A model generated the notes under the pieces. That model had not been told where the DNA came from. It did not search any database and saw only the letters and a list, made by a program, of their open reading frames with translations. Both the position numbers and the translations under genes were made by a program. Shown here piece by piece: positions 1 to 40,794 of a DNA stretch of 40,794 bases (positions are counted from its first letter, which is position 1; each line of letters opens with the position of its first letter). The DNA comes from Pseudoselenomonas ruminantium (GTDB lineage: Bacteria; Bacillota; Negativicutes; Selenomonadales; Selenomonadaceae). The DNA lies in contig NZ_FRBC01000027.1 in NCBI RefSeq assembly GCF_900142515.1, positions 1 through 40,794 on the forward strand, given 5' to 3'.

Positions 1-279
1 GATTTCCTTTGCAAAGAATGCCGCTGCTTTTTTTAGGAAAAGATTCTCCTTTCTAAGTTCTTCCATTTCCTTTCTGAGCTTACGTATTTCTTTCATGGAG
101 TCGTATTCATTCTGGCTTTCAGGATTGTTCTGGCATTCTTCGCGAAATTCGTTGCACCAGTTGATAATGCTGGCTTTTGACACTCCATACTCTTCAATGA
201 TGCTTCTTATAGATCGGCCTTCTTCAAGCCGAAGGCGGACAATCTGCTTTTTAAATGTTTCGTCGTAATGTTGTGGCAT
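1..279 (-). CDS. IS3-family transposase OrfA, partial
   Basis: The 93 visible codons begin MPQHYDETFKKQIVRLR and contain an N-terminal helix-turn-helix (roughly residues 8-40, with GRSIRSIIEEYGVSKASI as recognition region), followed by a leucine-zipper-like coiled coil rich in KE repeats ending in FLKKAAAFFA. This is the standard OrfA layout of IS3-family elements; OrfA binds the IS ends and is joined to the DDE catalytic OrfB by programmed frameshifting. The start ATG at 279 is preceded by a GGAGG-type site on the minus strand (CTTGGAGG upstream). The C-terminus and OrfB are cut off by the window edge. Confidence 0.85.
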   Translation of the reverse strand, partial: MPQHYDETFKKQIVRLRLEEGRSIRSIIEEYGVSKASIINWCNEFREECQNNPESQNEYDSMKEIRKLRKEMEELRKENLFLKKAAAFFAKEI

Positions 280-340
280 AATAAAACCTCCAAGGATATT
301 ATATTTTATTAGTCACTGGTGTTACAACTTTAGTTTATCA
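1..340 (-). mobile_element. IS3-family insertion sequence, partial (runs off left edge)
   Basis: Only the upstream end of the element is present: the first transposase frame plus about 60 bases of terminal sequence. The outer boundary is placed near 340 because read on the minus strand the sequence there starts with TG, as IS3-family ends do, and continues as TGATAAACTAAAGTTGTAAC. The opposite end lies outside the window, so neither the inverted repeats nor a target duplication can be checked. It is a different IS from the copies at 7824 and 26085. Confidence 0.55.
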
Positions 341-403
341 CTTCAAATCTTGTAATAACCCCAGTAAATCTAAGACTACAGGTTTCAGCAAAATACACCA
401 AAA

Positions 404-425
404 CATAACTTCCGATAATTTATAC
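404..425 (+). other. attL core of the integrated prophage
   Basis: A 22-base sequence starting CATAACTTCCGATAA and ending TTTATAC is repeated exactly at 10319-10340. The two copies bracket all the phage-type genes, and the integrase gene lies immediately inside this copy with its 3' end facing it, the usual arrangement for an attachment site. In the right-hand copy the core is the left arm plus the 7-base spacer of a palindrome; here the right arm is replaced by element sequence (CTAGTGAG). Confidence 0.8.
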
Positions 426-433
426 CTAGTGAG

Positions 434-478
434 AAAACGCCTATAATCCTTGATTTTACTGGGGTTATAGGCGTTTTT
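434..478. terminator. Bidirectional hairpin terminator at the end of the integrase gene
   Basis: AAAACGCCTATAA (434-446) pairs with TTATAGGCGTTTT (465-477), leaving a loop of about 18 bases, with T-runs on both strands. It overlaps the integrase stop codon at 465-467, so it would terminate integrase transcription on the minus strand and block read-through entering from the host side. Confidence 0.65.
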
Positions 479-1663
479 GTCTGCAATTTGTCTGCATGAT
501 TTCATGGAAGAGCGAAGCCGTATCTCGGTCCATTTTCTTGGTAGCGTGGGTGTATACCTGCTCCGTGAGTTGTGTGGTAGACTGCCCCAGACGATTGGCA
601 ACACCTTTTATGGATACCCCGGCTTCGACCAGGAGCGTGGCGTGGGTATGCCGGAAGGAATGCGAGTTGTATCCTTTGGCATTCAATTGCTTCCTCATGC
701 AGTCTACGGAGTAGGAGTGCCCGTCGGATCTGGTGCAGACTAAATCGACTCTGGCCAGCGGCCCATGTGGCAGCCCTTTGGACATATTGCGTATCGTGCT
801 GTCTGGCTCTTCGTAGACATATACATAATGCTCCCCATAGGCCAGCTCCTGCTCAGCCTGGGTGGCTTTCCAGCTGGACAGTTCCCCGACCAGTTCCGGC
901 GTTATGGTAAAGGTGCGCTGACTGCTGCGGGTCTTGGGCGGGGTAAGGCAATACTTCTTATCCTTGGCGATATAGCGGATCTGCTTGTTCACAGATATGG
1001 TCATCTGCTTCAAGTCAATGTCCTGCCATCTAAGGCCCGCTACTTCAGCCACACGCATCCCCGTATTGTAAAGCAGCAGGGTAGGGATGTGCATGACATG
1101 GCCCCTTGGAAAAGCTTCCATAAGTGCAGCAAATTCCTGGGGCGCTATTATCCTGCGCTTGACCAGATCACGCGGCGCAGTGCGCGGTACCTTAATATAC
1201 AAGGCAGGGTTTGACTGTATCAAGTTGCTGGGGTACACGGCATAGTTGAGGGCCTGCCGCAGGATGGCCAGGATAAGCTTTAATGATTTCTGGGCCAGCC
1301 CCTTGCGCGTTAATTGCCGCATCCAACTATCTAGTATGGCTGGGGTTAAGACCTGTATGTCAATATCGCCCAAGAGCGGAGTGACATGATATTTAATCAT
1401 CTTTTGGTACTGGGATAGGGTAGAAGCCCGAACATTAACTGCAGCCACGCCATGCAGCCAGAGTCCTTTAGTGTTATATGGTCGCTGACAATACCAATGT
1501 TGCCATGTTTGAAATCTGCGTAAGCCTCTACACCGGCATTATATGCCGCTTCCTTTGTCTTGAAGCCGCCTTTTTCCACAGTCTTTCTTTTGCCATTGAC
1601 CTGACCTGCCTCAAAAATATAGCTGTATGTCCGGCCGCGCTTGCGTGTTCTGATTGTGGCCAT
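465..1663 (-). pseudogene. Prophage tyrosine integrase, split by a frameshift
   Basis: Two frames together make one phage integrase. The 1397-1663 frame encodes the N-terminal arm-type DNA-binding domain (MATIRTRKRGRTYSYIFEAG, then GGFKTKEAA). The 465-1448 frame gives the core-binding domain (VRASTLSQYQKMIKYHVTPL) and the catalytic domain with Arg in NTGMRVAEVAGLRW, HxxR in HSFRHTHA, and the Tyr nucleophile in EQVYTHAT. The reading frame is lost between about 1440 and 1475, just before the core-binding domain, so intact integrase is not made unless this is a sequencing error or a recoding site. Integrase would catalyse site-specific insertion and excision at the flanking 22-bp cores. An ATG at 1663 follows a plausible AAGGAG site. 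All catalytic residues are intact, suggesting recent damage. Confidence 0.8.
476..496 (+). repeat. Integrase arm-type direct repeats, left end (2 copies of TTTGTCTGCA)
   Basis: TTTGTCTGCA occurs at 476-485 and 487-496, overlapping the 3' end of the integrase gene. The same decamer occurs at 10172-10181 and 10193-10202, with a near-copy at 10204-10213, just inside the right attachment core. Short direct repeats on both sides of the core are the expected arm-type binding sites for the integrase N-terminal domain. Confidence 0.65.
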
Positions 1664-1700
1664 ATAATCAACTCCTTAAATCCAGTTCTTTTCAAGAGTG

Positions 1701-1709
1701 ATTATACCA
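1701..1709 (-). promoter_or_regulatory. Extended -10 promoter for the integrase
   Basis: On the minus strand TGGTATAAT is a perfect extended -10 element about 38 bases upstream of the integrase ATG. No convincing -35 is seen. An inverted repeat ATTCCTG (1725-1731)/CAGGAAT (1742-1748) lies between this promoter and the divergent hicA promoter and may be an operator. Confidence 0.45.
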
Positions 1710-1753
1710 CGGAGCAGGCAAGCCATTCCTGTGCCGATGCGCAGGAATAAATA

Positions 1754-1782
1754 TTGACACGTAACAAAATACGTACTAAAAT
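1754..1782 (+). promoter_or_regulatory. hicAB promoter with embedded inverted repeat
   Basis: A consensus -35 (TTGACA, 1754-1759) is separated by 17 bases from a near-consensus -10 (TAAAAT, 1777-1782). The spacer contains the inverted repeat ACGTA (1759-1763)/TACGT (1770-1774). HicB antitoxins commonly autoregulate by binding inverted repeats at their own promoter, so this is the likely operator. Confidence 0.65.
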
Positions 1783-1802
1783 ATAGGCATAGGGGGAAGA
1801 CA

Positions 1803-1997
1803 ATGAAAAGCTACTCTTCAAGGGAAGTTCTCAAAATGCTTCTGGATGACGGCTGGTATGAGGTAAACTGTGTTGGTGATCATCACCAATTCAAACATCC
1901 GATAAAGCCGGGTAGGGTTACCCTGCGGCACCCGGTCAAAGACTTGGGTATCCGAGATTTGAGAAGCATTGCGAAACAGTCTGGGCTTAGTTTCTAA
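1803..1997 (+). CDS. hicA: HicA-family mRNA interferase toxin
   Basis: This 64-residue protein has the whole HicA (YcfA-like) fold: a short N-terminal helix with SSREVLKMLLDDGWYE, the G-D-H-H-Q-F catalytic segment (around residues 24-29, with the conserved His), and a C-terminal strand-helix R-H-P...IRDLRSIAKQSGL. HicA toxins cleave mRNA independently of translation. The gene is followed after 37 bases by hicB, the usual toxin-first order. It sits inside the prophage next to the integrase, where such modules stabilise mobile DNA. The ATG at 1803 follows AGGGGGAAGACA. Confidence 0.9.
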   Translation: MKSYSSREVLKMLLDDGWYEVNCVGDHHQFKHPIKPGRVTLRHPVKDLGIRDLRSIAKQSGLSF

Positions 1998-2034
1998 GCC
2001 CTTCCCCTTATTATATTGAAAGTGGGGGAGTATC

Positions 2035-2454
2035 ATGAAAATGCCTGATTTTTACCGCTATCATGCCATCTTTACCTATGAAGATGATGGCGTGAATGTC
2101 GTATTCCCGGATTTGCCGGGATGCATCACCTTCGGCAAGGATGAGGAAGAAGCAATCCGCATGGCCAAAGAAGCTGTCTCCCTGCATATATATGGCATGG
2201 AGCAGGACAAAGAGCCTATACCTGAGCCGTCCAGCATGAAAAAGCTGGCGGAAGAGGAAGCGCTGGAGCCAAACGAGTCATTTTACCTCGTCGAGGCTTT
2301 CATGCCGCCGTTCCGAGAAAAGCAAAACAAGCGGTTTGTGAAGAAAACCCTGTCCATCCCGTACTGGCTCAACGTCGAGGCTGAACGTCAGGGGATTAAC
2401 TTCTCACATACGCTACAGAATGCGATTAAACAGCAACTAAATATTGCAACGTGA
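2035..2454 (+). CDS. hicB: HicB-family antitoxin
   Basis: The 139-residue protein has the HicB N-terminal partial RNase H-like fold (YHAIFTYEDDGVNVVFPDLP, then GCITFGKDEEEAIRMAKEA) and a C-terminal DNA-binding tail (VKKTLSIPYWLNVEAERQGI) typical of ribbon-helix-helix or HTH antitoxins. It should bind and silence HicA through the N-terminal domain and repress the hicAB promoter through the tail. It is translated from an ATG preceded by GTGGGGGAGTATC and ends just before a hairpin terminator. Confidence 0.9.
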   Translation: MKMPDFYRYHAIFTYEDDGVNVVFPDLPGCITFGKDEEEAIRMAKEAVSLHIYGMEQDKEPIPEPSSMKKLAEEEALEPNESFYLVEAFMPPFREKQNKRFVKKTLSIPYWLNVEAERQGINFSHTLQNAIKQQLNIAT

Positions 2455-2460
2455 AAAAAA

Positions 2461-2489
2461 GCCGTCCCAGTCGTGGGGCGGCTTGTTTT
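2461..2489 (+). terminator. hicAB terminator
   Basis: GCCGTCCC (2461-2468) pairs with GGGGCGGC (2475-2482) around the loop AGTCGT and is followed by TTGTTTTA. It lies between convergent hicB and the adenine methylase gene and slightly overlaps the end of the latter. Confidence 0.7.
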
Positions 2490-3360
2490 AATCTTCAAAG
2501 ATAACTTTGTCGAAGGATTCAACTGTGGTTATAGAGCTATGGAAGAAGAGTTCTTGCTCTCGTCGTTTCTGTGTGGCCATGTATTGGAGAGTATAGCGTT
2601 TGATTTCGATATCGGCGCCATAAATCTCTTCAATTTTAGGAGTGTTATCATAAGTAACAATCCAATGGTAGCCCTGCATTGTGCGTATGGCCATAGCCAA
2701 ATCGCTATGCTTCTCATCATCAAAAGCATTCTTATACAAGTTTTTGCCTTGCTGATAGTAGGGGGGGTCAAAGAAGGTGAAAAGCTTATCGGCTGGCTGA
2801 TGAAGAAGCACATCACGAATCAAATCTACTGCATCAAGATGATGTAGCTCAATACGAGCACGCTTATCAGCTATCTTGCGAATCTTTGCGGATAGCGTTT
2901 TTTTATTGAAACGACAATCAACAAGATACTTGCCGGTCTGCTCCATACCGCCGATAGGGCCGCCAGTGATTATACCGGAACGATTGGTGCGATTCAAGAA
3001 GAAGGCGGCAAAGGCCAGTTCAAAAGAGTAATCTTCAGAGTCTCGGAGTTTATCGTAGATTTGTCGCTGCTGGTGCCAGGTCTCCATGGACACATTGACG
3101 TTCTCAATGGCGTTGAGCAGTCTCTCTGTATCTTGGAGAATTGCGTGCCATATTGAGTAGATGGCTGTGTCCAGGTCATTCAAGATGACAGAACTTACTC
3201 GATTCTTCAACAGGAGAGACATGGCCACGCCAGCGCCCCCCGAGAACGGCTCACAGTAAATCGTGTCGTTGATGTTGTTCAGTTGGATTGTATGATACAC
3301 GAAATCGGTAAGCTGAGATTTCCCACCTGGATATCTAAGTGGGGTATTAGTGCTGGGCAT
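2488..3360 (-). CDS. D12-class adenine-specific DNA methyltransferase (Dam-like)
   Basis: The 290-residue protein carries the signature motifs of the MethyltransfD12 family: RYPGGK at residues 9-14, the SAM-binding EPFSGGAG at 37-44, and the catalytic DPPY at 198-201 (FTFFDPPYYQQG). Such enzymes transfer a methyl group from S-adenosylmethionine to adenine N6, typically in GATC for phage Dam proteins; the specificity cannot be read here. The start ATG at 3360 follows a strong AGGAGGTGATACC. It is the last gene of the minus-strand lysogeny operon, 23 bases behind the ATPase gene, but its base composition is more balanced. No partner endonuclease is seen, so an orphan phage methylase (protection or regulation) is likeliest. 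Confidence 0.88.
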   Translation of the reverse strand: MPSTNTPLRYPGGKSQLTDFVYHTIQLNNINDTIYCEPFSGGAGVAMSLLLKNRVSSVILNDLDTAIYSIWHAILQDTERLLNAIENVNVSMETWHQQRQIYDKLRDSEDYSFELAFAAFFLNRTNRSGIITGGPIGGMEQTGKYLVDCRFNKKTLSAKIRKIADKRARIELHHLDAVDLIRDVLLHQPADKLFTFFDPPYYQQGKNLYKNAFDDEKHSDLAMAIRTMQGYHWIVTYDNTPKIEEIYGADIEIKRYTLQYMATQKRREQELFFHSSITTVESFDKVIFED

Positions 3361-3383
3361 GGTATCACCTCCTAAATGTCATT

Positions 3384-5276
3384 TTAACATTTATCAAGCC
3401 AATTATCAAATTTTTCAATAGCAGAATTAGGGATTTTTATTTGCGGTGGTATTTTGTTGAATTTTTTTACAAAATTAGTTATAAAATCTTTCACTAAATC
3501 TAAGTTATTGTGGATCCAGCAGTGATATAATTTTTTGTTTTGTCTCCCCCAAACAAGGAGGGATGATTGTTCGTTAAACCATTTTTTAAAATATTGTATT
3601 TTTTCCTTTTTATCATCATCATCGTCTGGTATATAGATTAAATCAGGATAATCTTTAAAGCACATTTGATAATTGTATCCACCAATTGAACTGTCCCAAA
3701 ACGGACATTTTTCGGTATGGAGGAAATTATACATCATCACCTCTATAGGTAATTTCCCTGGTAGAGCTAAAATGTTATTTTTATTATTTGGAACTTGTTT
3801 ATACATATCAGGGTCAACTATATAAAAAATTTTTTTAAATTCTGGTATATTTCTTGAAGCTAATCTGCACAACACATCAGCCGGCAAACTGATATCTTGC
3901 TTATCATTGTTTTCGTAAGTGCTTGTATTAATATAATCTTTGAAATAGTTATTTGTTATGGCGTTGAAAAAATTCGATGCGACAGTATCTTCGAACAATA
4001 AAGTGGTTGTCTTTTTTTGAGATACAACGGCATTTATTTCTGCAATTATACTTTCATACGTTGCGCCACAGTCAGATAAGATGTTTCCATTCCGTCTAAA
4101 AAGGGAAACAATAGTAGATTCATTTTTGTATTTATGCGAACATAATTCTATCATTTTTGTTGAATGTGTAGTGCAAATGATTTGTAAATCGTAATCCTTT
4201 GCAGATTGGATTAATACCTTGATAAGGTTTTCTTGTGCAACTGTATGAAGCGTTGCATCGACTTCATCGATTAGCAAGATACCGCCTCGATATTTTTCAC
4301 CTAGTTTTATTTTTAAACGACGAAATGATAAAATTGCTGATAATATTTGTCCTATATTATCTTGCCCTGCTGAATTAGCTTCAGCATCGTAAAACTCACT
4401 CTCACATGCTAAAAAATCTTTTGTATCGCTGGATATAAATTCTGGGGTTATATTTTCAGGAATAAGAGTTATTTGTTTTTGCCATTTTGCATATAGATTC
4501 ATTTCTTCTATTGACAAAGAATAATTGGGGTCAACTTCTATTTTTTCGCTATTTGCAAGAGGGTATAAACGATTTAATCCTAGATAGATTAACGGGTGAG
4601 GATAATTGCCTTCACCTGCATTTCGTGTTTTCCCTGTAACGAATCGTATTTTGTTATCGGTTTGATCTGTTCGTTTTTTCATTGTGATAGGCAATTTTAG
4701 TTCGCCGAGTTTACTTTCTAAAACAATGTTGTAGGCGTAGTCATTAGTTTCGGGGGCGTCATATTTATACGACATACGAAATATTTCTGAGTACTCTGTC
4801 TCATAAGGGCAATTTAAAATGGTTTTTTGTTTTGATTTATTGATTTCATTGTATGAAGGTGTATAGATTTTCCATTGCTTTGAAAATTCGAATGGTTGAG
4901 CAATCATTCCTAATAATGTTGATTTTGATGTAGCGTTTTGACCAACTATTAATGTAAGAATATCATTTAGGTATATGTGAGATTCGGGGGCAAATTTTCT
5001 AAATGATTTTATTGTTAACGATTTGATTTTTAAAGTGTCATTTAATATTAATTTAGGTTGTTTTGACAAGATATTTGCTTTGGATTTATTAATTATTTCA
5101 TCTGGCAAATCGTCAGGATTAGTTTGAAAATAATCTTGAATCAATTTATATTCTTTTTCATTTATTGTAGACATATAACTTTTTTTTGAAATATTAAATT
5201 CGCTTAAAATAGACAGGATGATTTGATTTGTTGTGTGAAATTTTTTAGCAACATCATATATTCGATATGTTTTCAT
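3384..5276 (-). CDS. OLD-like ATPase/TOPRIM protein with N-terminal IF2-N-like domain
   Basis: Counted from the ATG at 5276 (630 residues), the protein has three regions. Residues about 2-50 (YRIYDVAKKF, later ISKKSYMST) match the translation initiation factor IF-2 N-terminal domain pattern. Residues about 83-390 form an SMC/ABC-type ATPase: degenerate Walker A GQNATSKST (112-120, Ser replacing the last Gly), a signature-like SAGQDN (302-307), Walker B ILLIDEVDATLH (333-344) and switch His in TTHS (369-372). Residues about 425-500 look like TOPRIM: acidic E429 in LLFEDTVA and DPD at 488-490. This is the overcoming-lysogenization-defect (OLD) architecture: ATP-regulated nuclease. It follows the protease gene by 55 bases. 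AAGGAG lies 13 bases before this ATG; a TTG at 5288 is too close to it. The gene is markedly A+T-rich, suggesting separate acquisition. Function as phage defence is inference. Confidence 0.75.
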   Translation of the reverse strand: MKTYRIYDVAKKFHTTNQIILSILSEFNISKKSYMSTINEKEYKLIQDYFQTNPDDLPDEIINKSKANILSKQPKLILNDTLKIKSLTIKSFRKFAPESHIYLNDILTLIVGQNATSKSTLLGMIAQPFEFSKQWKIYTPSYNEINKSKQKTILNCPYETEYSEIFRMSYKYDAPETNDYAYNIVLESKLGELKLPITMKKRTDQTDNKIRFVTGKTRNAGEGNYPHPLIYLGLNRLYPLANSEKIEVDPNYSLSIEEMNLYAKWQKQITLIPENITPEFISSDTKDFLACESEFYDAEANSAGQDNIGQILSAILSFRRLKIKLGEKYRGGILLIDEVDATLHTVAQENLIKVLIQSAKDYDLQIICTTHSTKMIELCSHKYKNESTIVSLFRRNGNILSDCGATYESIIAEINAVVSQKKTTTLLFEDTVASNFFNAITNNYFKDYINTSTYENNDKQDISLPADVLCRLASRNIPEFKKIFYIVDPDMYKQVPNNKNNILALPGKLPIEVMMYNFLHTEKCPFWDSSIGGYNYQMCFKDYPDLIYIPDDDDDKKEKIQYFKKWFNEQSSLLVWGRQNKKLYHCWIHNNLDLVKDFITNFVKKFNKIPPQIKIPNSAIEKFDNWLDKC

Positions 5277-5331
5277 AAAGTATAACAAGCTCCTTTATAT
5301 ATAGTTGTATTTTATTCTATGTTTTTGATTT

Positions 5332-6141
5332 TTATTTGCAACGGGATTCAAGCAAAGGCACAAAGTCATTAAGACATTGCGCACTTATAGCTTTGCCAAT
5401 TCCGTAGGGGATATACGCATTAACTTTTTGAGGTTCTTCTCCATCTTTGGGGATAGTTATGCCTTGTACTTTTGACGTGTTGCCAGCGCAAAAAATACCG
5501 ATAAGGCGTGCTTGGTCTACTTTGGTGAGTTGCCCGTTAGGTAGTTCTCTCCAAATACTGTCGTATGCAATGATAGGAGAACCGCTGGAGCCTGGGGCGC
5601 AGCCGATATCGACAAGGAATGCTCTCTCGCCGTTAAATTTCTTCGCGGGCGGAGTGGCAGTAATACCATGACGGCATAGTGGGGTATTATTGACTACGTC
5701 AATCTGCCCATTTGGGTATCCAACCATAACGATGTTATGCATAACGGATATTTCCCTGAGCTCATCTGTTGTCGGCATAGTCTCCTTATCAAAAGATCTG
5801 TAATCATAATTGATGCCTATCTGAGCATGTTCGTCCATAGATCCACCGATAGGCACAATGGCAAGGTCAACCTTGGAATCCGGGTGTGTGATGATATTGT
5901 CCTTTTGCAAAAACATTGTCCAGCAAGCAGTCTGCACTTCATCTGATTCCAAATCTAGCGCAATATAGCAATTTACAATATGCGCATCTTCTAATACATG
6001 CCTATTAGATACCAAGACCATAGCTTTTCTGCCTTTTAGATCAAAAGTATAAAAGAATGCAGTACCAGCCCTATGACGTTCTTGGTTCGTAATTACATCG
6101 AGTTTGACGGTCGTTAAAAGTAATTCGTCAGCCTTAGTCAT
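5332..6141 (-). CDS. Trypsin-like serine protease, coupled to prophage repressor
   Basis: The 269-residue protein has the chymotrypsin-fold triad in order: His48 in LVSNRHVLED, Asp92 in HPDSKVDLAIVPI, and Ser186 in CAPGSSGSPII. No signal peptide or membrane segment is visible, so it should act in the cytoplasm. The ATG at 6141 overlaps the repressor stop (ATGACTAA), which means translational coupling to the repressor; an upstream in-frame ATG at 6174 lies inside the repressor gene and is less likely. Downstream is the OLD-like ATPase gene. Cytoplasmic trypsin-like domains often occur in bacterial conflict systems, where they are activated by a sensor and cleave an effector or a host protein. 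The substrate is unknown; an alternative is processing of the repressor or antirepressor. Confidence 0.8.
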   Translation of the reverse strand: MTKADELLLTTVKLDVITNQERHRAGTAFFYTFDLKGRKAMVLVSNRHVLEDAHIVNCYIALDLESDEVQTACWTMFLQKDNIITHPDSKVDLAIVPIGGSMDEHAQIGINYDYRSFDKETMPTTDELREISVMHNIVMVGYPNGQIDVVNNTPLCRHGITATPPAKKFNGERAFLVDIGCAPGSSGSPIIAYDSIWRELPNGQLTKVDQARLIGIFCAGNTSKVQGITIPKDGEEPQKVNAYIPYGIGKAISAQCLNDFVPLLESRCK

Positions 6142-6553
6142 CTGAATTTGCCTTCTTTCGTAATGAGATTTCAATCATGCTTTTTATGGTTTCTCGGGCT
6201 TTTTCGTCGAGTTGTCGATAATCAGCAAGAAGCTTTTGAGATTCAGTGTCCATTGAATCATCGTCATCATCGAGGGACATATTCTGCCAGCCGCCGGGGG
6301 AGTCGCCGTTGATATCCCCCAGCAGGCCCTTCTGGAAGCCTGTGCCCTGCGGCTCGTCGGTGCGGCCGAGGAGGTAGTCTACGGAGGCGTTGAGCTTGTC
6401 GGCAATTTTTACTAATTCATCATCACGCAGTTGTCGAGTTCCTTTTTCTATGCGACTTAAAACGCTAACATTTATGCCCACAGCGTCGGCTAGTTCTTGT
6501 TGTAGTATATCCTTGTCTTCACGTATATTACGAATGCGTTCTCCGGTAATCAT
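6134..6553 (-). CDS. CI-like phage repressor (XRE family)
   Basis: The first 60 residues form a classic Cro/CI helix-turn-helix (GERIRNIREDKDILQQELAD, with VSVLSRIEKGTRQ as recognition helix). The C-terminal part is acidic and linker-like, ending in a helical ESQKLLADYRQLDEKARETI segment found in many small Firmicute prophage repressors; no LexA-type peptidase domain is present, so release would need the antirepressor. The ATG at 6553 follows AGAGGTGACCGTC and is preferred over an upstream GTG. It faces away from the cro-like gene across four operators and is the first gene of a minus-strand operon with the protease and ATPase. Confidence 0.88.
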   Translation of the reverse strand: MITGERIRNIREDKDILQQELADAVGINVSVLSRIEKGTRQLRDDELVKIADKLNASVDYLLGRTDEPQGTGFQKGLLGDINGDSPGGWQNMSLDDDDDSMDTESQKLLADYRQLDEKARETIKSMIEISLRKKANSDD

Positions 6554-6596
6554 GACGGTCACCTCTTTCTATTATGTCAATTTTTATTATAAGGTA

Positions 6597-6702
6597 ATTT
6601 CTACTGTAGAAATATTTTTTTTCTAAAATGGAAAATAAAATGCTTGACTTTCTGATTTAGAAAGGATATATTATAGGCATGATGACTTTCTGAAATAGAA
6701 AG
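6597..6702. promoter_or_regulatory. Four repressor operators between the divergent ci- and cro-like genes
   Basis: Four 17-base palindromic sites share the half-site TTTCT/AGAAA: 6597-6613 (ATTTCTACTGTAGAAAT, perfect), 6619-6635 (degenerate, TTTCT/GGAAA), 6648-6664 (CTTTCTGATTTAGAAAG) and 6686-6702 (CTTTCTGAAATAGAAAG). Their centres are 22, 29 and 38 bases apart. The third occupies the spacer of the rightward promoter, the fourth the transcript start region. The first adjoins a minus-strand TATAAT that could serve the repressor gene. Confidence 0.8.
6644..6672 (+). promoter_or_regulatory. Rightward lytic promoter (PR-like)
   Basis: TTGACT (6644-6649) and TATATT (6667-6672) are separated by 17 bases. 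The spacer is almost entirely covered by an operator at 6648-6664, so repressor binding would exclude RNA polymerase. It drives the cro-like and antirepressor genes. Confidence 0.75.
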
Positions 6703-6723
6703 TCAAGAAAAGGGGGTGAGTAT

Positions 6724-6954
6724 ATGAGTGACTTCAATCTTGAGTATATTGCTAGACGGAGAAAGGAGTTGAAGCTTTCGTCTATTGAAATGGCCAAGCT
6801 ATTAGGGTTTAGCAATGGCTCAGTATACTGGAAGTACGAACATGGAGTTTATAAATTTAACGCGGATAAGCTCCCGTTGCTGGCTCAGGCTTTGAAATGT
6901 AAGATAAGCCATTTTTATACCTTTAGACTTGCTAAAACAGAAAGTGAGGCATAA
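6724..6954 (+). CDS. Cro-like XRE regulator
   Basis: This 76-residue protein is essentially one helix-turn-helix domain (LEYIARRRKELKLSSIEMAK, then LLGFSNGSVYWKYEHGVYKF). Its size, its position opposite the CI-like repressor across shared operators, and its strong GGGGGTGAG ribosome site fit a Cro-type early regulator that favours lytic development. The following antirepressor gene begins 4 bases after its stop, so the two are co-transcribed and probably co-translated. Confidence 0.8.
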   Translation: MSDFNLEYIARRRKELKLSSIEMAKLLGFSNGSVYWKYEHGVYKFNADKLPLLAQALKCKISHFYTFRLAKTESEA

Positions 6955-6958
6955 CAAT

Positions 6959-7762
6959 ATGAAAGTACAGACAATTGCAAACACCAACATTATGGAGCTG
7001 GTGGAAGTCAACAAAGAGCAGGTAGTTACGGATTCCCGCAAGGTAGCGGAAGTGTTTGGGAAGGAACATAAGAATGTGCTTACAGCCATAAGGGATATTT
7101 TAGTGGCTGAAAATCAAGCCACTAAATTCTTCTATGAAACCGAACATGAATACCGTGGACAGAAATTTCCCATGTACCTGATGAACCGAGATGGCTTTTC
7201 GCTTCTGGTGATGGGCTTCACGGGCTCGAAGGCGATGCAGTGGAAAATCAAGTTCATCGAGGCGTTCAATGCGATGGAGAAGCAACTCAGGGAACGAAAC
7301 GCCAGCAGCTACATGATAGCCGATCCTATCGAAAGAGCTTTGAAATGGGCGGAAGAACAGAAAGCTCACCGCCAGCAGGTAGCTTTGTTGGAAGAAAAGA
7401 CCGCTCAACAGTCTCAGATTATCGGGGAGCTGAAACCGAAGGCCGACTACCCAGACAACATTCTGAAGAACAAAGGGCTGGTGCCGATAACTGCCATTGC
7501 GAAGGATTACGGCATGAGCGGGGCGGCCATGAATGAGCTTTTGCATGAGCTGAAAGTGATTTACAAGATGGGGCGACAGTGGCTCCTGTATAGCAAATAC
7601 CAGGCCAAAGGGTACACCCATAGCGAAACCATCGACTTCAAGCACAAGGATGGGCGTCCGGACGTGGCCATGAATACGAAGTGGACGCAGAAGGGCAGAT
7701 TGTTCCTGTATGAACTGCTGAAAAAGCATGATGTGCTGCCGGTGATTGAGCAGACAGTCTGA
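6959..7762 (+). CDS. Phage antirepressor, Rha domain plus KilA-C/ANT domain
   Basis: The 267-residue protein starts at the ATG at 6959 (MKVQTIANTN); an upstream in-frame start at 6929 lies inside the cro-like gene. Residues about 12-105 match the phage Rha regulatory domain (DSRKVAEVFGKEHKNVLTAI, YLMNRDGFSLLVMGFTG, QWKIKFIEAFNAME). A coiled linker follows, then a C-terminal KilA-C/ANT DNA-binding domain (VPITAIAKDYGMSGAAMNEL, LKKHDVLP). Such proteins counteract prophage repressors or regulate early lytic genes. It lies in the early operon under the rightward promoter, and a further gene begins 16 bases downstream but is cut by an IS. Confidence 0.88.
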   Translation: MKVQTIANTNIMELVEVNKEQVVTDSRKVAEVFGKEHKNVLTAIRDILVAENQATKFFYETEHEYRGQKFPMYLMNRDGFSLLVMGFTGSKAMQWKIKFIEAFNAMEKQLRERNASSYMIADPIERALKWAEEQKAHRQQVALLEEKTAQQSQIIGELKPKADYPDNILKNKGLVPITAIAKDYGMSGAAMNELLHELKVIYKMGRQWLLYSKYQAKGYTHSETIDFKHKDGRPDVAMNTKWTQKGRLFLYELLKKHDVLPVIEQTV

Positions 7763-7777
7763 TAGGAGGAATAAACC

Positions 7778-7823
7778 ATGAGCGAAACAGGTCATGTCTA
7801 TGTGCTAAGAGTTGCCTTGCAGA
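7778..7823 (+). pseudogene. 5' fragment of an early phage gene cut by an IS
   Basis: An ATG preceded by GATAGGAGGAATAAACC opens a frame MSETGHVYVLRVALQ that runs straight into the left end of the IS3 element at 7824; the frame then reads through IS sequence to a stop at 7883-7885. The strong ribosome site shows a real gene started here, but 15 codons are too few to identify it. Its remainder is not found on the far side of the IS. Confidence 0.6.
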
Positions 7824-7869
7824 TGAAGTTGTCAATATTAGTTGACACTTTTTTTACAAGAAATTTATT

Positions 7870-8590
7870 CTATGCTACTGCCTGAAGAGAATCATAGTAA
7901 TTCTCCAGTTTTACCCTTGGAGGCATACCGCCTATGGCGGAGCATATACGACGATTATTCCAGTAGGATTCATAATAACGCCAAACGAGGCTCTTTACTT
8001 CGCCTACAGACATCTTGGTGGTGTCATAGCGGCCGTAGAGAAGCTCTTCCTTCATTCTGGCCCACATGCTTTCGCAACGGGCATTATCATGGCAACGGCC
8101 GCCATCGCTGTTCATGCTTTGAATAAAGCCGTGCCGCTTCATGGCAGCACGGTAATCTTACAGGAATTTCCGTCATATCTGTAACACACTTGGTAAATGG
8201 AGCATCTGCCAGAAAATTCCGTTGTAGCAAATCATCTGATTTCCTGGCGTTTTTATCTGCTTTTGTAATGCCGTTAGGCTTTTTCTTGGGCTTATGGATA
8301 ATACCCATCTGCTTCATTATCCGGTATATCGTCGTAATGCTGGGGAGCCCGCCATCCGGGTGCTTTAGCTGGAGTGCTTCCAAGATTCGCTGTTTACCAT
8401 AACTATCATTCCATTCATCTTCTGCGATTATATCCTGTATTTCCTTAGCTATTCCGGCATGTTTCCAGGGGCGTTCCGACTTGTTCAGAAATTTGTAGAA
8501 CCCTTGGCGGCTAACGCTGAGCCAGCGACAGAAATGGGCTATGTTTCGATTCCCTTTGCCATCAGACAGCTTTTGAGCCAGAAATTTCAT
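7870..8590 (-). pseudogene. IS3 transposase OrfB with internal deletion and frameshift
   Basis: The upstream frame (8590 to about 8150) encodes the HTH_21-like region (NIAHFCRWLSVSRQGFYKFL) and the start of the integrase core with the first catalytic Asp in CVTDMTEIP. The sequence then jumps directly into RAAMKRHGFIQSMNSDGGRC in another frame (7870-8142), which holds the last part of the core, with the Glu in ARCESMWARMKEEL. The middle, including the second catalytic Asp, is missing. The transposase is therefore inactive. Confidence 0.8.
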
Positions 8591-8925
8591 CCGTTCTTCT
8601 TTGCATACTTCTGACGGCTGGCGGCGAAAAAAGCAGAAGCCTCTTCAAGAAATTCATTCATTTCCCGCAGCTCGCGATTTTCTTTCTTAAGTTCCTTGTT
8701 CTCTCGCTCCAAGATGGCTAACTTTTCGCTGGCAGACAGCGGCTTATCAAACTCTATGAAGTTTTCACCCATATCCAGTTTTCCGATGCGTGCATTTCTA
8801 ACCCAAGTAGTTATGGCACTTTTAGAGATTCCAAGCTCATGGGCAGCTTTTGTTTGCCCGATTTCCATTGCCAATTTTACGGCTTGTACTTTGTAGTCAT
8901 TATCGTATCTTTTTCCAGTTGACAT
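8587..8925 (-). CDS. IS3-family transposase OrfA
   Basis: This 112-residue protein has an N-terminal helix-turn-helix (YDNDYKVQAVKLAMEIGQTK, then LGISKSAITTWV) followed by a long heptad coiled coil (LAILERENKELKKENRELRE) ending in FLEEASAFFAASRQKY. It overlaps OrfB by 4 bases (ATGA type), the usual junction for IS3 programmed frameshifting or coupling. The frame is intact although its OrfB partner is dead, so it might act only as an end-binding protein. Confidence 0.88.
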   Translation of the reverse strand: MSTGKRYDNDYKVQAVKLAMEIGQTKAAHELGISKSAITTWVRNARIGKLDMGENFIEFDKPLSASEKLAILERENKELKKENRELREMNEFLEEASAFFAASRQKYAKKNG

Positions 8926-9008
8926 TTGTGCTTACCGTCCTTTTCTATTCAGTACCTTCTATACTGAATGGTTGTTTTATATCTGTCAACTATAAGTGTA
9001 CTACTTCA

Positions 9009-9202
9009 TTGTCTTAACTCCATTGAACAAATCAATCGAAGGCTTAAGAACAATCGTGCAGGAACTAAAAGACGAATTGCGCTACAGTGAGCAACGCAGA
9101 CACGAACTACAGGAGCGTGTTGCAAAAGTCGAAGCAAGTGCGGCAAGTGCACATCATCGCATTGATAGAATCGACAATCTGTTAGGAGGTGCACATGAAT
9201 GA
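9009..9202 (+). pseudogene. Small coiled-coil phage protein (XhlA-like), 5' end lost to the IS
   Basis: After the IS boundary the frame reads LNKSIEGLRTIVQELKDELR and continues as a helical, charged segment to RIDRIDNLLGGAHE. Short coiled-coil proteins of this kind (haemolysin XhlA-like) often precede holin and endolysin genes in Firmicute phages. There is no ribosome site after the IS end; a GTG at 8996 within the IS terminus could start a chimeric version. It overlaps the holin gene by 4 bases. The family assignment is tentative. Confidence 0.5.
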
Positions 9203-9390
9203 AAATAACGACAGATTTAGTTGTGGTGGGTGGTCTTAGTATTGCGCTAATTGTCGGCGTAGTCATGGGCGCACCTGCTGAACTACTCACAGGCATAGCA
9301 GGTGGACTTAGCGGTTATCTGTCTAAGACCGCTGTTAATCATTTTGAAAATTCGCATGAGATTGCACGGGAGAAAGATGAGGTTAAATGA
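9199..9390 (+). CDS. Holin-like small membrane protein
   Basis: The 63-residue protein has one or two closely spaced hydrophobic stretches (LVVVGGLSIALIVGVVMGAP, then LLTGIAGGLSGYL) and a charged C-terminal tail ENSHEIAREKDEVK. Size, hydrophobic profile and position between a coiled-coil protein and a lysozyme fit a phage holin that permeabilises the membrane for endolysin release. It overlaps the upstream frame by ATGA and its stop codon overlaps another ATGA, so the lysis genes are translationally coupled. Confidence 0.65.
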   Translation: MKITTDLVVVGGLSIALIVGVVMGAPAELLTGIAGGLSGYLSKTAVNHFENSHEIAREKDEVK

Positions 9391-9400
9391 ATGGCTTAGC

Positions 9401-10087
9401 ATGGACAGAACTATACAACAAATTTGCCGCCTTTGCTTATGTAGCAAGGCGGCAGGGCTTTTATGTGGGGCAGGTGCGAAGGTAATTGATATCAGTGCAT
9501 GGCAGGAAAATGTAGACTGGCAAGCCATCAAGGAGGCTGGCATCGAGGGCGTTATCCTTAAAATTGGCGAACATGCCCATCTTGATGATATGTTTATCGA
9601 CCATATCAATAAAGCCGTGGAATATGGCCTGCAGTATGGCGTGTACTACTTTGCCCATGCATGTACCTACGATGAAGCTGTGGACGAGGCTGACCAGGTG
9701 GCCGCATGGCTTGAAGAATATCTGCGCGGGGAGACTCCACCCTTGGGAATCTGGTACGATGCGGAAAGCAAGCGGATGTTGAACGGGGATGTAACGGAGT
9801 GCTGCCGGGCTTTCATCAACCGATTGACCGATTATGGCCATCAGTATAATGGAATCTACGCCAGCTGGAACTGGCTGAGCGCTGAAGGGAGCCATTACAT
9901 CCGGATTGAGGATTTGCCCGATTACGTGCCGTACTGGGTGGCCAACTACGGGAGCGGCAATACCTTTGAAACGGCATGTCGGGATTATCTCAAAGAGGAA
10001 TACCCGGGCAACATCATCCGGATGCACCAGTTCACGGATAATCTGGCCGGTTTCGGGTACGATGCCAATATCTATTATGATGATTAA
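9401..10087 (+). CDS. Phage lysozyme (GH25 muramidase) with uncertain or disrupted 5' end
   Basis: From about 9480 the protein is a full GH25 domain: VIDISAWQENVDWQAIK (catalytic Asp in DIS), VYYFAHAC, LGIWYDAESK (Asp-x-Glu pair) and GIYASWNW, ending near IRMHQFTDN and DANIYYDD. It would cleave the MurNAc-GlcNAc bond of peptidoglycan during lysis. The start is unclear. The ATG at 9387 with the good GATGAGGTTAA site opens MNGLAWTELYNKFAAFAYVA but stops at about 9484, in another frame. The ATG at 9401 is in frame but lacks a clear ribosome site. A one-base frameshift in the G-rich GTGGGGCAGG at about 9464-9473 would join the two, so this may be a broken gene. Confidence 0.75.
   Translation: MDRTIQQICRLCLCSKAAGLLCGAGAKVIDISAWQENVDWQAIKEAGIEGVILKIGEHAHLDDMFIDHINKAVEYGLQYGVYYFAHACTYDEAVDEADQVAAWLEEYLRGETPPLGIWYDAESKRMLNGDVTECCRAFINRLTDYGHQYNGIYASWNWLSAEGSHYIRIEDLPDYVPYWVANYGSGNTFETACRDYLKEEYPGNIIRMHQFTDNLAGFGYDANIYYDD
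9426..9453 (+). other. GC-rich hairpin at the start of the lysozyme gene
   Basis: GCCGCCTTTGC (9426-9436) pairs with GCAAGGCGGC (9444-9453) with one bulge and a 7-base loop. It is followed by AGGGCTTTTATG, so it resembles a weak terminator, yet it lies within the 5' part of the lysozyme reading frame. It could delay lysozyme translation or be coincidental. Confidence 0.4.
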
Positions 10088-10118
10088 CTCGACGACAATT
10101 CATCGTTGAGTTAATCAT
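10080..10118 (+). terminator. Hairpin after the lysozyme gene
   Basis: ATGATTAACTC (10080-10090) pairs perfectly with GAGTTAATCAT (10108-10118), and the stem can extend inward (GACGA/TCGTT, with a G-T pair). The stem includes the lysozyme stop codon. No strong T-run follows, so termination efficiency is uncertain. Confidence 0.5.
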
Positions 10119-10171
10119 AAGTTAAAAACGAGTTAGATTACGTTAGATTGAGTTAAAGGATACAGCAGCAG

Positions 10172-10213
10172 TTTGTCTGCATAAAAGAGGGATTTGTCTG
10201 CAAAACGTCTGCA
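10172..10213 (+). repeat. Integrase arm-type direct repeats, right end
   Basis: TTTGTCTGCA at 10172-10181 and 10193-10202 and a variant AACGTCTGCA at 10204-10213 match the pair at 476-496 near the left end, in the same orientation. Their presence just inside both attachment cores supports the element boundaries. Confidence 0.65.
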
Positions 10214-10318
10214 ATCGCATAAATTTTGCCTAGACACGCTTAGTTACTAAAACCTCGTCAATCCTTTAATAATAAGGGGATGGCGGTGTTTTAGTAGTTA
10301 AAGATAATTCCTCCCGTG

Positions 10319-10340
10319 CATAACTTCCGATAATTTATAC
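10319..10340 (+). other. attR core of the integrated prophage
   Basis: This is an exact copy of the 22 bases at 404-425. It ends precisely at the last base of the 7-base spacer of the palindrome at 10320-10354, as expected if strand exchange took place in that spacer. Joining the left flank to this right flank restores an uninterrupted palindrome, which would be the original attB. Confidence 0.8.
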
Positions 10341-10354
10341 TTATCGGAAGTTAT
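10320..10354. other. loxP/dif-like recombination palindrome
   Basis: Two 14-base arms, ATAACTTCCGATAA (10320-10333) and TTATCGGAAGTTAT (10341-10354), are perfect inverted repeats around TTTATAC; allowing one mismatch the arms reach 17 bases (10317-10357). Arm-spacer-arm sites with 6-8 base spacers are the cores used by tyrosine recombinases (dif, loxP). The outer ATAACTTC/GAAGTTAT is shared with loxP. An intact tyrosine recombinase gene lies about 500 bases downstream and is the obvious candidate partner. Confidence 0.75.
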
Positions 10355-10441
10355 ACATGGGGGATAACTATGAGGCGTTACTTTTAGAATTTGTCTGGTT
10401 GTTACATCATCCCTTTTATATATCCGGCATCAAATTTTCTA

Positions 10442-10551
10442 AACACTATTAACGATTGGAATGCAGTCTATTGTTTGTGTTGCAAACCAATAGACCAACA
10501 CTCCTTAAAAACGACTTCGTAAAATCACTTTTAAGGCGCGTTTATAGTGTT
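10442..10551. other. 110-base cloverleaf-forming element
   Basis: An outer 13-base inverted repeat with one mismatch (AACACTATTAACG at 10442-10454, CGTTTATAGTGTT at 10539-10551) encloses two hairpins: GTCTATTG (10466-10473)/CAATAGAC (10488-10495) and CCTTAAAA (10503-10510)/TTTTAAGG (10529-10536). It lies in the gene-free 10088-10852 stretch, between the lox-like site and the recombinase promoter. No open frame or known RNA family is recognised. The remaining gap sequence (10355-10441, 10552-10775) is A+T-rich with nothing else I can support. Confidence 0.5.
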
Positions 10552-10775
10552 GTTAATACAAACTTATATGTATCAGTCAAAAATTGCTCTATGAGTCTAT
10601 TATGACCATTAAATCGAATTGTATACTTTATCTACACAATTTAAGGTTCTGTTGCGAGTAAGAAAATCTCTGTAAACTAATATTCCTAATATTATATGTT
10701 CTACTATTATAAAATATATTTTATTTTTTGTGTATTTGATATTTTATCTTATCTTTCAGCATTTTCTGTAATTTC

Positions 10776-10804
10776 TTGCATACACAATTATTTCGCGATA
10801 TAAT
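10776..10804 (+). promoter_or_regulatory. Promoter of the tyrosine recombinase
   Basis: TTGCAT (10776-10781) and a perfect TATAAT (10799-10804) are 17 bases apart. The expected start point (about 10811) falls inside a tandem 11-base repeat, and the start codon is about 42 bases further on. Confidence 0.7.
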
Positions 10805-10834
10805 ATAAATTAAATATAAATTAAATATAAATTA
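10802..10834 (+). repeat. Three tandem 11-base repeats (AATATAAATTA)
   Basis: AATATAAATTA occurs three times without a gap (10802-10812, 10813-10823, 10824-10834). The first copy overlaps the -10 box of the recombinase promoter and the others form its start region and leader. Such repeats can change copy number by slipped-strand mispairing. Confidence 0.75.
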
Positions 10835-10852
10835 GAAATGGAGGTATACAAG

Positions 10853-11848
10853 ATGGCTATACAGAAAATTGCCTCAAACAAACAATATGATCTGTCTATG
10901 TCACAGTCATTAGATCAGGAAGCTATAACTCCTGATTACTTTGTCATGAATTATCTACAGTTTCTTTCTCGTTATATCTCTAAAGGCCGCCCCACCGCAG
11001 ATACCCTACGAGATTACCGTTTACATATCAACAGTTTTATTCGCTGGTGTTCAGAACATGATCGCCATCCATTAGCCATGCATGATTATCAGATGCGCAT
11101 GTATATGGAATTCATGTTTAACCGGAAATACTCCGACAATACCATTGCCATAAAATTGGCTGCTATAAGGGCTTTTTACCATGCGGCCTGTAAAATTGGC
11201 CTTATTGAAATAAATCCCTGTGCTGATCTTAAGGCGGAACGAAAACTTGTTTGGGATGAAAAGTTTCGCTTCTATTCCAGTGAGCAAATTCAGACTATGT
11301 GTGATTATATAAAAAATAACAAGGAAGACAATTTCATTCGTTATAGGGATATGTCTATACTTTATCTTATGGCTGTGGAAGGCTTCCGTAATGTTGAGAT
11401 TCATCGTATGTGTGATGAAGACATTAATTGGGATTACAAATCCATTGCAATCCGAAGCAAAGGACACGGCGGGATTGTCTATCCTTGCAACCAAACATTC
11501 GAAGTTTTGAAGCGGTATTTAGAGGTAAGACCAAATGCTCAAAGAGAAAACAACCTTACCCCTACTATTGTCTCAACTCATCGGCGTCATTATAGCCGCA
11601 TATCAAGGAATGGTATTCGCGAAATCATGAACGAAATCCTTTCTGGATGTAACTTGAAGCATCCAGGATATTCGTGTCATATTTTGCGACATAGTTGTGG
11701 GACTAATTTGTATGCTAAAACAAAAGATCTGCATATTGTCCAAATGCAGCTTCGTCATACGGATCCGAATATGGCAGCACGATATGCTCATGTTCATGAG
11801 CGGATGAATAATCGCTGTACTTCTTGTTTGGCACCTGAAATAGATTAA
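10853..11848 (+). CDS. Xer-like tyrosine recombinase (intact)
   Basis: From the ATG at 10853 (after GGAGGTATACAAG; an upstream ATG at 10838 overlaps the ribosome site) the protein has 331 residues. It has a SAM-like core-binding domain (LQFLSRYISKGRPTADTLRD ... MYMEFMFNRKYSDNTIAIKL) and a catalytic domain with Arg in AVEGFRNVEIHRM, HILRHSCG (HxxR), the second His in QLRHTDP and Tyr in ARYAHV. All active residues are present. It lies outside the prophage, directly beside the lox-like palindrome, which suggests a chromosome-encoded site-specific recombinase: a dimer-resolution enzyme or an inversion or integration enzyme. A C-terminal Cys pair (RCTSC) is unusual and unexplained. It is not an obvious XerC or XerD orthologue. 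Confidence 0.85.
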   Translation: MAIQKIASNKQYDLSMSQSLDQEAITPDYFVMNYLQFLSRYISKGRPTADTLRDYRLHINSFIRWCSEHDRHPLAMHDYQMRMYMEFMFNRKYSDNTIAIKLAAIRAFYHAACKIGLIEINPCADLKAERKLVWDEKFRFYSSEQIQTMCDYIKNNKEDNFIRYRDMSILYLMAVEGFRNVEIHRMCDEDINWDYKSIAIRSKGHGGIVYPCNQTFEVLKRYLEVRPNAQRENNLTPTIVSTHRRHYSRISRNGIREIMNEILSGCNLKHPGYSCHILRHSCGTNLYAKTKDLHIVQMQLRHTDPNMAARYAHVHERMNNRCTSCLAPEID

Positions 11849-11968
11849 GGTGGTTGGTTTTATCGGCCCGGCTGTTTTGCTTGGGCTTTTTGTTTTGTAT
11901 GAATTGATATTCGTTTTTTAAGTGTGGTATTTAAAATAGTTTACCCACAGTTAAAATTAGGCATAACA

Positions 11969-12004
11969 AAGACCCGCATCACAATTATAGTGTGCGGGTC
12001 TTTA
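11969..12004. terminator. Bidirectional terminator between the recombinase and polC
   Basis: AAAGACCCGCA (11969-11979) pairs with TGCGGGTCTTT (11994-12004), with a further CAC/GTG pairing inside. A-runs and T-runs flank it on both strands, so it can serve the convergent recombinase and polC transcripts. A weaker hairpin with a T-run (about 11865-11891) precedes it for the recombinase. Confidence 0.8.
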
Positions 12005-12046
12005 TACCTAATGAATTATAAGTCATTAGCCCAATCTCATCTGCAT

Positions 12047-15000
12047 TCAACAAAACAATGCGATCTGATCCGTCTCCCCCATTCCGTTCAGGCATCCATG
12101 ATCGCGAAGAATTTCTATGTTCGTTTTGGATATGCCCGTACGGCGGCGCAAATCTTCAATACTGGTAAATATACCATCTTTGCGGGCCTCAACAATGCTT
12201 TGTGATGCTTTGATGCCCATTCCGCTTAAGCTTGCCAATGGTGGCAGCAAGGATTTTTCATGGATGATGAACTTTTCGGCATCTGATGTGTAGATATCTA
12301 CATTCTCACAGTCGTAGCCTCTGAGATACATCTCCCAAGCCAGCTGCAACACAATCAATGTGGCATTTTGTTTGGCATCCAGCTTTTTCTCCTTGGAAAT
12401 CTCTTCCAGCTCTTTAATCTTTTCGCCGACGAATTCCTGACCTCGCGCGATGACATTGGCATCGAATTCATCCGCACGGATGGAGAAATACGCTGCATAA
12501 TAAGCCAAAGGATAATGCACCTTGCAGAAGGCGATGCGATAAGCCATCATAACATAGGCCGTAGCATGGGCGCGGGGGAACAGATATTTGATTTTCTGAC
12601 AAGAGTCAATATACCATTGAGGAATGTCGCCATCCTGAAGTTTCTTGACTACTTCCGGATCAATGCCCTTCCCCTTTCGCACCTTCTCCATCGTTTTGAA
12701 GGACAGCAATGGGTCGATGCCATGATGAATCAAATACATCATGATATCGTCACGAGCTGATATGGCGTTCTTGATGGTACACTGACCACTGCGGATAAGG
12801 TCCTGAGCGTTGCCCAGCCATACGTCCGTACCATGAGAGAAACCGGAGATACGCACTAAGTCCGAGAATACGTCAGGATTGGTATCGTCAATCATCTGCC
12901 GGGTAAAGGGCGTACGGAACTCGGGAATGCCGAATGTGCCGGACGTCGCGCCCAGCTCCTCTGGCGAAACTCCCAGTGCGTCCGTGCAGTTGAACAAGGA
13001 CATGGTGGCCACATCATCAAAGGGGATGGTTTTGGGGTCACGGCAAGTCAGATCCTCCAGCATCTTGATTACGGTCGGGTCATCATGGCCTAGGATATCC
13101 AGCTTGACCAGACGGCTGCTGATGGAATGGTAATCGAAATGGGTGGTGATCGTGCCGCAGTTCATATCGTTGGCCGGATGCTGGATGGGCGTAAAGAAAT
13201 GCACATCCATATCACGGGGCACAACCATGATGCCTGCGGGATGCTGGCCAGTTGTAGACTTGACGCCCATACAGCCATGGGCCAGCCGGTCGATATAGGA
13301 GATATGTTTCTTTATCCCTTTTTCTTCAAAATACTTTTTCACATAGCCGAAAGCCGTCTTATCGGCTACGGTCTGGATGGAACCGGCACGGTATACATTG
13401 TCTTTGCCGAAAAGTATTTCCGTATACTTATGAGCAACAGGCTGATAAGTACCAGAGAAGTTAAGGTCGATATCCGGTACCTTATCACCATCGAAGCCCA
13501 GAAATACGGCGAAGGGGATATCATGACCGTCTTTTATAAGCGGTGTGCCGCAGACAGGACATTCCATGTCCGGTAAGTCATAACCACAGCCATAGGAACC
13601 ATCGGTAATGAACTTGCTGTACTGGCAATGCGGGCAGCGCCAATGTGGCGGCAAGGGATTAACCTCTGTGATACCCGTCATGGTAGCAATAAAGGAAGAA
13701 CCAACAGAACCACGGGACCCAACCAGATACCCATCATCATTGGACTTTTTCACGAGACGCTGGGAAATCAGATACAATACGGAAAAGCCATGGCCAATGA
13801 TAGGTTTTAGTTCCTGCTGCAGACGGTCTTCAACGATTTTCGGCAGATTTTCGCCATACATGGATTTTGCCCGGTTATAGGACATACTCTCGATTTCATC
13901 GTCAGCTCCGGGAATCATGGGCGAATATAAGTCATCCGGAATCGGCTTGAACTTTTCAATCATATCATTGATTTTCCGAGGATTGGTTACCACAGCTTCA
14001 TAAGCGGCTTCTGGTCCGAGGTATTCAAATTCTGCCAGCATTTCCTCGGTAGTTCGAAGGTACAATGGCGGTTGCATATCCGCATCATCAAAGCCTTTTC
14101 CCTTCATTAATATAGCACGGTAAATATAGTCCTCGGGATTCAAAAAATGCACATCACAGGTAGCGACAAGCATCTTGCCGAGTTTTTTGGCCAGTTCGGC
14201 TACTTTGAGATTGATGCGAATCAGATCTTCATCCGTGTTGATATCCGGGAATTTATCGCTGCGTTTCAGGAAGTCGTTGTTATGGATGGGCTGGATTTCC
14301 AGATAATCATAAAAAGAAGCAATCTCGATAAGCTGTTCATCATTCTGCCCCTCCACAATGGCCCGAATCAGCTCCCCTGCTTCGCAGGCGGAACCGATGA
14401 TAATGCCATCACGATATTCCTCGACAATCTTCTTGGGCAGACGGGGCTGGCGATGGAAATATTTGACATGAGACAAAGATACCAGCTGGTAGAGATTCCG
14501 CAGACCGTTGGGATTCTTCGCCAAAAAGATAATATGATTGGCCCGCTTTTGTTCAAAGTCATCGCCGGTCAGATACCCTTCCATGCCATAAATGACCTTG
14601 ATCTTGAGTTTTTCCGCAGCTTTAGCAGCATCCGGATAAGCCTGTACCACACCGTGGTCGGTGATGGCAATGGCAGGCCAGCCCCAGCTGTCAGCGGTCT
14701 TGATAAGGTCTTTCACGGAGACCACGGCATCCATAGCACTCATGGTGGTATGGGCATGAAGTTCCACGCGCTTGACCTCGGCATTGTCTTCCCGCTTCTT
14801 GATTTCCTTTTTGGCCAGCGAATCGACAAACACCACGTACTCATTCATATAAGTATCGAAGCGCACAGAACCTTTGATACGCACAGCCATGCCCTCTTTG
14901 AGCTTCCCCATGATTTCATCGAAGTCTTCTTCCTGGCCATTGCGCCCCTTACCGGACTTGAAAAATTTCTTGCAGGCAATGCCGTCAGATTCATCGGACA

Positions 15001-15889
15001 GACAGAACGCCAGCATCTTCGTGCCAGTCTTGAATTCGATGGTCTTGAGACCGGAACCAGCACCTTCGCCAATAAAGCCTTCGAGAATGACATTCTTCGT
15101 CTCCCCTTCCAATTCGGCGATAAGTTGACGTTCGCCCATGATACTGCGTCCAAAGATAGTATTTCCCGCTCCCTGCACTACCACAGGACGGGAAAAATCT
15201 TCCCGCTTGGGGGCCGGTGCGGATTCAGGCTTGTCATTTGCTGTCGGCTTAGGTGTTGGTGCTGCTTTGACAGGCGCTGCCACCTGAACGTCTACCTGAG
15301 ATTCAGTTGCCCGTTCCTTATGCAGCGCTGCCTGATATTCGGGCGTATCAAAACTGTCATCTACGGAGAGATTCTGCAAAACCTCGTCACTAGCTTCGCA
15401 AATCACAGGACAACGATACCCCAGCATGTCCTTGATGGCCCTGCCCATGAGTTGGGTTACAGCATGAGCCCGCATAATCTCGCCCCCCAGCTCACCGGGG
15501 ACCTTGATAATGAGTTTGCTTCCGTCAACTACATATTGTGAACGTTTCAGCAGCTGGAAAACCGTAGGATTGCCCTCGGCTACAATGGTAACCAGCTGTG
15601 GCCAGACCTTGCGGATACCATCATCGATATCAATGATATCCTGATAGAAAATAACCGCTTGCAAATTGCACTTGCTCTTGATCTGCGCAGCCGCCCGCTG
15701 CAAGAGTGCGTCCGGAATAAGCGTCTGGCTGGTCAGAGCAATTTCCCAAAGGCTGGTTTTGATGCTGACCTCCACATGACGGATTACCGCATTCTTGAGC
15801 AGTGTCTTTTCCTCATCCTGCAAGGTCATTCCCTGCACCAACTGCCAAAACATATTCTCTTGTTGCGGAACAATGCGATACTTCTGCAT
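12047..15889 (-). CDS. polC: DNA polymerase III PolC-type alpha subunit lacking the exonuclease insertion
   Basis: About 1280 residues: N-terminal domain, OB fold (TIFGRSIMGERQLIAELEGE), PHP domain (RVELHAHTTMSAMDAV, ITDHGVVQAYPDA), zinc-binding segment (CPHCQYSKF, CPVCGTP), palm with the catalytic aspartates (VPDIDLNFSGTYQ), and C-terminal helix-hairpin-helix (GISKTNIEILRDHGCL). It replicates the chromosome. In PolC of bacilli a DnaQ-like exonuclease with a DxETTG motif interrupts the PHP domain after the YGVE segment; here KVIYGMEGYLTGDD passes directly to RANHIIFLAKNPNGLRNLYQ, so proofreading is absent from this chain and the protein is shorter than the usual 1,430-1,450 residues. The ATG at 15889 lies 13 bases from AAGGAG; the ATG at 15901 is only one base from it. 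Confidence 0.93.
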   Translation of the reverse strand: MQKYRIVPQQENMFWQLVQGMTLQDEEKTLLKNAVIRHVEVSIKTSLWEIALTSQTLIPDALLQRAAAQIKSKCNLQAVIFYQDIIDIDDGIRKVWPQLVTIVAEGNPTVFQLLKRSQYVVDGSKLIIKVPGELGGEIMRAHAVTQLMGRAIKDMLGYRCPVICEASDEVLQNLSVDDSFDTPEYQAALHKERATESQVDVQVAAPVKAAPTPKPTANDKPESAPAPKREDFSRPVVVQGAGNTIFGRSIMGERQLIAELEGETKNVILEGFIGEGAGSGLKTIEFKTGTKMLAFCLSDESDGIACKKFFKSGKGRNGQEEDFDEIMGKLKEGMAVRIKGSVRFDTYMNEYVVFVDSLAKKEIKKREDNAEVKRVELHAHTTMSAMDAVVSVKDLIKTADSWGWPAIAITDHGVVQAYPDAAKAAEKLKIKVIYGMEGYLTGDDFEQKRANHIIFLAKNPNGLRNLYQLVSLSHVKYFHRQPRLPKKIVEEYRDGIIIGSACEAGELIRAIVEGQNDEQLIEIASFYDYLEIQPIHNNDFLKRSDKFPDINTDEDLIRINLKVAELAKKLGKMLVATCDVHFLNPEDYIYRAILMKGKGFDDADMQPPLYLRTTEEMLAEFEYLGPEAAYEAVVTNPRKINDMIEKFKPIPDDLYSPMIPGADDEIESMSYNRAKSMYGENLPKIVEDRLQQELKPIIGHGFSVLYLISQRLVKKSNDDGYLVGSRGSVGSSFIATMTGITEVNPLPPHWRCPHCQYSKFITDGSYGCGYDLPDMECPVCGTPLIKDGHDIPFAVFLGFDGDKVPDIDLNFSGTYQPVAHKYTEILFGKDNVYRAGSIQTVADKTAFGYVKKYFEEKGIKKHISYIDRLAHGCMGVKSTTGQHPAGIMVVPRDMDVHFFTPIQHPANDMNCGTITTHFDYHSISSRLVKLDILGHDDPTVIKMLEDLTCRDPKTIPFDDVATMSLFNCTDALGVSPEELGATSGTFGIPEFRTPFTRQMIDDTNPDVFSDLVRISGFSHGTDVWLGNAQDLIRSGQCTIKNAISARDDIMMYLIHHGIDPLLSFKTMEKVRKGKGIDPEVVKKLQDGDIPQWYIDSCQKIKYLFPRAHATAYVMMAYRIAFCKVHYPLAYYAAYFSIRADEFDANVIARGQEFVGEKIKELEEISKEKKLDAKQNATLIVLQLAWEMYLRGYDCENVDIYTSDAEKFIIHEKSLLPPLASLSGMGIKASQSIVEARKDGIFTSIEDLRRRTGISKTNIEILRDHGCLNGMGETDQIALFC

Positions 15890-15934
15890 ACGAACAAACA
15901 TACTCCTTACAGTCAGCTTTCTACTTAATTTGTT

Positions 15935-16088
15935 AGCCTGACAGGCTCCCCACTTTTGTGGAAGCCATGAAAATCGTGCTATATCGTCGCTCAACGCTCA
16001 AGAATGAGCGTTGGCTGACGTAAATCCCGTGATGGGATTTCACCGCGTTTTCTTTTGGGTGCTTTTCTTTACGCCAAAGAAAAGCACC
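15935..16088. repeat. Cluster of intergenic palindromes upstream of polC
   Basis: Five hairpins follow each other: AGCCTG/CAGGCT (15935-15947), GGCT..CCAC/GTGG..GCC (15944-15966), CAACGCTC/GAGCGTTG (15992-16013), AAATCCC/GGGATTT (16022-16040) and the 13-base GGTGCTTTTCTTT/AAAGAAAAGCACC (16058-16088). The last is perfect but has no T-run on either strand, so it is not a standard terminator. The arrangement resembles a composite repetitive intergenic element; genome-wide copies cannot be checked here. It forms the leader between slt and polC. Confidence 0.5.
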
Positions 16089-16099
16089 AGAACACTTAC

Positions 16100-16711
16100 T
16101 TATTCTGGATACAACTCTTTATACTTCTTGCGGTCGCCGATAACCTGTCTTACATAATCCCGTGTTTCCTTGAAGGGAATGGCATCAATATCATGGAACT
16201 CATAATTCCAGTCATTCTCTTCCATCCACGATTTGACATTGCCGCGTCCGGCATTATAAGCTGCCAGTGCCAGAACATCATTGCCTTTGAATTCCTTCTG
16301 CAATTCGGCCAGATACCAGGTTCCATAGCGGATGTTGCGATCCGGTTCGTGGAGGTTCTCCAGATTATAGTTCTTGTCACCAAGCTGTCCCGCAATCCAT
16401 TCCGCCGTTTCCGGCATCAGCTGCATGAGCCCCACTGCCCCACGATGGGAACGAGCTGTATGCTTGAATTTGCTTTCGCTCTTGATGACGGCAGCGGTCA
16501 GGTTGCTGTCCACATGATAAACCTCCGCATATTTCATCACCGTATCATGATAAGGGTACACATAAAAATATTTGCGTTGTACGGGTTCGAACTGCAACAC
16601 AAAGAATGCGCTCAAACTCACAAGAAAAATAAATAAAGCAACGCAAAAGCAGGTAGCCATGCGTCGCTGAATACGCCGATTCTGCTGGACCCTGTCACGA
16701 AATCCCTGCAT
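16100..16711 (-). CDS. Lytic transglycosylase (SLT domain), membrane-anchored
   Basis: From the ATG at 16711 (ribosome site GGAG, 7-base spacing) the protein has 203 residues: a basic N-terminus, one membrane segment (MATCFCVALFIFLVSLSAFF) and a periplasmic goose-type lysozyme fold. Motifs are the catalytic Glu in AAVIKSESKFKHTA, the GAVGLMQLMPETA segment and LALAAYNAGRGNV, all typical of family 1 lytic transglycosylases that cut peptidoglycan with formation of 1,6-anhydro-MurNAc. The gene overlaps the end of coaE by 17 bases, so it is translationally coupled to the polA-mutM-coaE genes. No lipobox is seen; it should be anchored by its N-terminal helix. Confidence 0.9.
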   Translation of the reverse strand: MQGFRDRVQQNRRIQRRMATCFCVALFIFLVSLSAFFVLQFEPVQRKYFYVYPYHDTVMKYAEVYHVDSNLTAAVIKSESKFKHTARSHRGAVGLMQLMPETAEWIAGQLGDKNYNLENLHEPDRNIRYGTWYLAELQKEFKGNDVLALAAYNAGRGNVKSWMEENDWNYEFHDIDAIPFKETRDYVRQVIGDRKKYKELYPE

Positions 16712-17303
16712 GGGTCCACTCCTTCCAAAGTTTTTCAGCCTGGGCAAAACTTTCTTCCAGGCTGCCATTATTATCAATAAAGGTGTCTGCCCGTTGCTTT
16801 TTCTCTGCCAGCGGCATCTGGGCAGCAATGCGCCCCCTGGCCTCGGCCTCCGTGTAGCCATTACGCTGCATCAGACGCTCCAGCTGAGTAGCCTCATCCA
16901 CAAACACCAAACAATTCTCTTCTGTCATTTTATCCCATCCGGCTTCAAAGAGCAATGGCACATCGAGGATAATGACCGGAAAATTTTTTCGCTGCATGCA
17001 CTCGATTTGCTGATGCATCACATGTGCCAGGATTGGATGACTATGGTCATTGAGCCATTGGCGCTCTTTCTCATCAGTAAAGACCTTCCGTCCGATAGCC
17101 TGTCGGTCAAGAGTACCATCGGGCTGGATGATATCCTCGCCAAAATGCTGCACATAAATCTTATAAAGCACCCGCCGCGGTTTAGACAGATGATGGGCTA
17201 TAGCATCCACATTGAGGACAGCTGCGCCCTTATCGCGGAAGAACTTGGCCATGGTGCTTTTGCCACTGGCAATACCGCCGGTAAGACCGATAATCCTTGC
17301 CAT
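16695..17303 (-). CDS. coaE: Dephospho-CoA kinase
   Basis: The 202-residue protein begins MARIIGLTGGIASGKST, with the P-loop at residues 8-16, and contains the CoaE lid and acceptor segments (AIAHHLSKPRR, VPLLFEAGWDKM, RNGYTEAEARGRIAAQMPL). It phosphorylates dephospho-CoA in the last step of coenzyme A synthesis. The start ATG at 17303 overlaps the mutM stop (TGATG) and sits after GGAGGAG inside the last mutM codons. Gene order polA-mutM-coaE is common in Firmicutes and supports the assignment. Confidence 0.95.
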   Translation of the reverse strand: MARIIGLTGGIASGKSTMAKFFRDKGAAVLNVDAIAHHLSKPRRVLYKIYVQHFGEDIIQPDGTLDRQAIGRKVFTDEKERQWLNDHSHPILAHVMHQQIECMQRKNFPVIILDVPLLFEAGWDKMTEENCLVFVDEATQLERLMQRNGYTEAEARGRIAAQMPLAEKKQRADTFIDNNGSLEESFAQAEKLWKEWTHAGIS

Positions 17304-18133
17304 CAACACTCCTCCTGACAATGGGGACAAAAATGTGTTCCCCTGCCGCCAACGGTTATGCGTTCAATCGGCGTATGACAATTACGGCACGGCTCTCCCT
17401 TGCGCCCATAAACGTAAAGATGCTCCTGATGGCTGCCCTTGCCACCTTCTCCATTTTGATAATCACGGAAGGTTGTACCGCCATCTTCGATACCTGCGGC
17501 AATCACCTGATTGACACTTTCCCATAGCCGCCTGCATTCCTCTGCTGACAGGGATTTAGATTGCCTCAGCGGGTGAATCCCTGCCAAGAACAGTGCTTCA
17601 TCCGCATAAATATTGCCGATGCCGCCAATATATTTCTGATTGAGCAGAAAAGATTTGATGGCTGTTTTGCGCTGGCTTGCCGCCTGCACCAGATATGCTG
17701 GCGTAAATTCTGGTGACAATGGCTCCGGTCCCATCTCGGCCAAGCCTTTCAACATCGCCCGTTCCTGGGGCTTGAGCCCATGGATGGTCCCCAATGTGCG
17801 GGTATCACCATAGACGAGAGCAGCCCCATTCTGCAGCTGGAAGATGACGCGGGCATGTTCGTCAGCAGTTTTCCCCGTAGGCTCATAGACCAATCGGCCA
17901 GTCATGCGCAGATGAAAGACGACTTCATTATTGTTATCCAGTTCCATCAAGAGGTACTTGCCACGGCGGGCTATCATCCTGATGGTCCGGCCAGTGACAA
18001 GGGCTCGGAATCCCTCCGTATCCGGCCATTTGATCATGCGCGGCAGACGGATATCCAAGTCCATGATTTTTTTCCCCGCCACCTGTGTATCCAGATAGCG
18101 ACGGATGATTTCTACTTCCGGCATTTCCGGCAT
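17303..18133 (-). CDS. mutM: Formamidopyrimidine-DNA glycosylase
   Basis: From the ATG at 18133 the protein starts MPEMPEVEIIRRYLD; Pro2 is the Schiff-base nucleophile after Met removal, with Glu3 beside it. The helix-two-turn-helix segment (LLNQKYIGGIGNIYADEALF) and the C-terminal zinc finger (CRNCHTPIERI to HFCPHCQEEC) are complete. It excises 8-oxoguanine and formamidopyrimidines. The start lies directly after the polA stop codon and its own stop overlaps coaE, so it is in the middle of one operon. An upstream in-frame start at 18166 would overlap polA and lose the Pro2 position. Confidence 0.95.
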   Translation of the reverse strand: MPEMPEVEIIRRYLDTQVAGKKIMDLDIRLPRMIKWPDTEGFRALVTGRTIRMIARRGKYLLMELDNNNEVVFHLRMTGRLVYEPTGKTADEHARVIFQLQNGAALVYGDTRTLGTIHGLKPQERAMLKGLAEMGPEPLSPEFTPAYLVQAASQRKTAIKSFLLNQKYIGGIGNIYADEALFLAGIHPLRQSKSLSAEECRRLWESVNQVIAAGIEDGGTTFRDYQNGEGGKGSHQEHLYVYGRKGEPCRNCHTPIERITVGGRGTHFCPHCQEEC

Positions 18134-18134
18134 C

Positions 18135-20744
18135 TCACTTCGCCTCCGCCCAATTCCTGCCTGCATGAATATCGATAATCAGGGGCACGGATAACGCCGT
18201 TACTTGCTCCATGGCTTCCTTGAGGATTGCCTCCACCTGTTCCCGTTCGCTATCCATCACTTCCAGCACCAATTCATCGTGAACCTGTACGAGAATGCGG
18301 CTCTTGACCTGCGCTTCCTGCAGCCTGCTATACACAGAAATCATGGCCAGCTTGATGATATCCGCAGCTGCCCCCTGAATAGGTGTGTTCATAGCCATTC
18401 TTTCCGCTAAGGATCGCTGCATAAAGTTGCGGCTGTTGATGGTTGGCAAATCCCGGCGCCGGCCAAAGATTGTTGACACATAGCCATTTGCATGAGCCTT
18501 TTCTACTGTATCATCGATAAACTTCTTGACGCCGGTATAGCGGGCAAAGTAATTGTCAATATACTGTTTGGCATCCTTTTTGGCAATGTGCAGATCCTTG
18601 GCCAGACCAAAGTCACTGATGCCATAGACTATGCCAAAGTTGACTGCTTTGGCATGGCTGCGCTGCTGACTGGTCACTTCGTCCAAGGGTACATTGAAGA
18701 CCTCCGAAGCAGTACGGGCATGGATATCCTGATTCTGCTGGAACGCATCCATGAAGCGTTCGTCCTGGGACACATGGGCCAAAATCCGCAGTTCAATCTG
18801 GGAATAGTCAGCCGATAACAAGCAATCATAACCTTTACCCGGTTCAAAGAGCGCCCGGATTGCCTTGCCTTCCTCCGTGCGCACAGGAATGTTCTGCAGG
18901 TTCGGATCGGAACTTGAAAGTCTGCCCGTAGCCGTCACAGTCTGATTGAAGGTAGTATAGATACGCCCCTCCTTGCCAATCAATTCCCGCAGGCCATCGA
19001 TATAAGTGGATTTCAGTTTGCTCAGAGTGCGGTAATGCAGGACCTGCTCCACGATCGGGTGTTTGTCCCGCAAGGTTTCCAGCACTTCCGCATTGGTGGA
19101 GTACCCGGTCTTGGTCTTTTTCACAGGCGGCAATCCCAGACGCTCAAACAAGACTTCACCTAACTGCTTGGGCGAATTGATATTGAACTCTGTTCCCGCC
19201 AATACATAGATATCTGCCTGCAGAGCATTCAGCCGATATTCCAGCTCACTGCCTTTTTTATCCAGTTCATCCCGATTGATATAGATACCATTCTGTTCAA
19301 TGGCTGCCAGCACTTCCACCAGGGGCAGTTCGATTTCCCGGTAAAGCTTTCCCAGCTGCAATTCACTTAATTTAGCCTTCAGGATGGGCTGCAGCTGGGC
19401 CAGCACATGCGCCTGCCAGGCCGCTTCCTCCTGTTCGTCAGCAAAGTCAGCCGGCTTCGTTTCCTGCGGCAGATACTCCGCTGCCAGGCGTTCCATTTCG
19501 TATTTGCTGGCTTCAGGATTCAACAGATACGCAGCCAATTCCACATCAAAATAACAATCGGCCGGAGTGAAACCTGCCTGATAGTAAGCCTTGAGATTAT
19601 AGACGGCTGTATTTTTTTGCGCACAAATCTCTTTGACCATTGTCAGATCCTCATCGGTATCCACCAGGATCATGTTCTGTGCAGGCAACGTACAGATGAG
19701 TAAAGCCTGTGTCCGGGCAAACGGCTTCTCCTGAGAAAACAGGCCACTGACAGCCAGGCTGTCAGCAGTGGTCAATTCCTTCTGCAAATCCTGTCCCTGC
19801 AGCCGCGTATAGTGCAAGTCCGCCACAACAGTTTCCGGCATGAAGAATTCCAACACGGGATTGTCGTCGCCCTCACCATAGAGCTTGGTAAAGTTCTTCC
19901 AGACAGCCTTCAACTCATAAGCATCACAGAACGCACGCATCTTTTCATGGTCAGGACTGATGGCATAGCTTTCCCACTCCAGTTCCATATCCGGCACATT
20001 GCATTCGATAGTGGCCAGTTCCTTGGAAAGCACGGCCTGTTCCTGATTGTTAACCAGATTCTCCTTGAGCTTCTTGCCAGAGACTTCATCAATGTGCTCA
20101 TAAACACCTTCCAAAGAACCATAGGCAATCAGGAGTTTTCCGGCAGTCTTCGGCCCTACATTGGGTACACCGGGAATATTATCCGAGGTATCCCCCATCA
20201 ATCCTTTGTAATCGATAAGTTTGATGGGCTCAAAGCCATACTCTTCTTTAAAGGTTGCTTCATCATATTCCTTGATATTGGTTATGCCCTTCTTGGTCAG
20301 CAGGACCTTCAGATTAGGCCGTACCAACTGCAGGGCATCCTTATCCCCTGTCACTACCAAAACATCATGACCTGCTCCTGCCGCTTTTGTCGCTAAGGTA
20401 CCGATGATATCATCAGCCTCATAGCGTTCCTTTTCGATAAATGAGATACCAAAAGCTGCTGCAAATTCATGCAGCAGCGGAATCTGGGCGAGGAGCTCTT
20501 CCGGTGTTTTGTCTCGGGTTCCCTTGTAATCAGCATACCGTTCCGTACGGAAGGTCTTTCTGCCCTTGTCGAAGGCAATGACCAGTTTATCCGGCTTCAG
20601 CTCTCCCAATAACTTCGTGAGCATATTGGAAAAGCCAAAGATAGCATTGGTATGATGACCCTGGGAATCCATCAAGTCAGGCAGCGCATAAAAAGCACGA
20701 TACATAAGGCTGCTGCCATCCAAAATCACAAAACGCTGGCTCAA
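18135..20744 (-). CDS. polA: DNA polymerase I
   Basis: The 869-residue protein has a 5'-nuclease domain (LDGSSLMYRAFYALP, YKGLMGDTSDNIPGVP), a degenerate 3'-5' exonuclease domain, and a complete polymerase domain with motif A DYSQIELRILAHVSQDE, motif B RSHAKAVNFGIVYG and motif C QVHDELVLEV. In the exonuclease-like part the DxE motif is replaced by SLAVSGLF, so proofreading should be lost, as known for the Bacillus and Thermus enzymes. It fills gaps in repair and replaces RNA primers. The start is TTG at 20744, chosen because GGAGG lies 7 bases upstream; no in-frame ATG is nearby. It follows the L,D-transpeptidase gene by 30 bases and leads mutM-coaE-slt. Confidence 0.95.
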   Translation of the reverse strand: MSQRFVILDGSSLMYRAFYALPDLMDSQGHHTNAIFGFSNMLTKLLGELKPDKLVIAFDKGRKTFRTERYADYKGTRDKTPEELLAQIPLLHEFAAAFGISFIEKERYEADDIIGTLATKAAGAGHDVLVVTGDKDALQLVRPNLKVLLTKKGITNIKEYDEATFKEEYGFEPIKLIDYKGLMGDTSDNIPGVPNVGPKTAGKLLIAYGSLEGVYEHIDEVSGKKLKENLVNNQEQAVLSKELATIECNVPDMELEWESYAISPDHEKMRAFCDAYELKAVWKNFTKLYGEGDDNPVLEFFMPETVVADLHYTRLQGQDLQKELTTADSLAVSGLFSQEKPFARTQALLICTLPAQNMILVDTDEDLTMVKEICAQKNTAVYNLKAYYQAGFTPADCYFDVELAAYLLNPEASKYEMERLAAEYLPQETKPADFADEQEEAAWQAHVLAQLQPILKAKLSELQLGKLYREIELPLVEVLAAIEQNGIYINRDELDKKGSELEYRLNALQADIYVLAGTEFNINSPKQLGEVLFERLGLPPVKKTKTGYSTNAEVLETLRDKHPIVEQVLHYRTLSKLKSTYIDGLRELIGKEGRIYTTFNQTVTATGRLSSSDPNLQNIPVRTEEGKAIRALFEPGKGYDCLLSADYSQIELRILAHVSQDERFMDAFQQNQDIHARTASEVFNVPLDEVTSQQRSHAKAVNFGIVYGISDFGLAKDLHIAKKDAKQYIDNYFARYTGVKKFIDDTVEKAHANGYVSTIFGRRRDLPTINSRNFMQRSLAERMAMNTPIQGAAADIIKLAMISVYSRLQEAQVKSRILVQVHDELVLEVMDSEREQVEAILKEAMEQVTALSVPLIIDIHAGRNWAEAK

Positions 20745-20774
20745 GCGAATTCCTCCTTATTCGAATGTCATACT

Positions 20775-22052
20775 TTACTTCGTCTTATCTGTGTCGTTGT
20801 TGGTTGTATTGTCTTTATCCGGAAGTGCACTGTTAACAGCAGGTGCAGCATCATGATCTACCGGTTTGGCAATATCAACGGGTTGATTCTGTACCGGTGC
20901 AACCTTCTTTTCAGCTGCTACAGACTTCATCACAAAATTGGTATGTTCTACAGCACCTGCAAGATTAAACAGCGTACGAGTATCTGCTGCCTTACAATAG
21001 AGCACATCTTTTTTGTCCAGCCCCGCAGCAGTCCCCAACGTACTAATGAGTTTCTGGCTCTTTTCGTCCCAGCCCAGGTTTACATGAGCTGCGTCAGCCA
21101 AATCAATAGCCGGCAAATACATAACGCCATCCTGCTCAACTGCATTATTTTTCATTTTTACACCATTGACATACAATGGATATACCTTGGCAATATAGGT
21201 AGGCTCACCATCAGAAGCATTGATTTTTTCCTCAATGTCCTCATTGCTGACGAAGTTAGCTACACCATAGCCAGCCAGCCATTTGTTGACATCATCCGTG
21301 CTGAGTTTCTGCCAACCATAACCGTCAGGATAAATGTAGTAGACTACAGTATTATCAGCCATCTTTTCAACAACTACACGATTATACGTAATCTCTACCG
21401 GTGTACCGATCTTTACTAAATCAAAAAGTGCTTCTACATCTTTTTCATGCATACGGATACAACCGTTGGATACATAATGTCCAATAGAATCCGGGCGATT
21501 GGTTCCGTGAATCCCATAATTTCCCTGGATTTCCATCCAACGATAACCTAATGGGCAATCCGGACCGGAACCAATACTCTGACCAGATGACGGATCCGTC
21601 CAGGTAGGATTGACATCCTTGCTACGAATCTTATAATACCCTACGGGCGTCGGAGTAGATGCCTTGCCCGGACCGATGGGGTACAGACGGATCTTCTCCG
21701 TCCCCTCAAAGAGGGCCAGAGAACGAGCAGCTAAATTAATAGAAATCTTCATTTCCTGATTTTTCTTTTCTGGATCCTGTGCTGCAGGTACCTCTGGTTT
21801 ACTTTCTACAGCAGGGACATTTTGGCTGGCAGCCTGCGGAGCAGATTCCTGCGCCGGTTGTTGATTGACGGTCTCAGCGGGGACAGCACTTTCCGTTTTT
21901 ACAGGTTCTGCTGAGACAGCTGGTTCTTTAACCTGTACAGACATATCCGCAAATGTAGGCACAGAAGCTGCCGCATCGACTACCTCATAAGTACCCATAC
22001 TGCCTGTCAATAAAGCGGCACCTACCAAACCAGCACAAATATTTTTGAGCAT
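20775..22052 (-). CDS. Secreted L,D-transpeptidase (YkuD family)
   Basis: The 425-residue protein has a signal peptide (MLKNICAGLVGAALLTGSMG, cleavage near AAA), a Pro/Ala/Gln-rich low-complexity linker (residues about 40-98), and a YkuD catalytic domain with His182 in IHGTNRPDSIG and Cys198 in HYVSNGCIRM. The C-terminal part (YPLYVNGVKMKNNAVEQDGV) resembles copper-amine-oxidase-N-type repeats seen in cell-wall proteins. It would form 3-3 peptidoglycan cross-links or attach proteins to the wall. It is the first gene upstream of polA (30-base gap), with a good promoter and an adjacent palindrome. The very end is rich in Asp, Asn and Thr. Confidence 0.9.
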   Translation of the reverse strand: MLKNICAGLVGAALLTGSMGTYEVVDAAASVPTFADMSVQVKEPAVSAEPVKTESAVPAETVNQQPAQESAPQAASQNVPAVESKPEVPAAQDPEKKNQEMKISINLAARSLALFEGTEKIRLYPIGPGKASTPTPVGYYKIRSKDVNPTWTDPSSGQSIGSGPDCPLGYRWMEIQGNYGIHGTNRPDSIGHYVSNGCIRMHEKDVEALFDLVKIGTPVEITYNRVVVEKMADNTVVYYIYPDGYGWQKLSTDDVNKWLAGYGVANFVSNEDIEEKINASDGEPTYIAKVYPLYVNGVKMKNNAVEQDGVMYLPAIDLADAAHVNLGWDEKSQKLISTLGTAAGLDKKDVLYCKAADTRTLFNLAGAVEHTNFVMKSVAAEKKVAPVQNQPVDIAKPVDHDAAPAVNSALPDKDNTTNNDTDKTK

Positions 22053-22080
22053 ACAACAATCTCTTCTCTCTTAAGTATTT

Positions 22081-22100
22081 GACGGGTCATGTGACCTGTC
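22081..22100. promoter_or_regulatory. Operator-like palindrome in the L,D-transpeptidase leader
   Basis: GACGGGTCATGTGACCTGTC is a 20-base palindrome with one mismatched pair. It sits 9-28 bases downstream of the -10 box on the minus strand, in the region of the transcript start, so a regulator bound here would block initiation. No matching regulator is recognised in the window. Confidence 0.45.
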
Positions 22101-22108
22101 ACCCTTCT

Positions 22109-22137
22109 ATCCTACCATTTAAGAAGTTTTTTTTCAA
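22109..22137 (-). promoter_or_regulatory. Promoter of the L,D-transpeptidase/polA operon
   Basis: Read on the minus strand, TTGAAA (22137-22132) and TAGGAT (22114-22109) are separated by 17 bases. The leader to the ATG at 22052 is about 50 bases and contains a weak AGAGAAGAG ribosome site. Confidence 0.55.
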
Positions 22138-22180
22138 CACGATTTATAATGAAATATTATAAGTATACACTAGTTAAGTA

Positions 22181-22209
22181 TTGCGAAAATTCCCATTAGG
22201 GTGTAAAAT
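22181..22209 (+). promoter_or_regulatory. Promoter of the 22351 gene
   Basis: TTGCGA (22181-22186) and TAAAAT (22204-22209) lie 17 bases apart, divergent from the L,D-transpeptidase promoter. The leader of about 135 bases contains two short frames. Confidence 0.5.
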
Positions 22210-22244
22210 AGGACTATAGAACCAAATCAGCAAGAGGATTAGAA

Positions 22245-22333
22245 ATGAAAAGAACATATTTGAAGCCGTCATGACAACAGCGGTTTCAGGTGGATCTGGA
22301 ATCGATAAGAGTAAGCCGACAGGTAGTCACTGA
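22245..22333 (+). other. Two overlapping mini-frames in the leader of the 22351 gene
   Basis: An ATG at 22245 with an AGAGG site opens MKRTYLKPS and stops at 22274. Its stop overlaps a second ATG at 22271 (ATGA) that opens MTTAVSGGSGIDKSKPTGSH and stops at 22333, 17 bases before the GTG of the next gene. The chained starts and the spacing resemble leader peptides, or the two may be tiny proteins. Neither is recognised. Confidence 0.35.
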
Positions 22334-22350
22334 GAAAGAGAGGGATTACT

Positions 22351-22803
22351 GTGGAAAATTTTTATCGATGGCTGTTGTCAACTTCCTGGGCTGAGCGTCT
22401 AAGAGCCTATGCGTATATCGAGAAGGATTTGCGGCATCAGAAGCGTTGGGTAATGAATGAAGACAAATGGGAGGATATGAAAATGCTTGTGGGGCAGATC
22501 ATGTCCATCCATTTCAAAAAACACCCAGCCAAAGATGTCAAGGAATTTTCAGAACGGATAGCCAGGCTATATCAGTTATTATTGGCGCCTATGTCCGAGG
22601 AAAAAAGCCGCAACCATATGGTCAGTAAAAATCTGTTGATGGACATTTACGATGAAGATGATATTGCTGCCCGTCAAGCGATACATGCGTATTTTCATCA
22701 AAAGCGCTGTCATGAGAATCATTCGGTTTTGGATAATCTTTTTCAGTGCTATGAATATATGATGGAGCAAGCAACCAGTCGCTATTTTGCCATCATGGCA
22801 TAA
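22351..22803 (+). CDS. Conserved-looking hypothetical protein, 150 aa
   Basis: Not recognised. The protein is soluble, mostly helical and charged, starting with GTG (MENFYRWLLSTSWAERLRAY) after AGAGGG at 6-base spacing. It has several His and Cys residues (HFKKHPAKD, HQKRCHENHS) but no clear metal motif, no signal peptide and no membrane segment. It has its own promoter and a perfect terminator, so it is a monocistronic unit between the cell-wall/polA operon and the aminotransferase. A regulatory or stress role is possible, but nothing in the sequence proves one. Confidence 0.65.
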   Translation: MENFYRWLLSTSWAERLRAYAYIEKDLRHQKRWVMNEDKWEDMKMLVGQIMSIHFKKHPAKDVKEFSERIARLYQLLLAPMSEEKSRNHMVSKNLLMDIYDEDDIAARQAIHAYFHQKRCHENHSVLDNLFQCYEYMMEQATSRYFAIMA

Positions 22804-22838
22804 AAATACCAGCCTTGCCAAGCAAGGCTGGTATTTTT
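22802..22838. terminator. Bidirectional terminator between the 22351 gene and the aminotransferase
   Basis: AAAAATACCAGCCTTGC (22802-22818) pairs perfectly with GCAAGGCTGGTATTTTT (22822-22838) around a 3-base loop, giving a T-run on each strand. It serves the two convergent genes. Confidence 0.92.
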
Positions 22839-22846
22839 ATGCTGTC

Positions 22847-24031
22847 TTATTTGTATTCTGCTGCTAATTTTTTAAACAAAGGTAAGGATTTTTCAATCGT
22901 TTCCGTTTTTATGCAGTAAGCTGCACGAAAATAACCGGGACAGCCAAAATCAGTACCAGGGACCAGCAAAAGATCATATTTCTTCGCCCGTTCACAGAAA
23001 GCATAATCATCCTCTTCCAGACATTTTGGGAAGAGATAAAATGCCCCTTGAGGCTTGACGCATTCGAAGCCTGCTTCAATCAAGCCCTGGTACAGAAGCT
23101 GACCATTTTTCACATAAGTGCTGATATCTGAAGGCATATTGGCGCAGCGCCCTACAACCAACTGCCAAAGAGACGGCGCGTTGACATGCGTCAACACCCG
23201 GGCTGCTCCGGCAATTGCGCCATAGACTTTGCCAAAATCGGCAACACGATTAGGGACAACAATATAACCGATACGCTCACCAGGCAGCGAGAAAGACTTA
23301 CTATAAGAATAGCAAACCAATGTATTGGCATAATATTTAGGGATATAAGGCACATCATACCCTTCAAATGCAATCTCACGATAGGGCTCATCCGCCACAA
23401 TGAAAATCGGATGATGATATTCTTCTTCTTTAGCCTTGAGGATTTCAGCTAATTTTTTTATGGTCGCTTCAGAATAAACTGCTCCACTGGGATTATTGGG
23501 ACTATTGACAATAACAGCCTTTGTATGAGTGGTGATCAATTTTTCAAATGCTGCAAAATCAATCTGCCAATCTTCTGGCTGGGCAGGTACTACCACCAAT
23601 TTTCCCCCTACGGATTCCACAAAGGCACGATATTCCGGGAAAAACGGTGCAAATGTAATATACTCATCATCGGGTTGAGACAACGCCTTGAAGCAGATCG
23701 TGATAGAGGCCGCCGCACCAGCTGTGATAAAAAGATTCTTCTCCGTGATATCCATGCCAAAACGATTGTTGATACTATCCGCCAAGGCCTTGCGCACCTG
23801 GGGATTTCCTGGTGCTACCGTATAACCATGAATTGCTGCAGGCTGCATATTGTTAAGAATGTCTATCGCTGCTTCCTTGATAAAGTTAGGAGTAGGAACA
23901 TTAGGGTTCCCTAAACTGAAGTCATAAACATTTTCCTCCCCCACTTCAGCTGCCCGTTGGCGCCCAAATTCAAAAATGGTACGTATTGTAGATTTTTTGG
24001 TGCCTAATTCATACATTTTGTTGTTGACCAT
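22847..24031 (-). CDS. Pyridoxal-phosphate-dependent aminotransferase (aspartate aminotransferase-like, class I/II)
   Basis: The 394-residue protein from the ATG at 24031 (GAGG, 8-base spacing) shows the fold-type I aminotransferase landmarks: FSLGNPNVPTP, HGYTVAPGNPQVRKALADSI, FITAGAAASI, the PLP-contacting NSPNNPSGAVYS, IVADEPYREIAF with the cofactor-binding Asp, and SYSKSFSLPGERIGY with the Schiff-base Lys. It transfers amino groups between an amino acid and a 2-oxo acid; the substrate is not certain, with aspartate or aromatic amino acids the usual choices. It is a single-gene unit lying between two terminators. Confidence 0.88.
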   Translation of the reverse strand: MVNNKMYELGTKKSTIRTIFEFGRQRAAEVGEENVYDFSLGNPNVPTPNFIKEAAIDILNNMQPAAIHGYTVAPGNPQVRKALADSINNRFGMDITEKNLFITAGAAASITICFKALSQPDDEYITFAPFFPEYRAFVESVGGKLVVVPAQPEDWQIDFAAFEKLITTHTKAVIVNSPNNPSGAVYSEATIKKLAEILKAKEEEYHHPIFIVADEPYREIAFEGYDVPYIPKYYANTLVCYSYSKSFSLPGERIGYIVVPNRVADFGKVYGAIAGAARVLTHVNAPSLWQLVVGRCANMPSDISTYVKNGQLLYQGLIEAGFECVKPQGAFYLFPKCLEEDDYAFCERAKKYDLLLVPGTDFGCPGYFRAAYCIKTETIEKSLPLFKKLAAEYK

Positions 24032-24122
24032 ATGGATTACCTCGCTTATAAAATAAGTTTGTTCTTTTAGACTAAACACTGTTTACATATTAACACATTT
24101 CATATCAAAAATAAATAAAAAT

Positions 24123-24158
24123 CCTCCGCAAGTATTCATAATATACCACTTGCGGAGG
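24123..24158 (-). terminator. prfC terminator
   Basis: CCTCCGCAAGT (24123-24133) pairs perfectly with ACTTGCGGAGG (24148-24158). On the minus strand it is followed by ATTTTTATTTATTTTTG, a good T-run, 14 bases after the prfC stop. Confidence 0.88.
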
Positions 24159-24171
24159 GTTGATGTCATTA

Positions 24172-25782
24172 TTATGCTTCTTTTTTGTCAAAAGGCACAT
24201 GGTTCAAGATTAATTCTGGATTATTATCCACGATCCATCCCAAGGCCCACTCATTATTGACCAACAGCACCGGATTGTTATGACGGTCATACACAAACAT
24301 GCCACGGTCAGCACCCTTGAGCTCTGCCGGCGTCACTTCATGGCCGTCTTCAAAGGCCATCCAGCGGGCAACCTCATAGGGCTGCATATTCATTTCAATA
24401 TCTACATTGTATTCGTTCTTAAGGCGGTATTCCAACACTTCAAACTGCAGAGTACCAACGGTACCAACAATGTAGGATTCTGTACCGGCACCGGCCTGCT
24501 GGAAGAGCTGGATGGCACCTTCCTGTGTCAGCTGTTCGATACCTTTGACGAACTGTTTGCGCTTCATGGTATCCTTAGCCTGTACGCGGGCAAACTTTTC
24601 TGGCGGGAATACTGGGAAGTCTGCATACTTGAACTTATGGGAAGCATCGCAGACCGTATCGCCGATACCGAACACGCCCGGGTCGAAAAGACCGACAATA
24701 TCACCAGGGTAAGCCGTGTCGATGATCTGACGGTCCTGGGCCAGGAACTGCTGGGGCTGGGCAAGCTTCAGCATCTTGCCCGTACGCTCATGCCATACTT
24801 CCATATTGCGCTCGAATTTACCGGAACAGATGCGGATGAAAGCCAGACGGTCACGATGTGCCGGATTCATGTTGGCCTGGATCTTGAACACGAACCCCGA
24901 GAACTTCTCATCATTTGCCGGAATCATGCCTTCCGATGATTTACGCGGCTGCGGCGTGGGGGCCATGGAAATATACCCTTCAAGGAAATCCTGTACACCG
25001 AAGTTGGTCATGGCCGAGCCGAAGAACATCGGCGTAAGTTCACCGGCGTTTACTTTTTCCATATCAAACTCTTCGCCAGCTTCATTCAGGAGTTCCAAAT
25101 CTTCCTGCAAAGCCTCCCAAACATCTTCACCAACACGCTCGATAACCTGCGGATCATTGGGTTCAAAGACATCTGCTACACGGGCTTCCTGACCATGCGT
25201 GGTATCCGCTGCAAAGAGAAGTACCTTATCATTGCGACGGTCATACACACCCATATACTGACCATCCTGACCGATTGGCCAGTTCATCGGATAGGAACGG
25301 ATGCCCAATACGTTTTCGATTTCATCCATCAGGTCAATCGGTGCCTTGCCGAAGTGGTCGAGCTTGTTGACAAAGGTGAAAATAGGGATACCACGCTGTT
25401 TGCAGACCTTGAAGAGTTTCTTGGTCTGGGCCTCGACACCTTTGGCCACATCGATGACCATGACAGCACTGTCCACAGCCATCAAAGTACGGTAGGTATC
25501 TTCACTGAAGTCCTGATGGCCCGGCGTATCAAGGATATTGATACGGCAGCCATCATAATCGAACTGCAACACAGAAGAAGTTACAGAGATACCACGCTGC
25601 TTTTCGATTTCCATCCAGTCGGATACCGCATGACGCTGCGTCTTGCGGGACTTGATGGAACCAGCCAGATGGATGGCACCACCATAAAGCAAAAGTTTTT
25701 CCGTCAAAGTCGTCTTACCAGCATCTGGATGAGAGATGATGGCAAACGTACGGCGTTTTTCAATCTCTTTATCGAGTTCTGA
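24172..25782 (-). CDS. prfC: Peptide chain release factor 3 (RF3)
   Basis: The 536-residue GTPase starts at TTG (25782), selected by GGAGG 7 bases upstream and by the usual RF3 N-terminus SELDKEIEKRRTFAIISHP. G1 is SHPDAGKTTLTEKLL, G3 DTPGHQDFSEDTYRTL and G4 FVNKLDHFGK. Domains II and III follow, with the C-terminal region FEVLEYRLKNEYNVDIEMNM. RF3 recycles RF1/RF2 after peptide release and aids post-error quality control. The gene is monocistronic with a hairpin-bearing leader and its own terminator. Confidence 0.95.
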   Translation of the reverse strand, partial: SELDKEIEKRRTFAIISHPDAGKTTLTEKLLLYGGAIHLAGSIKSRKTQRHAVSDWMEIEKQRGISVTSSVLQFDYDGCRINILDTPGHQDFSEDTYRTLMAVDSAVMVIDVAKGVEAQTKKLFKVCKQRGIPIFTFVNKLDHFGKAPIDLMDEIENVLGIRSYPMNWPIGQDGQYMGVYDRRNDKVLLFAADTTHGQEARVADVFEPNDPQVIERVGEDVWEALQEDLELLNEAGEEFDMEKVNAGELTPMFFGSAMTNFGVQDFLEGYISMAPTPQPRKSSEGMIPANDEKFSGFVFKIQANMNPAHRDRLAFIRICSGKFERNMEVWHERTGKMLKLAQPQQFLAQDRQIIDTAYPGDIVGLFDPGVFGIGDTVCDASHKFKYADFPVFPPEKFARVQAKDTMKRKQFVKGIEQLTQEGAIQLFQQAGAGTESYIVGTVGTLQFEVLEYRLKNEYNVDIEMNMQPYEVARWMAFEDGHEVTPAELKGADRGMFVYDRHNNPVLLVNNEWALGWIVDNNPELILNHVPFDKKEA

Positions 25783-25823
25783 CAAAATAAATCCTCCATT
25801 TGTTGAATAATTTTGATACAAAC

Positions 25824-25868
25824 ACACTTTTCCCTTTTGAAACGCCTAAGGGGGGTTCAAAAAAGTGT
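25824..25868 (-). promoter_or_regulatory. Structured leader upstream of prfC
   Basis: ACACTT (25824-25829) pairs with AAGTGT (25863-25868), and TTTTGAA inside pairs with TTCAAAA, leaving a loop that contains AGGGGGG. The hairpin lies about 40 bases upstream of the prfC TTG. The rest of the stretch to the IS at 26085 is about 215 bases with no supported gene; short frames there overlap prfC or lack ribosome sites. No known riboswitch consensus was recognised. Confidence 0.35.
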
Positions 25869-26150
25869 ATTCGTGTGCGAGTACCGAGAAGCCTTGCTAC
25901 GACTAAGTTCCGAGCCTTTTGCAGTATCCTCGGGGCAATATCCCAGAGCATACCTTATCTGGTTGCCACCTCTACGAACTCACATATTAACCATTCTACC
26001 ATAAAATAAGAAAGGAATACAAGAAAATTGGCACGGGACAGCGTTGCGGAATAAATATCTTCATCACATTTATATCGCGCTTACTCTATAATGGGCCCCT
26101 TGTCAAGACCACGTTCTAAAATTTTAAGAGTGGCAGTAAGCAGAATTATT

Positions 26151-26658
26151 CTAAGCAGCGAAGCAAGCAAAGTAAAACTCGTTGGGAACTTTGTAGCCTA
26201 ATGCCTCGTGGGGCCGTATGTTGTTGTAATCATCTACGTATTGGTTAATCAGACGTCGAAGCTCTCTTGGGGTGCGATATTCGTTCGGATAGAGCTGCTC
26301 CGTTTTGAGGCTACGGAACCAACGTTCAATCATGATGTTGTCAGCCCAGCGGCTCCTGCCGTCCATACTTTGACGGATATTGAGGTTACGAAACAGATTC
26401 TTGTAATCATCACTGGTAAACTGGCTGCCTTGATCTGAATTGATAATGGCTGGAACGCCGCATGCCTTAACGGTTTCCGTCACGGCATGAATAACAGATT
26501 CTGCTTCCAGACTTGTAATATAGGCCGGAACGGTTCAGTCCCAGTAATTCGCACTGACGACGTATGGAAAGGCCGTTATCCTTTCTGATCATATTCCGGG
26601 ATTCTTGGGATGGCTTCCCCAGCTTGGCGAAAGCAGTCCTGAAGAAAGTCGCGCTCAA
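26151..26658 (-). pseudogene. IS3 transposase OrfB with large internal deletion
   Basis: The start (26658 to about 26520) matches the OrfB N-terminus (IRKDNGLSIRRQCELLGLNR, SGLYYK). It then joins, in another frame, to the C-terminal half of the DDE core (ESVIHAVTETVKACGVPAII, NSDQGSQFTSDDYKN with the second Asp, ADNIMIERWFRSLKTEQLYP with the Glu, and YNNIRPHEALGYKVP). More than 100 codons, including the first catalytic Asp, are gone. The reading frame also breaks at the junction, so it is inactive. Confidence 0.82.
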
Positions 26659-26914
26659 GCGTAAGCTGACCGATGTTCCTTAGCATCTGGTCATTCTTTT
26701 TCTTCAGATCGTCCTCCTTCCTCTGAACGGCCTTACGCTCAGAATCTGCACCAAAGGCAAGATGGGCATTTTGCAGGAATTCTTGCTTCCATTTTCTGAC
26801 CATGTTTGGGTTCAGGCCGTTTTCAGAACAGATGATATTGAATTCCTTGTCGCCTTGAAGAATTGACAGAACAATCTTGGTCTTAAATTCAGAAGTGTAC
26901 TTTTTTCTTGGCAT
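26576..26914 (-). CDS. IS3-family transposase OrfA
   Basis: From the ATG at 26914 (GGAGG, 8-base spacing) the 112-residue protein has a helix-turn-helix (KKYTSEFKTKIVLSILQGDK, NGLNPNMVRKWKQEFL) and a C-terminal coiled coil (AVQRKEDDLKKKNDQMLRNI) ending RDFLQDCFRQ. It overlaps the OrfB remnant in another frame, as expected for IS3 programmed frameshifting. The frame is intact. Confidence 0.85.
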   Translation of the reverse strand: MPRKKYTSEFKTKIVLSILQGDKEFNIICSENGLNPNMVRKWKQEFLQNAHLAFGADSERKAVQRKEDDLKKKNDQMLRNIGQLTLERDFLQDCFRQAGEAIPRIPEYDQKG

Positions 26915-27038
26915 GATAGCATCCTCCAATTTTCGTTACCTAATACTATATCATGCACTCTTAAAATTTTCAGTACTGGTCTGAATTCACAGGCCCATTA
27001 TAGATAGAGCCTCCTATCTGTTATTATGATACGGATTA

Positions 27039-27383
27039 TTGCCACGAAATCAATATACTTCATCAAACAAAAGATTTGCTGGATGGAAGAATCCGAGACT
27101 CGATAATGAAGCCGAGAAATATATGCAGGTATATTGGTTTCCAGCAGAAGCAGGAAAATGGTTCATGTACGCTTGGAGGAACTATCTACTACAACGGTTG
27201 CGGTGTGGAGTGCAAGATACACATCCGTTTGCTTTTGTCTCATTAGATTCGAGATATTTTGGTGAAATGATGCCTGCAAGAACGCAGACAGAATCGCATA
27301 CGAAAGCCTGTCAAAAAATTGGTTTGGAAGTCTCAAAATTTAACGGAACGACCAATCATGAATACCACAAAATTTTTGAATAG
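27039..27383 (+). pseudogene. C-terminal fragment of a recombinase-like protein (GmtZ-type), IS-truncated
   Basis: The frame (MQVYWFPAEAGKWFMYAWRN, DTHPFAFVSLDSRYFGEMMP, HTKACQKIGLEVSKFNGTTN) resembles, from memory, the C-terminal part of tyrosine-recombinase-like proteins of mobile elements (the gamma-mobile-trio integrase type), where an HGxRH catalytic motif should follow the NGTT segment. Here it reads NHEYHKIFE and stops, so the active site is lost. There is no good start (TTG at 27039, no ribosome site), and the IS ends only 35 bases upstream, consistent with truncation. The family call is tentative. Confidence 0.4.
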
Positions 27384-27527
27384 ATATTGTCCTACAAAAG
27401 CAGGTGAATTATGGTAGTTTGTCGAAATATATAGCAAATCATTTGTGGTTTTGAAATATCATGCAGCAAAGTATGTAGCTAATGCTTTAATGCCCTTCAT
27501 TGTCATCCCCCTTATACTCATAGACAT

Positions 27528-27598
27528 GAAGCGGTAGGCTGAACCATTGACGTTCTTGCTACGGGTAGAAATCCCAAAGACCAATGTAGCGTCGCTTC
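27528..27598 (+). ncRNA. Structured RNA or IS200/IS605-type right-end remnant (tentative)
   Basis: GAAGCG (27528-27533) pairs with CGCTTC (27593-27598); inside, GCTAC (27558-27562) pairs with GTAGC (27586-27590), closing a GGG-TAGAAAT-CCC hairpin (27563-27575). The GGGTAGAAxxCCC hairpin and a terminal TCAA just after the outer stem recall the right ends and guide RNAs of TnpB-type IS elements. No tnpB gene is present. The gap 27384-27695 holds nothing else I can support. Confidence 0.3.
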
Positions 27599-27695
27599 AA
27601 TAATACAAGAGCGTGATTTTGTCCCTTGAACAGAAAAATATGAAAAAATTCATAGATGTTACTTTATTCCAAAAGATACGTTTAGGAGAAATGCT

Positions 27696-28778
27696 ATGAA
27701 ACAGCTTATCATTTTACTTTTATCTATTGTGATTATTTCAAATGGTTTTTGCTCTGCTGAGGTAAAGGTTTTTTCTGGTTCAGCAAAATCCGAAGTAATG
27801 CTCAATGAAACTCTGGATGATACAAAAGAACGTTTACTTCATCAAGCACTTCGCTCAATCGCTGAATCAGCTGGAGTCTATGTCGAATCATATACTAAAG
27901 TCGAAAATCAAGTACTGAAGAGCGATATCACAACAGTTATAAGTAGTGCCGTGGTTAAAGTAAATTGTGTTGAATACTCTCCTGTTTTGTATAATGATGT
28001 GGGGCAAAGAGAACTCTCTGTCAATGTTACTGCTACTGTTGATACAGATAATGTTTTAAAAATGTCTCAGAAATTACAAGTCTACGAAAACGAATTAATT
28101 CTTGCGAATGAAAAAATTAAAAAACTCCGAGATAAACTAGGTGATGATTCTAGGTTTGTATTAAATGACCCTGTTCCCAATATAATCATTACGCATAACG
28201 CACTTTGGGGTGAGGTTGATATAAACCAATTGCTTCACAAAACCCATATTATTCCTAAGATAAATATTCCTATATATAAGGAACCATACGAAAACTCAAA
28301 AATAGTAAGCACGGAAAGTGCAGGTCAATACTTAAATGTTATTGCAACAGAAATGCATAGTTTTCCTAAAAAGGGGAAAACAAAAATAATAAATAATCCA
28401 TTTGAAGATTTTATACACATACGGGGAACATATTCATCAATAAATGCTGGTAGAATCTTGCCTAGCGTTGGAGATTATATATACCTACTTCGATATAGTG
28501 GTGAAGGCGTATATCAAGCATTGTATCGAGATAATATCATAAGCGTCCCATACAACGGCATAAAAAATATTTCTGACAAGTACGATATGGATGGTATTCA
28601 TAGAGGTTTCTATGCTGTTTTTGAAGGTACAGAAAATAGCCTCTTCTGCGAGGAATGGATATGTGTAAAAAACATTCAAGGATTAGAAGGCTGGGTTTTA
28701 TTAAAGGAAAAAAATGACTGGCAACTTCCTTTATCTCGAAATCAAGGTCAGGGAATATTTCACTACAATCATTTTTAA
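27696..28778 (+). CDS. Secreted hypothetical protein with FlgT/LPP20-like N-terminal domain
   Basis: The 360-residue protein starts with a signal peptide (MKQLIILLLSIVIISNGFCS; the Cys near position 19 could alternatively be a lipid-attachment site, though a lipobox is not clear). Residues about 24-125 (ETLDDTKERLLHQALRSIAE, SAGVYVESYTKV) look like the domain shared by flagellar assembly protein T and LPP20-type lipoproteins. A coiled stretch follows (LQVYENELILANEKIKKLRD). The middle region INIPIYKEPYENSKIV resembles a bacterial SH3 segment. It is A+T-rich compared with neighbours and surrounded by mobile-element debris, so horizontal acquisition is likely. AGGAG precedes the ATG. The function is unknown. 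Confidence 0.75.
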   Translation: MKQLIILLLSIVIISNGFCSAEVKVFSGSAKSEVMLNETLDDTKERLLHQALRSIAESAGVYVESYTKVENQVLKSDITTVISSAVVKVNCVEYSPVLYNDVGQRELSVNVTATVDTDNVLKMSQKLQVYENELILANEKIKKLRDKLGDDSRFVLNDPVPNIIITHNALWGEVDINQLLHKTHIIPKINIPIYKEPYENSKIVSTESAGQYLNVIATEMHSFPKKGKTKIINNPFEDFIHIRGTYSSINAGRILPSVGDYIYLLRYSGEGVYQALYRDNIISVPYNGIKNISDKYDMDGIHRGFYAVFEGTENSLFCEEWICVKNIQGLEGWVLLKEKNDWQLPLSRNQGQGIFHYNHF

Positions 28779-28872
28779 TTACTGGTCCCAGCTTTTATTT
28801 TTTAGAAAATCTCTGTGAGCTTGGTTGGTTATATCAAAAATTTTATTTAAATGATATTGACTGAACATAACT

Positions 28873-28914
28873 AAAGACGCTATGACGAAAATCATACTTC
28901 GTCATAGCGTCTTT
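28873..28914. terminator. Strong bidirectional terminator
   Basis: AAAGACGCTATGACGAA (28873-28889) pairs perfectly with TTCGTCATAGCGTCTTT (28898-28914) around an 8-base loop, with T-runs on both strands. It separates the secreted-protein gene from the convergent radical SAM gene. Confidence 0.92.
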
Positions 28915-29047
28915 CAATTTGATTATATATAATCAAACTGTATCCCTAGTAAAATCGAGCCTTTGCAGTGATATATTATATCATTTACCCTAGATTATTT
29001 CAGGAACTGACTTTTTTTGTTTTGTTGGTAAAAATTCATACAGCGAA

Positions 29048-29926
29048 TTAAATCATGAGGAGATTTTCCCGCCGAGAACGCAAGCCTTCTTCTCCGAAAT
29101 GTCGAAAGATAGTTTCCAGAGTATCGAGCATCTTTTGCTTGTCATTCGGCAATTGCCCATAGATAGGCGTGATGATGGAAGCATTGGTCGCATCTATGGT
29201 CGTTTCTATCGTCAATTTACGCAAAAACGTCTGAAGTTCTTCAATTCGTTCGGCTTCCGTGGCTTCAACAAAAGTACCGTTTTTCACGTCTTCCATGAGC
29301 GGGGTATCGGGAAAAAGAGTAAGCCCTGCCGCCATAACCCGAAACGGCGTGAGCTGGTTGATAACTTTTGCTGTTTTTTCCGCATGGGAAAGACCGTAGC
29401 CGTGACCGCCAAGACCACTCAGGAAAATAACGGCATAATCCATGCCTGCCTCCGTCAGTTTTCCCAGCTGTTCCACGATATCCTTTGCTTCATAACCTTT
29501 GTTCATGCGTTTTAACACAGCATCATCGCCGGATTCAATGCCAAATACGAGACGGTCATACCCCATCCGGTGAAGTTCTTTGATTTGCTCAACCGACTTG
29601 TTCTTTACGCTGTCCACACGACCATAGCCTCCGATGGACTGGACAAAAGGCAGGTATTCGTGGATAAGCTCGGCAACGTTTTTCAACTTATCGAAAGTCA
29701 GCAGGAAGGGGTCGGCGCCCTGCAGCCAGATGCGTGGGAAAGATACGCCATACTCCTTGAGTTCCTGCAAATCCTCTTTGACCTCATCCAATGGCGATAC
29801 GCCAAAGGGCGCATCCTTGTAGTAGGTGCAGAACCGGCAGGCATTATGGGAACAACCGGACGTTATTTGCAGGAAAACACTGTTTGCCTCATAAGGCGGA
29901 CGTACAACGGTACTGGCAAAATGCAT
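29048..29926 (-). CDS. Radical SAM protein (Elp3/MiaB-like domain), paralogue of 36206-37084
   Basis: The 292-residue protein begins MHFASTVVRPPYEANSVFLQ and carries its cluster motif as CSHNACRFC (CX4CX2C), followed by ITSGCSH-type upstream context, SIGGYGRVDSVKNKS, GIESGDDAVLKRMNKGY and LTLFPDTPLMEDV. It should reductively cleave S-adenosylmethionine; the substrate is unknown. The same length and many identical blocks appear in the 36206 gene. Ribosome site AAGGAG, 9 bases before the ATG. It lies downstream of an ArsR gene, separated by a hairpin terminator. Confidence 0.85.
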   Translation of the reverse strand: MHFASTVVRPPYEANSVFLQITSGCSHNACRFCTYYKDAPFGVSPLDEVKEDLQELKEYGVSFPRIWLQGADPFLLTFDKLKNVAELIHEYLPFVQSIGGYGRVDSVKNKSVEQIKELHRMGYDRLVFGIESGDDAVLKRMNKGYEAKDIVEQLGKLTEAGMDYAVIFLSGLGGHGYGLSHAEKTAKVINQLTPFRVMAAGLTLFPDTPLMEDVKNGTFVEATEAERIEELQTFLRKLTIETTIDATNASIITPIYGQLPNDKQKMLDTLETIFRHFGEEGLRSRRENLLMI

Positions 29927-29985
29927 GATACAACACTCCTTAATAAATCTATATATCGCTTTTTTTAGATATAATTATTTCTTAG

Positions 29986-30011
29986 AAAAGGGCAGTTGAT
30001 TCTGCCCTTTT
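29986..30011 (-). terminator. Terminator after the ArsR gene
   Basis: AAAAGGGCAG (29986-29995) pairs perfectly with CTGCCCTTTT (30002-30011), overlapping the regulator's stop codon. On the minus strand a T-rich stretch follows. Partial read-through into the radical SAM gene is possible. Confidence 0.75.
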
Positions 30012-30324
30012 ACAGATTGCTCTTGACATACTCGCCAAATTCACGGATTGTTTCTTCATTGCGTTGGTAGTATGTCCACTTGCCTATGCGCTCGGCTTTC
30101 AATAGCCCAGCACGCTGAAGAATGTCAAGATAATGGGACACCGTGGACTGGGAAATCCCCGCTTTCTCCTGAATGCTGCCGACACAAACGCCTCCTGTCC
30201 ATGTGCTGCCATCCGGTAGATGCAGTCCTTGCGGTGGGAAATGTTTTTCCGGCTCTTTCAACCATTCCATGATATTCAAACGTATTTCGTTCGCCAAGGC
30301 TTTGTAAATTTCTAATGTGTTCAT
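30010..30324 (-). CDS. ArsR-family transcriptional regulator
   Basis: The 104-residue protein has the ArsR winged helix: MNTLEIYKALANEIRLNIME at the N-terminus, recognition helix ISQSTVSHYLDILQRAGLLK, and wing AERIGKWTYYQRN. A two-Cys ArsR metal box (ELCVC) is not present; a single Cys in GGVCVGSI sits at that position. These regulators usually repress divergent or downstream genes; here the downstream radical SAM gene is a candidate. The -10 box ends at 30331, so transcription should start at or next to the ATG at 30324, giving a leaderless mRNA; an upstream ATG at 30330 directly abuts the -10 box. Confidence 0.85.
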   Translation of the reverse strand: MNTLEIYKALANEIRLNIMEWLKEPEKHFPPQGLHLPDGSTWTGGVCVGSIQEKAGISQSTVSHYLDILQRAGLLKAERIGKWTYYQRNEETIREFGEYVKSNL

Positions 30325-30330
30325 GCTCAT

Positions 30331-30358
30331 ATTATATCTTGTTTTCGCGATATGTCAA
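30331..30358 (-). promoter_or_regulatory. Consensus promoter of the ArsR gene
   Basis: On the minus strand TTGACA (30358-30353) and TATAAT (30336-30331) are separated by 16 bases. Both hexamers are perfect. The start codon follows only 6 bases after the -10 box, leaving no room for a ribosome site. Confidence 0.85.
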
Positions 30359-30519
30359 TGATTTTTTATGCGAGTGCGAAGAAGGCAAGAAAACCGGCAG
30401 GGCGAGAAGCGGGCTGATCTCCGTGTGTACTGCGTGCATATACATACCAATGGTGACGCAGGAAAGTCCCACCGGAATGACAATAACACCGCAAGAATAC
30501 CAACACTCAAAAGCGACAT
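30355..30519 (-). pseudogene. Possible frameshifted small membrane protein
   Basis: Right after the LysR stop, AAGGA precedes an ATG (30519) that opens MSLLSVGILAVLL. If one base is skipped near there, the frame continues as a hydrophobic segment GVIVIPVGLSCVTIGMYMHA. The uninterrupted frame soon turns into a Ser/Arg/Cys-rich non-protein-like sequence. It may be the remnant of a small membrane protein at the end of the LysR operon. Weakly supported. Confidence 0.25.
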
Positions 30520-30523
30520 AAAG

Positions 30524-31417
30524 CTAATCCTTTTGTATGCACTCCACGAACTTATCAAGCGCCGGATTGGTATTTTTTTCCTGCCAGATAGCAGCCACTT
30601 CGGCGGGGAGCGCGCTGTCCTCCAACGGAATAAACAGCAGATTGATTCCTGCCGGAGCGCATGGCAGGAAATACTCGGGAACGATGGTGATTCCCTTGCC
30701 CAACGCTACAAACAGCAAAATACTTTCTATGGCCTGATGCTGGAAGTTTATATTCGGAATGAGGCCGACATCCGCAAAATCAGCCAGGATGGCCTGTGTG
30801 GGGTCATATTCGCTGAGAGCATTTTGCCGATAGGAAATGAATATCTCATCTGCCAGCTGCTCCCTTTTCAGGGAATGGAACTCTGCAAAAGGATGCTGGG
30901 GCGGTACTGCTACATACAGCGGATAACGGGCAAGCACCATTTCTTTCAGCCCGGACTTCTTTTTGCCGGGCAGGGGCAGATTGAAAATAATATCATACTT
31001 TCCTTCCATCACCCCATCATATAAGGCTGCCACTTCATCCCGTTCGATAAGGATTTCAATGTTTGGGTATTCGTACTGAAAATCCTGCAAAACTCTCGGA
31101 AAGACGGTACGCTCAAAGCCCCATTGATAGCCCACATGGATTTCTCCGGCGAATCCCTCGGCGGCATCCTTGGTATGCTGGACAGCCTCCTCGATTCTCG
31201 TGATGATGCTTTTGGCTTCCTTGACAAAGACTTTTCCTGCCGGGGTGAGAATAACCTTACGATTATCCCGCTGAAAAAGCTGCACGCCCAGTTTTTCCTC
31301 TAAGGCTTTGATTTGATTGGAAACCGCTGTCTGAGAGATGTAGTATTTTTCCGCCGTCTTGGTAAAACTCAATGTATCGGCCAAGACAAGGAAATATCGT
31401 AGCTGCTGAATGTTCAT
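30524..31417 (-). CDS. LysR-family transcriptional regulator
   Basis: The 297-residue protein has the LysR winged helix-turn-helix (MNIQQLRYFLVLADTLSFTK, ISQTAVSNQIKALEEKLGVQ, LFQRDN) and a full effector-binding domain (GEIHVGYQWGFERTVFPRVL to GKGITIVPEYFLP). It directly follows the DAPG-hydrolase-like gene (2-base gap), so it is the third gene of the operon with DUF1097 and the hydrolase and probably controls it in response to the hydrolase substrate or product. A candidate LysR palindrome lies upstream of the operon at 32845-32867. Confidence 0.9.
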   Translation of the reverse strand: MNIQQLRYFLVLADTLSFTKTAEKYYISQTAVSNQIKALEEKLGVQLFQRDNRKVILTPAGKVFVKEAKSIITRIEEAVQHTKDAAEGFAGEIHVGYQWGFERTVFPRVLQDFQYEYPNIEILIERDEVAALYDGVMEGKYDIIFNLPLPGKKKSGLKEMVLARYPLYVAVPPQHPFAEFHSLKREQLADEIFISYRQNALSEYDPTQAILADFADVGLIPNINFQHQAIESILLFVALGKGITIVPEYFLPCAPAGINLLFIPLEDSALPAEVAAIWQEKNTNPALDKFVECIQKD

Positions 31418-31419
31418 AG

Positions 31420-32220
31420 TCAGAAATTATCCTTGTTCTCGGCGTAAACTTCCGGCAGGATTGCAGCCAGATTGGTAAATTCTTTGATATTATGGGCAAA
31501 CAAGCCTTTGGACACTTCCACGGGAACTTTCGCACCCTCGGGCAGAGTGCAGCGAATTTCTCCATCCACCATGCCATAGCCAATCCAAAAACGGGAACAC
31601 AGCATCACACCGTCCTGATAAGGATACCATTTATGCACCATAGCTGCAGCGCAGGAGCCGTCACCGATACCACATACCAGCGAAGCACAGTAATCCTTGC
31701 CAATCAGGGACGTGTCAAAGCCAAAATCAGCAGGGCTTTTGAAGCAAATCTTCAAAAAGCCGGGGCCACCACCCACATCCTCCAAAATATAATGATTAAC
31801 TCCCCATGTCTTTTCGTTGACCGGCACATTGGGGTCACAAACATAATCCGCTTTATCGGCGCGAGCAAAATAATGGTCTTCTGGATCCCAAATCTTATAG
31901 CGCAAATCCGAGCCTACGCTGTGCCACGGGAACCACCAGTCCAGCATTTCCGGTGTGACACCTGGCATATAGGTTTCGTTGCAGACAAAGCCAGTGCCGT
32001 TTGCCGCCGTGCCGTAGCCAACCTGAGCATAGTCCTTGTCTTTCCCTGCCAAATAGAGGTTTTTCTCTTCAAAAGGCACAGCGGACTTTTCCTGCGGCGC
32101 ATCCAGAAGAGCGATTTTCTCCGCCGGGATGTTCGCCATATCCCGCTCAAAGAATTTGTAATAAGAAAGTGCCTTCTCCTCTTTGCTCACGCCGACTTTT
32201 TTGCCTAAAAACAGTTTCAT
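31420..32220 (-). CDS. DAPG-hydrolase/phloretin-hydrolase family protein
   Basis: The 266-residue protein matches the PhlG-type family, whose known members hydrolyse C-C bonds in acylphloroglucinols (2,4-diacetylphloroglucinol, phloretin). Visible landmarks are YMPGVTPEMLDWWFPWHS with His100, LRYKIWDPEDHYFARADKAD and, near the C-terminus, HNIKEF with His243 and Glu247. The His and HxxxE pair fit the zinc ligands known for PhlG. The ATG overlaps the stop of the DUF1097 gene (ATGA). Together with a LysR regulator this suggests use or detoxification of plant-derived phenolic ketones. The actual substrate is inference. Confidence 0.8.
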   Translation of the reverse strand: MKLFLGKKVGVSKEEKALSYYKFFERDMANIPAEKIALLDAPQEKSAVPFEEKNLYLAGKDKDYAQVGYGTAANGTGFVCNETYMPGVTPEMLDWWFPWHSVGSDLRYKIWDPEDHYFARADKADYVCDPNVPVNEKTWGVNHYILEDVGGGPGFLKICFKSPADFGFDTSLIGKDYCASLVCGIGDGSCAAAMVHKWYPYQDGVMLCSRFWIGYGMVDGEIRCTLPEGAKVPVEVSKGLFAHNIKEFTNLAAILPEVYAENKDNF

Positions 32221-32762
32221 GATGATTTCCTCCCTGCAAAATTTATATCATTAGAAGTATACCTTTCCGTAAAATGCAGCATGCACTGCTGCACCGCATT
32301 AAGAAAAGCTCCAACATACCAAACGCCGACTGCCATTGCCACGGCTATCTGTATGGCATAGCTGCCTTGCAAACTTTGTTCAAGGGGCGAAAGCACCGTA
32401 AGGGTAATTGCCCAGCCGCAAAGCCATGACGGACAATGTATCATCTCTGAACCCATAGCCGCTATGATGACCGCCGCTCCGCCCAGCAAAAATAACGTCA
32501 TGAAGGTGGTGATATCTGCGTTCCAAGAGGAATTTTGCATAGCATTCACTGCCAGCCACCCCCAAAGATCCCCCAGCAAGAATCCAATGGTTATCTTGAG
32601 GGCATCCATCAGCTTGTTGCCATTGGTGACATACAATCCGGCGCAAATCAGGGCAACCGCCCCCACATCGACGCTGAGATAAGGTGCCAAGACCGCCCAT
32701 ATTGGCGGAAGAATGGCGATACAAAGGGCAAGGCTCCATGTTTCTGCCGAGAATTTTTTCAT
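32217..32762 (-). CDS. DUF1097-family membrane protein
   Basis: The 181-residue protein from the ATG at 32762 (GGAGG upstream) has about five membrane segments (LALCIAILPPIWAVLAPYLS, VGAVALICAGLYV, TFMTLFLLGGAAVIIAAM, GWAITLTVLSPL, IQIAVAMAVGVWYVGAFL). This fits DUF1097 (YcdZ-like) inner-membrane proteins of unknown role. It is translationally coupled to the hydrolase gene, so it may move the hydrolase substrate or product. An upstream ATG at 32798 lacks a ribosome site and overlaps the probable -10 box. Confidence 0.75.
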   Translation of the reverse strand: MKKFSAETWSLALCIAILPPIWAVLAPYLSVDVGAVALICAGLYVTNGNKLMDALKITIGFLLGDLWGWLAVNAMQNSSWNADITTFMTLFLLGGAAVIIAAMGSEMIHCPSWLCGWAITLTVLSPLEQSLQGSYAIQIAVAMAVGVWYVGAFLNAVQQCMLHFTERYTSNDINFAGRKSS

Positions 32763-32844
32763 AACCGCATTTCCTCCTTCTTGCTTTGTTGATTTCATTA
32801 TACAGAAGGAGGACTCGGAAGGGAAATATCTATTTCGTGGGTTG

Positions 32845-32867
32845 CTATAATCAAATGGTTATGATAG
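32845..32867. promoter_or_regulatory. Candidate LysR operator upstream of the DUF1097 operon
   Basis: CTATAATCAAATGGTTATGATAG is an imperfect dyad (CTATxATxA/TxATxATAG) of LysR-box size. It lies about 45 bases upstream of a minus-strand TATAAT next to 32800. The operon's own LysR protein is the likely ligand. Confidence 0.45.
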
Positions 32868-32953
32868 GGGAATTTGATGTAAAGCCACAGTCATGTACCG
32901 TAACTCTTCTCAAGTATGTATCCCCATCCCATCCCGGAACATAACATAGAAAC

Positions 32954-33370
32954 TCAAACAGGCATCAGCCCTGTCTGCATAAGAATACCGAAAATATCAG
33001 GACAGCCAGTATCCGAAACGAACTGGCTGTTTTTTATTTGGTAAAAGTTCATGCAGCGAACCTTGAACTTCTTGCCCGTAGCCGCCTGTCCCATAAAATC
33101 ACCATCATGCGTTCCCGTACAGGTCCAGCATACGGCGATTTTCCCCGGTTCTGTCACGCAGTCCTCCAAATGCCATGTTACATCGGAAAACGCCGACCGC
33201 ATCATGTGCACAATCGTCAGATATCCCTTTGGCCCCACCAACGGCTCCGACTGCGTCGGTGCGTAAAAGATGGCATTTGGAGCAATCAGTTTTTCCGCCA
33301 AAGCTTCATCCGCTGTATTAATCATCGTTTCAAACGCAACCAGTAATTGTTTTTCCTCGCTGTTGTTCAT
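32954..33370 (-). CDS. SnoaL/NTF2-like protein
   Basis: The 138-residue protein (ATG at 33370, AAGGAG, 8-base spacing) has the cone-shaped NTF2-like pattern: a first helix with AFETMINTADEALAEKLI, then APNAIFYAPTQSEPLVGPKG, and strands VTWHLEDCVTEPGKIAVCWT and GKKFKVRCMNFYQIKNSQFV. SnoaL-type proteins are small cyclases, isomerases or binding proteins; the catalytic role cannot be assigned. It is the last gene of the ten-gene ACGX operon, 20 bases after the alpha/beta hydrolase. Confidence 0.75.
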   Translation of the reverse strand: MNNSEEKQLLVAFETMINTADEALAEKLIAPNAIFYAPTQSEPLVGPKGYLTIVHMMRSAFSDVTWHLEDCVTEPGKIAVCWTCTGTHDGDFMGQAATGKKFKVRCMNFYQIKNSQFVSDTGCPDIFGILMQTGLMPV

Positions 33371-33390
33371 GGTCAATGCTCCTTTTTCAA

Positions 33391-34332
33391 TCATCGTCTG
33401 TTATACGCTACTTTCTTGCTGCCTGGCAACTTTGACCGGTCAGCCTGCAAAAAACTTTCCATAGCCGTCCAGGTCACAGGGAAATTGTCAATGAACGCCG
33501 AATGCCAGGCCTTGGGGACAATGCAGAGTCTGGCATTCGGGATATACTGCTCGGCCTCCACCATCGTAACCAGGGGCGCATGGTCATCTTCATCCCCAGC
33601 AATAAGCAGTACCGGGCACTTTATGGTCTTGAGGAAGTCTTCACCCACTTCCATCTGGCTCCAGAACTTCATATAGTTCGTGCAAAATTCCTGAAAGCGT
33701 TCCGGCTCCGGCATGATTTTTTTCTGCTGCTCGATAAACTGCGCATCAATTTTAGTTAAATCTTCGACCTTCATTTCCCCGCTGAAAAAGCCTTTTTTCA
33801 GCGTACCGGCACCGATAGCGATTACCCTGTCCACGCGCTCGGGATACATGGATGCTACCTTGTAAGCCGTGTAAGCGCCATCGCTAAAGCCTAGCAGGAT
33901 TGCCGGTTCATTTGTAACGGCTTTCATCACCGCCAGCATATCCTGTGCCTTTTGCTCATAAGTCAACGGTGAGTGACCGATTTCCGAACGACCATGACCG
34001 CGGGTAGATACCGTAATCACCTGATAGTTCTGACGCAGTTTGTCAATTAGTTGCCCCATTTCATAAGGCGTGCCTACTCCACCGCCATGAAAGACAAAAA
34101 CAGGCTTGCCCTCGCCATAGACTTCATAATAAATCTTTGCATCGCCGGCCTGTACATAATGGCCGGCTTTTTCATTGTTGCCGTAAGGCGTAGTGCTTTC
34201 ATAATTTCCCGGCTGCTGCATAAAATAATGCAAAGGTGCTGCTGCATTTACTGTACCGCCAGTCGTACCAAACAACATCGTCATGCCCAGCACCAGTGCC
34301 GTCAGACATTGGGCTCCCTTTTTCCTTCTCAT
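33391..34332 (-). CDS. Exported alpha/beta hydrolase
   Basis: The 313-residue protein begins with a signal peptide (MRRKKGAQCLTALVLGMTML, ending near VNAAA). The hydrolase domain has the oxyanion segment FVFHGGGVGTPYE, TVSTRGHGRSEIG, nucleophile Ser150 in LGFSDGAYTAY, Asp in LIAGDEDDHAP and His in PKAWHSAFID. It would be an esterase or peptidase-like enzyme acting outside the cytoplasm. Its ATG overlaps the upstream stop (ATGA), with GGAGG before it. It is unusual in an operon of otherwise cytoplasmic redox proteins, and may act on an exported operon product. Confidence 0.85.
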   Translation of the reverse strand: MRRKKGAQCLTALVLGMTMLFGTTGGTVNAAAPLHYFMQQPGNYESTTPYGNNEKAGHYVQAGDAKIYYEVYGEGKPVFVFHGGGVGTPYEMGQLIDKLRQNYQVITVSTRGHGRSEIGHSPLTYEQKAQDMLAVMKAVTNEPAILLGFSDGAYTAYKVASMYPERVDRVIAIGAGTLKKGFFSGEMKVEDLTKIDAQFIEQQKKIMPEPERFQEFCTNYMKFWSQMEVGEDFLKTIKCPVLLIAGDEDDHAPLVTMVEAEQYIPNARLCIVPKAWHSAFIDNFPVTWTAMESFLQADRSKLPGSKKVAYNRR

Positions 34333-34781
34333 GCCTTGCCCTCCAATTTCCAAACGTCAATACCAGTAACAGGGTCAAACTGCTGACCGATAAAACCATC
34401 TTCCACTACGTCCAAAACGATTTCGCCTGTATAACTTATCCAGGCACTATGCAAATGACCGCCTAAATAAGCAAGCTCATCTCTGTCCGGCAACAGATAA
34501 GAAAACATACCATGCGCATGTTCCTTTAACCGCCCGTTGACATCAGTCACCACATTCCCCTGCAGGGAAATCATCTCTAACATACCATTACGCTCGTGCT
34601 GCAAAAAATCCTGCTTTTCAGGGATAAACGTTGCGACCACTACTTTATCGCAGGCACCAATTCCCTGAAACATTCCCGATTTTATATCCAATTCGCAGCA
34701 GACTCTGCGAATACAGCTGAGGATTTCATCCCCTTTGTCCATACGAATGTAAACGCGGGAACCCATCTTCTTATAGTCCAT
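34329..34781 (-). CDS. PPC/DUF296-domain protein
   Basis: The 150-residue protein matches the PPC (plants and prokaryotes conserved, DUF296) fold: YIRMDKGDEILSCIRRVCCE, GMFQGIGACDKVVVATF, the LEMISLQGNV strand, and GGHLHSAWISYTGEIVLDVV with the conserved GGHLH histidines, which may bind metal. Bacterial members are trimeric and of unclear role; the plant members bind DNA through an added AT-hook, absent here. It is in the ACGX operon, coupled to the hydrolase gene. Confidence 0.8.
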   Translation of the reverse strand: MDYKKMGSRVYIRMDKGDEILSCIRRVCCELDIKSGMFQGIGACDKVVVATFIPEKQDFLQHERNGMLEMISLQGNVVTDVNGRLKEHAHGMFSYLLPDRDELAYLGGHLHSAWISYTGEIVLDVVEDGFIGQQFDPVTGIDVWKLEGKA

Positions 34782-34796
34782 AACCACACACCTTAC

Positions 34797-35783
34797 TTAA
34801 TCGTCCAGTTTCACCTTATCATAAACATACTGTCCGTTTCGCAGACCGCCGTCATAATCGATGGCACCTGCCGGACAACGATGGAAACAGCCCAGGCACA
34901 ATGTGCATTTTTCCTTCACCCATACCGGTCTGCCCTCCTGCATCTCAATAGCGTTCAACGGACATTGACGGGCACAGAGTCCGCAGCCCATGCATTTATC
35001 AGCAACAAGCTTAAACCGTTTGGTCTTGCGGATACGATTGTAATTCGCCTTGGCTGCCGCCGCCCCCAATGCAGACATCTGATTGGGCAGGGTATGGCCT
35101 TTTTCCTTGCGCAGTACCTGCTGAACAATCAGCCGTGTTTCCGCTTCGCCGTTTTCTTCCGCGCGCCGATTGCGGCTAACATCCTTTAGATAAAACATCG
35201 GACTCCAGTTATCCACGAATCTTGCCGCATATAAGCTGTCAAAATGAACACCCACCTTGGCAAATTCTTTCTGTGCCGTAGACAGGATATTGCCATAGTC
35301 ACAACCATATGTCGCCACAAAATAGCAATAATGCTCGCTGCCTGCAAATGCAAAGCGGACTTTTTCCAGATAATCGAGCAGGATAGAGGGCAAACCTTCC
35401 CAATAGGTCGGCATAACAATGCCCAGACTTTCTCCCTCTATTACGTTAATCTCATATTTGTTGTTGCGCACCAAATCTTTAAGGGGAAGCATTGCTTCCC
35501 CCGTAGCTTTGGCCAGTTCCTGCGCGAATAATTCACTGATTTTAGCCGTAAAGGCATCACAATCCGCATTGTTTATCTCGCCCATAAGCGCAGCCGAAAC
35601 ATACGCCCCCTTGGCCAGTTTTTCACCGGCCATCCATAGGTCTGCTTCCGGCTCCACATTGACCATCACATATTCTACAGGCTTATGGAAAATATTCACC
35701 ACGGCTTGCGTTATATCTTTGTGCAATCTCACATTCTGTTCTTCACGAAGTGATACGGTAAGTTTTACCTGAATCATCGGCAT
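34797..35783 (-). CDS. Tautomerase (MIF-like)-flavodoxin-ferredoxin fusion, EFR1-like
   Basis: The 328-residue protein (ATG at 35783, GGAGG) is a composite. Residues 1-95 are MIF/tautomerase-like with Pro2 after Met (MPMIQVKLTVSLREEQNVRL, YVSAALMGEINNADCDAFTA) but lack the last part of that fold. From about 105 it continues as an EFR1-type flavodoxin-like domain (GESLGIVMPTYWEGLPSILL, YCYFVATYGCDYGNI) lacking its first strand and phosphate-binding loop. Residues 259-328 hold two 4Fe-4S motifs (CMGCGLCARQCP, CTLCLGCFHRCP). Because both partners are incomplete exactly at the joint, a deletion fusing two neighbouring genes is the simplest explanation. Electron transfer by the ferredoxin part may survive. 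Confidence 0.8.
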   Translation of the reverse strand: MPMIQVKLTVSLREEQNVRLHKDITQAVVNIFHKPVEYVMVNVEPEADLWMAGEKLAKGAYVSAALMGEINNADCDAFTAKISELFAQELAKATGEAMLPLKDLVRNNKYEINVIEGESLGIVMPTYWEGLPSILLDYLEKVRFAFAGSEHYCYFVATYGCDYGNILSTAQKEFAKVGVHFDSLYAARFVDNWSPMFYLKDVSRNRRAEENGEAETRLIVQQVLRKEKGHTLPNQMSALGAAAAKANYNRIRKTKRFKLVADKCMGCGLCARQCPLNAIEMQEGRPVWVKEKCTLCLGCFHRCPAGAIDYDGGLRNGQYVYDKVKLDD

Positions 35784-35812
35784 GATTATCGCCTCCATCT
35801 TTTTTCACAAAC

Positions 35813-36190
35813 TTACAAATGATCCCGACGAAAAGTCTTGCTGAAAACCTCATCATCTATCGTATCAATACTATGCTGTAACGTAGCCAGCATTTCATCC
35901 TTATGGTTTCCCAGTAAACCAGCAATTCTAGTAGAATCCAGCGAATGCGCTGCCCAGAGGTAAGTCTCGGGGATATCCAAAAGTTCAATAAACCGTTTTT
36001 CCGCAGTCAATACTTCGGACTCCGGCGCCACCTCAAAACGCCCCTCTTTCACCGCTTTTTCCAACTCCGTCCCAGGGAATATGGACATAGTGGTCAAAAT
36101 TACCATATCTGGCTTAATCGCATTCTCCAGTCTAGCCGTAGCTTCTGCCTCCATCGGCGGACGATAAATTGTACCATTATATTCCAGCAT
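35813..36190 (-). pseudogene. Radical SAM protein remnant with in-frame core deletion
   Basis: The 125-residue frame begins like the neighbouring radical SAM proteins (MLEYNGTIYRPPMEAEATAR, compare NRPPYEAADGF). It then jumps to a C-terminal tail (PDMVILTTMSIFPGTELEKA, LTAEKRFIELLDIPETYLWA). The whole CX4CX2C cluster motif and most of the barrel are missing, although the frame stays open. It has a ribosome site (GGGGGAATTCG) and could be expressed as a short protein without radical SAM activity. Confidence 0.7.
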
Positions 36191-36205
36191 CGAATTCCCC
36201 CTACA

Positions 36206-37084
36206 TCATAAGCTGTTTACCCGGCTGCGGTACCTTTGCAATACTTCTTCACCGTTATCATCCAGCAAACGCTGCAACTGGGCAATCAGCGCCTCTTTAT
36301 CTTCCGGCAGACGGCCATTCAGGCGAATCGGCATGGTCACATGTTCTGCCCGGAAAATCGTGGGAATATCGAGACAGCGGATAAATTCCTGCATTTCGGC
36401 AATGCGTTCCGTTTCCGTTGCTTCGGCAAACTTGCCCATAGCTACATCACAGGACAGAGGCGTATCCGGGAACAACGTCAGTTCGGAGGCATACACCATA
36501 GCCGGCTTCAGTTGATTGTACATTTTCGCTGTTTCCCATGCATGAGACAGTCCCCAGTCATGTCCGCCCAGGCCGCCTAAAAAGTTGGCAATCCACGGCA
36601 TGCCGGCCTCGTCCATCTTTTTGCACTGCTCGATGACCAAATCTGCATGATAGCCCTTATTCATGCGGTCAAGCAGCTTATCATCGCCGCTTTCCACGCC
36701 GAAGTAGAAATAGCTGTAACCTTTTTCTGCCAGCTGTCTTACCTGCTGTACCGTCTTATTTTTCAGATTATCCACACGGGCATAACCGCCGATGGATTTC
36801 ACCTGCGGCAGATAACAGTAAATCATATCAGCAATTTGCAGCAAATCCTCCGTCTTGCGGATGAAAGGGTCAGCCCCCTGCAGATAAACGCGGTCAAAAT
36901 TCCAGCCGGACTGAACCAGTTCCTTGATGTCTTCCTCGATTTCCTCCATCGGCGACAGCATAAAGGGGCTGTCCTTGTAAAAGGTGCAGAATTCACAGGT
37001 TGCATGACTGCAGCCGGAAGTTATCTGCAGGAAACCATCAGCGGCTTCATAAGGCGGGCGATTAATACCACTCGAAAAATGCAT
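36206..37084 (-). CDS. Radical SAM protein, paralogue of 29048-29926
   Basis: The 292-residue protein starts MHFSSGINRPPYEAADGFLQ and has the cluster motif CSHATCEFC (CX4CX2C), SIGGYARVDNLKNKTVQQV, GVESGDDKLLDRMNKGYHAD, FLGGLGGHDWGLSHAWETAK and LTLFPDTPLSCDVAMG. The layout is identical to the 29048 protein, so one arose by duplication or they are members of one family. It belongs to the B12-independent Elp3/MiaB-like radical SAM group; the substrate is unknown. It lies in the ACGX operon, 34 bases after the VOC gene. Confidence 0.85.
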   Translation of the reverse strand: MHFSSGINRPPYEAADGFLQITSGCSHATCEFCTFYKDSPFMLSPMEEIEEDIKELVQSGWNFDRVYLQGADPFIRKTEDLLQIADMIYCYLPQVKSIGGYARVDNLKNKTVQQVRQLAEKGYSYFYFGVESGDDKLLDRMNKGYHADLVIEQCKKMDEAGMPWIANFLGGLGGHDWGLSHAWETAKMYNQLKPAMVYASELTLFPDTPLSCDVAMGKFAEATETERIAEMQEFIRCLDIPTIFRAEHVTMPIRLNGRLPEDKEALIAQLQRLLDDNGEEVLQRYRSRVNSL

Positions 37085-37118
37085 ACTTATTAAACACTCC
37101 TAAAAATCAACACACCAA

Positions 37119-37514
37119 TTATCGTTCATGATAAAACTCAATAATCTCGCCGGCCTTGCCCTGTACAAAGGCAATCCGCAACGGATAGGGAATTTCACAG
37201 GGAACCACGATATCTGCCGGTTGCATCACCACAGGCAGCCCCTCAGCGATGCAGGCTGCCACACATTCATCGACATTGTCCGTATAAAGAGCAATATGGT
37301 CAACCTGTCCCGGTCTGCGCCCCGGTTCGGCATTGGCAAACAATTCGATTACGCCACTCCCCGTATCCAGCATAGCTCCGGCCTCATCACCTTCGCCCCA
37401 GCTGCGCAGGCGCTTCATGCCCAGCACATTGCAATAAAATTCAATAACACGATCCATCTCAGCTTTGCCGCAACAACGCAAAGCGGCATGATGTAATCCT
37501 TTGATCAGGCTCAT
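37119..37514 (-). CDS. VOC (glyoxalase-fold) protein
   Basis: The 131-residue protein has two beta-alpha-beta-beta-beta units of the vicinal oxygen chelate fold: IKGLHHAALRCCGKAEMDRV, EFYCNVLGMKRLRSWG, VDHIALYTDNVDECVAAC and IAFVQGKAGEIIEFYHER. Metal-ligand candidates are His7 in LHHAAL, the His in VDHIALY and Glu residues such as those in IIEFY. Such proteins include glyoxalases, isomerases and resistance proteins. The role is unassigned; it sits between nitroreductase and radical SAM genes in the operon. Confidence 0.85.
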   Translation of the reverse strand: MSLIKGLHHAALRCCGKAEMDRVIEFYCNVLGMKRLRSWGEGDEAGAMLDTGSGVIELFANAEPGRRPGQVDHIALYTDNVDECVAACIAEGLPVVMQPADIVVPCEIPYPLRIAFVQGKAGEIIEFYHER

Positions 37515-37547
37515 TACCCACACTCCTCATATAAACACACATCTAAA

Positions 37548-38126
37548 TCATTCAATAACGACATTCCGGCACTTCTTCCGCGGTTTTCCCTGCGGATAAG
37601 GACCATCACAATAGCCCAATGTCACAAAGGCTTTGGCCTCCATATTATCCGGCACGCCCCACTCCTGCATGAATCGTCTACCTTCTGGCAGAGCAAAGGT
37701 TTCCTCTGCCCGAGAGATAATGCAGGAATCAACGCCCAGCTCATGCGCAGCCAATATCATATTTTCCGCCATGCAAAAAGCATCCGCCACATTGTAGAGA
37801 AAATCCTTCTGACCAAAAATCACACAAACCGTGGGGGCATCATAAAAACCATTTTTGATTTTTGGGTCATCAATTACCGAAGGCTGTTCAGCCGATACAT
37901 GCGCTCCCAATAGCTGACTGCGGTCAAAGGTGGAAAAGTTCAGCCGTCCCAGTTTTTCGGTAAGGCAAGCATTATGGAGCGTTACAATCATACTGCGCTG
38001 TCCGCCGCCGGCATTTGGTGCGTAAAGCCCAGCCTCCACAATCTTGTCCACAATATCACGCGGCACTTGTTTCGCCTGATATTTACGGATGGAACGACGT
38101 TTTTTCATCAATTCTAAAATATCCAT
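37548..38126 (-). CDS. Nitroreductase-family flavoprotein
   Basis: The 192-residue protein shows the family start MDILELMKKRRSIRKYQAKQ with the FMN-binding RRSxR, then APNAGGGQRSMIVTLH, and the C-terminal AFVTLGYCDGPYPQGKPRKK. It should use FMN and NAD(P)H to reduce nitro, quinone or similar groups; relatives also oxidise azolines in peptide natural products, which is notable beside a peptide-maturation gene. Only 10 bases separate it from the ACGX radical SAM gene. Confidence 0.9.
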   Translation of the reverse strand: MDILELMKKRRSIRKYQAKQVPRDIVDKIVEAGLYAPNAGGGQRSMIVTLHNACLTEKLGRLNFSTFDRSQLLGAHVSAEQPSVIDDPKIKNGFYDAPTVCVIFGQKDFLYNVADAFCMAENMILAAHELGVDSCIISRAEETFALPEGRRFMQEWGVPDNMEAKAFVTLGYCDGPYPQGKPRKKCRNVVIE

Positions 38127-38136
38127 GCCTATCTCC

Positions 38137-39192
38137 TTACAAAGTCAGCAAGCCTTCTATTTGTTCTGCCCAACACTGCGGGTCAGCGGCGTAAAAATCA
38201 CCGCCGCTCGTACTGCTGGCAACAGCAGGACAGCCACGGCACCAGGCCAGCAATTTGCAATGCGTACACTTTTTGAATTTATCATAATCGCGATAAGCTT
38301 CCATCCTGCCGGTCCATAACTGCGCCAATCTATCGGTAAACACATTTCCCACCCGGCTGTTTTGCACCCGCCGGCAGGCATAAACTTCGCCTGTGGGCAA
38401 AATAGTCAAATGGCCATTACCGCAGTTGCAGCCACCATATATCATATCGGGTTCAGCGTCCTCAGGAATCTGGAACCTGCCCATTTCATAATCGTAAAGT
38501 GTCCACAGGTGGTCTTTGCGATTAAAATAGGTTTCACAACCAGCTGCTTCATATTGCTGGAAAATTTTATCGCAATCTTCCAATAATTTATGGTAACGCT
38601 CCGGAGAAATGCTGTTTTCCCGCTCCTCACTGGTCGGACAATAGCGGGCAAAAGCATAAACCTTAGCTCCTGCTGCCACCACGGCATCAATGATGGCCGG
38701 AACTTCATCTATATTCTTCCCGGAAACCGTGGTCATGATGATGGAGCGGATACCCGCTTTATTCAACATGGTCACCTTTTCCAGCGTAGTTTTGTAGGAA
38801 CCAGGCTTGCGGAACCAGTCATGGGTTTTCTCTATCCCGTCAATCGACAACTGATAACGTACACAACCGTAGTCATGCAACCTCTGGCATACTTCATCGG
38901 TCAGATGGAATGGATTGCCCATAATCGTAAAGGGAATCTGCTCCGCCTTGAACATTTCCATAAGTGTCCAAAATTCCGGATGCAGGATTGGATCGCCGCC
39001 GGTCAGATAGAAGTATGGCTGACGGCCAAATTTTTCGCAAAAGTCCCGGCAGTTTTTAAGCACTGCCTCCATCTGTTTTCTTGTCATGCGGTCAGGACAT
39101 TTGCCGGTATTTTCCGCAAAGATATAACAATGCTTACACCTCTGGTCACATTCATCGGTGATATGCCATTGAAAGGAAAAATACGGTTTCAT
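38137..39192 (-). CDS. Radical SAM/SPASM peptide maturase, ACGX system
   Basis: From the ATG at 39192 (GGAGG, 8-base spacing; an ATG at 39207 overlaps the ribosome site) the protein has 351 residues. The radical SAM cluster is bound by Cys15, Cys19 and Cys22 (ITDECDQRCKHCYIF); GGDPILHPEF and the YQLSIDGIEKTHDWF strand follow. A SPASM domain with extra Fe-S ligands is marked by CNCGNGHLTILPTGEVYACR and CTHCKLLAWCRGCPAVA. This is the class that modifies ribosomal peptides, and the ACGX-repeat peptide encoded 31 bases upstream is the expected substrate. I recall this pair as a named family, but not a characterised product. Confidence 0.88.
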   Translation of the reverse strand: MKPYFSFQWHITDECDQRCKHCYIFAENTGKCPDRMTRKQMEAVLKNCRDFCEKFGRQPYFYLTGGDPILHPEFWTLMEMFKAEQIPFTIMGNPFHLTDEVCQRLHDYGCVRYQLSIDGIEKTHDWFRKPGSYKTTLEKVTMLNKAGIRSIIMTTVSGKNIDEVPAIIDAVVAAGAKVYAFARYCPTSEERENSISPERYHKLLEDCDKIFQQYEAAGCETYFNRKDHLWTLYDYEMGRFQIPEDAEPDMIYGGCNCGNGHLTILPTGEVYACRRVQNSRVGNVFTDRLAQLWTGRMEAYRDYDKFKKCTHCKLLAWCRGCPAVASSTSGGDFYAADPQCWAEQIEGLLTL

Positions 39193-39223
39193 TTGACCAT
39201 CCTCCATACCTCATCAAAAATGC

Positions 39224-39409
39224 TTACTTGTCACCTGCACCACAGGCAGAACCACAAGCAGTGGGCAGCACCTTGTCGCCAGAGCCACAAGCCGAGCCAC
39301 AGGCAGCGGAAACTACTTTGTCCCCGGAGCCGCAAGCCGAACCGCAGGCAGAGTTTGTTAAAACACCTGTTGCTTTCTGATTCCATGCTGCTAAATTCGT
39401 AAGTGCCAT
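39224..39409 (-). CDS. ACGX-repeat peptide precursor
   Basis: This 61-residue peptide has a leader of about 20 residues (MALTNLAAWNQKATGVLTNS) and then three 15-residue repeats based on ACGSACGSGDKV, giving six Ala-Cys-Gly-x units with six cysteines; the last repeat is short and ends the protein at GAGDK. The design (leader, then repeated modifiable core) is that of a ribosomally made, post-translationally modified peptide. It heads the operon, and the next gene is the radical SAM/SPASM maturase. A GGAAG-type ribosome site precedes the ATG at 39409. No protease or dedicated exporter is seen beside it. Confidence 0.85.
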   Translation of the reverse strand: MALTNLAAWNQKATGVLTNSACGSACGSGDKVVSAACGSACGSGDKVLPTACGSACGAGDK

Positions 39410-39458
39410 AATACATCTTCCTTTCCAAAATTGATTGGGAATTTTTGCTTACAGGCAT

Positions 39459-39487
39459 ATCTTAACAGGAATAAATCCCCTTGTGAA
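39459..39487 (-). promoter_or_regulatory. Promoter of the ACGX operon
   Basis: On the minus strand TTCACA (39487-39482) and TAAGAT (39464-39459) are 17 bases apart. The leader is about 45 bases. The -35 box lies 10 bases from a palindrome that is probably the LysR site. Confidence 0.65.
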
Positions 39488-39496
39488 ATGCTATTA

Positions 39497-39515
39497 TTGC
39501 ATTATTTATGCACAA
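39497..39515. promoter_or_regulatory. Candidate LysR operator between the ACGX operon and the LysR gene
   Basis: TTGCATTATTTATGCACAA contains the perfect dyad TGCAT/ATGCA around TATTT. It lies just upstream of the ACGX -35 box and within the region from which the divergent LysR gene must be transcribed, the usual place for a LysR activator site. Confidence 0.55.
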
Positions 39516-39581
39516 AGCGTATCAATATGTGCTATCATAATATTATCGCTATCCTGATGAATTCGTGATGAGGTGTATAGG

Positions 39582-40511
39582 ATGAATACCCAGCAGCTTG
39601 AATGTTTTACTACCCTAGCAAAGACGTTAAACTACGCCAAAACCGCGGAACAGCTATCCCTGTCCCAGCCTGCCATATCCCGGCAGATTCAAAGTCTGGA
39701 AACAGAACTGGGGGCCAAACTTTTTAACCGTACCACCCGTTCCGTCTCCCTGACTCAGGTGGGATTCCAGTTCCTGCCTGATGCCCAGCAGATGCTCGGA
39801 CTCTACTACCATTCTTTGGAATGGATTTCCACCTTCCATAAGCACAAACGCACAGTGCTCCGCATTGGCTACGCTGACTCCCATGCCAACTGGTTTATCA
39901 GCAAGATTCTTTCCTGTGTACTGGCCGATAACGAGAATATTGTGCCAGAGCTTACCCTTGACCAGACCGATGCCAATCTGCACCGACTTACCACCAGTCA
40001 GCTGGATTTGGTGTTGGGCATCAAGGATGCCAAATTTACTGCCGAGGACATTACCTTCCAGAAACTCCATGACGATGCCTTTGTCTGTGTCATGCGGAAA
40101 AATCATCCTTTGGCTTTGGCATGCAAAAAGAGACGCCGAAAAAGCGTCTCCTCTAAAGATATGTGGCCCTACCGCCAGATTATTGATATTCCTCCCTATC
40201 TTTTGAAGCATGTATTCTCCCGTGGTCATCATATCGTCCCCATCAATGATGAGCTAGACAACATCCTCTGTGCCACCACCAGTGAAGCCTATAACCTGGC
40301 TTTGGCCGGAGCAGGCTTTGCTCTTATTCCCCAGCATTTGACGCTGCCCCATAAGGAACTGATTTTTCTTCCCTGGGAGGAATCTCCTCATGCACCTATG
40401 GGTATTTACTACCGCCAGCAGGGCGGCATGGATAAGAATTCGGCAATTTACAAGTTCATTACCCTGGCCAGGGAATGCACCAAGGAAGCCATGCCCTGCC
40501 ATAAGCAGTGA
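39582..40511 (+). CDS. LysR-family regulator divergent to the ACGX operon
   Basis: The 309-residue protein from the ATG at 39582 (GATGAGGTGTATAGG upstream; a start at 39573 overlaps the ribosome site) has the winged helix-turn-helix (MNTQQLECFTTLAKTLNYAK, LSLSQPAISRQIQSLETELG, KLFNRTT) and a complete effector domain (TVLRIGYADSHANWFISKIL to LALAGAGFALIPQHLTLP). An unusual basic run KKRRRKSVSSK sits in the effector domain. By position it should control the ACGX operon through the palindrome at 39497-39515. Confidence 0.9.
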   Translation: MNTQQLECFTTLAKTLNYAKTAEQLSLSQPAISRQIQSLETELGAKLFNRTTRSVSLTQVGFQFLPDAQQMLGLYYHSLEWISTFHKHKRTVLRIGYADSHANWFISKILSCVLADNENIVPELTLDQTDANLHRLTTSQLDLVLGIKDAKFTAEDITFQKLHDDAFVCVMRKNHPLALACKKRRRKSVSSKDMWPYRQIIDIPPYLLKHVFSRGHHIVPINDELDNILCATTSEAYNLALAGAGFALIPQHLTLPHKELIFLPWEESPHAPMGIYYRQQGGMDKNSAIYKFITLARECTKEAMPCHKQ

Positions 40512-40654
40512 ACGAGTTTGCACAGCCAGTGAACTATTTTTTCTAGGCTTATCTTTTGCTCCTGAACATCCTTATTTTTCTCCGGTAAATTGCAAGTTGA
40601 AATTGAACAAAAATATAATCAAGAAACATTATCAATAGAATAGACTTCATCGGA

Positions 40655-40794
40655 GGGTGTGAATAAAAGTCTGTAAAAGGTCTTCTATGATTTCAGCATG
40701 GATGTATTTTACGGTTGTAATCTATCAGGGTACATAATGGTCAGTTCGCCCCTTACTTTGCCCCAGTTTCGGATGGGCATGGACCATTTCTTGG
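40655..40794 (-). mobile_element. IS256-family element, end only (runs off right edge)
   Basis: A terminal sequence GGGTGTGAATAAAAGTCTGT, of the kind seen at IS256-family ends (GGGTGTG followed by an A+T-rich stretch and CTGT), starts at 40655. About 55 bases further in is the end of a transposase frame. The rest lies outside the window. Confidence 0.55.
40709..40794 (-). CDS. IS256-family (mutator-type) transposase, C-terminal end only
   Basis: Read on the minus strand, 27 complete codons encode KKWSMPIRNWGKVRGELTIM followed by YPDRLQP and a stop at 40709-40711. The KW-x-MPIRNW-x-x-x-x-x-L ending is the conserved C-terminus of IS256-type transposases. The catalytic part lies beyond the window. 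Confidence 0.7.
   Translation of the reverse strand, partial: KKWSMPIRNWGKVRGELTIMYPDRLQP

Follow-up and report, generated by a model that had tools for sequence, protein, structure and literature searches.

The acgA/acgM Locus

The window, that is, the whole stretch of 40,794 nt analyzed here, is the entire contig C47 of a 3.12 Mb genome of the rumen bacterium Pseudoselenomonas ruminantium. It carries a short precursor gene, acgA, followed after a gap of 16 nt by the gene of a radical SAM/SPASM maturase, acgM (Table 1). The initial annotation had described a 61-residue precursor with six Ala-Cys-Gly units in three repeats spaced 15 residues, adjoined by a radical SAM/SPASM enzyme with intact cluster cysteines. 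Both descriptions were borne out. The leader of AcgA reads MALTNLAAWN. When the peptide was shuffled, six ACG units were reached in none of 100,000 shuffles (maximum three); thus, the six units are not a product of chance. The reading frame encodes Cys and contains no in-frame stop, and therefore AcgA contains no selenocysteine.

Table 1: Features of the acg region in the window (positions in nt).
Feature	Position	Strand	Model matches and remarks
Alpha/beta hydrolase gene	33391–34353	−	PF00561; end of the downstream block
PCC-domain gene	34329–34787	−	PF03479; end of the downstream block
EFR1-family ferredoxin gene	34797–35798	−	NF038196, 168.1 bits (cut-off 75); PF01187, N-terminal MIF-like match
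Second radical SAM gene	36206–37084	−	PF04055; no SPASM match
VOC/glyoxalase-fold gene	37119–37523	−	PF00903
Nitroreductase-family flavoprotein gene	37548–38126	−	PF00881; 10 nt after acgM
acgM, radical SAM/SPASM maturase	38137–39207	−	TIGR04340; Pfam Radical_SAM, SPASM; 356 aa
acgA, ACGX-repeat precursor	39224–39409	−	TIGR04341; 61 aa
Promoter-like site (weak), upstream of acgA	39459–39487	−	9/12 consensus matches, with TG
LysR-family regulator gene, divergent	39573–40511	+	PF00126, PF03466

The initial annotation took the pair to be one known from automated family naming, and both genes are indeed named in NCBIfam. AcgA scored 34.5 bits with the curated NCBIfam model TIGR04341 (cut-off 28) and AcgM 581.6 bits with TIGR04340 (cut-off 400). 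The names acgA and acgM are already in use in RefSeq, also for the Roseburia copy, and the gene order is identical to that of the NCBIfam ACGX system. The window copy is an ordinary member of a named family. The window pair differs from this system in no structural respect. The family label comes with no product or role, and what is added here is the cassette context described below. A literature search within open-licence PMC papers found no product or role of the ACGX pair.

AcgM contains the CxxxCxxC motif (C20, C24, C27) and eight SPASM cysteines (C260, C262, C278, C314, C317, C323, C326, C345), numbered from the 356-aa frame; relatives use an ATG five codons further in. In an alignment of 20 rows all cluster cysteines are invariant with the sole exception of C20, which is missing in one row (L056). 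The AcgM alignments exclude locus L034, which has a frame stop and a run of N, and alignment A3 was made also without L031, L032, L036, L038, L040, L042, L043, and L064. An AlphaFold model of AcgM (mean pLDDT 72.5) resembled most closely the PDB folds of anSME, PqqE, BlsE, SuiB, and SkfB. This comparison of a predicted fold would indicate only the SPASM type and nothing narrower.

A block of further genes follows acgM on the same strand. The nitroreductase was considered as a possible azoline dehydrogenase; this assignment was rejected, as models of that function gave no match at E ≤ 0.001. Homologs of the VOC gene were found in six of the seven other Selenomonas-type loci (absent from L031), those of the second radical SAM gene in all seven. 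A paralog of the latter with 52% identity is located 7 kb away (29048–29926, − strand). A frame of 125 aa without Pfam match (35813–36190, − strand) shows 35% identity to part of the neighbouring radical SAM gene and is possibly what is left of the C-terminal half of a duplicate. Homologs of the alpha/beta hydrolase gene lie by acg in L029, L030, L031, L041, L060, and L061; with the exception of L060, homologs of the divergent LysR gene adjoin acgA in the same loci. The number of promoter-like sites in the region was near chance (six found versus a chance mean of 3.7), terminators were likewise near chance, and no RNA family around acgA and acgM exceeded the threshold.

Three observations were made elsewhere in the window. 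A 630-aa ATPase (AAA_15; 3384–5276, − strand) carries a match to the IF-2 N-terminal domain at residues 1–51, which is an odd combination. The product of the gene at 31420–32220 (− strand) scored high with the DAPG hydrolase PhiG domain (238.1 bits). Finally, two phage-type integrase genes (465–1400 and 10838–11848) enclose a segment, perhaps a mobile island, to the right of which lie housekeeping genes (PolC-type polymerase, RF3).

Distribution and Pairing of acgA and acgM

AcgM above its cut-off was detected in five of 22 genomes of the genus and in nine of 398 genomes drawn across the phylum. The TIGR04341 profile search misses the window's own precursor, and AcgA was therefore counted by a single-protein search. 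At E below 1e-10 it was found in the same five genus genomes as AcgM; weak matches in G014, G019, and G020 (E 0.001 to 0.009) were unconvincing. A precursor gene without the maturase in related strains, the counter-example named by the initial annotation, was sought in the 22 genus genomes and not found. One genome, G011, possesses two acg copies.

For comparison we used a set of 29 nonduplicate acgM loci, 21 of the non-Selenomonas type and eight of the Selenomonas type, one of the latter from a MAG labelled Anaerovibrio. An ACG-type peptide is encoded upstream of acgM in all 27 loci whose contig extends there; in L032 and L043 the contig starts inside acgM. Some copies are interrupted: acgM of L040 has an in-frame stop, that of L042 (a MAG labelled Bacteroidetes) is broken between two frames, and in L064 the annotation divides acgM into two frames. 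Locus L064 lies on a plasmid (NZ_CP118754.1) from the archaeon Methanosphaera sp. ISO3-F5, where acgA and acgM adjoin BREX genes. The acgM tree comprises 26 of the 29 loci, with L032, L034, and L040 left out.

The peptide sequence appears to be under selection. Between acgA of the window and its ortholog in Selenomonas ruminantium ATCC 12561 (L029) there are 13 silent codon differences and one that changes a residue, and 19 silent plus four changing differences were counted in each of the comparisons with L030 and L041. Together with the family models and the gene pairing this selection supports the pathway of precursor and radical SAM maturase that the initial annotation had predicted.

The Cys-Gly Rule in the Precursor Peptides

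The 27 homologous peptides contain 172 Cys residues, and every one of these is directly followed by Gly. The preceding residue is Ala in 164 cases, Ser in six, and Val and Pro in one each. The peptides contain between 2 and 10 Cys each, an odd number in six of the 27; the CxxxC doublet is absent from two peptides, L061 and L064. By eye, the start MAL[S/T/K][N/D][L/I]xxW was recognized in 23 of the 26 peptides with visible start, the exceptions being L042, L059, and L064.

Judging from these peptides, the chemistry of AcgM must be capable of acting on a lone Cys in a short Cys-Gly context. Since the Cys-Gly pair is universal and odd or unpaired Cys residues occur, each Cys of AcgA is probably modified on its own. 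The second acg copy of genome G011 (L061) encodes a peptide whose four repeats carry one Cys each, together with an AcgM of its own (75% identity); the presence of this copy and a doublet-type copy within one genome represents a natural test of per-Cys chemistry.

Relationship of AcgM to SbtM and Predicted Chemistry

Outside its own family, the window AcgM scored best with the model of SbtM (TIGR04082, 166.9 bits), followed by TIGR04053 (125.7 bits) and heme b synthase (122.9 bits); with the models of PapB and SkfB it reached 75.6 and 54.7 bits, respectively. The SbtM match extends across the radical SAM and SPASM parts, and each of the 20 AcgM rows gave it at E ≤ 1e-30, with 1.3e-52 as the best value. 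It differs from a family match in that the cut-off of 350 bits was not reached, only profile positions 198–515 of 516 are aligned, which leaves about 197 N-terminal positions unmatched, and AcgA contains no selenocysteine. By the cut-off, AcgM is not an SbtM. NirJ1 and NirJ2 from the same genome served as controls. For neither of them was SbtM among the best 25 models, the lowest of which scored 79.0 bits for NirJ1 and 62.6 bits for NirJ2; the AcgM model itself was matched by NirJ1 with 113.2 and by NirJ2 with 85.7 bits. At E ≤ 1e-60, TIGR04082 was found in none of the 398 phylum genomes and in none of the controls.

SbtM is reported in a review to strip four hydrogens from a Cys peptide, which results in a thiooxazole (PMC11002830). 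A preprint describes MNIO enzymes that form 5-thiooxazoles on EGKCG repeats with the loss of four hydrogens per repeat; the resulting peptides are characterized there by an absorbance near 305 nm, can be alkylated, and bind copper (PMC12668002). These MNIO-made captophorins share with AcgA the repeated Cys-Gly units, in their case EGKCG, and possibly the same ring (PMC12668002). They differ in their biosynthesis, which employs a nonheme-iron enzyme partnered by PME1, whereas the acg pair uses a radical SAM enzyme. Neither MNIO nor PME1 was found by Pfam among ten window neighbours and ten cassette proteins, nor is either annotated in the stretch of L063.

Given that Cys stands before Gly throughout and that SbtM ranks first among the models of other families, we favour thiooxazoles as the modification of AcgA, the odds of which we put at about even. 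For the six-Cys peptide a mass change of −24 Da (four hydrogens per Cys) is predicted. The reading of the initial annotation is supported in part; the ranking of SbtM favours a loss of 4 Da per Cys over the 2 Da per repeat given there, with a thioether still as rival.

The main rival of the thiooxazole is a ranthipeptide-type reaction, in which AcgM would link Cys by a thioether to the Asp or Glu four residues on (C-x3-D/E), with −2 Da per link and the first Cys of a doublet left free. The Cys-x3-Asp/Glu pattern keeps such a thioether alive (PMC9413430), and AcgA-type peptides resemble the PapB system in their repeated Cys motifs, with an acidic residue at +4 for 89 of the 172 Cys, or 89 of the 101 that lack a Cys at that position. 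However, position +4 is occupied by another Cys in 71 cases and by neither Cys nor an acid in 12; to these 12 belong all unit types but one of the archaeal L064 peptide, in which the acid stands at +3. Gly after Cys is absolute and the acid is not. In addition, the PapB score of AcgM lies far from the cut-off of that model (NF047865, 340) and below the 90.4 bits reached by the NirJ1 control. We consider this reaction improbable. A sactipeptide-type thioether from Cys to the alpha-carbon of a nearby small residue, again with −2 Da per link, is in our opinion very unlikely. Radical SAM/SPASM enzymes of such kind are known, and SkfB is the best PDB sequence match of AcgM (E 6e-15), but the score with the SkfB model falls short of its cut-off of 300; moreover, only the adjacent Gly, and mostly the Ala, is constant around Cys, and we judge an adjacent acceptor to be unusual.

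A Redox and ADP-Ribosylation Cassette around acg in Relatives

In the 21 non-Selenomonas-type loci acg is surrounded by a recurrent set of genes. A sirtuin of the SirTM class is present in 16 of them (L033 to L039, L042 to L044, L055 to L057, L059, L062, and L063), and 13 of these 16 also encode a zinc macrodomain. No SirTM was seen in the stretches of L053, L054, and L058, in that of L040, whose contig ends in the next gene, or on the whole plasmid of L064. Seventeen of the 21 loci encode a protein combining PNPOx and ferredoxin, and 16 encode a regulator of the HxlR type. The HxlR representative came closest to the redox regulators RrpB and RrpA, with scores below cut-off.

Of the 29 acg loci, 28 encode a nitroreductase or an MDR protein resembling quinone reductases, the exception being L037. 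The two proteins substitute for each other, and on the acgM tree this happens in five changes. In L038, AcgM and the MDR protein are fused in a single frame of 656 aa (10007–11977) with all domains present; as this is a single MAG, the stop may possibly have been lost by error. The eight Selenomonas-type loci all contain the nitroreductase, and in most of them the genes for LysR, VOC, second radical SAM, PCC, EFR1 ferredoxin, and hydrolase replace those of the SirTM-type cassette.

The neighbourhood also bears on the proposal that AcgA acts as a buffer of copper or another soft metal, in the manner of captophorins and with no part in ADP-ribosylation. Binding of copper by EGKCG-repeat 5-thiooxazole peptides is described (PMC12668002), and a buffer could tolerate the variable number of Cys in the peptides. 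On the other hand, the recurrent neighbours of acg are reductase, Fe-S, NAD-linked, and regulator genes, and no metal transporter or sensor was detected among the family-scanned genes, which cover part of the loci, or is annotated in L063. A pure metal buffer thus appears unlikely to us.

Relation of SirTM and the Zinc Macrodomain to acg

The cassette sirtuins and macrodomains were assigned by motifs and PDB matches. The 12 sirtuin rows of alignment A1 all show QG in place of HG and the TTN motif, and the PDB sequence matches were 5a3a (E 3.1e-91) and 8rsn and no others. The former we take to be SirTM of Streptococcus pyogenes; the latter, judged from its 599 residues, is a macrodomain fusion. 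All eight macrodomain rows of alignment A2 contain NAAN and the Cx4HxC zinc loop, with PDB matches to 8rsi (E 4.1e-107), the Staphylococcus aureus Zn-Macro 5kiv (E 1.7e-92), and 8rsl. The exchange of HG for QG and the Cx4HxC and NAAN motifs are described as defining features of the SirTM and Zn-Macro classes (PMC4518038, PMC11490716).

According to the same papers, lipoylated GcvH-L is ADP-ribosylated by SirTM and this modification is reversed by Zn-Macro (PMC4518038, PMC11490716). The more recent of them, from 2024, presents GcvH-L as the sole known target of SirTM, calls the targets of other SirTM systems elusive, and describes Zn-Macros as the only known hydrolases that cleave Cys-linked ADP-ribose (PMC11490716). 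The acg cassettes share with these operons the sirtuin and macrodomain classes and the flavin reductase neighbours. They differ by the AcgA/AcgM pair. Neither GcvH-L nor the lipoate ligase LplA2 was annotated in the 13-kb stretch of L063 or detected among ten scanned cassette proteins. As a Cys-thiol peptide that adjoins Zn-Macro and SirTM, AcgA is a natural candidate for a SirTM target. No report of SirTM together with radical SAM was found in the open-licence PMC literature.

Across the phylum draw, SirTM (E ≤ 1e-40) was present in seven of nine acgM genomes versus 12 of 389 others (Fisher p 5.8e-9, ignoring kinship and shared gut habitat). At the genus level, with E ≤ 1e-10 and some partial matches, it was present in four of five acgM genomes versus four of 17 (p 0.039, again ignoring kinship and shared habitat). 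On a SirTM tree of 30 rows the acg-linked label needs four changes versus 10.3 after shuffling, and well-supported branches force at least two changes. The link between acg and SirTM therefore probably arose or was rebuilt on more than one occasion. The tree omits the divergent sirtuins L112 to L115, the short L116, and the cut L057, and a long branch was noted for its outgroup, L111.

In the window no SirTM gene adjoins acg. The SirTM/macrodomain pair of this genome resides on contig C59, where Rrf2 and DUF5131 genes are its neighbours; it was recovered with a SirTM profile, whereas the PF02146 search returned one canonical-type sirtuin only. In G014, acgM and SirTM lie on one contig, 12.5 kb apart. 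The SirTM/macrodomain pairs of Selenomonas genomes in L097 (5247–8359) and L098 (11892–14959) are located next to Rrf2 regulators, together with DUF5131 or NAD(P)-binding genes.

SirTM and macrodomain might be mere frequent neighbours of acg, brought together by shared stress regulation or a mobile cassette and with no action on AcgA. To this explanation we give an even chance. SirTM/macrodomain pairs are widespread without acg, as 12 of the 19 SirTM genomes of the phylum draw, which include divergent QG-type sirtuins, contain no AcgM above cut-off. Conversely, G004 and G289 contain acgM with no SirTM found, and five of the 21 non-Selenomonas-type loci lack SirTM in the stretch covered. What argues against mere proximity is that SirTM adjoins acg in all the other loci of this type and that the acg-linked rows cluster on the SirTM tree, yet with the forced changes mentioned above. 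Furthermore, in extended operons SirTM is described as usually partnered by a protein that is itself a modified carrier, GcvH-L (PMC4518038).

Proposed Function of AcgA

The sequences show that the two genes pair and are conserved, that Gly follows every Cys, and that a cassette recurs around them; from these we infer a ring, a cellular location, a buffer role, and an ADP-ribosylation. AcgA would be a ribosomally made peptide that is retained in the cell, and AcgM would oxidize the Cys of every Ala-Cys-Gly unit singly by radical SAM chemistry. The likeliest product would be a 5-thiooxazole, formed as reported for SbtM. The modified peptide would then represent a chain of reactive ring thiols and could serve as a buffer for redox changes, electrophiles, or soft metals, with the adjoining flavin reductase and ferredoxin as presumed electron partners. 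In Clostridia and relatives the SirTM and zinc macrodomain of the cassette would probably switch AcgA by reversible ADP-ribosylation, so that modified AcgA would hold the place of lipoylated GcvH-L in the known SirTM operons. This reading as a whole, a per-Cys thiooxazole peptide acting as such a buffer and switched by SirTM in Clostridia and relatives, we regard as tentative and as having somewhat less than an even chance of being correct.

Within this framework AcgA is a testable second candidate target of SirTM after GcvH-L, and it may be an unrecognised component of the redox-stress response. A more far-reaching version appears doubtful to us. It holds that AcgA constitutes a second class of SirTM substrates, in which a poly-thiooxazole made by an oxygen-independent radical SAM enzyme is reversibly ADP-ribosylated at its ring thiols or nearby acids and replaces GcvH-L in the redox-stress switch of gut anaerobes.

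For the role of the pair, which the initial annotation had left open, the redox and ADP-ribosylation cassette seen in relatives now offers a clue. New are a falsifiable chemistry, with −4 Da per Cys, and the finding that this cassette is conserved around acg in relatives. The acg cassette provides a concrete candidate for a SirTM target, open to tests with purified proteins of gut commensals, and for an automatically named family there is now a defined test by mass, UV, and alkylation. If the ring is correct, anaerobes would make poly-thiooxazole peptides by radical SAM chemistry, in parallel to the route that uses MNIO enzymes.
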